From the NCBI RefSeq assembly GCF_005405005.1, contig NZ_BJDH01000005.1, positions 1 through 64,000 on the forward strand: a DNA stretch of 64,000 nt, in the 5' to 3' direction. Below the pieces are notes generated by a model that saw nothing but the letters and a program-made list of their open reading frames with translations, was not told the DNA's origin and did no database searches. Shown in pieces: positions 1-64,000 of this stretch (positions are counted from its first letter, which is position 1; each line of letters opens with the position of its first letter). The position numbers and the translations under genes are program-made. Origin of the DNA: Lactiplantibacillus daoliensis. Lineage in GTDB: Bacteria > Bacillota > Bacilli > Lactobacillales > Lactobacillaceae.

Positions 1-73
1 CGAAGTCTGGCTAAACGCGGCGGACTGTAAATCCGCTCCTTCGGGTTCGGTGGTTCGAATCCACTCCCCTCCA
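1..73 (+). tRNA. tRNA-Tyr (GTA), 5' end cut by window edge
   Basis: The visible part has the anticodon loop with GTA, a long variable arm as in bacterial tRNA-Tyr, the T-arm GGTTCGAATCC and a 3' acceptor strand CCCCTCC with discriminator A. The 5' acceptor strand lies before the window. CCA is not encoded. It is the first visible member of a tRNA run. Confidence 0.93.
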
Positions 74-81
74 TTTTTTAT

Positions 82-155
82 AGGGATATAGTTCAATGGT
101 AGAACAATGGTCTCCAAAACCATCGATGTGGGTTCAACTCCTACTATCCCTGCCA
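82..155 (+). tRNA. tRNA-Trp (CCA)
   Basis: Acceptor strands AGGGATA and TATCCCT pair around a cloverleaf with anticodon CCA in the loop TCTCCAAAA. The discriminator is G152 and CCA is encoded at 153-155. It lies 8 bases after tRNA-Tyr and is probably cotranscribed. Confidence 0.95.
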
Positions 156-159
156 TGAT

Positions 160-233
160 GGCGGTATTGGCGAAGTGGTTAACGCACCGGATTGTGGCTC
201 CGGCACGCGTGGGTTCGATTCCCACATACCGCC
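160..233 (+). tRNA. tRNA-His (GTG)
   Basis: Acceptor GCGGTAT pairs with ATACCGC. An extra G precedes position 1 and faces C, which is the hallmark of tRNA-His, and the anticodon is GTG. The same sequence occurs again on the minus strand at 42681-42755. Confidence 0.95.
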
Positions 234-240
234 CTTTGAT

Positions 241-312
241 TGGGTTATAGCCAAGTGGTAAGGCAATGGACTTTGACTCCATCATGCGCTGGTTCGAACC
301 CAGCTAACCCAA
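241..312 (+). tRNA. tRNA-Gln (TTG)
   Basis: Acceptor TGGGTTA pairs with TAACCCA, the anticodon loop is CTTTGAC with TTG, and the T-arm is TGGTTCGAACC. It sits in the tRNA run, 7 bases after tRNA-His. Confidence 0.95.
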
Positions 313-332
313 TTGGGTTTGGGCAAAATGAT

Positions 333-403
<71 letters not shown>

Positions 404-459
404 TTCCTGATAGGGTTGTAAACCTGATCAGTACATTATTAAGTCCAATTCTTTTTTAT

Positions 460-544
460 GCCGGCGTGGCGGAATTGGCAGACGCGCTGGACTCAAAATC
501 CAGTTCCCGTTGAGGGAGTATCGGTTCGACCCCGATCGCCGGTA
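460..544 (+). tRNA. tRNA-Leu (CAA)
   Basis: Acceptor GCCGGCG pairs with CGCCGGT. The anticodon is CAA in loop CTCAAAA. A long variable arm (TTCCCGTTGAGGGAGTA) marks a class II tRNA. It is the last tRNA of the run and is followed by a terminator. Confidence 0.95.
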
Positions 545-550
545 TTATTT

Positions 551-588
551 AAGCACCAACGTATAATTTACGTTGGTGCTTTTTTTTG
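551..588 (+). terminator. Terminator of the tRNA cluster
   Basis: The stem AAGCACCAACGT/ACGTTGGTGCTT with a short AT loop is followed by a run of T. It closes the tRNA run before the next gene. Confidence 0.92.
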
Positions 589-631
589 AAGAATAATCCA
601 ATTGTAAACATGGGATAGGAAGTGCAGAAAG

Positions 632-1720
632 ATGGTATTTTTAGCTGTGGTAGGCATAATTGTGGCTTTGATGGTCATTCAATATGGAATCACCAAATCA
701 ATATGTTACATCCATTTTCAGTCGAATTTTAAAATTAGCTTGAAAATACAGTATTTTCAAAAGAGACTTAGCAAAGTTGTTGGTCTAATATTAATGATCA
801 TTATATTAATGTTAGGGACCGCTGAAACAATCCAGTTTTATTTAACCAATGGGTCCTATTTTTGGTTTGCAATTTTATCATTCGGTTTCTATTTACTCTT
901 ATTCTTCTTGCCTTGGCTTAACTTAAGACTTCCGTATCAAAAACAGTTTAATTTACCATTGATACTGCTCTTTAACCTGAGCACTGGAACAGTACTATTA
1001 TGGATTATTGCATTAGTTAATGCACCAAATCGGATCTACTCAGATGAAGGTGGGGTAAGCTCGCGACCAACTAATTTCATGCTTAAAGTCATCACCATCG
1101 TTTTATTAAGTGCATTCTATCTAGTTTCACTGTGGTTGCTGGTTCGGGCCGAACGACGTTATCAGGCTGAACGTTCACAGATTGAAGGCCAGCGACCAGT
1201 GCCACATTCTGAATCAGCGGTAGGAGCAATGCATGACACCGCTGAGCAAGCTTTGAAAAAACAGTGGCATGGCCGGCAACCAGTCGCTGCCAAGAAGATT
1301 GCAATCCGATTCTCGATGCTGCCGACTTTATTCGTTTTGATGATGTTACTGTTAGAGCAATTATTAAACGATGGTAGTCCCCAGCTATTGAAGGTTGCGT
1401 CGTTAGCAGTTGCCATTATAACTAGTCTGATCGGTTTACTCAGTTTGATTTTCTTAGGCGAGTATCAGCGCCGGGGCCAGATCATTGCAGTAGTCGTTTA
1501 TACGTTATTGTCGCTGCTTAACTTGTCTACGATGCATTTAGTGACTTCGTATGGATTCAGCATGTTATCACAGCTAATACGGGCTGGTTTCGAGATGCCA
1601 TTCAAATTCTATTTGGCACCAATTAGGCAGGTGGGATTGATTGGGCTGACAATTTTAGCCTGGCTTGTTCCGTACCTGTTATTGTGTAAAAAAGGTAAGA
1701 CATCGATAAAAATACAGTAA
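632..1720 (+). CDS. Multi-pass membrane protein of unknown function
   Basis: A 362-residue protein not assigned to a named family. About nine hydrophobic stretches are visible: around residues 1-20, 45-65, 75-95, 108-128, 150-170, 228-245, 255-275, 285-305 and 325-350. A hydrophilic, Arg/Gln-rich loop at about 175-222 is probably cytoplasmic. The ATG follows a purine-rich GATAGGAAG stretch 9 bases upstream. The gene ends 53 bases before the likely start of the broken ASCH-like gene. No catalytic or transport motif was recognised, so function is open; an integral membrane location is the only firm statement. Confidence 0.75.
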   Translation: MVFLAVVGIIVALMVIQYGITKSICYIHFQSNFKISLKIQYFQKRLSKVVGLILMIIILMLGTAETIQFYLTNGSYFWFAILSFGFYLLLFFLPWLNLRLPYQKQFNLPLILLFNLSTGTVLLWIIALVNAPNRIYSDEGGVSSRPTNFMLKVITIVLLSAFYLVSLWLLVRAERRYQAERSQIEGQRPVPHSESAVGAMHDTAEQALKKQWHGRQPVAAKKIAIRFSMLPTLFVLMMLLLEQLLNDGSPQLLKVASLAVAIITSLIGLLSLIFLGEYQRRGQIIAVVVYTLLSLLNLSTMHLVTSYGFSMLSQLIRAGFEMPFKFYLAPIRQVGLIGLTILAWLVPYLLLCKKGKTSIKIQ

Positions 1721-1773
1721 TATTGCTGAAAAAATTGTGCGCTGTAAAAAGTGTGGAATGGAAGGGATTGTCG

Positions 1774-2280
1774 TTGAATAATTATGATTCTTTGAAGCCA
1801 ACACTACTCTTATCGTTACATCCAGAAAACACAGCGGCCATTGTGGCAGGAGACAAAGTAATTGAGTACCGGCGACGCTTTTTTACCGATGCGTTTCAGG
1901 CGTTTGTTTATACGACTGGTCGATCGGGGGGGATCGACTTATTTATCACCTGTGATCGACCCATTCAAGGTAATGCTCAGATGTTAGCAGCGATTGGTGC
2001 TGAAATTCAGCATGACGATTATCATGAAATCCAAGCCTATTTTGCAGCCAAGGATTCGGGATTAGTTATTCCAATTACTAGTTGGGCACGATTACCATTG
2101 TTAAGCTTAGCAACGCTACGTGAAAAATTTTAAAACTTTATCACACCGCAAGGCTATACTTTTTTAGATAGACCCGAACGCGTGGCGCAACGCGACTTTT
2201 TGCTAAATCAGCCAGTACTTGAGCATGGCACGATTGATTGGGAATCCAAGTATCAGGCAACTAACAAAATGAGCGATTAA
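1774..2280 (+). pseudogene. ASCH/PUA-like domain protein, interrupted by an in-frame TAA
   Basis: The likely start is TTG 1774, 7 bases after GGAAGGG; TTG 1723 is an in-frame upstream alternative without a ribosome site. The first 119 codons contain the pattern LSLHPENTAAIVAGDKVIEY, typical of ASCH/PUA-like folds that bind nucleic acid or modified nucleosides. A TAA at 2131-2133 stops this frame. The same frame then reads on for 48 sensible codons (NFITPQGYTFLDRPERVAQR and so on) to TAA 2278-2280. The whole would be about 168 residues, so it looks like a single nonsense change. A functional 119-residue short form cannot be excluded. The ASCH assignment rests on motif resemblance only. Confidence 0.65.
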
Positions 2281-2331
2281 AAAAGACATCAATTAACGAA
2301 TTTTTCATCACGTTAATCGGTGTCTTTTTAT
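2281..2331. terminator. Bidirectional terminator between convergent genes
   Basis: A long imperfect stem (AAAAAGACA with ATTAACG, against CGTTAAT and TGTCTTTTT) with T runs on both strands. It separates the ASCH-like gene from the acetyltransferase gene on the minus strand. Confidence 0.88.
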
Positions 2332-2853
2332 TTATTTGATTAGTTTTTCGTAAACGTAACAAACATCATCTTGGTGGTAAACACCAACCATTTCGCCAAC
2401 GCGCTCAAAGGACATCTTATCAATTAAGTGTTGCATGGCATGGTTATCGGCATGTGTGTCAATCCGGATACTTTTGATCTCGGGATGTTCACTGGTAATA
2501 TGGGCAATAATTTTTTCGAATAATTGTGTCGCATAGCCATGACCGGCATGTGTTGAATGGATGGCCACACGGTGGATAACCACGTATGGTGCGCTCGTAT
2601 TAAGCCAATTAGCTTTGGCAGTGTCATACGTTGCATCTGGCGATGGCACGACCGCGACCGCACCAACCGTGGCATCGTCGGTCGAGTTGAACAAGTAGGC
2701 AGAACCTTGCATGATATCTGCTGTAATTTGATTGCGGGATGGATAGTCGCCTTGCCATTGATTGACGCCGGCTTCGGCCAATTGATTCCGACCATCACTT
2801 AAAATATCAATAATTGTGTCGATATCGTCTAAAGTTGCTTGTTTAAAATACAT
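2332..2853 (-). CDS. GNAT family N-acetyltransferase
   Basis: A 173-residue single-domain GNAT protein. The acetyl-CoA-binding region is near residues 93-115, where VAIHSTHAGHGYATQLFEKI resembles the Q/RxxGxG/A signature. The C-terminal part ends in a GVYHQDDVCYVYEK strand segment typical of the fold. Members transfer an acetyl group from acetyl-CoA to amines; the substrate cannot be told from sequence. The gene is monocistronic, running into the terminator at 2281-2331. The ATG at 2853 has AGAGGAG upstream. Confidence 0.88.
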   Translation of the reverse strand: MYFKQATLDDIDTIIDILSDGRNQLAEAGVNQWQGDYPSRNQITADIMQGSAYLFNSTDDATVGAVAVVPSPDATYDTAKANWLNTSAPYVVIHRVAIHSTHAGHGYATQLFEKIIAHITSEHPEIKSIRIDTHADNHAMQHLIDKMSFERVGEMVGVYHQDDVCYVYEKLIK

Positions 2854-2965
2854 TGTGCTGTGACTCCTCTCTTAAAACCAGACTTTGAATCGGTCTGACT
2901 TTAACAGTATACAGAAATGCGTTCAGATTTAAACTATTTTCCCTCGCATTCTCACAGCTTTTTCA

Positions 2966-3799
2966 TTAGACCGTTTTCATTAAAATAGCTCGGGCTTGTG
3001 TGGCCAGTTGATGTGCGTCATTGTACGCTGCGACCGCGCTAGGTTTGTATTGGTAGGCATTGGTTCGTAACGTTTCGGTATAGAATTCAAGGTAGGGTAG
3101 CTGGCGTTTCTTAGCAATTTCAATTGCTTGTTGCCAGTCGAAATCGACCTGGCGATAGTCGATCGCCTGTAGCCCTGTATCGTCAATCGTTAAAATGAGA
3201 TACATTGCGCGTGGTTGACGTAATGCAGGTCGTGGCGCAGTTGGCAAGCCAACTGTTCCTGCATTCAGAATCAATTGACCACGAGTTGAGTAACGCATGA
3301 GTGGTTGATGGGTGTGCGCATAAATGACCAAATCTGCATTACCACTTGCTGCCTTATCAAAGTTAGGCTGCACTTCGGTTGGTGCAAGCGTGTGTCCACT
3401 AACGAAGTCAGGTAGGACATGTTGTAAACGGATTGTTAACGGGCCAACTTGTTTGGTTTGGGTAATGGGGAGATCTAACAGCTGTTGAAAGTGGTCTTTC
3501 GTTAATTGTTGTCGGTCAAAATCAGTTAGAATAGTTGCCATGATTTGTTTCGGTTTAGTAAAACTTTTTGGGGTCGCAGCCAAAACTTTTTGATAATTTT
3601 GTTCGTGATTACCAAGGACAGCGGCAGTTGGTTCAACTTGATCAAGTAGTTGCATCACGCGTTCTGCTTCCGGACCGCGAACTGTGTTATCACCAATCGT
3701 CCAATATTCGGTCACTGCTTGGGCTTTCGCGTCTGCTAGCACGGCTTCTAAGGCGGTAGCGTTGCCGTGAATGTCGGATAAAATTGCAATTTTTGGCAT
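2966..3799 (-). CDS. Metallophosphoesterase (calcineurin-like, YfcE/MJ0936-type)
   Basis: A 277-residue protein with the full two-metal phosphoesterase signature: DIHGN (D9, H11), GDN (D37), GNHE (N64, H65) and a late AHTHQP block that supplies the last metal-binding histidines. Such proteins cleave phosphomono- or diesters in the cytoplasm; the substrate is not predictable. The usual GDxxxxGP block reads GDNTVRGP here, which is slightly unusual. The start ATG 3799 is preceded by AAAGGAGTC. It is apparently transcribed alone. Confidence 0.9.
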   Translation of the reverse strand: MPKIAILSDIHGNATALEAVLADAKAQAVTEYWTIGDNTVRGPEAERVMQLLDQVEPTAAVLGNHEQNYQKVLAATPKSFTKPKQIMATILTDFDRQQLTKDHFQQLLDLPITQTKQVGPLTIRLQHVLPDFVSGHTLAPTEVQPNFDKAASGNADLVIYAHTHQPLMRYSTRGQLILNAGTVGLPTAPRPALRQPRAMYLILTIDDTGLQAIDYRQVDFDWQQAIEIAKKRQLPYLEFYTETLRTNAYQYKPSAVAAYNDAHQLATQARAILMKTV

Positions 3800-3906
3800 A
3801 AAAAAGACTCCTTTGGCCGTTAAAATGAAACGTTAGTAAGTATAGTTGACAATTGATAAGAAATGGTCATATGTTCCTGGCGAGTAAATACAACCGCAGA
3901 TAAATC

Positions 3907-3915
3907 TGTTATAAT
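3907..3915 (+). promoter_or_regulatory. Extended -10 promoter for a short transcript
   Basis: TGTTATAAT is a perfect extended -10 element (TGnTATAAT). No good -35 hexamer lies 17 bases upstream, as is common for extended -10 promoters. No open reading frame follows; a structured segment with a terminator does. Confidence 0.65.
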
Positions 3916-3921
3916 GGTCTT

Positions 3922-4008
3922 GAAACGAAGTAATATATTAGCACGTATATTCAAGCCAATTCGTTTCGAGATCGTCGTTATCCTTGTGATAACGACGGTT
4001 TTTATTTT
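3922..4008 (+). ncRNA. Candidate small RNA (~85 nt) with 5' paired stem and terminator
   Basis: Starting 7 bases after the -10 element, GAAACGAA (3922-3929) pairs perfectly with TTCGTTTC (3960-3967). Nested inside, AATATA (3932-3937) pairs with TATATT (3946-3951). A 10-bp terminator hairpin (CGTCGTTATC/GATAACGACG) and a T-rich tail follow. The segment lies between two divergently oriented minus-strand neighbours and encodes no plausible protein. Seen directly: promoter-like element, nested stems and terminator. Inferred: it is a transcribed regulatory RNA. No known RNA family was recognised. Confidence 0.55.
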
Positions 4009-4075
4009 AGCATAATGTCTGAAAAGAAATTGTAAAGAATTCAGTTAAATTGAAATTAATGGTCATCAAATGGGC

Positions 4076-4117
4076 AAAAAGCCAGTCTAATCAACATGTC
4101 GGTTAGACTGGCTTTTT
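4076..4117. terminator. Terminator after alsS
   Basis: A perfect 15-bp stem AAAAAGCCAGTCTAA/TTAGACTGGCTTTTT with T runs on both strands. It lies directly after the stop of the minus-strand acetolactate synthase gene. Confidence 0.93.
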
Positions 4118-4122
4118 CAATA

Positions 4123-5790
4123 TTAAAGGCGAATGGTTGTGTTACCAAGTTTTTCAATTAATTTTAAATTTTCGCGGTAGTCAACAGGAACAGTGATAAT
4201 ATGCACACCGGTCTGTGCTGAGACGGCCTGCTTAAGCATTGTTTTGAAGTCGTCGGCGTGCTCAACACGGTAACCAATGGCACCAAAACTTTCGGCATAT
4301 TTCACAAAGTCCGGATTACCGAAATCGACCTCGTCATGATGTTGTAGTTCCATATCCATCTTCCACTTGATGAGACCATAGGACGCATCCTCCCAAATAA
4401 CGAACACGAGGTGTAATTTTTCACGGATGGCCGTTTCAATTTCTTGAGAGTTCATCATGAAACTCCCATCACCCATGACGGCGACAACGGTCCGATCTGG
4501 ATAGGCTAATTTTGCCCCTAAAGCGCCCGGCAAGGTCCATGCCATCGTGGATAGGCCATTATCAATCAAGCAGGTATTTGGCAGATAAGTCTGATAGAGC
4601 CGTGCCATCCACATTTTGACGGCACCAGTATCGACTAAGACAATATCGTCATCCGCTAAGACTTCCCGCGTATCACTGACCACTTTTTGTGGCAACATGG
4701 GTATTGCATTGCTGGCAGCACCCGTCGTTAATTCTTTTTGAATCATGGCACGAATCATTGGTTTGCGATGTTCAAAATGAATGTCTTGTTCTTGTAACGC
4801 TTTGATTAAGGCTGCTAAGCTAGGGCGAATGTTGGCGATAATATTTAAGGTGACGTCATAATGGCTATCTGTGTCTTGGCGGAACATGTTGATATGAATA
4901 ATCTTCTTATCGCCACGAGGATTGATCTTCTTCGGATCAAATTGTTGAATCGAGAAGCCAATGGCAATGATTAAATCGGATTCTTCAAAGGCAAAGTTTT
5001 CATAGTCTTTACGCATGAAGCCGACAACACCCAAGGCATTTTTATGACGGTCAGAAATGACCCCTTTACTCATAAAAGTTGTGGCGACCGGAATATTCAA
5101 TAGTTCACTCAGTTGTTGGACATACTGCTCGGCATGTTTCCAAGTGACCCCATCACCAGCTAAAATAATTGGGTGTTTGGCTGCCGCAATTAACTTCACA
5201 GCGCGGTCAATATCACTTGCAGTGGGTTGGGTGACCGAAATTGGCGCAATTGGTAAGGGGCGGCTTTCAGGGTCAGCCGGTGCCATTTCAACATCTTGTG
5301 GAATTGAAAGATAGGTGGCACCGGGCTTATCGCGCTTGGAGATGGAGAAGGCTTTACGAACCATTTCTGGAACCGCGTGGCCCGTTAAGACCATGCTAGC
5401 ATATTGGGTTACAGGTTTGAACATTGAGACCAAGTCAATTACTTGATGGGACTCTTTGTGCAACCGATCCAAGCCACCTTGCGCACTGATGGCAACCAGT
5501 GGTGTTGAGTTCGTTTCGGCATCCGCGACACCTAATAATAAATTAATTGCCCCTGGGCCAAGGGTGGCGACGCAAACGCCAGGATTACCAGTTAAACGGC
5601 CATAGACACTCGCCATAAATGACGCACCTTGTTCGTGGCGTGTGAGAATAAAATTGATCTTGGTCGACCGATTAATTGCGTCGACCAGATGAATATTTTC
5701 TTCACCAGGAATCCCAAAGACGAATTTAACGCCCTCATTTTCTAAACACTCAACCAGTAATTGAGCGGTATTTTTACTAATAGTTGCCAT
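4123..5790 (-). CDS. alsS: Acetolactate synthase, catabolic AlsS-like TPP enzyme
   Basis: A 555-residue thiamine-diphosphate enzyme. It has the N-terminal PYR domain with GIPG and catalytic Glu53 in TRHEQ, a central domain from about 190 to 330, and the C-terminal PP domain with the TPP/Mg motif GDGSFMMN from residue 440. VDFGNPDFVKYAESFGA and VPVDYREN resemble B. subtilis AlsS. The family condenses two pyruvates to acetolactate and CO2, leading to diacetyl/acetoin. No regulatory small subunit is nearby, which fits the catabolic rather than the IlvBN type. It follows the permease gene by 2 bases and is surely cotranscribed with it. Other TPP enzymes of the family remain possible. Confidence 0.85.
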   Translation of the reverse strand: MATISKNTAQLLVECLENEGVKFVFGIPGEENIHLVDAINRSTKINFILTRHEQGASFMASVYGRLTGNPGVCVATLGPGAINLLLGVADAETNSTPLVAISAQGGLDRLHKESHQVIDLVSMFKPVTQYASMVLTGHAVPEMVRKAFSISKRDKPGATYLSIPQDVEMAPADPESRPLPIAPISVTQPTASDIDRAVKLIAAAKHPIILAGDGVTWKHAEQYVQQLSELLNIPVATTFMSKGVISDRHKNALGVVGFMRKDYENFAFEESDLIIAIGFSIQQFDPKKINPRGDKKIIHINMFRQDTDSHYDVTLNIIANIRPSLAALIKALQEQDIHFEHRKPMIRAMIQKELTTGAASNAIPMLPQKVVSDTREVLADDDIVLVDTGAVKMWMARLYQTYLPNTCLIDNGLSTMAWTLPGALGAKLAYPDRTVVAVMGDGSFMMNSQEIETAIREKLHLVFVIWEDASYGLIKWKMDMELQHHDEVDFGNPDFVKYAESFGAIGYRVEHADDFKTMLKQAVSAQTGVHIITVPVDYRENLKLIEKLGNTTIRL

Positions 5791-5792
5791 AA

Positions 5793-7172
5793 TTAACCCT
5801 CTTTATGTGATTTGAACTTTTGACTTAAATAATAACCAAGATAACAAATTAAGACGAATGGCACGGTGTAATACAAGGCGATCCGTTGATTGGGATCAAA
5901 CCAAATCAGCATACAAGATAGGCCACTCAAAATAAATGCGAGCCAAGGAACGATTGGATAGCCGGGTGTTTTGTAAGTTAAATCGGCTAAACTTTTACCA
6001 CTTTTAACGTACGCCTTACGGAAGTTGATTTCTGACAATGCAATCGCCATCCAAACGATGACGACGGCTAACCCGGAAATGGAGACTAAGACCAGATAAA
6101 CAGAGCCGGCAGCGTAAACGCTAGATAACAACGCAAGAATCCCACCTAACATACTCGTAATCAATGCAATCAATGGCACGTCATTTTTGGTCGTGCGCTT
6201 GAAAACTTTGGAAATGGTGCCTTCATTGGCGAGTGACCAAAGCATGCGTGTCGAGGCGTATAGTCCTGAGTTTGCGGCAGACATGATTGCCGTTAAGACG
6301 ACAAAATTCATAATATCTGCAGCATAAGGAATGCCAATTTCTTTGAAGACGAGCACGAACGGACTCTGGGTGACGCCAGCTTGTTTATAAGGAATCAGTG
6401 CGGCCATCACGAACATGCTGCCGACAAAAAAGATAATCAGTCGCCACAGCGTGGTTCTGATGGCCGTCGGGATGGTCCTGGCAGGGTCTTTAGCTTCTCC
6501 AGCGGTGATCCCGATGAGTTCAGTTCCTGAAAAGGCGAAGTTAACTGTGAGCATAGTTGTGAAGACGCCACCAAAGCCATTTGGAAACCAGCCATTTTTT
6601 GTATAGTTTGAAAGCAGTGGCGCGGTCGTGTGACCGTGGAGTGGCAGCCAACCGACGATTGCCAAACTACCGAGCACGATAAACGCAATAATCGCAACGA
6701 CCTTAATACTGGCAAACCAGAATTCGGCTTCCGCAAACCAGCGCACGGACAAGGCGTTTACGGTAAAAATAACGGCCATGAAAAATAGACTCCAGAGCCA
6801 AGTCGGACTATGTGGGAACCAAGTTTGCATGATCAGTCCGGCCGCAGTGAATTCCGATCCTAGGGCAATTGTCCAAGTCAGCCAATACAAAATTGCGACT
6901 GTGAACCCTGTCCCTGGGCCAATGTACTTTTTAGCATAGACGTGAAAGGCACCAGTATAGGGCATTGCCACCGCAAGTTCACCGAGACAAAGCATGACGA
7001 GGTAAACCAAAATAGCCCCAATTGTATAGGCCAATAAGGTACCAATTGGACCTGCTTGGTGAATGGTATAGCCAGAGCTGAGAAACAGCCCGGTCCCAAT
7101 CACGCCGCCGAGTGAAATCATTAAAACATGTCGCGATTCCATCTGACGATTTAAATGTGTTTGTTTTGACAT
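5793..7172 (-). CDS. mmuP: S-methylmethionine permease (APC family)
   Basis: A 459-residue APC-superfamily permease with about 12 membrane segments. It starts [16 protein letters not shown] and contains [36 protein letters not shown] and [11 protein letters not shown]-like blocks that closely match E. coli MmuP as remembered. The start is ATG 7172, seven bases after AAGGAG; an in-frame upstream ATG at 7223 lacks a ribosome site. It is divergent from the S-methyltransferase gene mmuM, supporting S-methylmethionine as substrate. Unusually, alsS follows 2 bases downstream. Related amino acid substrates cannot be excluded. Confidence 0.85.
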
Positions 7173-7255
7173 CAGAATGCTCCTTGCAGTTTTCAAATAA
7201 TTAGAATAAGATGAGATAATCATATCATATTTTAAGTGTGGAAAGGAAACTGATT

Positions 7256-8185
7256 ATGCAAGTTTCGTCAATGAAAACGTTATTACAGAAAGGTCCAGTC
7301 GTCTCAGATGGGGCAATGGCGACCGAATTAGAAAAACGGGGAGTCGACACGGACAGTGCCTTATGGTCAGCGACTGCGATGATTGACCATCTAGACGCTA
7401 TTGCGGCAGTTCACCAGAGCTATTTTGCCGCCGGGGCTCAAATTGCTACCACGAATACTTATCAAGCTAATGTACCAGCTTTCGTTGCCGCCGGCATTCC
7501 GGCTGAATCGGCTCGTAAGTTGACGCAACAAGCAGTTCAAGTCGCTGTTCAAGCACGTGACGCTTATGCCAGTCAACATCCTGATTTTGCCGGCTTAGTT
7601 GCCGGTAGTATTGGACCATACGGGGCTTATTTAGCGGACGGCAGTGAATATACTGGTGCCTACCAAAAAACAACCGCGGAGTACCAAGCATTTCATCGTG
7701 AACGCTTGCAGCTTGTTACAGCAGCTGGGGTGGATGTACTCGCATTAGAGACCATGCCTAATTTTGCAGAGGTGCAAGCCTTAGTCCAGTTAGTGACGAC
7801 TGAATTCTCAGAACAAGCGTACTGGGTTAGCTTTAGTCTGAAAGACCCGGCGACACTGTGTGATGGGACCTCATTAGCAACGGCTGCCAAATGGGTCGCT
7901 GCTCAGCCGAATGTTGTGGCAGTTGGTGTGAACTGCACGACATTGGAAAACATTACGCCGGCGATCAAAACGTTGACGTCGGCAGTGTCGATACCAGTGA
8001 TTGTTTATCCTAATTCTGGGGATGAATATGATCCACAGACTAAGACATGGCGGAAAACGGATTTAAGTCATCAATTTGACGATTTTGTACCTACTTGGTT
8101 GGCAGCGGGGGCCAAGATTATTGGTGGCTGCTGCCGCACCACGCCAGCAGATATTGCCACGATCCATCGATTAGTTCGGGCCTAA
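7256..8185 (+). CDS. mmuM: Homocysteine S-methyltransferase
   Basis: A 309-residue protein of the Pfam S-methyl_trans family, about the length of E. coli MmuM. Zinc-binding cysteines appear in VGVNCTT and in the C-terminal GGCCRTTP. An early SDGAMATELEKRG block matches the family start. It transfers a methyl group from S-methylmethionine to homocysteine, giving two methionines. The start is ATG 7256 after GGAAAGGA; an upstream in-frame GTG 7238 would place the ribosome site inside the gene. Only 83 bases separate it from divergent mmuP, so promoters must lie in that gap. It ends in a terminator. Confidence 0.93.
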   Translation: MQVSSMKTLLQKGPVVSDGAMATELEKRGVDTDSALWSATAMIDHLDAIAAVHQSYFAAGAQIATTNTYQANVPAFVAAGIPAESARKLTQQAVQVAVQARDAYASQHPDFAGLVAGSIGPYGAYLADGSEYTGAYQKTTAEYQAFHRERLQLVTAAGVDVLALETMPNFAEVQALVQLVTTEFSEQAYWVSFSLKDPATLCDGTSLATAAKWVAAQPNVVAVGVNCTTLENITPAIKTLTSAVSIPVIVYPNSGDEYDPQTKTWRKTDLSHQFDDFVPTWLAAGAKIIGGCCRTTPADIATIHRLVRA

Positions 8186-8186
8186 A

Positions 8187-8220
8187 AAAATGCGGTTCTC
8201 ATTAGTGAGAACCGCATTTT
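8187..8220. terminator. Bidirectional terminator between mmuM and a minus-strand gene
   Basis: The stem AAAATGCGGTTCTC/GAGAACCGCATTTT is perfect, with a 6-base loop and T runs in both directions. Confidence 0.95.
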
Positions 8221-8224
8221 CTGT

Positions 8225-8944
8225 TTAATAAAGTAAAAACATGAAGATTAATTGAAGCACTGCATTGATCATGAGATGCAGTCGTAAGCGGCCAAATGAT
8301 TGTTGACTAAACCAAACTGCAATGGTGAGGATGATTGCGGTAATGGTCTGCCAGGTAATCGGTTGTAAAAAGATTGCTACTACCAAGATGACGCCAGTAA
8401 TGGCGGAAATCAATTGGTTAATTTGACGCTGCTTACTAAAGCTTGGGACATACAGGAACACGTAGCTGGCAACCAAAGGCACCAATTTCCATAGGAAGGT
8501 CGTCGAGAGGTACTGATTTTGTAAGTAGAAGACGGCGACGGGAATCGTATAGGACATCACGATACTAAAAACAATCAGGCCAAAATAGTTTTGCATGCCA
8601 AATCTAGGGATCGCCATGATGAACAACCAGACGCTACAAGTTAAAAGTAGGTAGAGTAGTTCTGACTCACTGGCAATAATGTTGGTGAAGGCAAAAGCTA
8701 CTGAGATGCCAATCGCAATCAAACTCCACTGGGCTGGGATGCGGCCATCAAGAATGATGAACACCGTGGCTGTAATGGCTAACGTGTAGCCAATTAAAGG
8801 TAACTGTGCAGCGGAAAATTTTGCGGTTTGGAAAGAGCGGCCATAGTCTAACGCTGCCCACCAACAGATGATGCTTTGAATAATCATAAAAATCGCCATA
8901 TGGACGATTTCACGGTTTAATTTAAGTTTTCCAATTCGAATCAT
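8225..8944 (-). CDS. Membrane protein of unknown function
   Basis: A 239-residue protein that is almost wholly hydrophobic, with about eight membrane-spanning stretches and no long soluble domain. Short charged loops (RIGKLKLNRE at the N-terminus, FSKQRQ near residue 167, FGRLRLH near the end) look cytoplasmic by the positive-inside rule. No family was recognised. The start ATG 8944 is preceded by AGAAAGATG. It is monocistronic and faces metK back to back. Confidence 0.7.
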   Translation of the reverse strand: MIRIGKLKLNREIVHMAIFMIIQSIICWWAALDYGRSFQTAKFSAAQLPLIGYTLAITATVFIILDGRIPAQWSLIAIGISVAFAFTNIIASESELLYLLLTCSVWLFIMAIPRFGMQNYFGLIVFSIVMSYTIPVAVFYLQNQYLSTTFLWKLVPLVASYVFLYVPSFSKQRQINQLISAITGVILVVAIFLQPITWQTITAIILTIAVWFSQQSFGRLRLHLMINAVLQLIFMFLLY

Positions 8945-9064
8945 AGAATAACATCTTTCTGAAAAGTATTAGTTTAATCCTAACCGATAGACGAGCGAGC
9001 AGTCAATAATTTGATAAGATTCTTTAAAAAAAATCTTGGTTGTGATAGTCTTGTATAGTTATGA

Positions 9065-9195
9065 GCAGTTCCCGAAAGGATAAGCGGCGGGTCAAATTGA
9101 TCCGTCGAATGTGCTAAAACTGGTTGTGAGCATTGTTTACCTGCCAACTTTAACACGCTTAGATGCCTTGTAACCGAAATATTTCAAGGGGGAAT
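9065..9195 (+). promoter_or_regulatory. SMK box (SAM-III) riboswitch upstream of metK
   Basis: The conserved 5' block GTTCCCGAAAGGAT and 3' block AGATGCCTTGTAACCGAAA followed by AAGGGGGAA match the SMK box of lactic acid bacteria metK leaders. TTCCC can pair with the GGGGGAA Shine-Dalgarno region. In the known mechanism SAM binding stabilises this pairing and blocks ribosome entry. Between the conserved blocks lies a long insert of about 80 bases, presumably an enlarged helix. Confidence 0.93.
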
Positions 9196-9201
9196 TTTAA
9201 A

Positions 9202-10407
9202 GTGAGTGAAAGACACCTTTTTACATCTGAATCTGTTTCTGAGGGTCATCCCGATAAAATCGCGGATCAAATTAGTGACGCCATTCTAGATGCTATGTTA
9301 GAACAAGACCCGCAAGCCCGGGTTGCCGTTGAAACTTCTGTGACAACGGGGTTAGTGCTCGTCTTTGGTGAAGTTTCGACCAAAGCCTACGTTGATATCC
9401 AAAAAGTTGTTCGTGATACGATCAAGTCGATTGGCTATGCTGATGGTCAATACGGTTTTGATGGTGACAATTGTGCCGTCTTAGTTTCATTGGACGAACA
9501 ATCACCAGATATTGCGCAAGGGGTCGATGATTCCTTGGAAACACGTGAAGGTGACGCGGATCCATTAGACCAGATTGGTGCTGGGGATCAAGGGATGATG
9601 TTTGGTTATGCCATTAACGAAACGCCCGAGCTCATGCCATTACCAATCGCGTTGAGTCATCGCTTAATGCGTAAAATTGCCGCATTACGTAAAGATGGGA
9701 CAATTAAGTGGTTACGGCCAGATGCCAAGGCCCAAGTGACTGTTGAATATGATGAACAGAATCAGCCACTACGTGTGGATACGGTTGTTTTGTCAACACA
9801 ACATGATCCTGATGTTGATTTAGAGACGATTCGTCAGACAGTGATCGATCAAGTTATCAAGGCAATTATTCCAGCTAATTTGTTGGATGCCAAGACCAAG
9901 TATCTCGTTAACCCAACTGGTCGTTTTGTTATCGGCGGTCCTCAAGGGGATGCCGGTTTGACTGGACGAAAAGTGATTGTGGATACTTATGGTGGTTTTG
10001 CCCATCATGGTGGTGGTGCCTTCTCAGGGAAGGATGCTACTAAGGTTGACCGTTCTGCAAGTTATGCGGCACGTTACATTGCCAAGAACTTGGTTGCGGC
10101 GAAGTTAGCAGACCGTGTGGAAGTCCAATTGGCCTACGCCATTGGGGTTGCAGAACCAGTCTCAATCGCTGTTGACACCGCCGGTACTGGTAAGGTTAGT
10201 GATGAAGCCTTAATCGCTGCTATCCGTAAGAACTTTGATTTACGGCCAGCTGGGATCATCAAAATGTTAGACTTACAACGCCCAATTTACCGCCAAACAG
10301 CGGCTTATGGTCATTTTGGTCGGACTGATATTGATTTACCATGGGAACACACTGATAAGGTTGACGCCTTACAAGCAGAATTCAGTGAACTAGAACTTAA
10401 CAAATAA
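9202..10407 (+). CDS. metK: S-adenosylmethionine synthetase
   Basis: A 401-residue MetK. The signatures are [16 protein letters not shown] at about 14-29, the ATP motif GAGDQG near 125 and GGGAFSGKD near 270. It makes SAM from methionine and ATP in the cytoplasm. The start is GTG 9202, placed by the GGGGGAA ribosome site 9 bases upstream that is part of the riboswitch; an upstream in-frame ATG at 9163 falls inside the conserved riboswitch core and is not a start. It is transcribed alone and ends at a terminator near 10456. Confidence 0.97.
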
Positions 10408-10455
10408 AAACGTGACGAGCTTATCGGCCATCACGGTCTGTAGGTACTCGACGCT

Positions 10456-10487
10456 AAAAGCGACCTTTTCCAAGGGTCGCTTTTTTT
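10456..10487 (+). terminator. Terminator after metK
   Basis: The hairpin AAAAGCGACC/GGGTCGCTTTT is followed by seven T. It lies 49 bases after the metK stop. Confidence 0.9.
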
Positions 10488-10702
10488 GCGGCCTAGAGTG
10501 CAGGCGGAAGGGACTACTGGTCGGAGTATATTGCAACGTTTAGGCAGACTTTTAAACTAATTGTGTACCGCAATATCCTATGATAAAACGATTTGCCACT
10601 TGGCTGACCAGCTGATCAAGAAAGAGTAAAAGCAGTCATTTTTGGCTGAATTGGTGCTTTTTTAGAATCGCGCCTAGCAAAAAAAATTCTAAAGGAACCG
10701 AA
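10488..10702. other. Intergenic stretch with possible gene relic
   Basis: No full gene is visible. A 22-codon open end (10559-10627) finishes in HLADQLIKKE and then TAA, which reads like the tail of a helical regulator but has no start or body. A short stem AAAAGCA/TGCTTTTTT follows at 10627-10663. It may be a decayed regulator gene, or chance. Confidence 0.3.
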
Positions 10703-10725
10703 TTGTACTAACTTGTAAGTAACAA
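10703..10725. promoter_or_regulatory. Inverted repeat, candidate operator of the efflux operon
   Basis: The 23-base segment is an imperfect palindrome centred on TTGT..ACAA ends with ACTAAC/GTAAGT inner arms. It lies 26 bases before the MFS gene start, where TetR- or MarR-type repressors of efflux pumps usually bind. The regulator is not in this window next to it. Confidence 0.45.
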
Positions 10726-10750
10726 ATGGATACAGAGAGAGGAAGCAATT

Positions 10751-12247
10751 ATGCAACAGCGAAAAACCAACGTCGTGGCAGTGACCATTGCCATTTACGT
10801 GGCGACTTTTATGAGTGCGATTGAAGGAACTATCGTTTCAACCGCCTTACCAACCATCGTCGGGGATCTTCATGGGGTATCCCTGATGAACTGGGTCTTT
10901 TCAATTTATTTATTGACCAACGCCATGATGACCCCAATTTATGGTAAGTTGACCGACTTGATTGGTCGTAAGCCGGTGATGCAGGCTGGATTATTAATCT
11001 TTATTGTCGGTTCGATGATGAGTGGGTTATCTGACTCGATGCCCGTCTTGATTTTTTGGCGGGCGATTCAAGGCATCGGTGCCGGGGCCTTAATGCCGGT
11101 GTCGATGACGATTATCGCAGACATTTATTCGTTTGAACGCCGTGCCAAGGTGCTCGGGTTCAATAGTTCCGCGTGGGGGATTGCGTCCGTACTAGCGCCC
11201 TTAATTGGGGGCTTGATTGTCGACAAGCTAAGTTGGCATTGGATCTTCTTTATTAATGTGCCAGTCGGTCTGATTACCTTATTCTTATTTCAATTCTATT
11301 TGCGTGAACCGAAGCGGCATACGGATGTTAAAGTTGATTATCTTGGTAGCTTTTGGTTAATGCTGTTTCTGTTGTGTTTAATGCTCAGTTTCCAGTTGTT
11401 GAGCAATGCCACGATTAACTGGGCGACGGTGCTAGTTGCTTGGGTTGTGAGTGCACTTAGCTTGTGGTTATTCATTCGGCGCGAAAGCCATACGCCAGAG
11501 CCGGTTATTTCTATGAACTTATTTAAAAATCGCACGTTTGTGATTCAAAATGCTGTTGCCGCGCTGATCAGTGGCTTTTTGATGGCGGTGGAAGTCTATA
11601 TTCCAACTTGGACTCAGGGAATTTTAGGTGTGCCAGCATCCTTAGCTGGTTTTGCGGTTACGCCGAGTTCCTTAATGTGGATTATCGGGTCGTTTGTGAC
11701 CGGTCGCCTGTTGGCTAAATGGGCACCACGGCGAATTCTGTATTTGAGTTTGTTCTTTATTCTCTTTACCGGGATTTGTTTGGCCTTAATTCCAGTTTCA
11801 ACCCCATTTATTTGGTTCTTTGCCATTACCGCTGTCGGCGGGATTGGTTTCGGGATTACGATCACGGCAACAACGGTAACTTCGCAACACTTGGTTTCAC
11901 CGAAAAATGTGGGGGTCGCGACTTCGTTCAACACTTTGAGTCGAACAATTGGGCAAACTGTGATGATTTCTATTTTCGGGATTGCCCTGAATGTTGGCAT
12001 GAATCAAGGCATTGCACAACATCACGGGACGAACATGGCGATGATGAATAAATTGATTAATCCGCAGACGGCCACCGAGTTGCCGGCCAAATTATTACCA
12101 ACGTTGCGCGGTATTTTATATACTGGGCTACACTGGGTTTATTTAATCGGCTTAGTCTTGATCGTTCTAGCGTTTATCGTGAACAGTTTGGATCGTGGCA
12201 AACAAATGACTGCGGCGCAACATGCCGAACGGTTGAAGAAGGAATAA
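10751..12247 (+). CDS. MFS drug efflux transporter, DHA2/EmrB-QacA type
   Basis: A 498-residue protein with 14 predicted membrane segments. The DHA2 start motif is IEGTIVSTALPTI (about residues 23-35), motif A is GKLTDLIGRK near 66, and motif C-like SAWGIASVLAPLIGG lies near 140. Such pumps exchange protons for cationic or amphipathic drugs. GAGAGGAAG precedes the ATG. It is 3 bases ahead of an alpha/beta hydrolase gene, so the two form an operon, perhaps controlled through the palindrome at 10703-10725. The substrate is not predictable. Confidence 0.92.
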   Translation: MQQRKTNVVAVTIAIYVATFMSAIEGTIVSTALPTIVGDLHGVSLMNWVFSIYLLTNAMMTPIYGKLTDLIGRKPVMQAGLLIFIVGSMMSGLSDSMPVLIFWRAIQGIGAGALMPVSMTIIADIYSFERRAKVLGFNSSAWGIASVLAPLIGGLIVDKLSWHWIFFINVPVGLITLFLFQFYLREPKRHTDVKVDYLGSFWLMLFLLCLMLSFQLLSNATINWATVLVAWVVSALSLWLFIRRESHTPEPVISMNLFKNRTFVIQNAVAALISGFLMAVEVYIPTWTQGILGVPASLAGFAVTPSSLMWIIGSFVTGRLLAKWAPRRILYLSLFFILFTGICLALIPVSTPFIWFFAITAVGGIGFGITITATTVTSQHLVSPKNVGVATSFNTLSRTIGQTVMISIFGIALNVGMNQGIAQHHGTNMAMMNKLINPQTATELPAKLLPTLRGILYTGLHWVYLIGLVLIVLAFIVNSLDRGKQMTAAQHAERLKKE

Positions 12248-12250
12248 GTT

Positions 12251-12964
12251 ATGAAAAAGTGGCTAAAATTTAGCCTCGCTGGGGTTATCGTTGTCCTTTT
12301 AGCGGTACTGGTGGCTGTGAGCGTCATCAAATCAAAAGAATACGCACCATCAGCGGACGCAACACGGGCGGCCCGCCAAGCCACGCAAACGACCCACAAG
12401 TATACTTACTTTAAGGGTGATGCGGACAAAACGACAATCGTCTTTTATCCGGGGGCATTAGTCGCACCGGATAGTTATAGTATTTGGGCGGCTCAATTGG
12501 CTCGTCAAGGATATTCGGTTTATCTGATGCATTTTCCATTGGATTTGGCCGTACTGGCAAGTAATCGGGCGACCGCGGTCCCCGAATCAGCTCGGCAAAA
12601 TTATGTCATTGGTGGTCATTCACTAGGTGGTGTGATGGCGAGTCGTTATGCGGCTAAGCATCAGACTAAGGGGCTAAAGGGTGTGTTCTTTTTAGCGAGT
12701 TATTCAGATGAAAAAGGTCGGCTTGACGCTAGCAGTCTGCCGGCGCTTTCAGTGACGGGATCGCGCGATGGTGTGCTGAATTGGCATAATTATCGTCAAA
12801 ATCGGCGTTATTTACCTAAGAACACGCATTATCTAGCGATCAAAGGCGGTAACCACGGTGGCTTCGGAAGTTATGGTCATCAAAAGGGGGATCGCCAAGC
12901 GACGATTAGCAATGCGAGCCAGCAACGTCAAATCAGTACGGCACTAATGAACTGGTTAAAATAA
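12251..12964 (+). CDS. Membrane-anchored alpha/beta hydrolase
   Basis: A 237-residue protein. An N-terminal hydrophobic segment (residues 5-25) works as signal or anchor, followed by an alpha/beta hydrolase domain. The nucleophile elbow is GGHSLGG (Ser near residue 125), the acid is probably Asp in GSRDG, and the histidine lies in GGNHGGFG. FYPGALV and HFPLDLAVL fit the alpha/beta hydrolase_5 group. The catalytic domain should face outside. It is the second gene of the efflux operon with a 3-base gap, so a role in handling an exported compound is plausible but inferred. Confidence 0.85.
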   Translation: MKKWLKFSLAGVIVVLLAVLVAVSVIKSKEYAPSADATRAARQATQTTHKYTYFKGDADKTTIVFYPGALVAPDSYSIWAAQLARQGYSVYLMHFPLDLAVLASNRATAVPESARQNYVIGGHSLGGVMASRYAAKHQTKGLKGVFFLASYSDEKGRLDASSLPALSVTGSRDGVLNWHNYRQNRRYLPKNTHYLAIKGGNHGGFGSYGHQKGDRQATISNASQQRQISTALMNWLK

Positions 12965-12970
12965 GGTTGG

Positions 12971-13013
12971 AAGCGTCACGGTAGTCTTGAATGTTATCGT
13001 GGCGTTCTTTTTT
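12971..13013 (+). terminator. Terminator of the efflux operon
   Basis: An imperfect stem (AAGCGTCACG against CGTGGCGTT) followed by CTTTTTT, just after the hydrolase stop. Confidence 0.75.
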
Positions 13014-13102
13014 GACGTTAGTGTCGTCAAAATCGGCATTCATGTTGATATAATGCCAATCCAATTTATGGTGATAAGATGATATTGAAGGGGGATGATC
13101 AG

Positions 13103-13378
13103 ATGTTTTTAAAATCTAAACGACCAGCAATATTGAACCAAGTTGGCGACCTTGTTCAGAATTCAACGATTTCACCAGCCGAGCGTCAATTATTATTGGC
13201 TGCTCAAAAGGGGTTGGCGAGTGGTCACTATGATGAACAAGTGGCTCAGCAGTTGAAACGCCAACTGTCAGTTTTGGCGATGAATCGCCATCTGACACCA
13301 GCGATGACGTCATTTTTTATCGAGCTGTCGCGTCAATATCTCGGTTATGGTCAACGTGGCATGGTCAGTTTGTCGTAA
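13103..13378 (+). CDS. Small helical protein, resembles bacteriocin immunity proteins
   Basis: A 91-residue protein starting at ATG 13103, eight bases after AAGGGGG; ATG 13079 upstream in frame has only a weak ribosome site. The sequence is helix-rich without membrane segment or cysteine (SPAERQLLLAAQKGLASGHY, then LTPAMTSFFIELSRQY). Length, composition and the LTP...ELSRQY ending resemble four-helix enterocin A-type immunity proteins. No bacteriocin gene lies nearby, so it could be an orphan immunity protein or something else. It is transcribed alone. Confidence 0.6.
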   Translation: MFLKSKRPAILNQVGDLVQNSTISPAERQLLLAAQKGLASGHYDEQVAQQLKRQLSVLAMNRHLTPAMTSFFIELSRQYLGYGQRGMVSLS

Positions 13379-13388
13379 TAGCGCTAGC

Positions 13389-13434
13389 AAAAAAGTAGTT
13401 GTCATCCCGATGAGGTGAAGGCAACTACTTTTTT
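13389..13434. terminator. Bidirectional terminator
   Basis: A perfect stem AAAAAAGTAGTTG/CAACTACTTTTTT between the plus-strand small gene and minus-strand mnmM. It overlaps the mnmM stop by two bases. Confidence 0.93.
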
Positions 13435-13999
13435 AACGTTTTTGGATGGCAATTAAGTCTGGCGGAAAGTGAACCTGGTTCATAAAGCTGTAACGCAGGA
13501 CTTGATAATTGCGCTGATCCAATTGGCGAGCGTAGTCGGTGACAGCCTGTGCTTCTTGTTGGCCGCCAGGATGGCCAGCGTAGACGACTAAAATAATCAG
13601 GCCGTTAGTGACCAGTCGCTCTTGAATCGCTTGAATCGCGGTGAGGGTCGTGGCCGGTTTAGTAATGATGGTTTTATCACCACCGGGTAAGTAACCCAGA
13701 TTGAAGCAGGCACATTTAATCGGTTGGCTGGTGGCAATAACCGAGCCTAGCGTCTCGTGGCCAGCGTGGGTCAACGTCACTTGATGCTCGAGTCGGTCAG
13801 CTTTAAGAGCGGCTGTGGTATTCTTAATGGCCATTTGTTGGGGATCAAAGCCATAAACGTGACCGTTCGGACCGACCAATTTTGCGAGATAAACGGTGTC
13901 GTGACCATTGCCGACGGTCGCATCAATGACGGTGTCACCAGGGTCAATGACCTGATTCATCAATGTATGACTAAAAGCTAATGCTGAACTGAGTTGGAT
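13433..13999 (-). CDS. mnmM: tRNA wobble-uridine methyltransferase (MnmM/YtqB), apparent ATC start
   Basis: A class I SAM-dependent methyltransferase of the YtqB family: VIDATVGNGHDT (motif I), YGFDPQ, and the hallmark NLGYLPGGDK. YtqB of B. subtilis is now called MnmM and methylates nm5s2U in tRNA. ATG 13960 would lose the first 13 residues and has no ribosome site. Homology to YtqB and a strong AAGGGAGG at 14008-14015 both point to codon 13999-13997, which reads ATC, eight bases after the ribosome site. That gives 188 residues, near the family length of about 194. A rare start codon, a mutation or a sequencing error are the options. Confidence 0.85.
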   Translation of the reverse strand: MQLSSALAFSHTLMNQVIDPGDTVIDATVGNGHDTVYLAKLVGPNGHVYGFDPQQMAIKNTTAALKADRLEHQVTLTHAGHETLGSVIATSQPIKCACFNLGYLPGGDKTIITKPATTLTAIQAIQERLVTNGLIILVVYAGHPGGQQEAQAVTDYARQLDQRNYQVLRYSFMNQVHFPPDLIAIQKR

Positions 14000-14017
14000 T
14001 TTGGGTTCCTCCCTTGG

Positions 14018-14674
14018 CTAGTGAATGTGGTTTTTAAACTTAAAATTGCCGTGGCGATGACCATGACTCAAACGGGCACTCAGGTATGTTAAGCAGGTGC
14101 CAAGCATGAGCCCACCCAAGGTATCGCTTGGATAATGCACGCCAACGACAATCCGACTGATCATCATCAATAAAATTATAGCGATTCCGAGTCCAAATAA
14201 CCATCGTTTGAGCTGCTGATTTTTAAGTAAGTCATAGGCGATGACCAACAGGCTGCCAATCAGGATAGTGGTGGTGGTAGAATGGCCGCTTGGATAGCTG
14301 TAACCACCAATTTGAACTAATCGCCAGGCGGTCGGACGGGGGCGTTCAATGAGCTGCTTGACTAGATAATTGCCGTAACCGGCTAGGACCCAGGTATTGA
14401 ACCAAAAGAAAATGGCGCCCTTAGTTTGGCGGATAAGAATTAAAACTAAGCCAATGATGAGGGTTAGGGTCGTGATACTATGCGGGTCACCGAGATGAGT
14501 ATAGTGAACCATCGCAGTTTGAAACCATTCAGGACTGTGATGGAGTGGTAGCGCAATGGCTTGGTCAAACCAAGCAATGATTGCGGCATGTTGCCAGACA
14601 GCCCAGCTCCAGCACAACCAAAACAAGGCTAAGATTCCCATGCCCAAGTCGCTTCGATGCCAGGTTGTTTTCAT
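14018..14674 (-). CDS. PAP2-family membrane phosphatase
   Basis: A 218-residue integral membrane protein with the three acid-phosphatase signatures: KQLIERPRP (motif 1), YPSGHS (motif 2) and SRIVVGVHYPSD (motif 3). About six membrane segments. Relatives dephosphorylate undecaprenyl pyrophosphate or phosphatidylglycerophosphate on the outer face; which one is unclear. The ATG at 14674 has GGAGG ten bases upstream; TTG 14677 directly before it is an alternative with tighter spacing. It is 18 bases upstream of mnmM on the same strand, and the two may be cotranscribed. Confidence 0.9.
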   Translation of the reverse strand: MKTTWHRSDLGMGILALFWLCWSWAVWQHAAIIAWFDQAIALPLHHSPEWFQTAMVHYTHLGDPHSITTLTLIIGLVLILIRQTKGAIFFWFNTWVLAGYGNYLVKQLIERPRPTAWRLVQIGGYSYPSGHSTTTTILIGSLLVIAYDLLKNQQLKRWLFGLGIAIILLMMISRIVVGVHYPSDTLGGLMLGTCLTYLSARLSHGHRHGNFKFKNHIH

Positions 14675-14781
14675 CAAGGTAATGCCTCCAATAATAAATT
14701 TGTTGCAATTATTATATCATTTTTATAAATTAACTAATTAGTTGGTGAAAAAACTTTAATGGTCAGTCACGTGATAGCCCC

Positions 14782-14810
14782 TTGAAAAACGAGTGTGGGT
14801 TTGCTAGTAT
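14782..14810 (+). promoter_or_regulatory. Promoter of the leuS T-box leader
   Basis: The -35 TTGAAA (14782-14787) and -10 TAGTAT (14805-14810) are separated by 17 bases. The T-box leader starts right after. Confidence 0.7.
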
Positions 14811-14816
14811 TAGTAC

Positions 14817-15066
14817 CAATAACTTTACGACTCTGAGAAGGATTAGTAGTCAGCGATGTTTTACAGAAACGCCGTGGTAGTTGAAAACGACGATTCACCG
14901 CTCATGAACTCACCTTCGAGTCTTCCGGCTGAAAGGTGACTTGTAGGCACGGACGTGGTTTCGCGTTAAGAATCTCAAGAGGCCACGCTAGTCGTGGAAT
15001 CATAGGTGGTACCGCGGAACTATGTTTCGTCCTATAAGCGCTTTTTGCTTATGGGGCTTTTTTTGT
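14817..15066 (+). promoter_or_regulatory. T-box leader (leucine) of leuS
   Basis: The T-box core AGGTGGTACCGCGG at 15003-15017 is followed by a terminator hairpin (CCTATAAGC/GCTTATGGG plus T run, 15032-15065). In stem I, GAACTCACC provides a CTC leucine specifier at 14909-14911. Uncharged tRNA-Leu should stabilise the antiterminator and turn leuS on. A further 140 bases separate the terminator from the start codon. Confidence 0.95.
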
Positions 15067-15206
15067 AGAGTGGTGACCAAGCCAGGTTTGCTGGTGAGCA
15101 CGTTTCGGCTATCAAGAAAGAACTTAACGCCATCAAGAAAGCAAGCACGCAATCCAACTCAAGGTCGTATTTGCTAGGCTACATAGCAGAAGAAAGGGGC
15201 ACAATT

Positions 15207-17630
15207 ATGGCATACAACCATAAAGTCATTGAACGCAAGTGGCAACACTATTGGAAGGAAAACAAAACCTTCAAAGCTTTAGATAACACCGATAAAAAGA
15301 AATATTACGCCTTGGACATGTTCCCATACCCATCAGGTCAAGGATTACACGTTGGGCATCCAGAAGGCTATACCGCGACGGATATTATGTCACGGATGAA
15401 ACGGATGCAAGGCTTCAACGTCTTGCACCCAATGGGTTGGGATGCTTTTGGGTTACCAGCGGAACAGTACGCAATGAAGACTGGTCACAATCCTAAGAAC
15501 TTCACGGCTCAAAATATTAAAAACTTTAAACGCCAAATTCGTTCACTAGGTTTTTCATATGACTGGGACCGGGAAGTTAACACGACAGATCCAAGTTACT
15601 ACAAGTGGACGCAGTGGATTTTTGAACAACTCTATAAAAAGGGTTTAGCCTATGAATCTGAAACGTTGGTCAACTGGGCACCTGATATGATGGGTGGCAC
15701 GGTCGTTTCTAACGAAGAGGTTATCGACGGCAAGACTGAGCGTGGCGGCTATGATGTTTATCGTGTCCCAATGAAACAATGGAGCCTTAAAATTACTGCT
15801 TATGCGGACCGTTTAATCGATGACTTAGACGACATTGACTGGCCTGAAAATATTAAGGAACAACAACGAAACTGGATTGGCCGCTCTGTTGGGGCTTCAA
15901 TTCAATTCAAGGTTGCTGGTCAAGAAGATAAGTCAATTGAAGTCTTTTCAACACGTCCCGATACGCTGTATGGGGCAACCTATATGGTCTTAGCACCTGA
16001 ACATGAGTTGGTTGACGCGTTAACCACCCCTGAACAAGCGGATGCGATCAAGGCTTACCAAGCTAAGATTTCCAGTAAATCTGACTTGGAACGGACTGAT
16101 TTAAACAAAGACAAGACCGGAGTCTTCACTGGAAGTTATGGGATTGATCCTGTCAATGGCGAAAAATTACCAATCTGGATTGCCGACTATGTCTTAGCTT
16201 CATATGGGACGGGCGCAATTATGGCCGTACCAGCGCATGATGATCGTGATTATGAATTTGCAAAGAAGTTTGATTTGCCAATCAAGCCAGTCATTGCTGG
16301 TGAAAACGACTATGACGAGCAAGCGTATACCGGTGACGGGAAACATATCAATTCCGGCATGGTTGATGGCTTAGAAAAGCAACCAGCTATTGATAAAATG
16401 ATCGATTGGTTGGTTGAACATGATTGTGGCGAAAAGAAAGTCAATTACCGCTTGCGGGACTGGATCTTCTCACGACAACGTTATTGGGGTGAACCAATAC
16501 CTGTGATCCATTGGGAAGATGGCGAAACCACGTTAGTGCCCGAAGATGAGTTACCATTGCGTTTACCTGCAACTAAGAACTTGGAACCTTCAGGAACCGG
16601 TGAAAGTCCATTAGCTAATATCGATGACTGGGTCAATGTTGTGGATGAAAATGGTCGTAAAGGGAAACGTGAAACGAACACGATGCCACAATGGGCCGGG
16701 AGTTCATGGTACTTCTTACGTTACGTTGATCCACATAATCCAGATGCACTTGCTGACTACAAGAAGTTGCAATACTGGTCACCAGTCGACTTATACGTCG
16801 GCGGGGCGGAACATGCGGTCTTACATTTATTGTATGCTCGTTTCTGGCACAAGTTCTTGTATGACCTAGGCGTTGTACCAAACAAGGAACCTTTCCAGAA
16901 GTTGGTTAACCAAGGGATGATCTTGGGTGATAACCACGAAAAAATGTCGAAGTCACGTGGCAACGTGGTTAACCCTGATGATATCGTTGAACAATACGGT
17001 GCCGACACGCTTCGGTTGTATGAAATGTTCATGGGTCCATTGGAAGCCTCAATTCCGTGGAGCACTGATGGGCTGCACGGCGCCAATAAATGGATCGAAC
17101 GGGTCTGGCGCTTAATGATTGATGAAAACAATCACGTGCGCGATCGGGTCACTACAATCAATGACGGTAAGTTGACAAAGGTCTACAATGAAACGGTCAA
17201 GAAAGTTACCGAAGATTACGAAGCGATGCGCTTTAACATTGCCATTTCGCAAATGATGGTCTTCGTGAATGAAGCTTACAAGGTAGATGATTTACCAATC
17301 ATTTATATTGAAGGCTTAGTTAAATTGTTAGCCCCAATCACGCCGCATTTGTCTGAAGAACTCTGGGCCTTGCTAGGTCACGACAAGACAATCACGTACG
17401 CAACTTGGCCAACTTATGATGAATCTAAGTTGGTTGAAGCGACAGCTCAAATCGTTTTACAAGTTAATGGTAAAGTTCGGTCACATGCCGAAGTTGCCAA
17501 AGATATGGGTAAAGACGAACTTGAAGCTTTAGCTTTAGCGGATGAAAAAGTGCAAGAATTTACGGCTGGTAAGACGGTTCGCAAAGTCATTGCAATTCCA
17601 GGTAAATTAGTTAATATTGTTGCCAATTAA
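15207..17630 (+). CDS. leuS: Leucyl-tRNA synthetase
   Basis: An 807-residue class I synthetase. The signatures are [11 protein letters not shown] (HIGH-type, residues 41-51), the editing domain in the middle with [15 protein letters not shown], and KMSKS near residue 578. It charges tRNA-Leu with leucine. The start ATG 15207 follows GAAAGGGGC; an in-frame TTG at 15171 lacks a ribosome site. Control is by the leucine T-box leader upstream. It is transcribed alone and ends in a strong terminator. Confidence 0.98.
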
Positions 17631-17644
17631 GCGCAACTCTTTGA

Positions 17645-17687
17645 AACACCTTGTCCTCACGGGTTAATGTGAGAACAAGGTGTTTTA
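17645..17687 (+). terminator. Terminator after leuS
   Basis: A stem AACACCTTGT.CTCAC/GTGAG.ACAAGGTGTT with one mismatch, followed by TTT, 15 bases after the stop. Confidence 0.9.
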
Positions 17688-17814
17688 GTTTGGCTGGAGA
17701 AGTTGGGTTACTTAAGGTTCGTTTAAAGTCATCCGGAAGTTCGAAATTGAATTGCAACTTCACAGTATTTCCTCTAAAATGGTTAAGATTGAACTAAGAA
17801 AGTAGGTACGGACG

Positions 17815-19485
17815 ATGTCTGAGGAACCAAAGGCTAACCAGCCACAGCAGGGGCACGTTAACTCCGAGGCTGATGCCCACCAAAAAATGGTGCGGGGCTC
17901 AGCTTGGATGACTGCAGGAAGCCTCTTTTCACGAATTCTGGGTGCCATTTATATTATTCCTTGGGTCATTTGGCTAGGGAATAGCTCACAACAAGGGAAC
18001 GCGCTGTATGCGAAGGGTTATAACATATATAGCTTCTTCTTGTTGGTAGCCATTGGTGGGATTCCATCAGCGATTTCCAAACAGATTTCAGAATATAATG
18101 CGATTAATGAATACGGTGTTGGTCAACGACTATTCAAACGTGGACTGTTGCTGACAACGGCATTAGGGATTTTGAGCGGTTGCATTCTTTGGTTTGGCGC
18201 AAAGCCGATTGGATTTGTCTTCGGTGGTGGCGATCCTAACGTGATTCCCGTATTGCGGGCGCTAGCGATTGCCTTAGTGATTATTCCATCAATGTCTTTA
18301 ACCCGAGGCTTTTTCCAAGGTTACCAGCAGATGGCACCGTCGGCAATTTCCCAGTTTGTCGAACAAGTCTTTCGGGTCGTTTACATGCTGGCTGCGACAT
18401 ACTTTATTATGCGTGTCCAAAATGGTGATTGGGTGAACGCAATTACGCAATCCACCTTTGCGGCCTTTGTTGGGGCGGCTGCTAGTTTCTTGCTGCTCGG
18501 TTGGTATTATTACCGGCAACGGCCAGAACTCAATCGGTTAGCTGCTCAAAGTGACGCTAAATTAGCGATTCCGGTGTGGCAATTATTTCGAGATATTATT
18601 GTTCAAGCGATTCCGTTTATTGTGATTGACACTGCGACAACCGTGTTTAATCTGCTAGATCAAGCGACTTTCCAACCAATCATGCAGATGACGTTCCATA
18701 CTAAAGTTGCCGTCATTAACGATTTGTACGCGTTATTTGCCTTTAATGCGAACAAATTAGTGATGATTATCGTTTCTTTGGCTTCTGCCATTGCGGTGAC
18801 GGTCGTACCATTACTATCGGAATCTTTGGCGGCCCACAATCGCCGTAACATTCGGAAACAACTAGAAGACGCTTTTACCTTGTTCCTATTTATTATGATT
18901 CCTGGTGCATTAGGGATGGCGGCAGTCGCCCAGCCACTGAACACGTTGTTCTACGGCTATAGTCAATCTGGAACGATGATTCTTGAAGTTTCAGCTTTTA
19001 CTGCTATCGTGCTAGGGTTGTTTACCGTTGCTTCCGCACTCATGCAGGGGTTATCCAGAAATCGAGATATTATTCGGTTCTATCTGATTGGATTAGGCGT
19101 TAAGCTGGTTGTTCAGTGGCCATGTATTTATTTCTTGACTGCCGCAGGACCTTTGGTAGCAACGGCGATTGGGATGATGGTAGCAAGCATGATGGCGTTA
19201 TACGATTTGGAAGTCAATTTTGGTGTGCGTTACGTGAAGCTATTGCCAAAAGTAAATCGAATTTTGATTTTTTCGATTATGACATACGTAGCTGCGACAT
19301 TAGTCGTGCACGGTCTGAATTTCGTCATGAATGAACAAAGCAAAACCCAAGCGTTCGTAATCGTCATGTTGGCAGTTGCTGTAGGTGGGGCAGTCTATGC
19401 ATACTTTGCCCTGCGTTCACGCTTGGCTGATCTGATGATTGGTGGACGGGCCAATGGTTTACGGCGCAAACTCCGGATTAAGTAG
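17815..19485 (+). CDS. MOP-superfamily flippase (YtgP/MurJ type)
   Basis: A 556-residue membrane protein with about 14 segments. A hydrophilic head of about 35 residues (SEEPKANQPQQGHVNSEADA...) precedes GSAWMTAGSLFSRILGAIY, the typical start of the polysaccharide-synthase/MurJ family. The pairing with a pseudouridine synthase gene 7 bases downstream resembles the ytgP arrangement of Firmicutes. YtgP proteins flip lipid II for peptidoglycan synthesis, so that is the favoured role; a polysaccharide flippase is the alternative. The ribosome site before ATG 17815 is weak (AAGTAGGTACGGACG). Confidence 0.88.
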   Translation: MSEEPKANQPQQGHVNSEADAHQKMVRGSAWMTAGSLFSRILGAIYIIPWVIWLGNSSQQGNALYAKGYNIYSFFLLVAIGGIPSAISKQISEYNAINEYGVGQRLFKRGLLLTTALGILSGCILWFGAKPIGFVFGGGDPNVIPVLRALAIALVIIPSMSLTRGFFQGYQQMAPSAISQFVEQVFRVVYMLAATYFIMRVQNGDWVNAITQSTFAAFVGAAASFLLLGWYYYRQRPELNRLAAQSDAKLAIPVWQLFRDIIVQAIPFIVIDTATTVFNLLDQATFQPIMQMTFHTKVAVINDLYALFAFNANKLVMIIVSLASAIAVTVVPLLSESLAAHNRRNIRKQLEDAFTLFLFIMIPGALGMAAVAQPLNTLFYGYSQSGTMILEVSAFTAIVLGLFTVASALMQGLSRNRDIIRFYLIGLGVKLVVQWPCIYFLTAAGPLVATAIGMMVASMMALYDLEVNFGVRYVKLLPKVNRILIFSIMTYVAATLVVHGLNFVMNEQSKTQAFVIVMLAVAVGGAVYAYFALRSRLADLMIGGRANGLRRKLRIK

Positions 19486-19492
19486 GTGAATT

Positions 19493-20236
19493 ATGCGAAT
19501 TGATAAATTTTTACATGCGATGCGAATTGGCACACGGACTCAGGTGCGGCGTCTGATTAAAGATGGTCACATTACGACCAATGGCGAGCCGGTCTTATCG
19601 GGTAAACAACAGGTTAATCCTGGTAGTGACACGGTCTTATTGGATGATGAGCCAGTTCGATATCAAGAATTCTTTTATTACGTTTTAAACAAGCCAGTTG
19701 GCGTGATTACAGCAACGGCAGACACGCAGGCAAAGACCGTACTTGATTTATTCAATACAACTGATTATCGCGACGACTTATTCCCCGTCGGTCGTTTGGA
19801 TAAGGATACTGAAGGTGTGTTGGTTATTACCAATGACGGGGCCTTGTCCCACGCGTTGTTGTCGCCGTCACACCATGTGACCAAAATTTATGAGGCCGAA
19901 GTGACTGGTGAAATCACGCCTGAACAAGTCACTGGTTTCAATGACGGCATTACTTTGAAGGACGGGACACAATTACAACCGGCCCAAGCCAGAATTGTGG
20001 CCTTCCATGAAATTGAGAACTATACCACCTTGCAGATTGAAATTCATGAGGGCAAGTATCATCAAGTTAAACGGATGGTTGGAACCTTGGGTGAACGCGT
20101 CGTCCAATTACGGCGGATTGCCTTTGGCTCATTAACGTTACCCGTCGGCTTGTTAGCGGGAAATTATCGGGCGTTGACCGATGAGGAACTAGCTGCCTTG
20201 AAAGACGATGCCGGTCAGACGGCTGACATCGATTAA
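19493..20236 (+). CDS. Pseudouridine synthase, RsuA/RluB type
   Basis: A 247-residue protein with an N-terminal S4 RNA-binding domain (residues 1-60) and an RsuA-family catalytic domain with GRLDKDTEG; Asp103 is the catalytic nucleophile. LNKPVGVI and KIYEAEVTGEI are further family blocks. It converts a uridine to pseudouridine in ribosomal RNA, most likely 16S. It follows the flippase gene by 7 bases, so the two form an operon. The ATG is preceded by AGTAGGTGA. Confidence 0.93.
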   Translation: MRIDKFLHAMRIGTRTQVRRLIKDGHITTNGEPVLSGKQQVNPGSDTVLLDDEPVRYQEFFYYVLNKPVGVITATADTQAKTVLDLFNTTDYRDDLFPVGRLDKDTEGVLVITNDGALSHALLSPSHHVTKIYEAEVTGEITPEQVTGFNDGITLKDGTQLQPAQARIVAFHEIENYTTLQIEIHEGKYHQVKRMVGTLGERVVQLRRIAFGSLTLPVGLLAGNYRALTDEELAALKDDAGQTADID

Positions 20237-20238
20237 CT

Positions 20239-20284
20239 AAAAAAATCAGGACTTAGCTTTTTAGCTGAGTCCTGATTTTTTTAG
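20239..20284. terminator. Bidirectional terminator
   Basis: A near-perfect stem AAAAAATCAGGACTTAGCT/AGCTGAGTCCTGATTTTTT shared by the convergent pseudouridine synthase and nnrD genes. Confidence 0.94.
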
Positions 20285-21108
20285 TTGAGGCTGTAGCGGT
20301 GCATGTATTTTGGAATCTCGGCACTAATTTGGTGTGGCAAAACCACGTAACGAGCTTGTGCCAAATCATCGGCAATTTCACTATGCAGATAGACCGCACT
20401 GAGAATTGCGTTGGTGAAGTCTTTGAATTGCGCGGTAAAGCCGCCAATCATGCCAGCAAGCGTGTCACCCATGCCGCCGGTTGCCATTGCTGGAGTGCCG
20501 CCTGGGTTGAACCACACGCGATCAGTGGTATAGACGGTTGTGTGATGTGCTTTAACAATGGCGGTGACACCTAGCCGTTGTTGGGCTAAATGATTAGCCG
20601 TCGGCGTTTGGTCGGCAATTTTTAGGCCGCTGAGTCGTTGCCATTCCATTTGATGTGGGGTGACCACAATTTGTGCAGCTGGTAAGGGTTGTGTGCGAGT
20701 CGCCAGCAAAGTCAAAGCTGAACCGTCTATGACGACGCGCTGCTGTGGTTGAACTTGTGCTAATACCGTTGTGAGCAAACGGGCTGCAAACTGGTCTGTG
20801 CCCAAACCGGGACCAATGACGATAACATCCATTGTTTTTAGTAATTGGGTCATCATTGCGGTCTGGTGGTAGTCGACGACCATCGCTTCCGGCAGTTGGG
20901 CATGTAAGCTCGTCAGATTGACTAGGTCGGTTGCGACCGTGACGAGGCCAGCGCCACTATAAATTGCCGCCGTGGCGGCCATAATAATTGCACCACCAAA
21001 GTTTTGGTTACCACCGATCAACATCACGCGGCCGTACGTGCCTTTATGTGATTCGGCTGGGCGACGACGAATGGTTTGATGGACTAGTTCAGAAGTGATT
21101 GATTGCAA
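20281..21108 (-). CDS. nnrD: ADP-dependent NAD(P)H-hydrate dehydratase
   Basis: A 275-residue ribokinase-like protein of the YjeF C-terminal/carbohydrate kinase family. The signatures are GGNQNFGGAIIMAATAA near residue 32, GPGLGTD near 98 and MATGGMGDTLAGMIGG near 215 with the catalytic Asp. It repairs hydrated NAD(P)H using ADP. There is no YjeF N-terminal epimerase domain here, as in other lactobacilli, where the epimerase is a separate gene. The start appears to be TTG 21108 with a weak GCGGGTC site, so the exact start is less certain. Confidence 0.92.
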   Translation of the reverse strand: MQSITSELVHQTIRRRPAESHKGTYGRVMLIGGNQNFGGAIIMAATAAIYSGAGLVTVATDLVNLTSLHAQLPEAMVVDYHQTAMMTQLLKTMDVIVIGPGLGTDQFAARLLTTVLAQVQPQQRVVIDGSALTLLATRTQPLPAAQIVVTPHQMEWQRLSGLKIADQTPTANHLAQQRLGVTAIVKAHHTTVYTTDRVWFNPGGTPAMATGGMGDTLAGMIGGFTAQFKDFTNAILSAVYLHSEIADDLAQARYVVLPHQISAEIPKYMHRYSLN

Positions 21109-21235
21109 ATGAAGACCCGCTTTCGATTGTTTATTTTGAGTATACCATGATTTTTTGAGAGCGGTTGCTTCCGATTATTAACTTCCGATAACCTATGCTA
21201 GAATTAAATTAGTAAACGATTGGGAGGAATCACAC

Positions 21236-22654
21236 ATGACAATTGATTGGCAAGCTGAAGCTGCAAAACACCAGGCAGATTATTTAGCAGATTTAACCAC
21301 GATGTTACGCGTACCAAGTTTCCGAGATGATAGTCAAGCAACGACGGATGCACCGTTAGGACCCGGCCCCAAACAGGCTTTGACGACCTTCTTAGCGATT
21401 GCTGAACGAGATGGTTTCAAGACTAAGAATATTGATAACTTGGTCGGTTACGCGGAATATGGTGAAGGCGATGAAACCTTAGCCGTGCTAGCTCATGTAG
21501 ATGAAATGCCCGCGGGTAACGGTTGGGATACGGATCCATTCGAACCGACGATTAAGGATGGCAAATTGTACGCGCGTGGTGCCTCCGATGACAAGGGACC
21601 TGGAATGGCAGCCTATTACGGTTTGAAAATGGTCAAGGAACTTGGCTTGAAGTTGAATAAGGAGGTTCGCTTTATCGTTGGGACTGACGAAGAAAGCAAT
21701 TGGACCGGGATGAAACGGTACTTCGAAGTTGAACCAGCACCAACTCTGGGTTTTTCACCAGATGCTGAATTTCCACTAATTAATGGTGAAAAAGGCAATG
21801 TGAGTTTGCAAGTCCGCTTTGGTAACCAAGCGAAAGGGTCATTTGAGTTGAAGACTTTTGACTCTGGTTTACGGGAGAACATGGTGCCACGAGAAGCGGT
21901 TGCGGTGATTAAAACGCCAGCGGATGATCAAGTGGTGACTAATTTTGAAGCCTTCATCGCAGCCCAACCAATTACTGGTAAGGCGACGCAGGACGACTCG
22001 GGCTTGAAATTGGAAGTTGTTGGGAAAGCCGCCCATGGGATGGAACCTCGCAACGGCATTAATGCTGGGACTTATCTGGCTTCATTCTTAAGCCAGTACA
22101 CCTTCGCAGCAGATGCCCAGGATTTCTTGGGCTTTATTGCCACTAAATTACATGATGATTCGCGTGTTGAGCAACTCGGGTTGGCTTTCACGGATAAAGT
22201 GATGGGTGACTTGACGATGAATGTTGGGTTGTTGCATTTTGATCAACAAGATGGTGGTGCGTTGACCTTGAATTTCCGTTATCCTAAGGGAATCGAACCA
22301 GCAGATTTGACAAAAAAAATAACGACAGAGTTACCAGCCGGGGCAACTATCAGCCAAGGTGACTTTATGGTGCCACATTATGTTGATCCAAGTGACCCAA
22401 TTGTCAAAGATTTGATGGCAGTTTACCGACGTCAAACAGGGGACAAAGACTCACAACCAGAAATTGTCGGTGGTGGCACCTATGGCCGGATGATGGCACG
22501 TGGGGTGGCATTTGGTGCGCTGTTCCCACATACGGAAGATACGATGCATCAAGCAAATGAGTTCCAACCAATCGATGATTTAATGGCTGCAATGGCCATT
22601 TATGGTGAATCGATTGCGGTACTCGCAACTGATAAGTCGTTTTTAAAAGGCTGA
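21236..22654 (+). CDS. pepV: Dipeptidase PepV (M20 family)
   Basis: A 472-residue zinc peptidase. Visible are the ligand blocks VLAHVDEMPAG (His and Asp), ARGASDDKGP (bridging Asp), GTDEES (catalytic Glu pair), SPDAEFP and the late FPHTEDTMHQANE histidine. The length fits Lactobacillus PepV (about 470). It splits dipeptides in the cytoplasm during growth on peptides. The start ATG follows GGGAGGAATCACAC. It lies 27 bases before the universal stress protein gene on the same strand. Confidence 0.96.
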   Translation: MTIDWQAEAAKHQADYLADLTTMLRVPSFRDDSQATTDAPLGPGPKQALTTFLAIAERDGFKTKNIDNLVGYAEYGEGDETLAVLAHVDEMPAGNGWDTDPFEPTIKDGKLYARGASDDKGPGMAAYYGLKMVKELGLKLNKEVRFIVGTDEESNWTGMKRYFEVEPAPTLGFSPDAEFPLINGEKGNVSLQVRFGNQAKGSFELKTFDSGLRENMVPREAVAVIKTPADDQVVTNFEAFIAAQPITGKATQDDSGLKLEVVGKAAHGMEPRNGINAGTYLASFLSQYTFAADAQDFLGFIATKLHDDSRVEQLGLAFTDKVMGDLTMNVGLLHFDQQDGGALTLNFRYPKGIEPADLTKKITTELPAGATISQGDFMVPHYVDPSDPIVKDLMAVYRRQTGDKDSQPEIVGGGTYGRMMARGVAFGALFPHTEDTMHQANEFQPIDDLMAAMAIYGESIAVLATDKSFLKG

Positions 22655-22681
22655 TTTTTTTGAAAAAGGAGGTTGTTGATC

Positions 22682-23188
22682 ATGACCGGTTATCAGCAGG
22701 TACTGGTTGGCGTTGATACGTCACCACAGTCACAATTAGCCTTGGCTAAGGCGATTGCGATTGCTAGCGAAATGCAAGCCACATTGGATATTGTGACGAT
22801 CATTAATACCGAAAAGTTTATTGGCATCACTCAAGGACCGATGGGATTTGGGGCTGCAACACCGCAAGTGTTAGATGAACTGACTAGCAAGCTCAAGGCA
22901 AACTTGGTGCAAGCACGCCAAGCGGCAGTGACTGCCGGTGTTGCGGATGTACAAGTTCATTTACATTCAGGAAACTCTAAAAGCCTTTTAGCAACGACAT
23001 TACCGGCTCGGTATGGCACGGATTTAATCGTTCTCGGCGCCACTGGCCTAAATGCCGTCTCACGCTTCTTGATTGGGTCCAACGCGTCCTACGTTACGCG
23101 CAATGCCTCCTGTGATGTCTTGGTCGTCCGGACGGATCAGCAACACCAGTTCATTAAAAATGAGCCGCGGGCCACCCGACGACTTTAA
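22682..23188 (+). CDS. Universal stress protein (UspA family)
   Basis: A 168-residue single Usp domain. The N-terminal VLVGVDTSPQS and the C-terminal VLGATGLNAVSRFLIGSNA carry the G-2x-G-9x-G-S pattern of ATP-binding Usp proteins. A spread of stress roles is known for the family; none can be picked here. ATG 22682 is nine bases after AAGGAGG; an in-frame TTG at 22673 directly abuts the ribosome site and is unlikely. It probably shares the transcript of pepV. Confidence 0.93.
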   Translation: MTGYQQVLVGVDTSPQSQLALAKAIAIASEMQATLDIVTIINTEKFIGITQGPMGFGAATPQVLDELTSKLKANLVQARQAAVTAGVADVQVHLHSGNSKSLLATTLPARYGTDLIVLGATGLNAVSRFLIGSNASYVTRNASCDVLVVRTDQQHQFIKNEPRATRRL

Positions 23189-23205
23189 ATTGAAAATTAG
23201 TTTTC

Positions 23206-23243
23206 AAAGCCTGTTCGACAGTCAAATGCCGAACAGGCTTTTA
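23206..23243 (+). terminator. Terminator after the stress protein gene
   Basis: A perfect stem AAAGCCTGTTCG/CGAACAGGCTTT with a T-rich tail. Confidence 0.93.
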
Positions 23244-23288
23244 TGATGTCATCGTAAGCGGGAACGAATGCCATTTTTTTACGCAAGC

Positions 23289-23316
23289 CATACATAAACT
23301 TTACAGCAAGTCGACA
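23289..23316 (+). promoter_or_regulatory. Three Pho-box-like hexamers at 11-base spacing
   Basis: CATACA, TTTACA and TCGACA start at 23289, 23300 and 23311, so each lies on one helix turn and all end in ACA. PhoP of Firmicutes binds TT(A/T/C)ACA repeats with about 5-base gaps. Only the middle hexamer is a full match. The position, 86 bases before the ugp operon, fits phosphate control, but this is inference. Confidence 0.4.
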
Positions 23317-23401
23317 CGATTGAAACGTTCATCTGGCATGATTTAGAAAGTGGTTGATTCGTTCAAATCACTAATAAATTGTTTAAGGGAGCAGGACAGA
23401 C

Positions 23402-24511
23402 ATGGGAATTGAATTAAAAGGCATCACTAAGACGTACGATCATAGCGACAAGCCAGTATTGAGTGAGGTTAATGCCGAAGTTCAAGATGGCGAGTTATTT
23501 GTGATTGTCGGCCCATCTGGTTGTGGGAAAAGTACATTGTTACGAATGGTTGCGGGGATCATTCCTATTTCAGATGGTATTTTAAAAATTAATGGTCAGG
23601 TCATGAATAACGTGCCACCAAAGGACCGTAACTTATCTATGGTTTTCCAAAGTTACGCGTTATATCCATTTTTAAGCGTGGCAGACAACGTGGCATTTGG
23701 CCTCAAAGCACGAAAAATGGCAGCGGCAGAAATCACGCAACGGGTTGATGACGCCTTGAAAATGGTTAATCTAACGCAGTATCGCGATCGTAAACCGCGT
23801 GAACTTTCTGGTGGTCAACGCCAACGGGTTGCTTTAGCGCGGGCAATCGCCAGTGATTCGAAGATTTGTCTGATGGACGAACCGCTTTCTAACTTGGATG
23901 CGCAATTGCGGGTCCGGATGCGGTCAGAAATTCGTGAGTTGCAACGCAAGCTTGGTCTAACTTTGATTTATGTGACCCATGATCAGACCGAAGCGATGAC
24001 CATGGCCGATCACGTGATGGTCCTACACGACCAACATGTGCAACAAATTGACTCGCCATTGGGGATCTACAATCATCCTGCGAACCATTTTGTGGCTCAG
24101 TTCTTTGGTACCCCACAAATCAACTTATTAACGGCAACGACAAGTGGTCAGACGGCGACAACCAAGTTGATTGTTGATGAATTCTTGCAAGTTGAACTGG
24201 ATGCGCCAATTGCAACCGGAACTTACACAGTCGGTATTCGACCAAACCAACTTGGTCTCAAGCCGGTGAACGGTAATGAAGGTAATGCCACGGTGATTAA
24301 CGTTGAAGCGCTTGGTGATCAAACCATTATTGAAGCGGTGATGGACAATGATGTTGAAATTCGAATCGTGAAAGACGGTCAAGTGCATATTGATTTGGAC
24401 CAACGAGTGGCAGTGACTGCTCTTGGACCAGCCTTTGTCTTCGATGAAAATGAAGCCTTAATTGCGGAACAAGGAGGGGTTAAAGATGATCGAATCGTTG
24501 CCGTCAACTAA
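23402..24511 (+). CDS. ugpC: ABC transporter ATPase for glycerol-3-phosphate (UgpC type)
   Basis: A 369-residue ATPase of the MalK/UgpC group. The order is Walker A GPSGCGKST (37-45), Q-loop FQSYALYP, signature LSGGQRQR, Walker B CLMDEP and the switch His in VTHDQ. The C-terminal third is an OB-fold (TOBE) domain. It energises the permease pair encoded next. It is the first gene of the operon and overlaps the next gene by 26 bases. GGGAGCAGG precedes the ATG. The substrate assignment rests on the whole operon, especially the phosphodiesterase gene at its end. Confidence 0.9.
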   Translation: MGIELKGITKTYDHSDKPVLSEVNAEVQDGELFVIVGPSGCGKSTLLRMVAGIIPISDGILKINGQVMNNVPPKDRNLSMVFQSYALYPFLSVADNVAFGLKARKMAAAEITQRVDDALKMVNLTQYRDRKPRELSGGQRQRVALARAIASDSKICLMDEPLSNLDAQLRVRMRSEIRELQRKLGLTLIYVTHDQTEAMTMADHVMVLHDQHVQQIDSPLGIYNHPANHFVAQFFGTPQINLLTATTSGQTATTKLIVDEFLQVELDAPIATGTYTVGIRPNQLGLKPVNGNEGNATVINVEALGDQTIIEAVMDNDVEIRIVKDGQVHIDLDQRVAVTALGPAFVFDENEALIAEQGGVKDDRIVAVN

Positions 24512-25442
24512 GCAACAACCAAAGGGCCCAGAAGCCAATCAAGAAATTACGGCGAAAGTCAAAAGCTTTGAGTTAAAGAAAAACGACAAGTATTATGCCT
24601 GGTTGTTTTTAGGCCCATCCATCTTATTATTAACAGTCTTTGTTTTCTTTCCAATGTTACGGACTCTATATTTAAGCCTGTTTTTAACGGACACCTTCGG
24701 GAATCCAACTGTGTTCGTTGGCTTGAAAAATTATGCTATTTTACTTAAATCCACGTCTTACATTGCAAGCTTAAAAGCAACCGGGACGTACGTGATTAGC
24801 GTTTCTATCTTCACGATTATTTTTGGCCTATTGCTAGCGGCATTGGCTAATCAAAAGTTGCGTGGAATTGGTTTCTTCCGTAACATTTTCACCGCAACGA
24901 TGGGTGTTTCCGTTTCCGTTTCAGCCGTTTTCTGGTTATTCATGTTTAACCCCTCAATCGGGATTTTAAATAAAGTCGTGACGGCTTTTGGATTCCACCC
25001 AATTGCTTGGTTAACGACGCCGGGTTGGGCGATGACTGCGGTGATTGCGACGACAGTTTGGATGCATTTAGGGTTTACGTTCTTGCTATTCTTTGGCGCG
25101 CTGCAAGCCGTTCCTAAGAGTTTGTACGATGCGGCCTCTGTTTCTGGTGCCTCATCACGCTATCAGTTCTGGCACATTACGTTACCAATGATCTCCCCAA
25201 CCATGTTCTTTGTGGCGGTGATTACGTTAATCTCTGGTTTCAAGAGCTTTGGGCTGATCGATTTGATGACCGGTGGTGGTCCAACTAACGCCACTAATTT
25301 GCTGGTTTATCGCGTTTATAAAGACGCGTTTATGAATGGTAACTACGCGCAAGCTAGTACGGAAGCCATTTTCTTAACGATCATTATTGCAATTATTACA
25401 TTTGTTCAATTTAAGCTTTTAGCAAAGCGGGTGAATTACTAA
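24486..25442 (+). CDS. ugpA: ABC transporter permease, UgpA type
   Basis: A 318-residue permease with six membrane segments and the EAA loop, LYDAASVSGASSRYQFWHI, near residues 210-230. A charged cytoplasmic head of about 35 residues precedes the first segment. The start ATG 24486 is eight bases after AAGGAGG, inside the end of ugpC; in-frame codons before it lack a ribosome site. Its stop overlaps the next start by one base, implying translational coupling. Confidence 0.9.
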   Translation: MIESLPSTKQQPKGPEANQEITAKVKSFELKKNDKYYAWLFLGPSILLLTVFVFFPMLRTLYLSLFLTDTFGNPTVFVGLKNYAILLKSTSYIASLKATGTYVISVSIFTIIFGLLLAALANQKLRGIGFFRNIFTATMGVSVSVSAVFWLFMFNPSIGILNKVVTAFGFHPIAWLTTPGWAMTAVIATTVWMHLGFTFLLFFGALQAVPKSLYDAASVSGASSRYQFWHITLPMISPTMFFVAVITLISGFKSFGLIDLMTGGGPTNATNLLVYRVYKDAFMNGNYAQASTEAIFLTIIIAIITFVQFKLLAKRVNY

Positions 25443-26290
25443 TGGAAAATACCATCATGAAACAAGCAACCAAGAAACGCCTACTTGGCAATACCTTTAA
25501 ATATCTATTGTTAGGAATTTTAGCGTTTATCGTGATTTTTCCGTTCGCACTTGGTATTTGGACGAGCTTTTTACCTTCCATGGATATCGCCAAAGGGACA
25601 CTTTGGGGTGGCGGTCAGTTAACGCTGCATAACTATGTCACAGCCTTCACACAAACGAAGATTTTGCGCTATTTGCTAAATAGTTTGGTGATTGCCACGT
25701 TGGTGACGTTGGCGCATTTATTCTTCTGTTCACTTGGCGCATATGCCTTTGTTTTCCTAGATTTTAAGTATCGTGACTTTTTCTTCTACGTGGTACTGGG
25801 AACAATGATGTTGCCATTTGAAGCAGAAGTGATTCCAAACTTTGCAACTGTTAAAATGTTAGGTTTATTGAATCACTATTCAGTCATGGTGATTCCATTC
25901 TTGACTTCGGCGTTTGGGATTTTCATGTTACGGCAAACCTTTAAACAAATTCCGCGAGATTTGAAAGAGGCGGCGGATGTTGACGGTTTATCACATTGGC
26001 AGTTCTATTGGAAAGTGGTTATGCCATATTCCAAGATTAGTTTGTGTACGTTAGCCGCCTATAGCTTTTTAGGCGCTTGGAATCAATATCTCTGGCCAAT
26101 GCTGACCACTTTTAGTGACCACTTGCGTCCAGTGCAAGATGGGTTACGACAATTACAATCAGAAGAAACCTTTAATGATTGGGGTATGGTCCAAGCCAGT
26201 GCAGCAATCGTGGTCGTGCCAACTTTGATTGTGTTATACATTGGCCAACATTACTTTAAATCAGGCTTAAATGAGGGATCCGTCAAATGA
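25442..26290 (+). CDS. ugpE: ABC transporter permease, UgpE type
   Basis: A 282-residue permease with six membrane segments and an EAA loop, DLKEAADVDGLSHWQFYWKV, near 175-195. It pairs with UgpA to form the channel. The ATG shares its A with the stop codon of ugpA (TAATG), and its own end overlaps the next start by four bases (ATGA). Confidence 0.9.
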   Translation: MENTIMKQATKKRLLGNTFKYLLLGILAFIVIFPFALGIWTSFLPSMDIAKGTLWGGGQLTLHNYVTAFTQTKILRYLLNSLVIATLVTLAHLFFCSLGAYAFVFLDFKYRDFFFYVVLGTMMLPFEAEVIPNFATVKMLGLLNHYSVMVIPFLTSAFGIFMLRQTFKQIPRDLKEAADVDGLSHWQFYWKVVMPYSKISLCTLAAYSFLGAWNQYLWPMLTTFSDHLRPVQDGLRQLQSEETFNDWGMVQASAAIVVVPTLIVLYIGQHYFKSGLNEGSVK

Positions 26291-27645
26291 AAAAACTTAA
26301 TCAGTTATTCAAACGTTATTGGCAACTTTTTAGTGCGGCTGCGGTCGTTCTTATTATTGGACTGGGAGTCTTTGGTTATTCGAGATCTCAAGTGCATGCC
26401 GCTGCTGGTCGAACACGCGTGGTCTTTTGGCATGAAATGAAAGGTCCCGGTCAGAAAAAATTAGTGACTTTTATTAATGAATTCAATAAGTCACAGTCAA
26501 AGTATGAAGTCGTGCCGCAATTCCAAGGTGGTTACAACGACGTCATTCAAAAGATTATGAACACCCATGGCACTGATGCGTCACCAGCGATTTTCCAATC
26601 AATGGATATTTCCACGAGTCAAATGTATCACAGTGGTTTTACCGTCCCAATGCAGAAATTCATTGATAAAGAAAATTATGACGTCAGCAAGATTGCTTCA
26701 GTTGCCAGAGGGGTCGCGACACGGAATAATACACTATTAGCGATGCCATTCAATACGTCTCAAACGACACTTTACTATAACGCTGGCCTATTGAAGAAGT
26801 ATAATATTACGCCACCACCAGTTAATCCAACTTATAGTGATATTACGCGTGTTTCAAAGCAGCTTTATGATCGTTCTAATCATAAGGTAAAGGGGATCAG
26901 TGTTGAATCATACTCATGGTTATTTGAACAGTTCTTATCAAATGCCAATGAAGAATTTGCCAATAAGAATGACGGTCATACTGGGATTTCGACTAAGGTG
27001 AACTTCACTGGTCCAACGGCCATCAAGTCAATGACTTGGGTCCAAGATCGGGTGAAATACGGCGACTTCATGAACTTTGGGTCACACAAAAACGAAATGG
27101 CAGTTTTCTTGTCCAACAAGTTAGGGATTTATATGCAGACTTCCGCGGATATGAGTGTGTTAGCCAAAGGTTTGGGTAAGAATCTCGGCGTGACGTATTA
27201 CCCACGTCCAGACGGGGTTAAGGCTAATGGGATCTCCGTTGGTGGGGCATCACTTTGGATTTCAAATGATAAATCTGAAGCTGTTCAAAAAGGTGCCTGG
27301 GAATTCACGAAGTTTTTGATTAATCCTAAAAACCAAGCCCGTTGGGAAAAAGCAACTGGTTATTTGGCCATTAACAAAGACTCTGCCAATGAACCAATCT
27401 TAAAGCAGTCCTATGAAAAACTGCCAATGCTCAAAGTTCCGAGTGATCAGTTGAAGAGTGCTAAAGCTAATTACACGAACTCTGGGATCTTTGTTGACGG
27501 GGTGGTTGCGGCGCGTTCATTGATTCAAAATGCCATGCAACAAATTTATGCTGGCAAAGATGTCTACAAATCTTTAAAAGCTGCTGAAGATTCGTACAAT
27601 AAAGTGTTAGAATCAAATAACCTGGCCAATGGCTGGACGAAATAA
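26287..27645 (+). CDS. ugpB: Extracellular solute-binding protein, UgpB type, without lipobox
   Basis: A 452-residue family 1 solute-binding protein. An N-terminal membrane segment (about residues 14-32) is followed by VHAAAG, which could be a signal peptidase I site. VVFWHEMKGPG begins the mature domain. Family relatives bind glycerol-3-phosphate or glycerophosphodiesters. Gram-positive binding proteins are normally lipoproteins, but there is no cysteine in the signal region and none elsewhere in the protein. It may stay anchored by an uncleaved segment. The start overlaps ugpE by four bases. Confidence 0.88.
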   Translation: MKKLNQLFKRYWQLFSAAAVVLIIGLGVFGYSRSQVHAAAGRTRVVFWHEMKGPGQKKLVTFINEFNKSQSKYEVVPQFQGGYNDVIQKIMNTHGTDASPAIFQSMDISTSQMYHSGFTVPMQKFIDKENYDVSKIASVARGVATRNNTLLAMPFNTSQTTLYYNAGLLKKYNITPPPVNPTYSDITRVSKQLYDRSNHKVKGISVESYSWLFEQFLSNANEEFANKNDGHTGISTKVNFTGPTAIKSMTWVQDRVKYGDFMNFGSHKNEMAVFLSNKLGIYMQTSADMSVLAKGLGKNLGVTYYPRPDGVKANGISVGGASLWISNDKSEAVQKGAWEFTKFLINPKNQARWEKATGYLAINKDSANEPILKQSYEKLPMLKVPSDQLKSAKANYTNSGIFVDGVVAARSLIQNAMQQIYAGKDVYKSLKAAEDSYNKVLESNNLANGWTK

Positions 27646-27665
27646 GCGAAAAGAGCTGAAAAACA

Positions 27666-28352
27666 ATGACAAGTAAATCGTTAATTTATGGTCACCGGGG
27701 TGTGCCAGTGAAGTTTCCTGAAAATTCATTAGCTGGTTTCGCCTATGCGGTCGGTCAAAAGATTGATGGTTTGGAATTCGATGTGCATTTGACAAAGGAT
27801 AATGTTCCGGTCATCATGCATGACGAAAAAATTGACCGCACCACGGATGGCAAAGGCAAGATCTCTGAATATACTTTTGCCGAATTACGCCAGTTCTCAT
27901 TAGCAAATGGGGAACCTATTCCGGCCTTAACTGAGTTGTTGGAATTGGTGGGTGGCGAGCCAGTACATTTGAACCTGGAATTCAAAACGGATAAACACTA
28001 TTATCAAGGCATTGAACGGATCGTGTTACGGTTAGTTCATCAAGCCGATTTAGTTTATCCGGTGGTATTTTCCTCGTTTAATTTGCACAGCTTGGAACGG
28101 GGCTATAAGTTAGATCCAACGCAGAAGTACGCTTTTCTATCTTCCGCTCGGATTGGGGACCCGGAAGGCTTCTGTGCAAGTGAACATTTGGAAGGGTTGC
28201 ATCTGGAGCATTATCAAGCCATGCCACATGTTTCTGAACGGGTTTGGACCGTGGATGATCCTGATGAGATGCGTCAACTGTTTAATAAGCAAGTCAGTGC
28301 AGTCATCACCAATGATTTTGAATTAGCTCGCGATGTACGCGCTGTGAGTTAG
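27666..28352 (+). CDS. ugpQ: Glycerophosphodiester phosphodiesterase
   Basis: A 228-residue GDPD-family protein. YGHRGVPVKFPENSLAGF holds the catalytic His-Arg and Glu, EFDVHLTKD the metal-binding Glu/Asp, and MHDEKIDRTTDG the second histidine. No signal peptide, so it acts in the cytoplasm, cutting imported glycerophosphodiesters to glycerol-3-phosphate and an alcohol. It is 20 bases after ugpB and ends the operon, which supports the substrate of the transporter. AAGAGCTGAAAAAC precedes the ATG. Confidence 0.94.
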   Translation: MTSKSLIYGHRGVPVKFPENSLAGFAYAVGQKIDGLEFDVHLTKDNVPVIMHDEKIDRTTDGKGKISEYTFAELRQFSLANGEPIPALTELLELVGGEPVHLNLEFKTDKHYYQGIERIVLRLVHQADLVYPVVFSSFNLHSLERGYKLDPTQKYAFLSSARIGDPEGFCASEHLEGLHLEHYQAMPHVSERVWTVDDPDEMRQLFNKQVSAVITNDFELARDVRAVS

Positions 28353-28360
28353 CACTGCAA

Positions 28361-28412
28361 AAAAATAGCACTGTCGTCAACGGAGATTTCCGTGACGGCA
28401 GTGCTATTTTTG
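28361..28412. terminator. Bidirectional terminator after the ugp operon
   Basis: A long stem (AAAAATAGCACTGTCGTCA against TGACGGCAGTGCTATTTTT) with T runs both ways, shared with the convergent kinase gene. Confidence 0.95.
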
Positions 28413-29060
28413 TTAGACGTTAGCTGGATTGCGAATCTTACCTAATTCAGCATCAATTTGTGCTAAAACGGCTTCACGATTCTCGGGCTTTTCTAAGTTG
28501 TATTTTTGTAAATCGATCTTCATCTTAGGACTGGCGTCGTATTCGTCGAACCACTTGCGATAAGCGGTCCACATCTTGTAGTAGTATGATTCCAATTCTG
28601 GGTTATTGTCGAATTGTTCATAGTCACGACCACGCTTCTTGATCCGATAAAGAATAGTTTCAAAGTCAGTTTCTGAGTAAACCATCAAATCTGGTGCCTT
28701 CTTAGGCAATTCAGTTAATTCAGTCATCATGTTATCTAATAATTGCAGATAGACATTTAATTCAGTGTCTGAAATGTTACCTTCAGCGTTGTTTTCTTTG
28801 GTGAACAGCGCGTCTTCATAAATCGAACGGTCGAGGACGTTATTATCGTCAGCCAGTGCTTGTTTAATCATGCCAAAACGTTTATTTAAAAAATAAATTT
28901 GTAGTAGGAAACCGTAGTTCTTTGGATCCGAGTAATATAGTGGCAAGACTGGATTGTCACCAACGGGTTCGTAAAATGCTTTTGTACCAAGGTGGTCGGC
29001 GATTAAACCAGTTAACGTGGTTTTGCCGACCCCAATCATTCCTGCTGTTATTATCACCAT
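28413..29060 (-). CDS. Deoxynucleoside kinase
   Basis: A 215-residue P-loop kinase of the deoxyadenosine/deoxyguanosine kinase family. The P-loop is GMIGVGKTT (7-15), FYEPVGDNP is the EPV substrate motif, and LDRSIYEDALF is the DRS motif with catalytic Arg. It phosphorylates salvaged deoxynucleosides, which lactobacilli need. Lactobacilli often carry two paralogous kinase genes in tandem; only one is here. AGAGGGG lies upstream of ATG 29060. Confidence 0.93.
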   Translation of the reverse strand: MVIITAGMIGVGKTTLTGLIADHLGTKAFYEPVGDNPVLPLYYSDPKNYGFLLQIYFLNKRFGMIKQALADDNNVLDRSIYEDALFTKENNAEGNISDTELNVYLQLLDNMMTELTELPKKAPDLMVYSETDFETILYRIKKRGRDYEQFDNNPELESYYYKMWTAYRKWFDEYDASPKMKIDLQKYNLEKPENREAVLAQIDAELGKIRNPANV

Positions 29061-29106
29061 GATAGCCCCTCTTTATAGAAAATTGCACAACATATTGTAT
29101 AACAAA

Positions 29107-29146
29107 AAAAGTTTCAATACCATATAGACATTTGGTAGAAACTTTG
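29107..29146 (-). terminator. Terminator after mscL
   Basis: An imperfect stem on the minus strand (AAAGTTTCTACCA against TGGTATTGAAACTTT) followed by T residues, between mscL and the kinase gene. Confidence 0.85.
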
Positions 29147-29153
29147 CTTGGGG

Positions 29154-29537
29154 TTATTTTTTAGCTTGTTCTTTGAGCAAATCACGAATCTCACTCAAGT
29201 ATTGTTCTGATAAGTCCGGCGTTTCTTCGACTTCTTCTTCGTCAAGCTCCGTGTGAATCACGCGATTAATTATTTTGACCAAGAAGAAGACGACGATGGC
29301 GACAATGAAAAAATTGATCACCGAGTTGAGAAAGGCACCATATTTAAAAGTTGCTTCGCCAATCGTAAACTTTAAGTTGGAAAGATCAATTTTGCCAAGA
29401 AAAATTCCGATTAGTGGATTGATGAGATAATCGGTCAGAGATTTGACGATAGCAGTGAACGCGGACCCAATAATGACCCCAACGGCCAAATCAATGACGT
29501 TTCCGCGGGCAATAAAAGTTTTGAATTCTTCAATCAT
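29154..29537 (-). CDS. mscL: Large-conductance mechanosensitive channel
   Basis: A 127-residue protein of normal MscL length. [20 protein letters not shown] is the N-terminal helix and pore-lining first segment, [15 protein letters not shown] is the second, and an acidic linker ([12 protein letters not shown]) leads to the cytoplasmic helix. It opens under membrane tension on hypo-osmotic shock. GGGAGTCACACACT precedes the ATG. It is transcribed alone. Confidence 0.97.
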
Positions 29538-29888
29538 AGTGTGTGACTCCCTTCAAGTTTTGTCTTAATTAGTATAGCGAAAACGCGGAGTTGCCTCAAC
29601 CGCTTTGCTTAGATGGTTGGGATTTTAGTTGGTTTGCACAGTAAACAAAAATGGACTTCGCATTTCCTTAACATCTTGTCAGTGATGAAAAAAGTGAACT
29701 GAGTAGTCGCTATCTTTGAAAAACATCCTCAAATTAATCTTATTAATATTAATTTGAATGTAATTTAATATCTCGCTAGGCATAAAATTTATAAGCTTTT
29801 TTTCCTTCATTACGCACATGAAATAATGTAAAATATCTAATGTACAAGATGATTGGAAACAACTATTAGATTGAAAGGAGTGAGATGT
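29538..29888. other. AT-rich intergenic region between mscL and the surface cluster
   Basis: Divergent promoters must lie here but no clear -35/-10 pair is convincing. The right half is strongly AT-rich. An inverted repeat AAATTAAT/ATTAATTT (29731-29755, 9-base spacer) is the only notable structure, about 135 bases before the surface-protein start, and could be a regulator site. A TAAAAT at about 29829 may be a -10. Confidence 0.35.
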
Positions 29889-32372
29889 ATGCAGTACCGG
29901 CGATTGTGGACCCGGAGCTGCCTAAGTCTAGCATTGACCATTGGTGTGGTCAGTTACTTAGAGCCACCAACGACTATTTTGGCGGTGCCGCAAGTGCGAG
30001 AGCGTGCTGATCAGTCGACCTCGATGAGTGTGTTCACTGATAGGCAGTCAGTGTCTCAAAGCAGTGCTAGTCATCAAGTATCACAACAATCAGCTGATTC
30101 TCAGGTAGACAGGAAATTGAGAACCCATACCGATTCGGAATTGACTGGTACCAGTCGTGCAAGTACAGCTCTGGAAAAAGATGGTAGCAAGCAAATTTCT
30201 CAGCGAGCGACCACACGTGCAACACAGATAGTTAATGGTAGTGTTACGATGACGCTGGATACAGATGGCACATTGCATTTGAGCGGTGGGTCGTTTTACG
30301 TGCCAGTTTCAATTAAAGCCGCAAGTTGGATTGCAAAAGAATTGACGGCTCAAGGTGCTAGTCCGGATCAAGTTTTGAAAATCAAGATTGAAGGTCGTAT
30401 TACGACTAGAAACATAACGGATTATGGCTATCTGTTTGCGGGGTTAGTTAATTTAACTAATGTTGATGGTCTAGCCAATCTGGATATTGCTAATGTAACT
30501 AGCTTGAAATATCTCTTTCAAGGAGATCAGCGGTTGCAGCAAATTGATTTTGGACAGTCGAACTTTTCCAAGGTGCAGAGCTTTGAAGGCATGTTCTACA
30601 ACTGTTCAGCGTTAACTAATATTGCTGGGATTAGTCAATGGGATACTTCGGGTGTAACGAATCTCGCTTACATGTTCTCTGGTGCAAGTTCATTGACGTC
30701 ACTGCCTATTAGCACCTGGAATACGAGTAAAGTGACGATTCTCAGTTATACCTTTTATAATTGTTCTTCGTTAGTTTCATTAGATGTTGCTAGATGGGAT
30801 ACGCACAATGTCACTAAAATGCAAAGTACTTTCGCTAATGACATTGGTTTGAAAACTTTAGATGTTGCTGGCTGGGATACGAGGTCGGTTGAGAATTTAG
30901 ATTACGCTTTTAAAGGCCTTACCAGTCTAACTAGCTTGCCAGTTGATAAGTGGAATACAAGTAGGCTTGGGACAATGGTGGGGGTATTTGCAAAGTCCCC
31001 CAAGTTAGTAACTTTACCGATTGGCAATTGGGATGTTAGTAACGTGACCAATATGAATTCAGCTTTCTTGGATTGCACTGGTTTAAAAACATTGCCTGTG
31101 GCTACTTGGAAGACTCAGAACGTAACCAATATGGGGGCTATTTTTAAGGGGGTGAGCGGATTAGCGACGTTACCAGTAGCAGGTTGGAATACCGTTAACG
31201 TCGAAAATATGGAACTTGCTTTTGCTGGAATGAGTAGTCTTAACGAGTTGCCGGTTGCTAAATGGCAGACGGGAAAAGTTAAGAGAATGGGTGGCACCTT
31301 CCGAGAAATTAGTAAAGTGACTGATCTTCAGATTAGTGGCTGGGATACCAGCCAAGTGACGGATATGTCGTTTCTGTTTTATGGGAATCCACAATTTGAA
31401 ACATTACCAATCGCTAATTGGAATACTGCAAAGGTGACTAATTTTGAATCTGTCTTTGAGAATACTAATCTTGAAAAATTAGATTTAAGCGGTTGGGACA
31501 CTAATCAAGCGCAGAATTACAAAAATGCGTTTGGCGGCAAGTTACCACCTAAACAGCTTTGGTTGGGCCAAAAGTTTAATTTCTTTAATAGTACTAGCTG
31601 GGGATTGCCCGATCCTAGTCGTGACGCGCCCTATGTTGGAAAATGGCGTAGGCTAAATGATAATAAAATTTATACGTCGACTGATTTGATGACTAAATAT
31701 GATGTCAAATACCCTGTTAGTGAATTCGAATGGGTGAAGGGTAAGACAATTACGGTGAAGTATGTAGATACCGCTGACAAATCTTTGGCCCCAGATACCC
31801 AAATTGCGGGGACGATTGGTGATAATTATCAGCTAAAACCAATTGAGATTGATGGTTATTTGCCTGAAAATCCGAATGGTGTTCAAGGAACTTTTACAGA
31901 TGAGGATGCCGTCATTAAGTTTGTGTACAGACCCGGTAACTTAGTTTTTGTTTCTGCGCCTCGGGCCATCGATTTTGGTCAGAATAAAATTACCGGAAAA
32001 TCAGAGACCTATGATGCCAAGTATGATACCGGCTTGGTTGTTAAGGATAATCGCCCGCTGGGTTCGACGTGGTCATTAAACGCCACACTGGTGAAGGGTG
32101 GTTTCGTGGGGGAAAAGTCTGCCCATTCATTAACAGGTGTAGCCGTACTCAGTTATCAAGATCAACAAAAATACGAGTCTACGTTGATTCCAGACGTGGC
32201 CATTTCAATTGTTAATGGTCAAAAAACTGTTTCACATGAGGTGGTTAATGTACTTGGTCCAGCGTCAGCAATGGGTGTATTGCGTTTAAACGTCCCAACT
32301 GATCGTGTGTCACCAGACACGTACAAAGCCACAGTAACTTGGACACTTAATCAAGGCGTTGCTAACAAATGA
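29889..32372 (+). CDS. BspA-like repeat surface protein with MucBP and WxL domains
   Basis: An 827-residue exported protein. Signal peptide (residues 1-33, ending LAVPQ), then a Ser/Gln-rich linker to about 110. About 13 DUF285/BspA-type repeats of roughly 23 residues follow (W[DN]T..V..M...F......L..LP pattern, 170-560), then a MucBP-like domain (TVKYVDTADKSLAPDTQIAG, around 620-690) and a C-terminal WxL domain with TWSLNATL and VTWTL. WxL domains bind peptidoglycan noncovalently. Start ATG 29889 follows AAAGGAG by eight bases. It heads a four-gene surface cluster of the Csc type and is likely an adhesin or glycan binder. Confidence 0.9.
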   Translation: MQYRRLWTRSCLSLALTIGVVSYLEPPTTILAVPQVRERADQSTSMSVFTDRQSVSQSSASHQVSQQSADSQVDRKLRTHTDSELTGTSRASTALEKDGSKQISQRATTRATQIVNGSVTMTLDTDGTLHLSGGSFYVPVSIKAASWIAKELTAQGASPDQVLKIKIEGRITTRNITDYGYLFAGLVNLTNVDGLANLDIANVTSLKYLFQGDQRLQQIDFGQSNFSKVQSFEGMFYNCSALTNIAGISQWDTSGVTNLAYMFSGASSLTSLPISTWNTSKVTILSYTFYNCSSLVSLDVARWDTHNVTKMQSTFANDIGLKTLDVAGWDTRSVENLDYAFKGLTSLTSLPVDKWNTSRLGTMVGVFAKSPKLVTLPIGNWDVSNVTNMNSAFLDCTGLKTLPVATWKTQNVTNMGAIFKGVSGLATLPVAGWNTVNVENMELAFAGMSSLNELPVAKWQTGKVKRMGGTFREISKVTDLQISGWDTSQVTDMSFLFYGNPQFETLPIANWNTAKVTNFESVFENTNLEKLDLSGWDTNQAQNYKNAFGGKLPPKQLWLGQKFNFFNSTSWGLPDPSRDAPYVGKWRRLNDNKIYTSTDLMTKYDVKYPVSEFEWVKGKTITVKYVDTADKSLAPDTQIAGTIGDNYQLKPIEIDGYLPENPNGVQGTFTDEDAVIKFVYRPGNLVFVSAPRAIDFGQNKITGKSETYDAKYDTGLVVKDNRPLGSTWSLNATLVKGGFVGEKSAHSLTGVAVLSYQDQQKYESTLIPDVAISIVNGQKTVSHEVVNVLGPASAMGVLRLNVPTDRVSPDTYKATVTWTLNQGVANK

Positions 32373-32503
32373 AAAAGTAACTAGTTAAGTGCGTATTTTT
32401 CAGACCGATTAGTTATTGTCAAAAGGTTGTGCATGGTTACAAACTGTTTCGTCAATTGTTGTGAGCCGACGACGAATAACAGGCCGAAAAAGGAGTGGTG
32501 GTG

Positions 32504-32878
32504 GTGAAATATTGGAGAGTCATTGTCATTGGTATTAGTGCCCTGCTTTTGTGGGGGTGGCTGTTGACACCAATCGCCAGTGCAGTTAGCACGGCTGACA
32601 GCCCAGCCGCGATTCAATTTGAAGGAAAAACTGAATCATCATCAAATCAGCACGGTGGTGACAATCAGTTTCACGTGACCGAAGCGTCAAAGGCTAGTAG
32701 TTCAATGCCTACCAAATCGGACGTTAAACAACCTGAGCGTCAGGCAACATGGGGCTGGCTACCACAAACAAATGAACAGTGGTGGTTGAGTGCGTTTATT
32801 GGTGGAATTGGGTTACTGATGATTTTAATTAGTTGTCAATTAATTACTTACTTAAAAAAGAGGAGCTTATTACGATGA
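32504..32878 (+). CDS. Small LPXTG-type cell-wall anchored protein (CscD-like)
   Basis: A 124-residue protein. Signal peptide (residues 1-29, ending SAVS), a short Ser-rich middle, then LPQTNE, a membrane stretch and a KKRSLLR tail: a sortase sorting signal. Four GTG codons in a row (32495-32506) follow AGGAG; the last gives the best spacing (8 bases). Csc clusters normally include one such small anchored protein. Its stop overlaps the next start (ATGA). It could anchor or stabilise the complex on the wall. Confidence 0.85.
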   Translation: MKYWRVIVIGISALLLWGWLLTPIASAVSTADSPAAIQFEGKTESSSNQHGGDNQFHVTEASKASSSMPTKSDVKQPERQATWGWLPQTNEQWWLSAFIGGIGLLMILISCQLITYLKKRSLLR

Positions 32879-33504
32879 AAAAAATTCTTCTAGGACTTTT
32901 ATGCGCAACAACATTATTTACAACAGCTGGATTAACGGCAAGTGCGGCGGATACGGATAACCCTAAACCTCAAATATCAAAAGGAAAGATTGAGTTTTTA
33001 CAAGGTGGACTCACCATTGATAATGGTGCCACAGACTTGACAGCTGCCAGCTTGGATTTTGGTAGTAATAAGATTGAAGCCGCTAAGGCGGGTGACAAAG
33101 ATTACCGCTATGCTAATATCAATAAAGATGCAGCGATTACCGTATCAGATTTACGGGGAAGCGGTGCTGGTTGGAAATTATCTGTTAAGCAAAATGACGT
33201 TTTTAAAAATGACAAAGCAACGGTCAATAAAGAATTAACAGGCGCTATTTTGACGTTGAATGGAGTTTTGGATACTGACGCCTCAACTACAGGTGCGGAT
33301 GCAAATGTAAATAAGAATGTTTCTTTGGGTGAGGTTAATAGTGATCACGTTCTGATGGATGCAGCTGTGGGCAAAGGTAATGGTAACAATGTGGCTAATA
33401 TTTCGGGGTCACAATTAACGGTACCGTTGAAAACAGCACGAGCTGAAGGAATTTACTCAACGACCTTAACTTGGAGTGTTGAGGCCACACCAGCCAACAG
33501 TTAA
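32875..33504 (+). CDS. WxL-domain surface protein (CscB-like)
   Basis: A 209-residue protein. Signal peptide (1-22, ending TASAADT), then one WxL domain over the rest with the two motifs GWKLSV and LTWSVE. Such short WxL proteins attach noncovalently to the cell wall and act with the larger WxL and DUF916 partners. ATG 32875 overlaps the previous stop by four bases and has AGAGGAG upstream; the tandem order shows one operon. Confidence 0.92.
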   Translation: MKKILLGLLCATTLFTTAGLTASAADTDNPKPQISKGKIEFLQGGLTIDNGATDLTAASLDFGSNKIEAAKAGDKDYRYANINKDAAITVSDLRGSGAGWKLSVKQNDVFKNDKATVNKELTGAILTLNGVLDTDASTTGADANVNKNVSLGEVNSDHVLMDAAVGKGNGNNVANISGSQLTVPLKTARAEGIYSTTLTWSVEATPANS

Positions 33505-33579
33505 TAAATACTGATCGGAAAAGCATGAACGAACCATGCGTTAATGTCATTTTCCGAGTCACGATTAGGAGGAGAAATG

Positions 33580-34620
33580 ATGTTAACGAAAAGATGGTGG
33601 CAGTTGGGGGTCGGCTTGTTGATTGGAATGGCTAGTCTTGGTTGGGCAGGAACCGGATCGGCTAATACGGTTGGATTCGAAGTCGCACCGGTTCCGTCAA
33701 AGTTTCAATCAGACAAGGCTGTGTCATATTATGATTTGAAGCTAAAGCCTGATCAAACGACCAATCTGACGGTTAAAGTAACTAACACTAGCAAGCAAGA
33801 AATCACGGTGCATACTGGTATTGCACCGGCGACGACTAATCCGAATGGGGTCGTTGAATATCAGGGAACCTCGGTGGGCAAGAATATTGATTTACCTGTC
33901 AAGGTTAGTCAGATCATTACGACGACCGCCGACAAACTGACCTTGGCACCAGGGACTAGTCAGCTGGTATCATTTAAAATAAAAATGCCGGCGAAAGCGT
34001 ATGATGGTAGTGTTGTTGGTGGGTTGAGCTTCTTGAAAAAGGCAACAAAACAAGAGAGTAAGAGCTCGATGGCGATCAAAAATCAATATGCCTACTCAGT
34101 TGCGGTCGTCTTGCATGGTGATCGTCAGCTTACAAAGAACCGGGTGACGTTGGGAAAAATTGATGCGACCCAAAACAACGGTTATAACCAAATTAGTCTG
34201 GCTATACAAAATCGAACGGCGGCATTTCTAAATCAGGTTGAAACCGAGGTTAAAATTTATCGCCGTGGTAGTCAGAAAGTGAGCTATCAACAAGTTAAGC
34301 AACATGGGCAGATTGCGCCTAACTCAATTTATGACTTGCCACTGCGGATTGGGCGAAATGCGCTCAAGTCCGGAAAATACACGGCTAAGTTGACTGTAAA
34401 ATCTAAAGCACAGCACTGGTCGTTTACGAAAGGCTTTGAAATAACGCGGGCACGTGCTGATCAATTAAACAAAACTGCGGTCATCGAACACCATATCAAT
34501 TGGTGGCTATGGATCGGTCTTGGTTTGTTGACCATCATATTGTTGTTAATTGCTTGGTATATTCACCGTAAGCAACAAAGAATTAAACGGTTAGAAGCAC
34601 AACTTAAAGCCAAAGAGTAA
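33580..34620 (+). CDS. DUF916/DUF3324 membrane-anchored protein (CscA-like)
   Basis: A 346-residue protein. Signal peptide (1-28, ending GSANT), DUF916 domain (FEVAPVPSKFQ...YYDLKLKPDQ, about 30-150; a WxL-protein peptidoglycan-binding domain), DUF3324 domain (about 160-300; host-binding), and a C-terminal membrane segment WWLWIGLGLLTIILLLIAWY with a basic tail. ATG 33580 is six bases after AGGAGG; the ATG just before it is too close. Proteins of this pair partner with WxL proteins in Csc clusters. It is the last gene of the operon. Confidence 0.92.
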   Translation: MLTKRWWQLGVGLLIGMASLGWAGTGSANTVGFEVAPVPSKFQSDKAVSYYDLKLKPDQTTNLTVKVTNTSKQEITVHTGIAPATTNPNGVVEYQGTSVGKNIDLPVKVSQIITTTADKLTLAPGTSQLVSFKIKMPAKAYDGSVVGGLSFLKKATKQESKSSMAIKNQYAYSVAVVLHGDRQLTKNRVTLGKIDATQNNGYNQISLAIQNRTAAFLNQVETEVKIYRRGSQKVSYQQVKQHGQIAPNSIYDLPLRIGRNALKSGKYTAKLTVKSKAQHWSFTKGFEITRARADQLNKTAVIEHHINWWLWIGLGLLTIILLLIAWYIHRKQQRIKRLEAQLKAKE

Positions 34621-34639
34621 CAAAGTTAATCCCTGTCTG

Positions 34640-34688
34640 AAACCTCATCACCGCACACTAAAGCAAAGTGTGGTAATGAGGTTTTATT
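34640..34688 (+). terminator. Terminator of the surface-protein operon
   Basis: A stem AAACCTCAT.ACC.CAC/GTGGTAATGAGGTTTT with small mismatches and a T-rich tail. Confidence 0.88.
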
Positions 34689-34878
34689 GTGTTTTATCAT
34701 ATTTTTTTGACAGTTATCTGGGTTAGCAACATGTTAACAGATGTCGCCAGCAAAAAAATTGGCTATTCTTGATGGTCAGCCGTCCGATAGACTACCTGAT
34801 CCAGCATAAAAGCGGTTGCATTTATAAGCTGAGTTCGCTAAAGTGAAGGTATGACTAAGGATTGAGAGGACTTTTTTA

Positions 34879-35700
34879 ATGTACAAAATGATCGTGTGTG
34901 ATTTGGACGAAACACTCATGAATGATGATGGCAGCTTATCTGAAAAGAACGCCGCAGCGATTCAGGCCGCGACAGCCAAAGGGGTTTACTTTGTACCTAA
35001 TTCTGGCCGCAGCTATACGTCATTTCAAAATGACTTAGAAAAAATGCAACTACGGGACAAAGCTGGCCAGTATTCAATTTCGTATAATGGTGGTTTGATA
35101 ATCGAAAATGCTGGTAATCGACCAATTGCCGTCAACGCGATGCCATACGAGATGGCTAAAACTGTTTTCGAGACTGGCGCAGCTGAACCACAAGCGGCAA
35201 CGCATATTTACACCCAGGATGTGCTATATATTTATCATCCGACACCAGATGATTCCGCTTATTTGACCAATCGGGGGGTCTCATTCAAAGTATTGGATGA
35301 ACCCAACTTTGAGCAGTTTAAAGAGATGGCGATTATGAAAGTGATCATGGCGCTACCAACGATGGCCGCGAGAAAACAAATGCGGCGGGCTGTCGAAGCC
35401 AAGGTTGATCCAACGGCTTTAACCGTCACATACTCATCTGATCGGTATGTCGAATTTAATCGGGCTGGGGTCAATAAAGGGACCGCCTCAGTTCAGCTTG
35501 GTAAATTGTTGGGCATTACACCTGACGAAATCATTGCTGCTGGCGATAACGGCAATGACTTGTCAATGTTGCACGCAGTTGGCTTGCCAGTGAGTGTGGC
35601 AAACGGCATCGACAGTGTGAAGTCGGTGGCGAAGTATGTCACAACGGCTGACAATAACCACAATGCCATCGCTGAAATAATTAATAAGTTTATTTTGTAA
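34879..35700 (+). CDS. Cof-type HAD phosphatase
   Basis: A 273-residue HAD-IIB protein. The nucleophile motif is CDLDETLM (Asp8, Asp10), motif III Lys is near 200, and motif IV is GDNGND. The cap domain lies between about 85 and 190. Such proteins dephosphorylate sugar phosphates, FMN or PLP; the substrate cannot be told. Its ATG follows GAGAGGAC. It is transcribed alone. Confidence 0.92.
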   Translation: MYKMIVCDLDETLMNDDGSLSEKNAAAIQAATAKGVYFVPNSGRSYTSFQNDLEKMQLRDKAGQYSISYNGGLIIENAGNRPIAVNAMPYEMAKTVFETGAAEPQAATHIYTQDVLYIYHPTPDDSAYLTNRGVSFKVLDEPNFEQFKEMAIMKVIMALPTMAARKQMRRAVEAKVDPTALTVTYSSDRYVEFNRAGVNKGTASVQLGKLLGITPDEIIAAGDNGNDLSMLHAVGLPVSVANGIDSVKSVAKYVTTADNNHNAIAEIINKFIL

Positions 35701-35733
35701 AAAGCAGCTACGTTAATTGCTAGTATTCTCCGT

Positions 35734-35763
35734 TTGAATTGGTCCTTTTACAAGTGGTATGAT
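35734..35763 (+). promoter_or_regulatory. Promoter upstream of the 35838 gene
   Basis: The -35 TTGAAT (35734-35739) and -10 TATGAT (35758-35763) are spaced by 18 bases. Confidence 0.6.
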
Positions 35764-35794
35764 AGGTATTGAAAATGTAATATGACATTTTTCG

Positions 35795-35830
35795 CCAGTG
35801 ATGACTCACTGGATATCAGTGAATGGGGGA
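35795..35830 (+). promoter_or_regulatory. Alternative hairpins next to the ribosome site
   Basis: CCAGTGA (35795-35801) can pair with TCACTGG (35806-35812) in a tight hairpin. The same TCACTG can instead pair with CAGTGA at 35817-35822, which directly abuts the ribosome site ATGGGGGA. The two hairpins exclude each other, the form expected of a translation switch. Function is inferred. Confidence 0.4.
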
Positions 35831-35837
35831 ACGCGCA

Positions 35838-36446
35838 ATGAGTGCGATTCGAGACGATTTAGCCAAGGCAATCAAGAACAAGACTCTCGTTGAGATCTAT
35901 GCAAAAGGAACCAACGAACAGTTTAGTGTCGGCTATGTCATGCAACAAGACGAAAAGTTTGTCTTAGTCGAAGCCATTAATGTTGACGGTGAGTTAGATG
36001 GATTGGTGGTCTTCCGGAAGGCTTCCTTAGCCAAAGTGATCGCTGCTTCAGATTATTTGAAGAGTATGACGACCATTATTAGTTTGGCGCAACAACGTGG
36101 GTATTATGACATTTGGAATACGGAACGACTTGTGTCCAAGTTTTTGAAGAAGGAAGCCGAGCACAAGCATTCATTGTTGAAGACCATGTTGAAGCTGGCT
36201 TTTAAGAAAGATCAAGTGATTCAGTTGTCAGGTCGTATTAAGAAACATGGCGATACTTATACTGGATTTATTCATAGTGAGCATAAAAAATATTTGGAAT
36301 TCAACTATGTGGATACGTTCGATCTAACGAAGCGCCCACAAATTGCTGTCCGGTATGCTGAGATTGACGAGGCTAGTTTCCATAGCTTTGAAACGTTTAA
36401 TATTACCGCTGTGATTGAAAGCTACATGCCAGGAGATTTTCATTAA
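35838..36446 (+). CDS. Protein of unknown function, two similar beta-rich halves
   Basis: A 202-residue soluble protein. ATG 35838 is seven bases after GGGGGA. Both halves show a short beta-barrel-like pattern: VEIYAKGTNEQFSVGYVMQQ..FVLVEAINVDGELDG in the first and VIQLSGRIKKHGDTYTGFIH..KYLEFNYVDTFDL in the second, with a helical Lys-rich linker (about 95-125). It resembles tandem Sm-like or SH3-like modules, but no family was recognised. The unusual leader with alternative hairpins suggests translational control. It sits 188 bases before the sensor kinase. Confidence 0.65.
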   Translation: MSAIRDDLAKAIKNKTLVEIYAKGTNEQFSVGYVMQQDEKFVLVEAINVDGELDGLVVFRKASLAKVIAASDYLKSMTTIISLAQQRGYYDIWNTERLVSKFLKKEAEHKHSLLKTMLKLAFKKDQVIQLSGRIKKHGDTYTGFIHSEHKKYLEFNYVDTFDLTKRPQIAVRYAEIDEASFHSFETFNITAVIESYMPGDFH

Positions 36447-36633
36447 GTTAACGTGAATTTTGAGTGCGCCAAGTTGGTTAAGCCCGCTTGTCGTTTTTAT
36501 ATGACCAAAATTGCACAATTTAAGCAAAGAAAGGCTTAAGTTTATTAAGTTTCTCCAGATGAAATATACAAATGGCGTTGATTTCGATACAATAAGAGTA
36601 TTGAACTATCGGTATACTGGGGAGGGGCGCACC

Positions 36634-37947
36634 ATCGTTTATGTGTATTGGTACATTGCGGCATTTGACCACTGTTATTCGGTTATGCTGGTGTTTATGT
36701 TACAGATCTTAATTAATCGAGAGTTACGACAACGGCGCGTCTACTTGACAGTTGCAATCATGACACTGTTTCTAACTGGTTTATACATGTGGTTTGACGA
36801 TTACTCGGATATTGCGACGTTTATTGTGAATATGGGTCTGTTGTGGTTTGTCCGCAACAAAAAATATTTTATTGTCACTAGTTTGACGGCGACCTTGGCC
36901 TATATTTTCTTCAGCTTTTTCGGTAATTTTGCAACTGAGACGGCGTTTCATTTGTTACACCTAGACGTGAATCAGTGGAGTGGTTGGCTGTTTGAACTGG
37001 TTGGCGAGACGGTTGTCACGGCTTGTATGTTGGCGGTGGCCATTAGTTTTCAAATTTTATACAAACGTCATCAGCGACAGTTTACGGATGGGGTTTTGTT
37101 AAATGTCGTGGTCAGTGCGCTAGCGGTCGTGGCGATTGCGTTCTTTGCAGTGGCAACTGCAGCGGATAACTATAACATTGGTTCTGGTTTCTTAGGAATC
37201 TTGATGATTATCTTGGTAGCCATTCTCATGATCAATGGTGGCACATTCATTTACTTATTTTATAGTTACACTATGCGAGTTCAAGCCCACCGGCAATCGT
37301 TGGAGCGAAAACAGTACGATATTTATGTCAGTAATTTAGAGAGTAGTTATCAGAATTTACGAAAATTTCGCCATGATTATCAAAATATTTTGTTGTCATT
37401 GGGTGAATACGTGCATGCTGCCGATAATCCAGCCTTGACGCATTATTTTGATGAAGTTGTGGATCAGTCTAAAACCAGTTTGACCCGTGATTTTGGCCAT
37501 TTTGATAATTTAGATCGGCTTAAAGATCGCTCGCTAAAAGCAATCATTCAAAACAAGTTTTCAGTTGCGCGGCAAGCGGGAATTCAAGTTCGACTGGAAG
37601 CGAGTGAACCAGTTGACGAATTAGCCATTGACCCGGTCACCCTGGCAAGGGTAAGCGGAATCTTGTTGGATAACGCCATTGAGGCGGTTACTGGTGAAAG
37701 TGATGGTCAAATTGCGGTCGCCGTTGTAAAATACCCTAAAATGGTTGAACTGATTTTCTCGAACTCATTGGCGACACCAATTAGTCGTCCAGCAGAATTG
37801 TTGACTGCTGGGCGAACGACTAAGGGAGCGGGTCATGGTCAAGGCTTAGCGACCGTGCGTGAATTACTGGATCCTTTGGAAAATGTGACCTATGAGTTAG
37901 GGACCGCGACCCGGTTTGAATTCATCATCAGTATTGAAAGTGAGTGA
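36634..37947 (+). CDS. Sensor histidine kinase, HPK10 (Agr/Pln) type
   Basis: A protein of about 437 residues. Six to seven N-terminal membrane segments (to about 210), then a short coiled stretch and the kinase core with FRHDYQN (phosphoacceptor His near 246), N-box GILLDNAIEA near 345 and G-box GHGQGLATV. This is the quorum-sensing HPK10 architecture. The start is uncertain: GGGGAGGGG at 36619-36627 points to ATC 36634 with six-base spacing, while in-frame GTG 36643 is too far and upstream ATG 36559 or TTG 36511 lack ribosome sites. It overlaps the response regulator gene by four bases. No peptide pheromone gene was found. Confidence 0.88.
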   Translation: MVYVYWYIAAFDHCYSVMLVFMLQILINRELRQRRVYLTVAIMTLFLTGLYMWFDDYSDIATFIVNMGLLWFVRNKKYFIVTSLTATLAYIFFSFFGNFATETAFHLLHLDVNQWSGWLFELVGETVVTACMLAVAISFQILYKRHQRQFTDGVLLNVVVSALAVVAIAFFAVATAADNYNIGSGFLGILMIILVAILMINGGTFIYLFYSYTMRVQAHRQSLERKQYDIYVSNLESSYQNLRKFRHDYQNILLSLGEYVHAADNPALTHYFDEVVDQSKTSLTRDFGHFDNLDRLKDRSLKAIIQNKFSVARQAGIQVRLEASEPVDELAIDPVTLARVSGILLDNAIEAVTGESDGQIAVAVVKYPKMVELIFSNSLATPISRPAELLTAGRTTKGAGHGQGLATVRELLDPLENVTYELGTATRFEFIISIESE

Positions 37948-38720
37948 GGGGCTTGTTAAAGACCTTTGTTGTAGAAGATGATCCAGAACAATTAGCAACT
38001 TTAAAAAAAATAATTACTAATCATATCATGATCAATGACTTTGACATGACGTTGGCCTTGGCGACTGATACTGCCCAGACATTATTGGATTATGTGAGTG
38101 CCAACACGGATACTGAAGGCCTATACTTTTTAGATATTGAATATGCTGGGCAGCAGCTAAATGGCCTTGAACTTGCCAGTAAGATTCGGGAGCAAGATGT
38201 GAACGCTAAGATTGTTTTTGTATCGACGCATGCCGAAATGGCCTTTTTAACGTTTGAACGGCGGATCGAACCGTTAGACTTTATCGTGAAAGATCTTGGT
38301 CAAGAAGCCGTGAAAGCTAAAGTTGAGAAAGACATCCGCATTGCCTATGAGCGATACAACAAGCAGGGCGTTGCCAACAAGGCCATGTTCTCCTATTCGA
38401 AGGGTGGACAATTATTTAATTTGCCACTGGCACAGGTGTTATTTATTGAAACGGGGACTAGTCGGAACAAGTTGGTGTTACATCTAACGGATCGAATCGT
38501 CCAGTACAATGGCAAAATTAGTGACGAAACAGTGGCGCATCCAGAACTATTTCGGGTGCATAAGAGTTTTTTGGTTAACCCGAAGATGCTCGTACGAGTG
38601 AATAAGCAAGATCAATTGGGCTATTTTGCAAATGGTGAAACAATTGATATTGCGATCCGTAAGATGCACGATTTATTGGCACTGATTAAGCAGTCGCAAC
38701 TGCCGGTTAAATTAAATTAG
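37944..38720 (+). CDS. LytTR-type response regulator
   Basis: A 258-residue protein. Receiver domain with acidic pair EDD (11-13), phosphoacceptor Asp64 in FLDIEY and Lys near 115, then a LytTR DNA-binding domain (about 140-250) with FRVHKSFLVN. Related to AgrA and PlnC. GTG 37944 overlaps the kinase stop (GTGA); TTG 37953 is an alternative, but its spacing to GAGGGG is too short. It should regulate direct-repeat promoters; its targets are not identified here. Confidence 0.92.
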   Translation: MRGLLKTFVVEDDPEQLATLKKIITNHIMINDFDMTLALATDTAQTLLDYVSANTDTEGLYFLDIEYAGQQLNGLELASKIREQDVNAKIVFVSTHAEMAFLTFERRIEPLDFIVKDLGQEAVKAKVEKDIRIAYERYNKQGVANKAMFSYSKGGQLFNLPLAQVLFIETGTSRNKLVLHLTDRIVQYNGKISDETVAHPELFRVHKSFLVNPKMLVRVNKQDQLGYFANGETIDIAIRKMHDLLALIKQSQLPVKLN

Positions 38721-38770
38721 TGACTCTTATGTAACAAAATCGTATAAGTGATATAAATTAAGTTAACGTT

Positions 38771-38804
38771 GGTGCAAGCTATTTTAGGCTTTGCACCTTT
38801 TTTG
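38771..38804 (+). terminator. Terminator after the two-component system
   Basis: A stem GGTGCAA/TTGCACC with an inner AGC/GCT extension and a T run. Confidence 0.9.
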
Positions 38805-38884
38805 TCTGTAAGTAAATCAACTCGACTATGATAGAATCATCAACTTGATTAGTCTTGGGGACTGATTAGGAGGGAGAGACGTTA

Positions 38885-39226
38885 ATGAAGCAATTTTGGT
38901 CGCTAACATTGATGATCCTCGCTGGATGCTTATTAATTCTAGGTTCGGAGTATAGTCTGCAAGGCGATAGTCACCGCTATCGCCACCATGTGACCGCTAC
39001 CATGACCTATGACGCAGCTAACCAGACTGCTACCATTAACGGTCGTACCAAGCATGGCGTAATCGTCACGGCGAAGGCGGGCAAAAACGTTCGTCAAGTG
39101 ATTTCAAATAAACAAAATGGTCTTTTTGCTTTAAAAATGGTGGTCAAGGATCAGTCAAAGGTGCTAGTGCAAGTCACTGGACTCAAAACAAAAACATTAA
39201 AAGTACCAGTAGCGTCAAAGCGTTAG
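38885..39226 (+). CDS. Small exported protein, probable lipoprotein
   Basis: A 113-residue protein. The N-terminal hydrophobic segment (6-22) includes ILAGC, a plausible lipobox with Cys15, although the hydrophobic run continues beyond it. The exported part (about 85 residues) is beta-rich and basic: TMTYDAANQTATINGRT, then KVLVQVTGLK. No family recognised. A strong AGGAGGGAG precedes the ATG. It follows the quorum-type two-component system and has its own terminator. Confidence 0.75.
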   Translation: MKQFWSLTLMILAGCLLILGSEYSLQGDSHRYRHHVTATMTYDAANQTATINGRTKHGVIVTAKAGKNVRQVISNKQNGLFALKMVVKDQSKVLVQVTGLKTKTLKVPVASKR

Positions 39227-39240
39227 AAAAGTGATGGGGT

Positions 39241-39274
39241 AGATCCGGCAGTCATGCTGCGGGTCTTTTTTTGC
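39241..39274 (+). terminator. Terminator
   Basis: A stem AGATCCGGCAG/CTGCGGGTCT followed by seven T. Confidence 0.9.
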
Positions 39275-39370
39275 TAAAAAAAGCTTAAGCTTGCGGGTGA
39301 TTGGTAGGCGGCGTGCCGTAAATAGCGTATGGTTAATTTGACTTTAAAAAAGGAGTCGTGAAAATAAACC

Positions 39371-39739
39371 ATGTTAGTCGTTAGCTTGATATTAGTCGTT
39401 GGTTTGATTGGTACCGGGATTTTACGTTTTCGTTATCATTATCGGTTATCAATGGGGACGATTACCGAAACGGCCTTCGCATGTTCGTTGTTGAATATCG
39501 GAGTCTTTTTGTTTTTTGTCTTACTGGGACAACTCTCGGGTTCTGTCGTGACCGAGGCGTTTTATTTGCCGGTGTATCGGCTATTGCAAGGTGGGCTGAT
39601 CCCACTGATTGGCTTAGGACTGTCAATCTATGGCATGGTTCGTGAAAAAGGACTGATGAATTGGTGGTTATTGCAATTTAATTTGTTATTTTTAATCTTT
39701 GACATTTTGTTAGTCTGGTTCGGCGGCTACGCAAACTGA
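39371..39739 (+). CDS. Small membrane protein of unknown function
   Basis: A 122-residue protein with four hydrophobic segments (about 1-18, 33-55, 66-87 and 95-118). No family recognised. The nearest ribosome site, AAAGGAG, is about 15 bases before the ATG, and a stop codon blocks any earlier in-frame start, so initiation may be weak or involve a folded spacer. Confidence 0.65.
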   Translation: MLVVSLILVVGLIGTGILRFRYHYRLSMGTITETAFACSLLNIGVFLFFVLLGQLSGSVVTEAFYLPVYRLLQGGLIPLIGLGLSIYGMVREKGLMNWWLLQFNLLFLIFDILLVWFGGYAN

Positions 39740-39819
39740 GTTTGATATTGAAAAAGACCGCCTTATAGCAGGAAATTTTTTGAAAATTAATTACAAAATT
39801 TATAACTTTGTTGATAATC

Positions 39820-39846
39820 TTCACACTTTCTTCACAATTATATAAT
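39820..39846 (+). promoter_or_regulatory. Promoter with TTCACA-N5-TTCACA direct repeat
   Basis: Two exact TTCACA copies start at 39820 and 39831, one helix turn apart, and TATAAT follows at 39841-39846. No normal -35 hexamer stands 17 bases upstream; the repeats occupy that zone. This is the layout of promoters activated by OmpR-family regulators such as PhoP (TT(A/C/T)ACA repeats) or CiaR. It drives the candidate small RNA downstream. Confidence 0.6.
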
Positions 39847-39852
39847 AGTATA

Positions 39853-39986
39853 TACATGTACCTAATAATTATACACTTGTTCATTTTACTCCCCCAAAGT
39901 GGATGAACGAGTAAGTACAATCCCCCATATTGTACTTAAACCTAACTCTTTGGCCCTACTGCGACAAGCGGTAGAGTCATTTTTTA
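39853..39986 (+). ncRNA. Candidate small RNA with twin CCCCCA-loop hairpins
   Basis: Hairpin 1 (39875-39912) has ACTTGTTCAT paired with ATGAACGAGT and a closing ACT/AGT around a 7-base loop CCCCCAA. Hairpin 2 (39913-39937) is a perfect 9-bp stem AAGTACAAT/ATTGTACTT around the 7-base loop CCCCCAT. Hairpin 3 (CTACTG/CGGTAG, 39956-39974) is followed by TTTTTT and acts as terminator. The start is set by the TATAAT at 39841, so the RNA would be about 134 bases. C-rich loops are typical of Gram-positive small RNAs that pair with ribosome sites. Structure is seen; transcription and function are inferred. Confidence 0.65.
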
Positions 39987-40017
39987 TACCCATTTGTGGC
40001 AAATAATTTTCAAAAAT

Positions 40018-40073
40018 AAAACGCTGCTATTGATAACCAAGACTTAGCTTGGTTACTTATAGCAGCTTTTTAA
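40018..40073. terminator. Bidirectional terminator
   Basis: A long stem (AAAACGCTGCTAT...ATAACCAAG against GCTTGGTTA...ATAGCAGCTTTTT). It serves the minus-strand lipoprotein gene. Confidence 0.9.
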
Positions 40074-40105
40074 TGAAATTGATTGGTAGAAAACTGTTTA
40101 TAAAA

Positions 40106-40663
40106 TTATTTGATACCGTATTCGGCATACCCTAATTGAATTTCTCCAGAAGACTTCATATTGTTGGGTGTACTTTCAAGGGCATCTTTTTCGGACATGC
40201 CGTTCTGTATCTTGTAGGCAACGGGGGACATACCATATTTGTTAATGAATCCAGTAAGTGTATTTTCATCCATTGAAATTGACGCGCCGTTAGTGCCTGT
40301 GGTGGGACTGGTGGCAGCAGATTCCGATGACTGGGCACTAGATGAACTGGCGACTACCGAGCTACTCTCAGAACTCGATTTGTTTGCTGCCATACTGGAT
40401 GAACTGTTTGCAGCAGACTCGCTTTCAGAATTTGCTTGAGCAGTGCTTGTCGATTTAGCGTGCGCCAAACTTTCAGAGTTCGCTTTTTGCTTAGAACTTG
40501 CCCTTATTTTACTCTCAGATGCAGCGCGAGCTTTTTTCTTCTTAGCTGCGATGATACCGCTTGATTTTGAGTTGGTTTTACTGGATTTGGAAGTGGTATT
40601 TCCACAAGCAGCAAGTGTCAATGACGCAAGCAGTGTCGTAGCGATGGTTAATCCTTTTTTCAT
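40106..40663 (-). CDS. Lipoprotein with Ser/Ala-rich linker
   Basis: A 185-residue protein. ATG 40663 follows GGAGG; in-frame codons farther upstream lack a site. Signal peptide with lipobox LAACG gives an N-terminal lipidated cysteine near residue 20. A long Ser/Lys/Ala-rich low-complexity linker (about 25-125) leads to a small C-terminal domain (SMDENTLTGFINKYGMSPVA..., about 130-185). The last part recalls short Gram-positive envelope modules of unknown function. Probably spans the wall while tethered to the membrane. Confidence 0.82.
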   Translation of the reverse strand: MKKGLTIATTLLASLTLAACGNTTSKSSKTNSKSSGIIAAKKKKARAASESKIRASSKQKANSESLAHAKSTSTAQANSESESAANSSSSMAANKSSSESSSVVASSSSAQSSESAATSPTTGTNGASISMDENTLTGFINKYGMSPVAYKIQNGMSEKDALESTPNNMKSSGEIQLGYAEYGIK

Positions 40664-40814
40664 TGTTAGTCCTCCAAGTAATATTCCGTACACAATAATT
40701 ATTATACAGATATTAGAATTAAATATAAGCCACAATTGGATTATATTTCACATATGCGAAATCGTGTAACTTGTTAATGGCTGCGGTAGAATTAAACAAA
40801 AGGGGTGAAATTGA

Positions 40815-41510
40815 ATGCAAGTTGTTGATCGAGGGCTGAGTTGGCTATGGCGTGTTGGATTACTCATTGGTTTAATCATCGGGATTGTCTTGCCGCCTAT
40901 GTTGTTACGGCTTGTGAATGAACTGAATGAAAATGAGGACTTTATTGGTTGGCAAATTGCGTTAGTAATTGTTTATTTCGCCATTTTTATTGTTGTAATT
41001 GTTGCAGCGGGGATGGCCTATCGACATTATAGTGGTGAAGTTCAATTGAAAAAATTACATCATCAAGATATTGCTTATGTTTTTGGTGGCTATCTGGCGA
41101 TTTTGGTGAGTGAGGGGCTTTTTCAACTGATCAATCATTTGATGTATCAACAGAGCCAGACCCAGAACAATGCGGCCATAAAAAGTTTGATGAGCGGCAG
41201 CCCAGTTGCCATGTGGATGATGGCGATTAGTGCAGTTTTTTTGACGCCAATCGTGGAAGAGCTAGTATTTCGTGGGGTATTAACGAATTTATTCTTTAAA
41301 CAGGAATGGTTAAAAATTGGTTTAAGTAGTCTGGTGTTTGGGAGTCTACATAGTAGCTCAACTTTACCAAGCTTTATGATTTACGTCACAATGGGACTGA
41401 TTTTAGCAATGGTCTATCGGTTTTCTGGAAAAATACAGGATTCAATTATTTTACATTTTTTAATTAATGCCGGTGCGATGAGTATTATGTTAATTAGTCT
41501 ATTAAATTAA
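40815..41510 (+). CDS. CPBP-family intramembrane protease
   Basis: A 231-residue protein with about seven membrane segments. The CAAX protease/bacteriocin-processing signature is complete: EELVFRG (Glu148, Glu149, Arg153), FGSLH near 171-175 and HFLIN near 218. In lactobacilli such proteins process or give immunity to bacteriocin peptides, but no bacteriocin gene is adjacent. AAAGGGGTG precedes the ATG. It is monocistronic. Confidence 0.93.
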   Translation: MQVVDRGLSWLWRVGLLIGLIIGIVLPPMLLRLVNELNENEDFIGWQIALVIVYFAIFIVVIVAAGMAYRHYSGEVQLKKLHHQDIAYVFGGYLAILVSEGLFQLINHLMYQQSQTQNNAAIKSLMSGSPVAMWMMAISAVFLTPIVEELVFRGVLTNLFFKQEWLKIGLSSLVFGSLHSSSTLPSFMIYVTMGLILAMVYRFSGKIQDSIILHFLINAGAMSIMLISLLN

Positions 41511-41543
41511 AAAATCACTCGCAAATTTTTGCGAGTGATTTTA
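41511..41543. terminator. Bidirectional terminator
   Basis: A stem AAAATCACTCGCAAA/TTTGCGAGTGATTTT between the convergent protease and regulator genes. Confidence 0.94.
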
Positions 41544-41544
41544 A

Positions 41545-42021
41545 TTATACTTCGGTACCAGTGTAGTCAATCTTTTTAGGATCGGCATTTTTTATCCGCT
41601 CAGAAGCAAAATTGACGGTATCACGGGCGTTGTCATAAGTCTTTTGATCCATACCAAGTAATTCCATACATGAATTAACATGGTTAAAGATGTCCGTTTT
41701 AGCGTCGATTGCTTTTTGTGAAAGTGAAATATTCACTTGGCGTTCATCAGTTTCATCACGATTACGTTCGACCCAGCCTTGCGTCTGCATCCGTTTGAGC
41801 AGCGGTGTTAAGGTTCCACTGTCCAAATTAACATGTGAGCCTAATTCGCGTACGGTCATTGGGCTGTTTTCCCAAAGGGCTAAAAGCGTAATGTACTGCG
41901 GATAGGTAAGCTTAAATGGCGCTAATGCCTCAGCGTAAAAATGGTTAAAACGCTTGTTAGCCGTATATAGGGCAAAACAAAGTTGATCGTCCAGTAAAAT
42001 ATTCTTGGTTGGAGTTGCCAT
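41545..42021 (-). CDS. ohrR: OhrR-type MarR repressor
   Basis: A 158-residue MarR-family regulator. LDDQLCFALYTANKRFNHFY matches the OhrR N-terminus, with the peroxide-sensing cysteine at exactly position 15 as in B. subtilis OhrR. The winged helix is around 55-100 (LGSHVNLDSGTLTPLLKRM) with the wing DETDERQVNISL. A second cysteine is in VNSCMELLG (about 122). Such proteins repress organic hydroperoxide resistance genes. No ohr gene is in the window next to it; it may control itself through the repeats at 42053-42104. GGAGG lies upstream of ATG 42021. Confidence 0.9.
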   Translation of the reverse strand: MATPTKNILLDDQLCFALYTANKRFNHFYAEALAPFKLTYPQYITLLALWENSPMTVRELGSHVNLDSGTLTPLLKRMQTQGWVERNRDETDERQVNISLSQKAIDAKTDIFNHVNSCMELLGMDQKTYDNARDTVNFASERIKNADPKKIDYTGTEV

Positions 42022-42052
42022 TAAACCAGCCTCCTTTTTCTTATTCTAGTAT

Positions 42053-42104
42053 ATTGTACGCAATTAATTAGGTGTTTGCAATATTTATTGCTTCTGGCAA
42101 TAAA
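42053..42104. promoter_or_regulatory. GCAAT/ATTGC half-site array, candidate OhrR operators
   Basis: Half-sites GCAAT or ATTGC occur at 42060, 42078, 42087 and 42097, with ATTG at 42053. TTTATTGC (42084-42091) and GCAATAAA (42097-42104) form a perfect palindrome with a 5-base centre. It lies 63-83 bases upstream of ohrR, as expected for autoregulation. Confidence 0.55.
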
Positions 42105-42241
42105 ATAATTAAACTAATCTGAAAAGAGTATTAATTTAATACGGTTAATGCGTTGTCAAAAAAACTTACTAACTGGGTCTTCATTAGATTGCGGTTGTGG
42201 CACTTTTCAAGTAAAATTAATGTTAACAGGGGGTTACAGAC

Positions 42242-42520
42242 ATGTTTTTAACAACTGGTGATTTGCAACGGTCACATATGATTAAATCGGTCGTATCAGC
42301 AACCGAGCACTTGATGTTTCAATCGGATGAAATTGATCAATTTGAGCGGTTTGATGGCTTGATTGAAAAGGTCAAGCAAGATTTGATGGACAAAGCTGAG
42401 GCGCAGGATGGCGATGGTCTGATTTATGTCAATTTCAATACTGAAATCGCACAAGTGAGTGTGGCGCCACGTTATCTAATCGTGACTGGCTATGGGACAA
42501 TCGTAAAACTTGCGGAATAG
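42242..42520 (+). CDS. Small protein of unknown function (YbjQ-like?)
   Basis: A 92-residue soluble protein. The pattern (FLTTGDLQRSHMIKSVVSAT..., DGLIYVNFNT, YLIVTGYGTIVKL) resembles YbjQ/DUF74 proteins, but the match is loose. AGGGGGTTACAG precedes the ATG. It has its own terminator and is divergent from ohrR, so the palindrome between them might act on both. Confidence 0.6.
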   Translation: MFLTTGDLQRSHMIKSVVSATEHLMFQSDEIDQFERFDGLIEKVKQDLMDKAEAQDGDGLIYVNFNTEIAQVSVAPRYLIVTGYGTIVKLAE

Positions 42521-42531
42521 TTGATCATAAA

Positions 42532-42573
42532 AATGCGCCAGTCAATCTGGGTAGGTGATTGGCTGGCGCATTA
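42532..42573 (+). terminator. Terminator
   Basis: A stem AATGCGCCAGTCAATC/GATTGGCTGGCGCATT with a 9-base loop, just after the 42242 gene. Confidence 0.88.
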
Positions 42574-42620
42574 ATTGTCATTGAAGATGAGTGCAATCGG
42601 AATGTTGCGATGATAGTATA

Positions 42621-42663
42621 AAAAAAGTAATTCCGAGGTTTTGCCCATCGCAATTACTTTTTT
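42621..42663 (-). terminator. Terminator of the minus-strand tRNA-His
   Basis: A stem AAAAAAGTAATT/AATTACTTTTTT with a T run, 18 bases beyond the 3' end of tRNA-His. Confidence 0.88.
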
Positions 42664-42680
42664 ATCCGAGTGACTACTTA

Positions 42681-42755
42681 GGGCGGTATGTGGGAATCGA
42701 ACCCACGCGTGCCGGAGCCACAATCCGGTGCGTTAACCACTTCGCCAATACCGCC
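42681..42755 (-). tRNA. tRNA-His (GTG), second copy
   Basis: Identical in sequence to the copy at 160-233, including the extra 5' G. Its promoter is probably the minus-strand TATACT at 42787-42792, which is preceded by TG. Confidence 0.95.
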
Positions 42756-42886
42756 AGCAAGGTTGTTCAAATAACCAACAGAATCTAGTATACACTAAAA
42801 TGTCGTGTTGTAACCCAATTCTGATGAATTTTCTGCAAATAAGTTGCTAAAAATAGAAAAAGGTTTATTTTTAACCCGACTTTCGC

Positions 42887-42892
42887 TATAAT
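42887..42892 (+). promoter_or_regulatory. -10 element of tRNA-Leu
   Basis: TATAAT lies 23 bases before tRNA-Leu. No good -35 hexamer was seen. Confidence 0.55.
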
Positions 42893-42915
42893 TAATTGTG
42901 TTGTTAAAAACCATT

Positions 42916-42999
42916 GCCCCAGTGGCGGAACTGGCAGACGCGCAGCGTTCAGGTCGCTGTATTGGCAACAATGTACAGGTTCGAATCCTGCCTGGGGCA
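42916..42999 (+). tRNA. tRNA-Leu (CAG)
   Basis: Acceptor GCCCCAG pairs with CTGGGGC, the anticodon is CAG, and a long variable arm (TGTATTGGCAACAATGTA) marks class II. CCA is not encoded. It stands alone with its own terminator. Confidence 0.95.
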
Positions 43000-43026
43000 T
43001 AAAAGGTCACATTACGTGAAATTTTA

Positions 43027-43075
43027 AAAATAGGACTCCCGTTAAATCACCATTTAGCGAGAGTCCTATTTTTTT
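43027..43075 (+). terminator. Terminator of tRNA-Leu
   Basis: A stem AAAATAGGACTC/GAGTCCTATTTT with T7, 28 bases after the tRNA. Confidence 0.92.
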
Positions 43076-43216
43076 GTTTGTCCTAGAAAACATTACGTTT
43101 TAAATACTCGGTGCATATTTGGTACACAGTTTACGCCATGGTAAATAGAGGTTACAGACTGATTTATAAACCAGCGGCAAGACTTGTCTGTTTTTGAATC
43201 ACAACTAGAATTAAAT

Positions 43217-43253
43217 AAAAAGCCAGTCAATTCAAAGCAAATTGGCTGGCTTG
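43217..43253 (-). terminator. Terminator of the envelope cluster
   Basis: A stem AAGCCAGTCAATT/AATTGGCTGGCTT with T residues on the minus strand, just after the lipoprotein stop. Confidence 0.88.
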
Positions 43254-43256
43254 CTG

Positions 43257-43688
43257 TTAATCAGTTTGTTTTGTGGTAATTGCGCCGTCTGGATAGACGA
43301 AATAACTGTGTAAAAAGTGTCCGCGCTGTCCATTGGTTGCTTTAGTAAAAGCGTCAACTTGATAATAATGATGGCCTTGACCATCAGTGTTGATACTTGG
43401 TAGGGCTTGGAACAGTTGATCTTGCGGATTTTGTAAGACTTGTTGAACTGCTAAGGCTGCCGCGTTGGCGCCTGTAATATGATCATTATCGGCTTGATAT
43501 TGTTTGCCAGTGCGTTTTTTCGCACTAGCATCTTTAGCCTTTGCTTGGTCAGCCGCGGTTGCTTGACGATTGGCTGCGGCAATTTCGTTTGCTTTTTGCG
43601 ACGTGATGGTCGGTTGAGCTTGTGCCGCACAGCCAGCAAGCAAACCGACGAGCCCTAAAACACTGACTAGTAAGACTGGCTTCTTCAT
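43257..43688 (-). CDS. Lipoprotein of unknown function
   Basis: A 143-residue protein starting at ATG 43688 after GGAGGAAC. Signal peptide with lipobox LLAGC (Cys near 20), then an Ala/Lys/Gln-rich helical linker to about 60, and a compact C-terminal part (DHITGANAAALAVQQVLQ..., YYQVDAFTK, YFVYPDGAITTK). No family recognised. It is the last of three genes, 14 bases after a 39-residue membrane peptide. Confidence 0.8.
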   Translation of the reverse strand: MKKPVLLVSVLGLVGLLAGCAAQAQPTITSQKANEIAAANRQATAADQAKAKDASAKKRTGKQYQADNDHITGANAAALAVQQVLQNPQDQLFQALPSINTDGQGHHYYQVDAFTKATNGQRGHFLHSYFVYPDGAITTKQTD

Positions 43689-43702
43689 TATAGTTCCTCC
43701 AG

Positions 43703-43822
43703 TCATTTGGTCTGGACTTGCGACAAACTTGGATAGGGACTCCGCTGAATCATTTGACGATCAACATGAGCCATGACAAAAATACTAATGACCAAGAGGA
43801 TTGCTAATAAAAGCTTTTTCAT
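43703..43822 (-). CDS. 39-residue membrane peptide
   Basis: Starts at ATG 43822, seven bases after GAGGT. The peptide is MKKLLLAILLVISIFVMAHV, then a short hydrophilic tail ending VQTK. It is one hydrophobic segment with no lipobox. It fits 13 bases after the stop of the 44849 gene and 14 bases before the lipoprotein gene, so it is almost certainly translated as part of the operon. Function unknown; a small regulatory or assembly peptide is possible. Confidence 0.7.
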   Translation of the reverse strand: MKKLLLAILLVISIFVMAHVDRQMIQRSPYPSLSQVQTK

Positions 43823-43835
43823 ATTAGGACCTCGT

Positions 43836-44849
43836 TTATTTCCAGTTAGGAACCCAAATAATTCGGTCGATCTCGGTTGGAACAACGCTAATTTGTTTGC
43901 CGGCATCTGGGCCTGCTTCAACTGCAACAATATAAGTTGTTGGTTCAGCTTCAACAGTCACAACCGAACCACGTTGACCTTTGACTGTATCAATTAAACT
44001 ATAAAGTGGAATTTGGTTAGCTGGGATTTCCATTTCATATAACGTAAATTGTAAGAAGTAAGATTTTTGTCCGGTCTTAATCTGCAATGGTGTATCAATG
44101 GAGCCATAATCTGGCAAGCTACGATGATGCGCGTTGGGATCATTGAGGTAGTGCATTTCGTCCACTGCATCAATCGCCATCTTCCATTGACCACCAGTTA
44201 GATGGGTTTTGGAAGAAAGGGTCATGACGGAGTTAGCATAAATGTCAATGACATTGAAGGCTTCATTGACTTGCTTCTTAGGCAGGTAGCCGATGACGTA
44301 ACCGTGTTCAGCGACTTTAAGTTCAACTCGTACAGACCGCTTGGCACCGTCAACTTCTTCGACCAACTGTACTTCACCAATGTTGGCATCTGCATCGACA
44401 CGATATTTTTTGTCATATAAATAGTCCGCCTTAAGACCGGAGTCATTATAGTCATCATATGGTTTGAAATAACCGCGACGACTGGCATCAGCCAAGGCCG
44501 CTTCAAATTCCTTCTGATAATAATCCAGACCAACGACGTACGACCGGAAAATTGCCCGAGAATTAGCGTTAATTCGCCGATTTTGAGGGACACTGACCGG
44601 CTTGGGACCAGGTTTTAGTAATTTTTGTTTGTAGGCATCGTTCTCGTCCTTAAGTTGTGCCAACGCCGTATCTTGTTTCTGATTCGCTAAAGTCTGCCGG
44701 ACCAAGCGTGTTCGGATGGATTTAAGCAAAGTTGCTTGTTCCTTAGCAGACTGTTTTAAATGGTGGACATGGACCAGTAATGCGATTAGAATAATGCCAA
44801 GGATCAGGCATCCCACGGCAAGGCCGAGGAGAATTTTTAAAGCTGTCAT
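43836..44849 (-). CDS. Membrane-anchored protein with coiled coil, HIRAN-like region
   Basis: A 337-residue protein. N-terminal membrane segment (5-28), a coiled-coil region (about 30-75, KQSAKEQATLLKSIR and so on), a short linker, then a beta-rich domain. The part VVGLDYYQKEFEAALADASR ... HGYVIGYLPKKQ (about 105-205) follows the spacing of HIRAN domains, but in an external or membrane setting, which would be unusual. The orientation of the domain is not known. It heads a three-gene operon with a 39-residue peptide and a lipoprotein. No function assigned. Confidence 0.72.
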   Translation of the reverse strand: MTALKILLGLAVGCLILGIILIALLVHVHHLKQSAKEQATLLKSIRTRLVRQTLANQKQDTALAQLKDENDAYKQKLLKPGPKPVSVPQNRRINANSRAIFRSYVVGLDYYQKEFEAALADASRRGYFKPYDDYNDSGLKADYLYDKKYRVDADANIGEVQLVEEVDGAKRSVRVELKVAEHGYVIGYLPKKQVNEAFNVIDIYANSVMTLSSKTHLTGGQWKMAIDAVDEMHYLNDPNAHHRSLPDYGSIDTPLQIKTGQKSYFLQFTLYEMEIPANQIPLYSLIDTVKGQRGSVVTVEAEPTTYIVAVEAGPDAGKQISVVPTEIDRIIWVPNWK

Positions 44850-44970
44850 AAGTATTCACTCCAAGAATAAGTGCAAGTTAGGTTTCATTATAGTGGACTG
44901 CTAGATGTAACGCCAATATTGCGCTTGTCAGCGACCACTTAAATGAGTTATGATGTTTCTTAAATGACTT

Positions 44971-45477
44971 TTGGTTATTTATAAATTAGAAGAAACGGCG
45001 GCGAAAACGGTGCAGGTGTTGATAAAAATTTACCGGCGGTACCGATATTTTTGGAAATATGCAATTTTTGGCTTTATTGCCGCATTAGTGAATATCCTTG
45101 CTTTCTGGCTCTTGCATTCGGTTTTATTGGAACATTATTTGTTCTCAAATACGATTGCATGGGTGTTAGCGACGTTATTCAGCTTTTACGCCAATAAAAC
45201 GGTGGTCTTTCGATCTAAATCAAAAAATTTATGGCATTGGTGCCAAGAGTTCGCCGGATTCATGTTAACACGGGGACTCTCATATCTATTTGATACTTTC
45301 TTAATGTTTCTCGGTATTTCAGTCTTGTTCTGGGCACCGATGCTCGTTAAAATTATTGATCAAGTTTTGGTCGGAATTTTTAACTATGGGACGTCGCGGC
45401 TCATCTTCATGGAACATAACCAAAAAATGCGGATGCGGCGTAATATTATGAAACGATTAAGTAATCGGAACGATTAG
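44971..45477 (+). CDS. GtrA-family membrane protein
   Basis: Up to 168 residues with four membrane segments; YFWKYAIFGFIAALVNILAF and FSFYANKTVVFRSKS are GtrA hallmarks. GtrA proteins move lipid-linked sugars or assist teichoic-acid and polysaccharide glycosylation. No clear start: TTG 44971 lacks a ribosome site and an in-frame stop lies just before it; GTG 45010 is another candidate. The tail is basic (KMRMRRNIMKR). Confidence 0.85.
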   Translation: MVIYKLEETAAKTVQVLIKIYRRYRYFWKYAIFGFIAALVNILAFWLLHSVLLEHYLFSNTIAWVLATLFSFYANKTVVFRSKSKNLWHWCQEFAGFMLTRGLSYLFDTFLMFLGISVLFWAPMLVKIIDQVLVGIFNYGTSRLIFMEHNQKMRMRRNIMKRLSNRND

Positions 45478-45506
45478 CGTTTGGCAATTTGCCAGACGCT
45501 TTTTTA
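45476..45506. terminator. Terminator overlapping the GtrA gene end
   Basis: AGCGT-TT-GGCAA/TTGCC-AG-ACGCTTTTTT, directly at the stop codon and convergent with the next gene. Confidence 0.88.
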
Positions 45507-45863
45507 GAACAAGTGACCAGCTAACAAATAGTGTAAGCCGAAGCCACAAATCACTGTTAAGACGATACCCGCAACCAATAGCATAATCAATTGCGGACTC
45601 AACCGACTTTCTTGTTTACGGGCAAAGGCAATTTCAATCAGGCCGATCGTGCCGATACCGAGTACTGCTTTAAGCAGGGTGAGCGCCCAAGCAGCGCCAA
45701 AAGTTTTGGTGCTGAGATACACACCACTAATAATTAATAGTAGATAACCGATGCGACTTAGAATCAGATAGCGGTTCGTCGCTTTGACAGAATGTCTCGT
45801 TAGACCCGCGATGACCATGACAAGGAGCCAGAGCCAACTACCAAGATGGATACTTAAAATCAT
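45504..45863 (-). CDS. YisL/UPF0344 membrane protein (DUF1516)
   Basis: A 119-residue protein with four membrane segments. IHLGSWLWLLVMVIAGL, then RIGYLLLIISGVYL and LKAVLGIGTIGLIEI, match the YisL family in length and layout. ATG 45863 follows GGAGGCG; in-frame TTG 45884 lies upstream of it. Family function is unknown. Confidence 0.85.
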   Translation of the reverse strand: MILSIHLGSWLWLLVMVIAGLTRHSVKATNRYLILSRIGYLLLIISGVYLSTKTFGAAWALTLLKAVLGIGTIGLIEIAFARKQESRLSPQLIMLLVAGIVLTVICGFGLHYLLAGHLF

Positions 45864-45932
45864 TAAAACGCCTCCGTTCAACACTTCGAGTCTAATTTTA
45901 GCATGAAAGTGTTGCCCGGGGGCGTTAAGTTT

Positions 45933-47789
45933 TTATTTGGTTCGAGTTAAATTCTTTGCCTGAACGTAATTGACCAGTTCAAGCACAGTTTTAAAGCGAT
46001 TAAATGGTGTCACGATGTGCACGCCATTAAAACGGTCACAGATCCCATCGATGAGTTCTTTGGCAATTTGAATACCAACTGCGCGTTCGTTGCCATCGAT
46101 TTCTGCCTGTGCCATTCGATCAAGGACCGTCTTTGGTAGCCGGATGCCATGAACTTCGTGGTGCAAAAATTCAGCGTTGCGTTTGGAAACTAATGGCATC
46201 ACGCCAACGAAAACTGGAATGTCAACCTGATTAGTAGCTAAGGCATCGGCTAGGGCAGCCACGTTTGCAAGGTCGAATACCGGTTGGGTAATGATGTAAT
46301 CACAACCATAACTTATTTTACGTTCAATCGACTTAGTGGAAACATTGGTTCGATAGGCATTTGGGTTAAAGGCACCTGCCACCCGAAAATCGGTGGCTTG
46401 TTTTAAGGACTTGCCGGTAGGTCCAATGCCACTATTAAATTGTTTGATCAATTTGATCAGTTCCACTGAACGGACATCGCCGACCGAGGTGGCCCCAGGG
46501 AAGTCACCTAATTTTGCCGGATCACCAGTCACGGCGAGAATATCTTCGATACCAAGACTGTGTAGTCCCATGATTTCGGATTGCAAGCCAATCAAGTTAT
46601 GATCGCGGGTGGTCAGATGCACGATGGGTGTAATGCCATAGGTCAATTTCAATTCGGCGGCAATCGTCGCGTTCGCAATTCGTACGGTAGCGAGGGAGTT
46701 GTCTGACAAGGTAATCCCGTCAACCCCAGCAGCCTTCAAGCGTTGAGCGCCTTTGAAAAATTTAGTAGTTGCAAAATCTTTCGGTGGGTCGAGTTCGACT
46801 AAAGCTGTTTTTTGCGTCGCAACTTTTTGTAAAAAGGTATGGCGACCAATCGTCGGGGCAAGTTGGGTCGTCTCAGGGACACTAGTTTGCCCAGCGTGGG
46901 CGACGATTGTGCGACTGTTTAAGCCACGCACGAGCGCCGCGGTATGCATCGGTGTGGTACCGCAGCAACCACCAATCAGGTTTAAGCCTAATTGGCGAAA
47001 TCGTTCTGCGTATTCTTCGAAGTAACTGGGTTCACCATCATAAACGACCTGGCCATCTTGATCGGTACCGGGTAAGCCTGAATTGGGGTAAACGGCCAAT
47101 TTGACATCAGCCGGAACTGCAAGATTTTCAAAGGACTGTGCCAGATAGTAGGGGCCGAGCCGACAATTGGTACCGACCACGTCAGCACCGGCTGCCGCTA
47201 ACTGGGTGACGGCAGCTGCAAAGGTCGTCCCATCCCTGAGAACGCCTGGTGCTAACATCGACACATTTGTCATAACTGGCAAGTCAGTCTGTGCTTTGAC
47301 TAATTTTAAGGCCGCTAACAGCTCTGGCAAGTCATAATAAGTTTCCAATAGAATCCCATCGAGTTGGCCCGTCGCCAATAGTGCCGTCAACTGTTCGGTC
47401 AAGCTGGCGGCAATTTCGGTAGTTGTTGCCTGCAAAACGGTTTGATCAGTGTCACCAGCGAGTCCGCCGATAGTTCCTAAGATGTAAACCGGATGATCAG
47501 CGCGCGCGCGGGCCTGTGCGGCAAGTTTAACTGCAGCTTGATTGATGGCTGCGACTTGGTCTTGCAAATCGTAGCGGGTTAATTTAAGCCGATTGGCAGC
47601 GTAGGTGTTGGTTTGAATCACATCAGCACCGGCACTAATGTAGGACTCGTGCACGCGTAAAATTGTATCTGGATGGGTTAAATTTAAATTTTCGAAGGCC
47701 GAGGAGATACCATAGTTTCCATATAAGAGTGTTCCCATGGCACCGTCTGCGACTAAGACCCGTTGTTGTAAAGCTTGTCGTAAATCCAT
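45933..47789 (-). CDS. Bifunctional homocysteine S-methyltransferase / methylenetetrahydrofolate reductase (YitJ type)
   Basis: A 618-residue fusion. The N-terminal half (1-300) is an S-methyltransferase domain with GTNCRLG and GGCCGTTP zinc cysteines. The C-terminal half (about 320-618) is a MetF-type reductase with LVELDPPKDF, LAVTGDP and YIITQPVFD. YitJ of B. subtilis has the same order and length. It supplies methyl-THF for the neighbour MetE and may also methylate homocysteine. It lies 11 bases after metE in one operon. The start ATG 47789 follows TAGGAG. Confidence 0.94.
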   Translation of the reverse strand: MDLRQALQQRVLVADGAMGTLLYGNYGISSAFENLNLTHPDTILRVHESYISAGADVIQTNTYAANRLKLTRYDLQDQVAAINQAAVKLAAQARARADHPVYILGTIGGLAGDTDQTVLQATTTEIAASLTEQLTALLATGQLDGILLETYYDLPELLAALKLVKAQTDLPVMTNVSMLAPGVLRDGTTFAAAVTQLAAAGADVVGTNCRLGPYYLAQSFENLAVPADVKLAVYPNSGLPGTDQDGQVVYDGEPSYFEEYAERFRQLGLNLIGGCCGTTPMHTAALVRGLNSRTIVAHAGQTSVPETTQLAPTIGRHTFLQKVATQKTALVELDPPKDFATTKFFKGAQRLKAAGVDGITLSDNSLATVRIANATIAAELKLTYGITPIVHLTTRDHNLIGLQSEIMGLHSLGIEDILAVTGDPAKLGDFPGATSVGDVRSVELIKLIKQFNSGIGPTGKSLKQATDFRVAGAFNPNAYRTNVSTKSIERKISYGCDYIITQPVFDLANVAALADALATNQVDIPVFVGVMPLVSKRNAEFLHHEVHGIRLPKTVLDRMAQAEIDGNERAVGIQIAKELIDGICDRFNGVHIVTPFNRFKTVLELVNYVQAKNLTRTK

Positions 47790-47800
47790 AGTGACATCTC

Positions 47801-50107
47801 CTAACGCGTTGGGGTACTGAGCTGGGCTTGGATGGCATCACGAGCCGCCACCATGTTTTTCAACGCGGCTAAAGTTTCCGGCTCTTGACGAGTTTTGAGA
47901 CCACAATCTGGGTTGATCCAAAATTGACGCGGATCGATGACGCGTAATGCGCGTTGGATATTAGCTTCGATTTCGGCAACGCTTGGGACTCGTGGGCTGT
48001 GGATGTCATAGACCCCGAGACCAATTTCTTGATCATAGCCATTCTGTTCAAAAGCGGAAATCAATTCGCCGTGGCTACGAGACGTTTCAATTGAAATGAC
48101 ATCAGCGTCGAGGGCCTTGATGGTATCGATGATATCGCTAAAATTCGAATAGCACATATGTGTGTGAATTTGAGTGTCATTGGCGACACCCGTGGTTGTG
48201 ATTTTAAAGGAATAGACGGCTTCATCGAGGTAGGCTTGCCAATGTCGTTGCTTCAGCGGCAGGCCTTCACGCAAGGCTGGTTCGTCCACTTGAATGATTT
48301 TAATGCCCGCCTTTTCTAGATTTTGGACTTCTTGGCGTAACGCGAGCGCGATTTGATTTTGAACTTGTGCCTTTGAAATGTCATCGCGCACGAAACTCCA
48401 GTTGATAATCGTTAATGGTGCCGTCAACATCCCTTTGACCGGCTTATTGGTCAAGCTTTGGGCGTAAACAGATTCTGCAACGGTGATTGGCTTGGTATAG
48501 GCAACATCCCCAAAGATGACGGGTGGTCGAACACCACGGGAACCGTAAGATTGGACCCAGCCATTTTGTGTCGCATAAAAACCGGTTAATTTTTGCCCAA
48601 AATATTCAACCATGTCGGTCCGCTCGAATTCACCGTGAACTAAGACATCCAAGCCAAGATCGTTTTGTAAGGCAATCCAACGCTTGGTCTCCGCCTTGAG
48701 AAAGGCTTGGTAGTCGGCATCAGCAAGCTTACCTTTACGCCAAGCCGCACGTTTTGCCCGCACAGTTGCGCTTTGAGGAAAGCTCCCAATCGTGGTTGTT
48801 GGCAGTAATGGCAAGTGCAAACGGTCGTGTTGTAACTTGATACGAGTCGCAAATGGGGCTTGACGCTCAAAAGTTTGCGTTGGCAACGCTGCTTCAGCGG
48901 CGCGGACAGCCTGATTGTTACGATGACTGGAATGATTCAGCGCTTTGAGGTTGGCTTGGTTTCGGTCAAAGTCAGCTTGGACCGCTTGAATTCCTTGATT
49001 GGCAGCCTTAGTCAATACGGCTAACTCTTGTAACTTTTGGTCAGCAAAGGCCAGACCACCCAGCAAGACTGGATCGGCCTTGGTTTCATTGGCGGTGGTA
49101 ATTGGCACATGTAATAACGAGTTTGCAGGCTGTAACCAGAGATGATCCGGTGCCGCAATCTGTTGTAAAGTTTGCACTAATTGGCATTTTTTCGTCAAGT
49201 CACTGGCCCAGATATTGTGGCCGTCAATGATGCCGGCAGCCAAAATTTTATCGGCTGGAAAGCCACTATTTTGTAAATGTGCCAAGTTTTCGCCATGGTC
49301 GTGAATTAAGTCTAACCCGATTGCCTGGACCGGAAACTGAACGATTTCATCATATAGATCCAAACTGTCAAAATAAGTTTGGAGTTCAATATTTAGTTCT
49401 GGAACAGCTTGATGCAACTGGGTCAATGCCGTGCGGTAAGGTGCGAGTTCAGCAGAAGCTGTCGTCTTGACCAGGGTGGGTTCATCAAGTTGCACCCATT
49501 TTGCTCCGGCGGCTGCCAGTTCTTGGAAAACTTGTTCGTAAAGTGGCAAGAGTTGGGGTAAAAGTTCAGTCAAAGCCACGTCATCTAAATACTCACCATG
49601 GCGTTTACCAAGCTTCAAGAAGGAAACCGGGCCTAAAATAACTGGTTTACCATCAATACCGAGCTCAGCTTTGGCTTCTTGGTAATAGCGTAACCAGCGA
49701 TTGTCTAACAATTTAAAACTAACTTCGTCAAATTCTGGAACGATGTAGTGATAATTAATATTGAACCATTTCGTCATTTCTGCCGCGACGGCCGTCTTGG
49801 TGCCGCGAGCAATGGCGTAATAGTCGGATAAACTCAGCGCGTGATCAAAGTGACCAAAGCGTGCTGGCACGGCGCCAAACGCAGCCAAAGTATCCAGCAC
49901 ATGGTCGTAGTCTGAATTATCAGCAACCGGGATGACATCAACGCCAAGATTCTGTTCCTTTTTTAAGTTAGCGAGCCGTAATTTTTTGGCATTAGCATGA
50001 AACTCATCGTCAGTTAAACGGTGTTGCCAATAATGTTCCAATAGATGTTTCCATTCGCGATGTTCGCCTAAACGGGGATACCCTAAGTTACTGCTGATTA
50101 CTGTCAT
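47801..50107 (-). CDS. metE: Cobalamin-independent methionine synthase
   Basis: A 768-residue MetE. Two homologous barrels: the N-terminal half starts [15 protein letters not shown]; the C-terminal half carries the zinc ligands in [10 protein letters not shown] (His and Cys) and NPDCGLKTR (Cys). It methylates homocysteine with 5-methyl-THF triglutamate. ATG 50107 follows AAGGAG; GTG 50116 upstream in frame is inside the ribosome-site zone. It is the first gene of the metE-yitJ operon under a methionine T-box. Confidence 0.97.
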
Positions 50108-50141
50108 ACTGACCACTCCTTAATTTTGAAAGGTTAACTGC

Positions 50142-50420
50142 AACGACAAAAAAACGACAACTTCGCCTGAAAAGGACGAAGTTGCCGTTCGTGGTACCAC
50201 CTTAGTTTATCAATACCTCGCAATATTGATCTTATCCCGTACATGTCATACGGTAGCTGGTTAACAGTAGCTGGCTGTCATCACCTGGCGTTTGCTCAGT
50301 GGTGCCGTTTAGAGGCCATTTTTCGGTAATGTCACACTCGCTTGGTTCACACTGGTCCAAGCTCACTTGGTAGCTGACAAGACTTACTTTCCTCGTCGAG
50401 ACGTTGTCGTTATTTTTATG
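50142..50420 (-). promoter_or_regulatory. T-box leader (methionine) of metE
   Basis: On the minus strand the T-box core AAGGTGGTACCACG (50190-50204) precedes the terminator hairpin GGCAACTTCGTCC/GGCGAAGTTGTCGT with T7 (50148-50187). In stem I, GTGATGACA provides ATG as a plausible methionine specifier. It reads uncharged tRNA-Met and lets the metE operon be transcribed. Confidence 0.93.
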
Positions 50421-50429
50421 ATTGCTTAG

Positions 50430-50458
50430 AAGGTACCACCGATTTTTGTCGACGTCAA
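50430..50458 (-). promoter_or_regulatory. Promoter of the metE leader
   Basis: On the minus strand TTGACG (-35, 50453-50458) and TACCTT (-10, 50430-50435) are 17 bases apart, just upstream of the T-box leader. A 10-base inverted repeat partly covers it (50437-50446 with 50516-50525). Confidence 0.5.
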
Positions 50459-50758
50459 ATCAAATTCTCATTTAATTTGGCAATTTATCATCTTAAATTA
50501 ATTTAATTGTTTGTGAAAATCGGTGTCAAGTCGTGCCAGCTGTAATGTTGATCTTAATCAAGTCAATCCGAAAAGAATTTGTTATCAGTTAATTAATTTT
50601 TTGAACCCAAGTTCAATCGGCCAATTTAGTTTTGACTGACAGTCCGCGAATTTAATTGAAAAAGGCTGGTCATAATTGGCAGTAAATTTGATCAAAATTT
50701 CGCTAAAACAAATACTTTTATATTTTGAGATAAATGACTAGTATTGCTCGGGTAAAGT
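50459..50758. other. AT-rich intergenic stretch between metE and MATE genes
   Basis: No gene is visible. It contains one arm of the inverted repeat CACCGATTTT/AAAATCGGTG (50437-50446 and 50516-50525). The rest is AT-rich with no clear hairpin or repeat. Confidence 0.5.
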
Positions 50759-50767
50759 TGTTATACT
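50759..50767 (+). promoter_or_regulatory. Extended -10 promoter of the MATE gene
   Basis: TGTTATACT matches the extended -10 form. It stands about 80 bases before the start codon. Confidence 0.55.
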
Positions 50768-50845
50768 AACAAAGTTTGCTTGAGTGCTGGCGGGAAAGAA
50801 AACGGTTACCGAGTAACAATCTTAATCAATGAAAGGAGCGTAAAA

Positions 50846-52237
50846 ATGAATGATTTAACGAAGGGGAAACCGTTAAAACTAATTTTTTGGTTTACGATTC
50901 CATTACTTATCGGAAATATTTTTCAGCAATTTTATAGCTTATCAGACACATTAATTGTTGGGCAGACGTTAGGTGTCAAAGCCTTAGCAGCAGTTGGCTC
51001 AACTGGGAGCGTGCAGTTCTTAATTATTGGCTTCGCACAAGGATTAACGGCTGGCTTGTCAATTTTAACTGCGCAGCATTATGGTGCTAAAGATTTTAAA
51101 GGTGTGCGGCGCAGTTTTGCAATCAGTATTGTGATTAGTTTAATTGTCGGGATTATTCTAACCATTATTTCTTTAATCTTTGTCGACCATATTCTCATTT
51201 TAATGCAGACACCCAAGGATATTATTAACGATGCACGAACCTTCTTACAAATCATGTTGGGTGGCATGTTAGCGCCGATTGCGTTTAACTTGCTATCAAA
51301 TATCATTCGTGCGCTCGGGGATAGTCGGACACCATTGTGGTTTTTGATTGTAAGTTCGTTGATTAACATCGGCCTAGAATTGCTGTTTATCCTTAGTTTT
51401 CACTGGGGGATTGCCGGTGCTGGTTGGGCAACCATCTTGGCACAATTAATTGCGACATTGATGTGTGTCGTTTATATCATTGTTCGGGTTCCAATTTTGC
51501 ATATTGGTCGGCGGCACTTCAAATTACGTCGTCCAGAAGTCAATGCCCACTTAAAAGTTGGGTTGCCGATGGCCTTTCAAATGTCGATTATTGCGATTGG
51601 GACCATTGTATTGCAAGCCGCTTTAAACAGTCTCGGGACAAATTCGGTGGCCGCGACGACCGCGGCACAAAAGATTGATCAGGTCGCAACCCAGCCACTC
51701 ATGTCCTTTGGTGTCACGATGGCAACTTTTGCAGCCCAAAACTTTGGGGCCCATCAATATGATCGTATCGTCAAAGGGGTCAAACAGACGATGTGGCTGT
51801 CTGGTAGTTTCAGTGTCGCAGCTGGTTTGATTGAAATCATCTGGGGAAAGCAACTCGTTGGACTATTCGTTGGCCATCAAGACATGGCAGTCTTGAACTT
51901 GTCACAAACTTATTTTAATGTGATTGGGAGTACGTATATCTTGCTCTCAATGTTGTTCATCATGCGAAATACTTTGCAAGGGTTAGGACGAAGCGCAATT
52001 CCAACTTTGGCAGGCGCGGCTGAATTATTCATGCGGGTGTTTGCGGCATTAATCATGGTGCGACTATTCGGGTACACCGGGGCTTGTTCATCTGAACCGT
52101 TGGCTTGGCTCGGTTCGTGTGCAGTCCTATTGCCTGCTTATATTAAAGCGGTGCACGAATTACGTCATTTGGCTCGTTCTGAGCGGCATAATCAGGAAAC
52201 AGTCACGCCAGTAGTCGAAACTTCTGTAAAAAATTAA
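50846..52237 (+). CDS. MATE-family efflux transporter
   Basis: A 463-residue protein with 12 membrane segments. The start LIFWFTIPLLIGNIFQQFY and the SDTLIVGQTLG block are typical of the DinF/NorM-like MATE group. It exports drugs or metabolites using Na+ or H+ gradients; the substrate is unknown. ATG 50846 is seven bases after AAAGGAG; in-frame codons up to 50780 have no ribosome site. Confidence 0.92.
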   Translation: MNDLTKGKPLKLIFWFTIPLLIGNIFQQFYSLSDTLIVGQTLGVKALAAVGSTGSVQFLIIGFAQGLTAGLSILTAQHYGAKDFKGVRRSFAISIVISLIVGIILTIISLIFVDHILILMQTPKDIINDARTFLQIMLGGMLAPIAFNLLSNIIRALGDSRTPLWFLIVSSLINIGLELLFILSFHWGIAGAGWATILAQLIATLMCVVYIIVRVPILHIGRRHFKLRRPEVNAHLKVGLPMAFQMSIIAIGTIVLQAALNSLGTNSVAATTAAQKIDQVATQPLMSFGVTMATFAAQNFGAHQYDRIVKGVKQTMWLSGSFSVAAGLIEIIWGKQLVGLFVGHQDMAVLNLSQTYFNVIGSTYILLSMLFIMRNTLQGLGRSAIPTLAGAAELFMRVFAALIMVRLFGYTGACSSEPLAWLGSCAVLLPAYIKAVHELRHLARSERHNQETVTPVVETSVKN

Positions 52238-52308
52238 AACTTTGGCTTGCAACTAAGGCGGTTATTTGATAATATTTGTTATCAATTTGAATAAGAAGGA
52301 GCTTTCTA

Positions 52309-52554
52309 ATGACGGTAGAATTTAAAATTGGCGATTACGTCCAAGGTAAAAAGTTTGCTTCACTTGAACATGATTTTAAAGGTGAAATTGAAAAAGTATA
52401 TGAAAACTCAGTCTTGATCTTAATCAAAGAATTCACGAAATCTGATGAACCAATTGTTAATGAATACAATCATCGTGCGGTGGTCCGTAAGGCGGATGCC
52501 AAGATGATTAAAGCAGCGCCAGCGCCCGTAGAAGTTCCAGAACCAGAAGCATAA
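52309..52554 (+). CDS. DUF2187 (YkvS-like) small protein
   Basis: An 81-residue protein. A KOW-like pattern, FKIGDYVQGKKFASLEHDFKG followed by SVLILIKEF, matches DUF2187. A Pro/Glu-rich tail (APAPVEVPEPEA) extends past the domain. Function unknown. AAGGAGC precedes the ATG. Confidence 0.85.
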   Translation: MTVEFKIGDYVQGKKFASLEHDFKGEIEKVYENSVLILIKEFTKSDEPIVNEYNHRAVVRKADAKMIKAAPAPVEVPEPEA

Positions 52555-52590
52555 ATTTTAAAATTTAGCGATGACAAGGCAGAAAATATA

Positions 52591-52599
52591 TGCTATACT
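52591..52599 (+). promoter_or_regulatory. Extended -10 promoter of tRNA-Gly
   Basis: TGCTATACT lies 16 bases before tRNA-Gly. Confidence 0.55.
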
Positions 52600-52615
52600 A
52601 TTTTCTGTTGTCAAT

Positions 52616-52686
52616 GCGGGTGTAGTTTAGTGGTAAAATACAAGCTTCCCAAGCTTGAGTCGCGAGTCCGATTCTCGTCACCCGCT
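52616..52686 (+). tRNA. tRNA-Gly (CCC)
   Basis: Acceptor GCGGGTG pairs with CACCCGC. The anticodon loop TTCCCAA carries CCC, which reads the rare GGG codon. The discriminator is T686. CCA is not encoded. Confidence 0.94.
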
Positions 52687-52704
52687 TAAACACCAAATCG
52701 GTCG

Positions 52705-52739
52705 CTAGTTACTTGAATATCAGGTAACTAGTTTTTTTA
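52705..52739 (+). terminator. Terminator of tRNA-Gly
   Basis: A stem CTAGTTAC/GTAACTAG with T7. Confidence 0.92.
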
Positions 52740-52762
52740 TGCAAATTTTTAGGAGGGGTCTC

Positions 52763-53209
52763 ATGCTAATTTTCAAAACAGCTGAAATTGATGATTTAAC
52801 ACCACGGCAACTACAGGCAATTTACAAATTGCGGGTGCAAATTTTTGTGGTCGAGCAAAATTGTGCCTACCAAGATGTTGACGACACTGACTTAACCGCT
52901 ACTCATTTGCTGGGCACAAATGAGCAGGGACAGTTGGTTGCGTATGCACGATTGATGCGAGAATCAAATAATCAAGCACGTTTTGGACGGATTGTGGTGA
53001 GTGCTGCGGCGCGTGGTAATGGGAATGGTCAGGACCTTATTCGGCATGCGATTCAAGGAATTCGGCAGTTATGGCCGGCAACGAACCAAATTAACATTCA
53101 AGCACAACACTACTTGGATCGTTTCTATCGGTCATTCGGTTTCACACCGGTTTCGTCAGTGTATCTGGAAGATGGTATTCCACATCAGGATATGGTACTT
53201 AAGTTCTAA
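52763..53209 (+). CDS. ElaA-type GNAT acetyltransferase
   Basis: A 148-residue protein of the ElaA group: LRVQIFVVEQNCAYQDVDDTD near the N-terminus and GRIVVSAAARGNGNGQDL for acetyl-CoA binding. The substrate is unknown. ATG 52763 is four bases after AGGAGGGG; in-frame ATG 52739 lies within the preceding terminator. Confidence 0.92.
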   Translation: MLIFKTAEIDDLTPRQLQAIYKLRVQIFVVEQNCAYQDVDDTDLTATHLLGTNEQGQLVAYARLMRESNNQARFGRIVVSAAARGNGNGQDLIRHAIQGIRQLWPATNQINIQAQHYLDRFYRSFGFTPVSSVYLEDGIPHQDMVLKF

Positions 53210-53214
53210 ATATT

Positions 53215-53243
53215 GGACTCGTCATTGTTGGCGAGCCTTTTTT
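53215..53243 (+). terminator. Weak terminator
   Basis: An imperfect stem GGACTCG/CGAGCC with a T7 tail. Confidence 0.6.
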
Positions 53244-53370
53244 TAGCTTCACTTTTGGCAGCGCTTTAGCCACTGGATGAATAAGGAGTCATCTTGTTTT
53301 GTAAAACGTGTTAATTATGCTATATTTGAATTCGTTTTGTCGTTGAAGATTACTACGAGGAGGATCTGTC

Positions 53371-55614
53371 ATGTCTAATCCTGATTTCATTGAAATTGTG
53401 AATGATCGTGAAAATAATCTTAAGAATGTGAGTCTACGTATTCCTAAAAATAAGCTGACGGTTTTTACTGGTGTTTCTGGCTCTGGCAAGTCATCAATCG
53501 TTTTTGACACCATCGCCCAGGAAGCTGGTCGACAGTTGAACAGCACCTATGATGCTTTTACCAGACTTTATTTGCCAAAATATCACCGGCCAGACGTCGA
53601 TGAAGTTCATCATTTGTCGACGGCCATCGTGATTGATCAAAAACCAATCGGTGGCAATGCTCGTTCAACCTTAGGAACTGTCACGGATATTAATTCGATT
53701 TTACGGATTCTGTACTCACGGTTTGCCAAGCCACAATACGGAACTGGTAGTGATGCATTTTCATTTAATTCACCCACGGGAATGTGTCCAACCTGCGAAG
53801 GCATCGGTCAGACATACGTTGTCAATCGTGCCGCTATTCTTGATCAAAGCAAGTCGTTAAATGCCGGAGCAATTCAGTTACCTGGTTATGGTAAAACCAC
53901 CTTTATGTTCAAGGTGTTGGCTGCGACTGATTGGTTTGATATGGACAAGCCGATTGTTGACTATGAAGCCGACGAACTGGCACACCTTTTAAATGGTGAG
54001 AAGAAAGTGACAGTACAGTATAAAAATTCGGTGTTGGATGTCAACTTTGAAGGGGTCGAGCAAGGCTTTTACCGTCAGAATTTGAAAGTCGGTAAGGGTG
54101 TCAGTGAGAGCGCTCGTAAACGAATTCAGAAATTTGCCATTATGGCACCTTGTCCGGATTGTAACGGTCAGCGCTATCGTCCCGAGGTATTAGCTGCTAA
54201 AATCAATGGTTACAATATTTTCGACTTGACCGATATGCAACTTACTGATTTGCAAAAAGCTTTAACTGATTTTACCGCACCAGCCATGGCTAATTTGGTA
54301 GCGGAAGTTCAAGCACGTGTGGCTGGCTTAATTGGTATCGGGTTAGACTACTTAAGCTTGACTCGTGAGACAACGACACTTTCAGGTGGGGAGTCCCAGC
54401 GGGTTAAAACGGTCAAATATTTATCGAATTCTTTGACCGACTTGCTCTATATTCTGGATGAACCCAGTACTGGCCTACATCCACGGGATGTGCATCGCTT
54501 AAATGAGTTGTTACTAAAGTTGCGCGATAATGGCAATACGGTGCTCGTTGTTGAACATGATCCAGACGTGATAAAAGTGGCCGATTTCATTGTGGATATG
54601 GGCCCCAAGGCAGGGGTGCATGGTGGTGAAGTCACGTTTACCGGAACTTATGCGGCGTTGCTTGAATCTGACACGTTAACCGGGCAATATCTTAATCGTC
54701 ACTTGCCGATTAAGGAGAGTCCACGTCAGCCCAACGATTTTTTAGTTAGCCAGCCAAGTGAGCTGCATAACTTAAAGTCGGCAGTCTTAAAGATTCCCAA
54801 AGGGTTGTTTACTGTGGTTACTGGTGTTGCCGGTTCTGGAAAAAGCACGTTGGTTGAGCAGGTCTTTGCCCACGAACACCTAGAAGCGATTCAGATTACT
54901 CAGACTGGCTTACACACGAATAGCCGTTCAAACGCAGCGACTTACCTTGGGGTATTGAGTGAGATCCGCAAGTTATTAGCAACTGCGAATGACGTGAGTG
55001 ATAGTTTGTTTAGTGCTAACTCGAAGGGTGCTTGTCCTAAGTGTGGTGGTAAGGGTGTCTTAGAGTTGAACTTGTCATTTATGGAAAATGCGACCATTAC
55101 TTGTCCACTTTGCCATGGTGGCCGTTTTGACTTGGCCGTTTTGAAGTACCATTATCAAGGTAAAAATATTCAAGAAATTATGGCACTGTCAATTGAAGAT
55201 GCGCTGGACTTCTTTAAAGGCACGAAGATTGCGACTAAATTGGCACATCTCCAAACGGTAGGGTTGGCTTACATTACATTGGGACAACCACTCAGCACAT
55301 TATCTGGTGGTGAAGGCCAACGGTTGAAAATTGCCAAAGAGTTGACCCATCGTGGTCAGTTGTACATTTTGGATGAGCCAACAACAGGGTTACATCCATC
55401 TGATATTGAGTTAATTATCGGGATTATTAATGATTTAGTTGATCGTGGCAATACAGTGATTGTGATTGAACATAATCTGGACATCATGCGAAGCGCTGAC
55501 TGGCTGATCGATATTGGCCCAGATGGCGGTGAAAATGGTGGCGAAGTCTTGTACGAGGGCCTGGTTGCTGGCATCAAGGCCGTTCAGAATTCGGTCACAA
55601 GTAGGTATTTGTGA
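53371..55614 (+). CDS. UvrA paralogue (UvrA2-like ABC ATPase)
   Basis: A 747-residue protein with two ABC cassettes: Walker A GVSGSGKSS (about 34-42) and GVAGSGKST (about 488-496), two LSGGE signatures and two LDEPSTGLHP/LDEPTTGLHP Walker B blocks. Zinc-type pairs CPTCEG/CPDCNG and CPKCGG/CPLCHG are present. True UvrA has about 940 residues; the shorter length points to loss of the UvrB-binding and insertion regions. Paralogues of this type are linked to resistance to DNA-binding drugs. GAGGAGG precedes the ATG. Confidence 0.92.
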   Translation: MSNPDFIEIVNDRENNLKNVSLRIPKNKLTVFTGVSGSGKSSIVFDTIAQEAGRQLNSTYDAFTRLYLPKYHRPDVDEVHHLSTAIVIDQKPIGGNARSTLGTVTDINSILRILYSRFAKPQYGTGSDAFSFNSPTGMCPTCEGIGQTYVVNRAAILDQSKSLNAGAIQLPGYGKTTFMFKVLAATDWFDMDKPIVDYEADELAHLLNGEKKVTVQYKNSVLDVNFEGVEQGFYRQNLKVGKGVSESARKRIQKFAIMAPCPDCNGQRYRPEVLAAKINGYNIFDLTDMQLTDLQKALTDFTAPAMANLVAEVQARVAGLIGIGLDYLSLTRETTTLSGGESQRVKTVKYLSNSLTDLLYILDEPSTGLHPRDVHRLNELLLKLRDNGNTVLVVEHDPDVIKVADFIVDMGPKAGVHGGEVTFTGTYAALLESDTLTGQYLNRHLPIKESPRQPNDFLVSQPSELHNLKSAVLKIPKGLFTVVTGVAGSGKSTLVEQVFAHEHLEAIQITQTGLHTNSRSNAATYLGVLSEIRKLLATANDVSDSLFSANSKGACPKCGGKGVLELNLSFMENATITCPLCHGGRFDLAVLKYHYQGKNIQEIMALSIEDALDFFKGTKIATKLAHLQTVGLAYITLGQPLSTLSGGEGQRLKIAKELTHRGQLYILDEPTTGLHPSDIELIIGIINDLVDRGNTVIVIEHNLDIMRSADWLIDIGPDGGENGGEVLYEGLVAGIKAVQNSVTSRYL

Positions 55615-55687
55615 TTGTTGCAGAGCAGCTAAGGTTGTCGATAATTTAAAATGCTTCAGTCGGTAGTGATTAGTAAAATAGTTTTAC

Positions 55688-55724
55688 AAAATCGTTTTAG
55701 GCATATGCTTAAAACGATTTTTTG
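55688..55724 (+). terminator. Terminator
   Basis: A stem AAAATCGTTTTA/TAAAACGATTTT with T tail, about 75 bases after the UvrA paralogue. Confidence 0.9.
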
Positions 55725-55804
55725 TAGCCGCGATTGGTTGAACTAACCGGGGAAAGCAGTAGACTGAAAATAATTACTGATGATCGTTTAGAGGAGGATA
55801 ACTG

Positions 55805-56650
55805 ATGACCAAAACAACCCAAGTTTTACCCCAAGAAGAGATGCAGACTGTGGTACAACAACTCAAAATGGTGGGATCAACTGTTGACCCATCACCAATT
55901 GTGGCACTTAAAATTGGTTTTGAAAATGTAGAAGTTATTTTAATCTCAGGAACGGCTGTACAAGAGTTGACGATTGTTCCGGAAAAATTGGTCACGGAAG
56001 AACCTTGTCTGGCAGGCTTTCAATTGAAGTTAGCAATTGATCAGATTCCTGCTAAGGACATCGAACGGTTGCAAGAATACGAAGATATTGTCGATATAAC
56101 AGTGATCACGCAACACCAGACGGTCAAATATAATACTTCGTGGTCGCCGTTGTCTGATCCGTTCGCAGAAAATGGCAATCAGTTTTGTACGCTGACAACA
56201 GGACAGTTAGAAATTGCGACTAAAATCAGACGGTTTTATGACTGGTCCGAAATTTTAGTTGCTGCCGAGAGTCCGGAAAACAGGCAAGAAATGGGTATGA
56301 CGTTAAGTGATAAAACACCACATTCTGTGGATGAGTGTCTTAGCCGATTGCGCAATACCGTTGAAACGATGCAGACCAGTCAAGCCGAACTGGTCTCAAC
56401 CGCCTATTTGGTCGTTCGACACACGCCATCGACCTTTTCGGCGTGGACGCCGGTTATTTTTCGGCCAGATCAGGTGGGGGAAAATGGTCATTATTTTAAT
56501 GGGATCGAAGCTGTCCCATATCCGAAGTTGTTGTCCATGCAGGTTCAAGTTGAGACCACTGGCTTTTTTTGGCAAGGTATGGCATGGTTGTCTCATCAAA
56601 TTACATTGCATGGTGTTGATGAAGTCACTCGCCAAGCATACCGAGATTGA
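55805..56650 (+). CDS. Protein of unknown function
   Basis: A 281-residue soluble protein. The first half is beta-rich with acidic strands (GFENVEVILISGTAVQELTI..), the second more mixed (DWSEILVAAESPENRQ, then TAYLVVRHTPSTFSAWTP). No signal peptide, membrane segment or known motif. GAGGAGGATAACTG precedes the ATG. Monocistronic. Confidence 0.7.
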   Translation: MTKTTQVLPQEEMQTVVQQLKMVGSTVDPSPIVALKIGFENVEVILISGTAVQELTIVPEKLVTEEPCLAGFQLKLAIDQIPAKDIERLQEYEDIVDITVITQHQTVKYNTSWSPLSDPFAENGNQFCTLTTGQLEIATKIRRFYDWSEILVAAESPENRQEMGMTLSDKTPHSVDECLSRLRNTVETMQTSQAELVSTAYLVVRHTPSTFSAWTPVIFRPDQVGENGHYFNGIEAVPYPKLLSMQVQVETTGFFWQGMAWLSHQITLHGVDEVTRQAYRD

Positions 56651-56710
56651 TCGGCATCGTGGTACGAATGAGTTATCACCTGCGCATGACTAGTCAAAAG
56701 GCATGAATTC

Positions 56711-56719
56711 TGTTATACT
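56711..56719 (+). promoter_or_regulatory. Extended -10 promoter of the argS leader
   Basis: TGTTATACT, directly upstream of the T-box leader. Confidence 0.6.
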
Positions 56720-56744
56720 AACGCTTGTTAAAAAATTCGTCTAA

Positions 56745-56937
56745 TGAGAAAGAATAGTAAGTCAGTTAACCTGTTAAGCGAGTCTGGGAAGATGGAAGCC
56801 AGATCAGTCAACTGAGTGAAGCGCGCTTTTGAAGACAACCAGATAAATAATAAGTGGATATTATATCAATTAGAGTGGTACCGCGGGAATTCTCGTCTCT
56901 TACAGGTTTTAGGACTATGTAGGGGACTTTTTTTGTC
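56745..56937 (+). promoter_or_regulatory. T-box leader (arginine) of argS
   Basis: The T-box core AGAGTGGTACCGCGGG (56872-56887) is followed by a terminator hairpin GTCTCTTAC/GTAGGGGAC with T7. In stem I, GAAGCGCGC offers a CGC arginine specifier followed by G. The specifier call is less sure than the T-box itself. Confidence 0.93.
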
Positions 56938-56971
56938 CAGTGACCACATGAAAAAAATTCAGGAGGAAAAT

Positions 56972-58660
56972 ATGGATTACAAACAACAAGTGGCAGATGC
57001 TTTAGCACCAGCCTTGCCAGAGTTAGAAATGGCAGATATCTTAGCCAAAATTGAACAACCAAAGACGTCAAAACAAGGCGACTTAGCTTTTCCAACGTTT
57101 ACGTTAGCCAAAATTATGCACAAAGCACCACAAATGATTGCCGGTGACGTGGTTGAAAAAATTGATCAGACAAACTTTGAAAAAGTCGTTGCGATGGGAC
57201 CTTACGTCAACTTCTTCTTCAAAAAAGCTGATTTTTCAGCCGATATCTTGGCACAAGTAATCACGAATGATGCGCATTTTGGTGATGCCAAATTGGGCAA
57301 TGCCGGTCAAGTGCCAATTGATATGTCTTCACCTAATATTGCCAAGCCAATTTCCATGGGGCATTTGCGCTCAACCGTGATTGGAAATTCATTAGCTAAT
57401 ATTTTGACAAAAATTGATTACAAGCCCGTAAAAATCAACCATTTAGGCGATTGGGGCACTCAATTTGGTAAGTTGATCACTGCCTACAAAATGTGGGGGA
57501 GCGAAGCTGAAGTCAAGGCTGACCCCATCAACAATCTATTGAAGTATTACGTTCGTTTCCATAAAGAAGATGTCGATCATCCAGAAATGGACGATGAAGC
57601 GCGCGACTGGTTCAAAAAATTGGAAGACGGCGACGAAGAAGCCTTAGCATTATGGAAATGGTTCCGTTCAGAATCATTGAAGGCGTTCAAGAAGATTTAC
57701 AAACGATTAGATATTGAATTCGATTCCTTTAAAGGGGAAGCCTTTTATAATGATAAGATGGCTGAAATTGTGGACATCTTGGAATCAAAGAACTTGTTAC
57801 ACGAAAGCCAAGGAGCCGAAGTTGTTGATTTAAGCAAGTATGACTTGAATCCTGCTTTGATCAAAAAATCTGATGGCGCAACGTTGTATATTACCCGTGA
57901 CTTAGCGGCTGCGGTTTATCGGAAACGGACGTATGATTTCGTCCAATCCTTGTACGTGGTTGGCAACGAACAAACTAACCATTTCAAGCAACTCAAGGCT
58001 GTTTTAACTGAGATGGGCTTTGACTGGGCCGATGAAATTCATCATATTCCATTTGGTTTGATCACGTCTAATGGTAAGAAGTTGTCGACTCGGAGTGGCC
58101 GGGTTATTTTGTTGGACAAGGTGTTAGATGACGCGGTTGCTTTAGCTCATCAACAAATTGATCAAAAAAACCCTGATCTAGCCAACAAAGATACGGTTGC
58201 TGATGCCGTTGGGATTGGCGCGGTAGTCTTCCATGATTTGAAGAACGAACGGATGAATAGTTTTGACTTCAACCTGGAAGAAGTGGTGCGCTTCGAAGGT
58301 GAGACTGGGCCTTACGTACAATATGCCCATGCCAGAGCCGAAAGTATCTTGCGTAAGGCTGGCAACCCAGACTTAGCTGCTGACGGTCATCAATTGAGTG
58401 ATCCAGCTGCTTGGGACACCTTGAAGTTATTGAGCGAATTCCCAGCAACGATTGTTCGAGCTAGTGACGAATACGAACCATCAGTGATCGCGAAGTATGC
58501 CATTCATTTAGCAAAGGCTTTCAACAAGTATTATGGAAATACCAAGATTTTAGTTGAAGATGATGAGTTGAACGCTCGTTTAGCTTTGGTTAAGAGTGTC
58601 AGCATCGTCTTGAAGGAAGCATTACGTTTGTTAGGGGTTAAAGCACCTGACGAAATGTAG
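56972..58660 (+). CDS. argS: Arginyl-tRNA synthetase
   Basis: A 562-residue class I synthetase. N-terminal add-1 domain (1-110), HIGH-type [16 protein letters not shown] near 120-135, KLSTRSGR (KMSKS-type) near 370, and the DALR anticodon-binding end. It charges tRNA-Arg. ATG 56972 follows AGGAGG; in-frame ATG 56816 falls in the T-box leader and is not a start. Control is by the arginine T-box. Confidence 0.97.
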
Positions 58661-58672
58661 GTCATTAAATTA

Positions 58673-58709
58673 GAGCGACTTGGTCTTAACTGACGAGGTC
58701 GCTTTTTTT
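58673..58709 (+). terminator. Terminator after argS
   Basis: A stem AGCGAC.T.GGTC/GA.GGTCGCT with T7, closely after the stop. Confidence 0.85.
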
Positions 58710-58797
58710 GAGTTGACAGGTTGCAATCGCTTACGTATAGTTGAATCACCTTGGTGTAATTGCCTGGAGAGTAATAGGAAAGCGACGCGATGAAACG

Positions 58798-59868
58798 ATG
58801 AACGATATTTTGCATCGAGTTAAGGTTAATCGGGGGATTGTCGTAGCGCTATTAGGGTTATTATATGTCTTTGCTAAGATGCCGCTGATGACTTTGGTGA
58901 GTGTGGGTCTCGCTGGCGGCCTGATCGTGCGCACGTGGCTCACGAATTCACAACGGCAGGTCAAGTTAGGGCTGAGTGCTGCTTATATCGGTGTGATGGT
59001 GTTTCAGTTAGTGTTTAATGCCATGGTATTATTTCCAATGCGCGGTTGGACGGCGTTATATTATCCAACTAAGCTAGTGGCGTTAGCACTGCTATTATTA
59101 CCATTGTTGGTGGAACGGTTTGTGATTGTACAGCATCAAGACGATTTTTATATGCCATCCGCCGCAGATGTTAGTGCCATTAGCTTTGCAGAACTACGAC
59201 GCAACCGGGATCGGGTTAAAAAGAGTTTGCGACAAATGTCAAAAATGTCGCAGAGTATGTCGATGGACCACTTGAAAACTGTCCTGAACGATTTACCACG
59301 GCATAGTGCCACCCGCTATATTAACCACGGAACGCTAACACCGGCCTATTTTGAAGATGCAACGGCCACGTTAGTTGATGAAGGTGTCTATATCGTGGTT
59401 TCCAATACTGGGAGTCCTGCGAGTGAAATTATCTCGTCTTTTACTCAAAAACAGTACAATCATGTGTCGTTAGCATTTGATCACGATTTGGCGACGATTC
59501 TGAGTTACAACGGTGGCGACAATGTTTATCCACCGGGGATGAATGCCGAGAACTTGGCCTTCTTTCATCAGAAACCAGATGCATCGGTCTTAGTCTACCG
59601 CTTGCCGGTCACCCGCTCTCAGAAACAAGCCATGATTGACAAAATTGCCGAAATTAACCGTGAAGGCAGTGCTTATAATATGGTCGGACTAGTCGCAAAA
59701 CACTCTTATCGACCCAACATTATGTTCTGCTCACAGTTTGTCTATACGATGTTGAAATTAGCTGGCGTGGCGTATTTTGACAAAGCACCTGGTGAAGTTC
59801 GACCGACAGATTTTATTGAACTCGATTATTATAAAAAAGTTCAGTTTGATTATGAGATTACTTTTTAA
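58798..59868 (+). CDS. Membrane protein with permuted papain (YiiX-like) domain
   Basis: A 356-residue protein. Three or four membrane segments at the N-terminus (about 12-45, 57-80, 90-110), a Lys/Met-rich linker, then a YiiX/YaeF-type fold of the NlpC/P60 superfamily (about 192-345). In this circularly permuted group the histidine comes first: YNHVSLAFD (His222), then IMFCSQFVY (Cys311). Such enzymes are thought to be amidases or lipid/peptide hydrolases. The ATG overlaps the stop of a three-codon mini-ORF that carries the only ribosome site (AGGAAAG), so translation may be coupled. Confidence 0.82.
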   Translation: MNDILHRVKVNRGIVVALLGLLYVFAKMPLMTLVSVGLAGGLIVRTWLTNSQRQVKLGLSAAYIGVMVFQLVFNAMVLFPMRGWTALYYPTKLVALALLLLPLLVERFVIVQHQDDFYMPSAADVSAISFAELRRNRDRVKKSLRQMSKMSQSMSMDHLKTVLNDLPRHSATRYINHGTLTPAYFEDATATLVDEGVYIVVSNTGSPASEIISSFTQKQYNHVSLAFDHDLATILSYNGGDNVYPPGMNAENLAFFHQKPDASVLVYRLPVTRSQKQAMIDKIAEINREGSAYNMVGLVAKHSYRPNIMFCSQFVYTMLKLAGVAYFDKAPGEVRPTDFIELDYYKKVQFDYEITF

Positions 59869-59898
59869 CAGATCAATTTTGACGACACTCACAATCGT

Positions 59899-59935
59899 AG
59901 CTCGGAAATTAACTCAATGTTTCCGAGCTTTTTTA
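59899..59935 (+). terminator. Terminator
   Basis: A perfect stem AGCTCGGAAA/TTTCCGAGCT with T6. Confidence 0.93.
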
Positions 59936-59994
59936 GCCAAAATAGACGTTCCAATCGTGTCAGATTAAGGCTAAACAGATGATGTGATAACCCA

Positions 59995-60019
59995 AGCTCA
60001 CGCAATGTGGGCTTTTTTG
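59995..60019 (+). terminator. Second terminator-like hairpin
   Basis: A short stem AGC.CAC/GTG.GCT with T6; weaker than the preceding one. Confidence 0.55.
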
Positions 60020-60122
60020 TTTGGCAACTTTCAAGACTAAAACGTCGCCAACCACTTTTTAGCGGTTGGGTGCTAAGCTGACGATAAGTTGGGTTAGTCC
60101 GTAATTTGGTGGGGGCGTGAAT

Positions 60123-62117
60123 ATGAGCTATTTAGCATTAAATGACATTCATAAATCTTATTATATCGGTAAAACAGCCTATCCAGTCTTAAAAGGGATT
60201 GATTTAACCTTTGAACTGGGTGAGTTTGTCACGATTCTGGGGGAATCAGGTGGCGGTAAATCCACGTTAATGAACATCATTGGTGGACTCGACCGTGATT
60301 TTGACGGGACAGTGAGTGTGCAAGGCAAGGTGTTGGATCATCATCATGACCGCCAACTTGATCGGTATCGCCGTGAAACGGTCGGTTATATTTATCAAGC
60401 CTATAATTTAATTAGTCATTTGACCGTTTTAGATAACGTCATGTTGTCGCTTGATATGACCAAGCTTTCACATCAGGCCAGAATGAAACGGGCGCGAGGA
60501 TTACTTAATCAAGTCGGACTAACGGATCAGCTAAAAAAATATCCCAGTCAGCTTTCTGGTGGGCAAAAGCAGCGGGTTGCGATCGCACGGGCGTTGGCGA
60601 GTGATCCGCAAATTATTATCGCGGATGAACCAACCGGTGCTTTGGATGCGCAGAATACCATTGAAGTTTTAGCTATTTTGAAAAGGATTGCTGCTAACGG
60701 CCGTTTGGTCATTTGTGTGACGCACTCAGAAACGGTCGCTCAGGCAGGGACGCGGATTGTTCAGTTAACGGATGGCAAAATAACGGACGACCAGGTGATT
60801 CAGGCGGTGTCAAAGCCGACCAAGTCGCAACGCACGAAGTTATTAGCGCGGCCGTTACCGTGGCGAATTTCAATGACGACTGCTTTTAAACATTTACGGC
60901 ATACCTGGAGTTGGAACACGCTGATTGTATTAGGAACCGCGATTGGCTTATTTGCGGTGATGCTTTTCAATGGCTTGGGTAATGGATTAAAGGGTTATAT
61001 CAATCATCAAATTAATTCAATTGTTGATCCGCAGTCGATTACGGTTATGCGCTATGTGAATAGTGCGAAGGCCCAAGAAGAACAGTTCGCAGCTCAAGCC
61101 GATCCCGGTGAAGCAGGGAGTGTGGCTGCCCACATGCCGACTTTTTCTGTGGGTCAGGTCACAGCCCTTCGAGAACTCGCTCATGTGGTGAAGGTGGAGC
61201 CTGGAATTGCGGCGAGCGATGCAATGATTACGATTGGTAAGACGAGTTATTCCGCGCCACAGTTGACGACTTGGACGAGTACGGAGCAAGTTTCAACGTT
61301 AAAAGCAGGGCATGTTGCGGGTGATAACCAGATTGTGCTTGATAAACGATCGGTTGCGCAGAAATGGTCTCCAAAAGATTGGCGGAGCTTACTTGGTCAA
61401 AAAGTCAATGTGGCTTATCAGACGTTGAATAGTCAAAATCAGTTAGTCACCGTTCAACGGCAGCTAACAGTTGCTGGAATTGCTGATTCGCCCACTGGCG
61501 AGGGACTAAATGCGGTCAATTATGCGACGATGCAGTCGATGCGCGCAGCCGCCAAAGTTACGACCCAGCCAACTTTTGTCACCGTCCGTATCAATGGGCG
61601 CAAGCAAAATGAAGACGTTGTTAGCGCAATTAATCATGTGAAGACTGGTGGCAAACAACAATTTGCCGCGACCAGCATTTCATCAGCGCTGACTAATGTG
61701 AACACCTATGTCAACTTGGCAACGGCTATTTTGGCAGCAATTGCTGGGATTTCACTCTTAGTTTCCGCCTTGATGATTATCGTCACGATGTTTATGTCTG
61801 TCAGCGCGCGGATGAAAGAGATTGGAATTTTACGGTCACTGGGGGAGAGTCGGCGTGATATTCGGCGATTATTTACGAGTGAAGCGTTGATGCTCGGCGT
61901 GTTCAGCGCCACGTTAGCAACTGGACTAGCTTACGGGCTTGGTTTTTGGTTAAATCACGTCCTTTACCGTATTGCCGGTTATAATTTAGTTCAGATCAAA
62001 GCCACTAATGTGATGAGTATTTTTATAATTGCGCTGGTGATTGCCTGGTTAGCAGCCATTCTACCTGCTCGTCGCGCCGCACGATTGAATCCAATTACCG
62101 CGTTAGCAACCGAATAG
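60123..62117 (+). CDS. MacB-type ABC transporter, ATPase and permease fused
   Basis: A 664-residue protein. The N-terminal ATPase (1-225) has Walker A GESGGGKST, LSGGQKQR and ADEPTGALD. It continues into a first membrane segment (about 268-290), a large external domain (about 295-535) and three C-terminal FtsX-type segments with SARMKEIGILRSLGE. This is the MacB layout. In Firmicutes such transporters handle antimicrobial peptides or mechanotransduction at the membrane. ATG 60123 follows GGTGGGGG; GTG 60117 is an in-frame alternative. No partner or two-component gene is next to it. Confidence 0.93.
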   Translation: MSYLALNDIHKSYYIGKTAYPVLKGIDLTFELGEFVTILGESGGGKSTLMNIIGGLDRDFDGTVSVQGKVLDHHHDRQLDRYRRETVGYIYQAYNLISHLTVLDNVMLSLDMTKLSHQARMKRARGLLNQVGLTDQLKKYPSQLSGGQKQRVAIARALASDPQIIIADEPTGALDAQNTIEVLAILKRIAANGRLVICVTHSETVAQAGTRIVQLTDGKITDDQVIQAVSKPTKSQRTKLLARPLPWRISMTTAFKHLRHTWSWNTLIVLGTAIGLFAVMLFNGLGNGLKGYINHQINSIVDPQSITVMRYVNSAKAQEEQFAAQADPGEAGSVAAHMPTFSVGQVTALRELAHVVKVEPGIAASDAMITIGKTSYSAPQLTTWTSTEQVSTLKAGHVAGDNQIVLDKRSVAQKWSPKDWRSLLGQKVNVAYQTLNSQNQLVTVQRQLTVAGIADSPTGEGLNAVNYATMQSMRAAAKVTTQPTFVTVRINGRKQNEDVVSAINHVKTGGKQQFAATSISSALTNVNTYVNLATAILAAIAGISLLVSALMIIVTMFMSVSARMKEIGILRSLGESRRDIRRLFTSEALMLGVFSATLATGLAYGLGFWLNHVLYRIAGYNLVQIKATNVMSIFIIALVIAWLAAILPARRAARLNPITALATE

Positions 62118-62141
62118 TTTTTTTGAAGATTGTGTTAGTCA

Positions 62142-62207
62142 AATAGACTCAAAAGAAAACCATGTACCTACCAACTTGGCGATACATGGTCTTCTTTTGA
62201 GTCTATT
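62142..62207. terminator. Long bidirectional terminator
   Basis: An inverted repeat of about 25 bases per arm (AATAGACTCAAAAGAA..ACCATGTA against TACATGGT..TTCTTTTGAGTCTATT), between convergent genes. Confidence 0.92.
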
Positions 62208-62667
62208 TCGTCGCAACTAACGCCGCGATATCAATCTTTTTCATTTTCATCATCGCTTGTATTTGTCCGGGTGTTTGTGTTAATTCAGCCATATTTTCAG
62301 GAACAATTTGCCACGAAACCCCAAATTGATCTTTAACCCAGCCACATTGTTCCGCTTCAGGAACATGTGAGAGCTTATCCCAATAATAGTCAATTTCAGT
62401 TTGATCGGCACATTCGATGGTGAACGAGACGGCCTCATTGATTCTAAAAACGGGACCGCCATCTAAGGCCGTGAACTTTTGACCATTTAGTGTGAAAACG
62501 GCGGTCAGGACTTTCCCAGTCATGCCAGCGAAATGGTCGTCAAGCTGACTGTCGGGATAACGGGTAATCGAGTCGATTGAGGCGTTTGGAAAAACGTCAA
62601 CATAGTAATTGATGGCTGCTTCACAATTGTTGTCAGCAAACCAGAGACTTGGGACAATTTTATTCAT
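62203..62667 (-). CDS. PhnB-like VOC-family protein
   Basis: A 154-residue protein of the 3-demethylubiquinone methyltransferase-like/PhnB branch of the glyoxalase fold: VPSLWFADNNCEAAINYYVDVF at the N-terminus and FTALDGGPVFRINEAVSF. Function in these bacteria is unknown. ATG 62667 follows GGAGG. It may share a transcript with the next two upstream genes on this strand, with a 63-base gap. Confidence 0.9.
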   Translation of the reverse strand: MNKIVPSLWFADNNCEAAINYYVDVFPNASIDSITRYPDSQLDDHFAGMTGKVLTAVFTLNGQKFTALDGGPVFRINEAVSFTIECADQTEIDYYWDKLSHVPEAEQCGWVKDQFGVSWQIVPENMAELTQTPGQIQAMMKMKKIDIAALVATK

Positions 62668-62730
62668 TAGAATCCTCCAATGGTATCGATTTTTAAATAG
62701 TGTAGCGGAAATTGAAAACGAATACAAGGA

Positions 62731-63102
62731 TTAGCGCGCGTAAGGTCGATAAGTCCGGTGCTTGGTTTCGTATTCAGTTAGCTTGGCAATTTTTCCAGCA
62801 TTAAAATCAATTACTGAAACACCGTCAAAGGCAGAGATCGTTTGTGTCTTAGCCTTAAAAAACCACGTTACCACGACACAGTGGTCATTAACGGGCAAAA
62901 TTCGTTGAATATCCCAAGCCAACACTGTTTGGACGGTCAGTTGATGGTCGATCCACGGCTGGATTTCGGTAAGTCCCTCATAAGTTGCACCGTAACATTC
63001 GCGATAGGCACAATCAGCTGTAAAGAAGGTTGTCAGTGCTGGAAAGTCCCTGGTGAGCCAACAATTAAAATACTGACGAATCAGGTGTTCGTTTGGTGAC
63101 AT
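62731..63102 (-). CDS. SnoaL/NTF2-like protein
   Basis: A 123-residue protein with a cone-shaped NTF2-like pattern: RQYFNCWLTRDFPALTTFF, YEGLTEIQPWIDH and VTWFFKAKTQTISAFDGVSVIDF. These small proteins act as enzymes or binding folds; no active-site prediction is safe. AGGAGG precedes ATG 63102. The start lies inside the end of the aminotransferase gene, overlapping by 38 bases, so the two are coupled. Confidence 0.85.
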   Translation of the reverse strand: MSPNEHLIRQYFNCWLTRDFPALTTFFTADCAYRECYGATYEGLTEIQPWIDHQLTVQTVLAWDIQRILPVNDHCVVVTWFFKAKTQTISAFDGVSVIDFNAGKIAKLTEYETKHRTYRPYAR

Positions 63103-64000
63103 CAGTTTTGCCTCCTACCGGAAAGTTTTGTTCAATTAATTGTGTGAGAATTCGAATGCCACGCTCAAAACGTACGGTCGATTCATAAGAAAAACTCAAC
63201 CGAATAAATTGGTTCGGTCGAAAATCATAAATGTTGCCAGGGTTAAATAAGACATTTTGTGCGGTTGCCATATCGAATAATTTTGGAATGTTGATCTGGT
63301 CTGCCAGACGTATCCAAAGGTAGAAACCACCAGTCGGCGCTTGCCAGGTCGCAATGCCGTGACCCCAGTACTTTTGCAAAATGGCTTGCGCAGCCGCAGC
63401 TTTTTTAGCCAAGACCGCCCGAAAATTAGCTTGATAAGTCTCATAATCAGGATCAGCTAGAATTTCTGCTAAGACGAGTTGGGAAAGCGAACTGGCACCG
63501 TAGTCAGTTTGCATGCGCACATCCGTTAAGCGGTCGATCACGGGCTTTGACGCAACGGTCCAGCCAAGTCGAAGGCCGGGGGCTAATGATTTAGAGATGC
63601 TGCCAAAATAAATGACGTTACCTGTCGTGTCCAGTGCTTTGAGTGGTTGTGGTGGCTGTTCTTCGAACCAAACATCCTGATAGGCGGCGTCCTCCAAAAT
63701 TGGCATTTGATGTTCTTGTGCGTAGGCCAAAACTTGTTGACGGCGTTCAGCGCTCATGACAATTCCAGTCGGGTTGTTAAAGGTCGGAATGGTATACATG
63801 ATTGCTTGTGAATCGGCGGCTGGGGGCGTTAATTGCCAGTAGGCCATTCCTTGATTATCCATGGGAACACCAGACAAGTGGGTGTTGGCTGATTGAAAGA
63901 CCTGCAACGACTTGACATAAGTTGGTGCTTCGGTATAGATCGTCGCATTTTTTGGAAAAAGTGATACCGAGACGAGTTGCAGTGCCTGCAATGAGCCAGA
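63065..64000 (-). CDS. PLP-dependent aminotransferase (class I/II), 5' end beyond window
   Basis: The visible 312 codons are the body of a fold type I aminotransferase. It starts with SGSLQALQLVS, then PTFNNPTGIVMS, EDAAYQDVWF, and FGSISKSLAPGLRLGW, where the Lys of SISKS binds PLP. Such sequences occur in stand-alone aminotransferases and in MocR regulators, where a GntR helix-turn-helix precedes; the missing N-terminus would decide. The last residues run into the next gene by 38 bases. Confidence 0.9.
   Translation of the reverse strand, partial: SGSLQALQLVSVSLFPKNATIYTEAPTYVKSLQVFQSANTHLSGVPMDNQGMAYWQLTPPAADSQAIMYTIPTFNNPTGIVMSAERRQQVLAYAQEHQMPILEDAAYQDVWFEEQPPQPLKALDTTGNVIYFGSISKSLAPGLRLGWTVASKPVIDRLTDVRMQTDYGASSLSQLVLAEILADPDYETYQANFRAVLAKKAAAAQAILQKYWGHGIATWQAPTGGFYLWIRLADQINIPKLFDMATAQNVLFNPGNIYDFRPNQFIRLSFSYESTVRFERGIRILTQLIEQNFPVGGKTDVTKRTPDSSVF

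Follow-up and report, generated by a model that had tools for sequence, protein, structure and literature searches.

The 64,000-nucleotide window from Lactiplantibacillus daoliensis analyzed here contains, at positions 39853-39986, two adjacent hairpins with C-rich loops that are followed by a terminator-like hairpin. An earlier note, made from the letters of the window, proposed a C-loop antisense RNA. The locus raises three questions: (i) whether it is a small RNA (sRNA) gene, (ii) how such a gene would be controlled, and (iii) what the RNA would do. Anatomy, conservation, covariation and the existence of a family answer the first question from sequence, and the second is addressed by a shared promoter element and a regulator association. 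By these comparisons, the segment is a real and conserved sRNA gene with at least five related copies elsewhere in the genome (the window copy is copy A; Table 1). The explanation of the whole that we consider likely, if well short of secure, is a multicopy trans-acting sRNA that is driven by a PieR-like regulator and blocks translation initiation. The proposal of a C-loop antisense sRNA is thus well supported, except that this is not a lone RNA: it belongs to a promoter-defined family with at least six genomic copies.

Table 1. Features of copy A and its promoter, in window coordinates.
Feature	Positions	Strand	Description and evidence
Direct repeat TTCACA-CTTTC-TTCACA	39820..39836	+	11-bp periodicity; proposed OmpR-type response regulator site; sequence, genus conservation
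Probable -10, TAGTAT	39846..39851	+	TANTAT conserved where TATAAT is not; alternative TATAAT at 39841-39846
sRNA gene (copy A)	39858..39985	+	~128 nt, transcript ends inferred; promoter, fold, terminator
Hairpin 1	39875..39912	+	Loop CCCCCAA at 39891-39897; RNA fold, conservation
Putative anti-translation-initiation core CAUUUUACUCCCCCAA	39882..39897	+	Complement TTGGGGGAGTAAAATG corresponds to Shine-Dalgarno (SD) sequence plus AUG; same core in about ten genera
Hairpin 2	39913..39937	+	Loop CCCCCAT at 39922-39928; RNA fold, compensatory pairs
Single-stranded linker AAACCTAACTCTT	39938..39950	+	Family form CC(C)TTACTCC(TTT); unpaired probability >=0.95 over most of its length
Intrinsic terminator	39951..39985	+	Stem 39951-39979, T6 tail 39980-39985; fold, conservation, terminator scan

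Folding reproduces the two tandem hairpins and the terminator exactly where the earlier note had placed them. The minimum free energy of 39853-39986 is -35.8 kcal/mol, compared with -18.6 +/- 3.0 kcal/mol for dinucleotide shuffles (z = -5.74), and none of 200 shuffles is as stable. The near-identical CCCCCAA and CCCCCAT loops are present as described, and the C runs of both have unpaired probabilities of ~1.0. The terminator was recovered independently by a consensus scan that yields 0.2 per shuffle; its stem is conserved, and its loop is free in copy A and C-rich in several relatives. Peptide coding was rejected because copy A has only short open reading frames, none with a convincing ribosome site. 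Rfam 15 contains no sRNA family that matches the window at gathering score, and none that does so convincingly at E values up to 5. The LhrC, RsaE, and FsrA models have no match in the window up to the same value, and the claim that the RNA belongs to no existing family holds for Rfam 15. A covariance model in which the window copy is included scores that copy at 146.7 bits. Elsewhere in the window, at 9054-9204 and 14824-15037, a SAM-III (SMK) riboswitch and a T-box leader were identified above Rfam gathering score. A GHKL-type sensor kinase and LytTR response regulator pair, of the peptide quorum-sensing type, is encoded two genes upstream of the sRNA (36511-38720).

The RNA of copy A was found in all 21 genomes of the genus searched, at 91-99% identity; loss of the hairpins in close relatives was sought, and they are kept in every one of these genomes. 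Conservation takes in the promoter, the two hairpins, the linker, and the terminator; a few dozen bases farther outward no alignment across the genus is possible. The neighboring genes are syntenic across much of the genus, and their proteins are 46-96% identical. Because conservation extends from promoter to terminator while the flanks diverge, copy A is, by this comparison, an independent unit under strong constraint. In A1, the loop and 5' arm of hairpin 1 are invariant except for one C>T change, and the 3' arm is variable.

A DNA search across 301 genomes of the family identified homologs in other genera. The homolog in Levilactobacillus (g16) has the same hairpin 1, and the stem of its hairpin 2 differs around the same CCCCCA loop. 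In an alignment of 24 sequences, four of the nine hairpin 2 pairs are compensatory between Lactiplantibacillus and Levilactobacillus and none is broken; a single branch separates the two groups, and these are four sites that changed together, not many independent events. The covariation score of hairpin 2 (0.184) exceeds those of all 500 shuffles and all slid controls (maximum 0.072). The Levilactobacillus homologs of copy A have lost the promoter repeat and differ in their 5' part. Fixed loops, compensatory stem changes, and wide occurrence bear out the proposed selection on the loops, but conservation reaches beyond them to the 5' arm of hairpin 1 (CAUUUUACU, with the anti-AUG inside it) and the single-stranded linker.

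The direct repeat of TTCACA is the key promoter feature of copy A, although it was overlooked when the hairpins and loops were correctly described. All copies in the genus carry TTCACA-N5-TTCACA, then 9 nt, then TANTAT. Paralogs in the same genome have close variants of the repeat, and the exact site is unique there to copy A. The TATAAT that had been noted is probably not the working -10 and was dropped: it is replaced by TATGTAAT in about half of the genus, which makes the more conserved TAGTAT the better candidate. A gap of 9 nt between the second TTCACA and the -10 is the mode among boxed C-rich loci (those preceded by this repeat, hereafter the box). Because TANTAT is conserved with this commonest spacing, the transcript probably starts near 39857-39859.

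The box is itself a probe for related genes. In 201 genomes of the family, the exact box TTCACANNNTCTTCACA occurs at 97 sites, compared with 4 for a reversed control pattern. At least two C-rich runs follow within 200 bases on the same strand at 44 of 74 boxed loci (G-rich runs, 9 of 74), and CCCC occurs 182 times downstream of the 74 loci versus 23 times for GGGG. Several boxed RNAs are unrelated in sequence to copy A and alike in design, often in tandem (g4, g9, g14). The anti-start hairpin is present once more at boxed loci of g5 and g31 (CAUUUACUCCCCC), and it was not used as the query. Levilactobacillus (L248-L250, L253) has boxed RNAs of a second type, for which CTCCTAACC is an example of a loop.

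In genomes from outside Lactobacillaceae, the exact box shows no overall enrichment (15 sites versus 10 for the control). One boxed locus there (L361, genome G386) precedes a small hairpin with loop CTCCTCCC and then a terminator, and may encode an RNA of this kind in a different family. The exact box also occurs between trpS and spx in two genomes of another family, and upstream of spx in one Lactobacillaceae genome (L360, L362, and L376 together). These boxes are in reverse orientation, like the box at prsA described below, and spx is a possible further member of the regulon.

The L. daoliensis genome has at least five members besides copy A: a tandem array of four at C6 and a single one at C8 (L293). 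The tandem paralogs (G000:C6:13000-16500, L292) are ~300 bp apart; the boxes of the upstream ones diverge, and these paralogs carry additional 5' hairpins that have CCCC in the loop. A hairpin 1 pattern, CATTTN{0,1}ACTCCYCCAAAGTA, was run on the named genome collection. Among the matches listed, all are from Lactobacillaceae except five spurious ones (L102, L105, L119, L122, L125), which were discarded because the architecture is absent. Thus the anti-ribosome-site hairpin CAUUU(U)ACUCCYCC occurs, among the matches listed, in about ten genera of the family: Lactiplantibacillus, Levilactobacillus, Secundilactobacillus, Lacticaseibacillus, Loigolactobacillus, Agrilactobacillus, Paucilactobacillus, Lapidilactobacillus, Latilactobacillus, and that of L. 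selangorensis. Members share hairpin 1, a variable second hairpin, the linker CC(C)TTACTCC, and a terminator, and the loops of the second hairpin and terminator are often C-rich. The conservation profile of hairpin 1 is partly circular, as these loci were collected with the same pattern, and our argument uses loci found through the promoter. A covariance model trained solely on Lactiplantibacillus and Levilactobacillus copy-A sequences reaches other members down to E ~1e-11, and paralogs in the same genome at 1.6e-7, 1.3e-5, and, for a third, 0.0019. Copy A has CUCCCCC versus CUCCUCC in most paralogs, and for this reason may have its own target set.

As to the second question, for which the earlier note named no regulator, the genome encodes six OmpR-type regulators, and the best candidate for binding the box is a PieR/YclJ-type response regulator (G000:C2:178398-179123). 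The best NCBIfam match of this protein is PieR (NF041209; 297.5 bits, with the next at 216). We use the label PieR-like because the score is under the equivalog cut-off of 450. Its kinase, read from a partial frame, best matches PieS, below the cut-off. We judge from distribution and gene names that the regulator belongs to the Ycl1 (YclJK-like) cluster of PMC3040137. Orthologs with 65-100% identity (paralogs, at most 48%) are present in all 13 RNA-positive genomes tested. The regulator is absent from ten genomes, and a boxed C-rich RNA was found in none of them (Fisher p = 0.0014, uncorrected for relatedness; the ten negatives may form few clades). Several regulator-positive genera are without the exact box.

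The box-like sequence GCCACATTTCTTTCACA lies upstream of the PieR-like gene in the L. daoliensis genome; in most genera the regions upstream of the regulator have no significant box. In another family of the order, the exact box is found 92 bp before a 61%-identical ortholog, and the other regulators are only 33-39% identical to it. In four Lactiplantibacillus genomes a box in reverse orientation lies 118 bp upstream of prsA, which encodes a PPIC-type foldase. In Listeria, PieRS controls prsA1 and prsA2 (PMC12234432); the candidate regulator here is PieR-like, and prsA carries the box. A term search of that regulon paper found no mention of sRNAs. Overall, one two-component stress regulator probably turns on the family of C-loop RNAs.

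Two other regulators have to be weighed. PhoP, which would place the same kind of RNA under phosphate starvation, was considered first for the Pho-box look of the repeat. TTCACA conforms to the Pho box of Bacillus type, TT(A/C/T)A(C/T)A, the pstS promoter of the same genome has TTTACA boxes at 0, 11, 33, and 44 bp in a similar 11-bp geometry, and some boxed relatives have several repeats spaced by 11 bp. However, four RNA-positive genomes (G066, G118, G144, G213) have no PhoP, which is why it was rejected; PhoP and the RNA are weakly associated (p = 0.125) and the pst promoter has TTTACA, not TTCACA, which leaves control by PhoP quite improbable. Control by another envelope two-component system, Eta/LisR-like (C5:114738) or Cro, also seems improbable. 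The operons of the LisR-like, C6, and C10 regulators in this genome are without a box, the exact box stands before the PieR-like ortholog, and the LisR-responsive element of lhrC5 is located at -53 to -75 rather than adjoining the -10. These points are set against the requirement of LhrC, the closest functional parallel, for LisR (PMC4132741) and the wide distribution of Eta and Cro systems in the family (PMC3040137).

Returning to the PieR-like regulator, we infer a scheme that runs from the inducing signal and binding of the regulator through transcription to the targets and how the RNA acts on them. Positions 39858-39985 would encode a trans-acting sRNA of the multicopy family. An envelope sensor kinase would activate the PieR/YclJ-type regulator, which would bind TTCACA-N5-TTCACA and switch on all RNA copies and prsA. 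Each RNA would offer several C-rich single-stranded sites, and the loop and 5' arm of hairpin 1 (CAUUUUACUCCCCC) match an SD sequence and start codon. The loops may touch G-rich ribosome sites first, after which hairpin 1 would open and the resulting duplex would block translation initiation of target mRNAs. The targets are probably envelope or secreted-protein genes. By analogy with LhrC and the streptococcal csRNAs, such blocking of translation starts under envelope stress is likely. In relatives found through the promoter, hairpin 1 keeps its loop and 5' arm and changes in its 3' arm, a pattern that pairing of the 5' arm with targets would predict. LhrC4 opens its stem A in this way, and the 5' arm and UCCC loops pair with the lapB ribosome site (PMC4132741). 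The targets suggested in the earlier note, mRNAs with GGGGG ribosome sites, are candidates; sites closely complementary to hairpin 1 show no excess in the genome (24 versus 21 for the control), a point against the scheme. Matches of TTGGGGGAGTAAAATG at start codons are leads only; the genes, with names read from sequence, encode a PRD-type regulator (C3:279613), a glycosyltransferase (C13:11769), and a YihY-like protein (C13:30398).

The family presumably acts like LhrC and the csRNAs but falls outside both groups: it has neither the CiaR repeat nor the nonamer of csRNAs, and it is matched by no Rfam model. The LhrC1-5/Rli22/Rli33-1 RNAs of Listeria monocytogenes (~105-121 nt; PMC4132741, PMC8079631) are likewise multicopy. 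They combine a stem-loop, a single-stranded stretch, and a terminator with UCCC-type sites, a stem A 5' arm complementary to the start-codon region, and control by an envelope-stress two-component system (for copy A, a candidate one). Copy A similarly has several C-rich single-stranded sites, namely its two loops and the unpaired CU-containing linker. It differs in having two upstream C-loop hairpins, another promoter element, and a probable PieR/YclJ-type regulator in place of LisR, and no sequence homology to LhrC was found. The csRNAs of streptococci (PMC3091779, PMC8186281) are multicopy and variable in sequence, and have an OmpR-type regulator (here, again, a candidate) and a direct repeat of 11-bp periodicity (6-N5-6) immediately before the -10. 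They bear an anti-SD plus an anti-AUG (PMC3091779), and 39882-39897 complements both elements. However, the repeat at the copy A promoter is TTCACA-N5-TTCACA and not the CiaR repeat NTTAAG-N5-TTTAAG. The nonamer (A/C)UCCUAAA(A/C) is absent from 39853-39986 by direct reading, and the anti-SD of csRNAs is in an unpaired region whereas that of copy A is in hairpin loops. RsaE/RoxS and FsrA of Staphylococcus and Bacillus also use a C-rich single-stranded motif to block ribosome sites (PMC4132741 and general knowledge), but architecture, copy number, and promoter element are all unlike those of copy A.

The C-rich loops could instead bind a protein or serve as an RNA sponge, with no pairing to ribosome sites. 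Similar loops on very different stems and sequence families under one promoter type would suit this idea, as would the genome matches to TTGGGGGAGTAAAATG with up to three mismatches, which number 24 versus 21 for the control, so that complementary sites are not over-represented. We consider it unlikely, as the anti-SD and anti-AUG are kept in register in hairpin 1 of promoter-found relatives, as start-site pairing predicts, and LhrC, RsaE, and FsrA, relatives in style, are proven to act by pairing. That there is no sRNA at all, and the hairpins are tandem terminators or the leader of a downstream gene, would draw on the frequency of terminator-like hairpins between genes. This is very hard to reconcile with a unit that is conserved with its promoter while its flanks diverge, is closed by a T6 terminator, has stems that covary around fixed loops, and has paralogs at other loci.

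More broadly, and only tentatively, we suggest that in a large part of Lactobacillaceae the main outputs of the PieR/YclJ-type envelope-stress system are fast-evolving, multicopy C-loop sRNAs that silence the translation of envelope genes. One box would serve several unrelated sequence families, with PrsA and, in some genomes, Spx also boxed. If true, this would give Gram-positive bacteria an equivalent of the sigma-E/RybB/MicA response. The C-loop family would connect PieRS/YclJK, an orphan system for envelope sensing, with post-transcriptional regulation in bacteria of industrial and medical importance, and would show one design built from different parts in Listeria (LhrC), streptococci (csRNA), and lactobacilli. 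Neither Rfam 15 nor the literature searched, largely without subscription papers, contains a description of this C-loop family or a matching base-pairing sRNA family of lactobacilli. The family covers about ten genera by sequence, among the matches listed, and more by promoter; its proposed regulator is testable, and the motif finds new members directly.

Parts of the sRNA gene recur in two further settings. A 17-mer, TATAATTATTAGGTACA, which is the sRNA 5' end read on the reverse strand, is found again in four genomes (L002, L032-L034), close to galactose genes and ahead of a short hairpin, in surroundings that resemble a promoter. This 17-nt match of TGTACCTAATAATTATA at the galactose locus is rich in A and T and may be due to chance. 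In another genome, a ~40-kb prophage (G002:C6:58393-98577, L377/L378) has an integrase gene at one end and tape measure and endolysin genes at the other. It is flanked by a near-identical 64-bp repeat that corresponds to the 3' half of the sRNA gene, from hairpin 2 to terminator. By this arrangement, the sRNA gene is the phage attachment site at this locus, with a full copy retained at one end.
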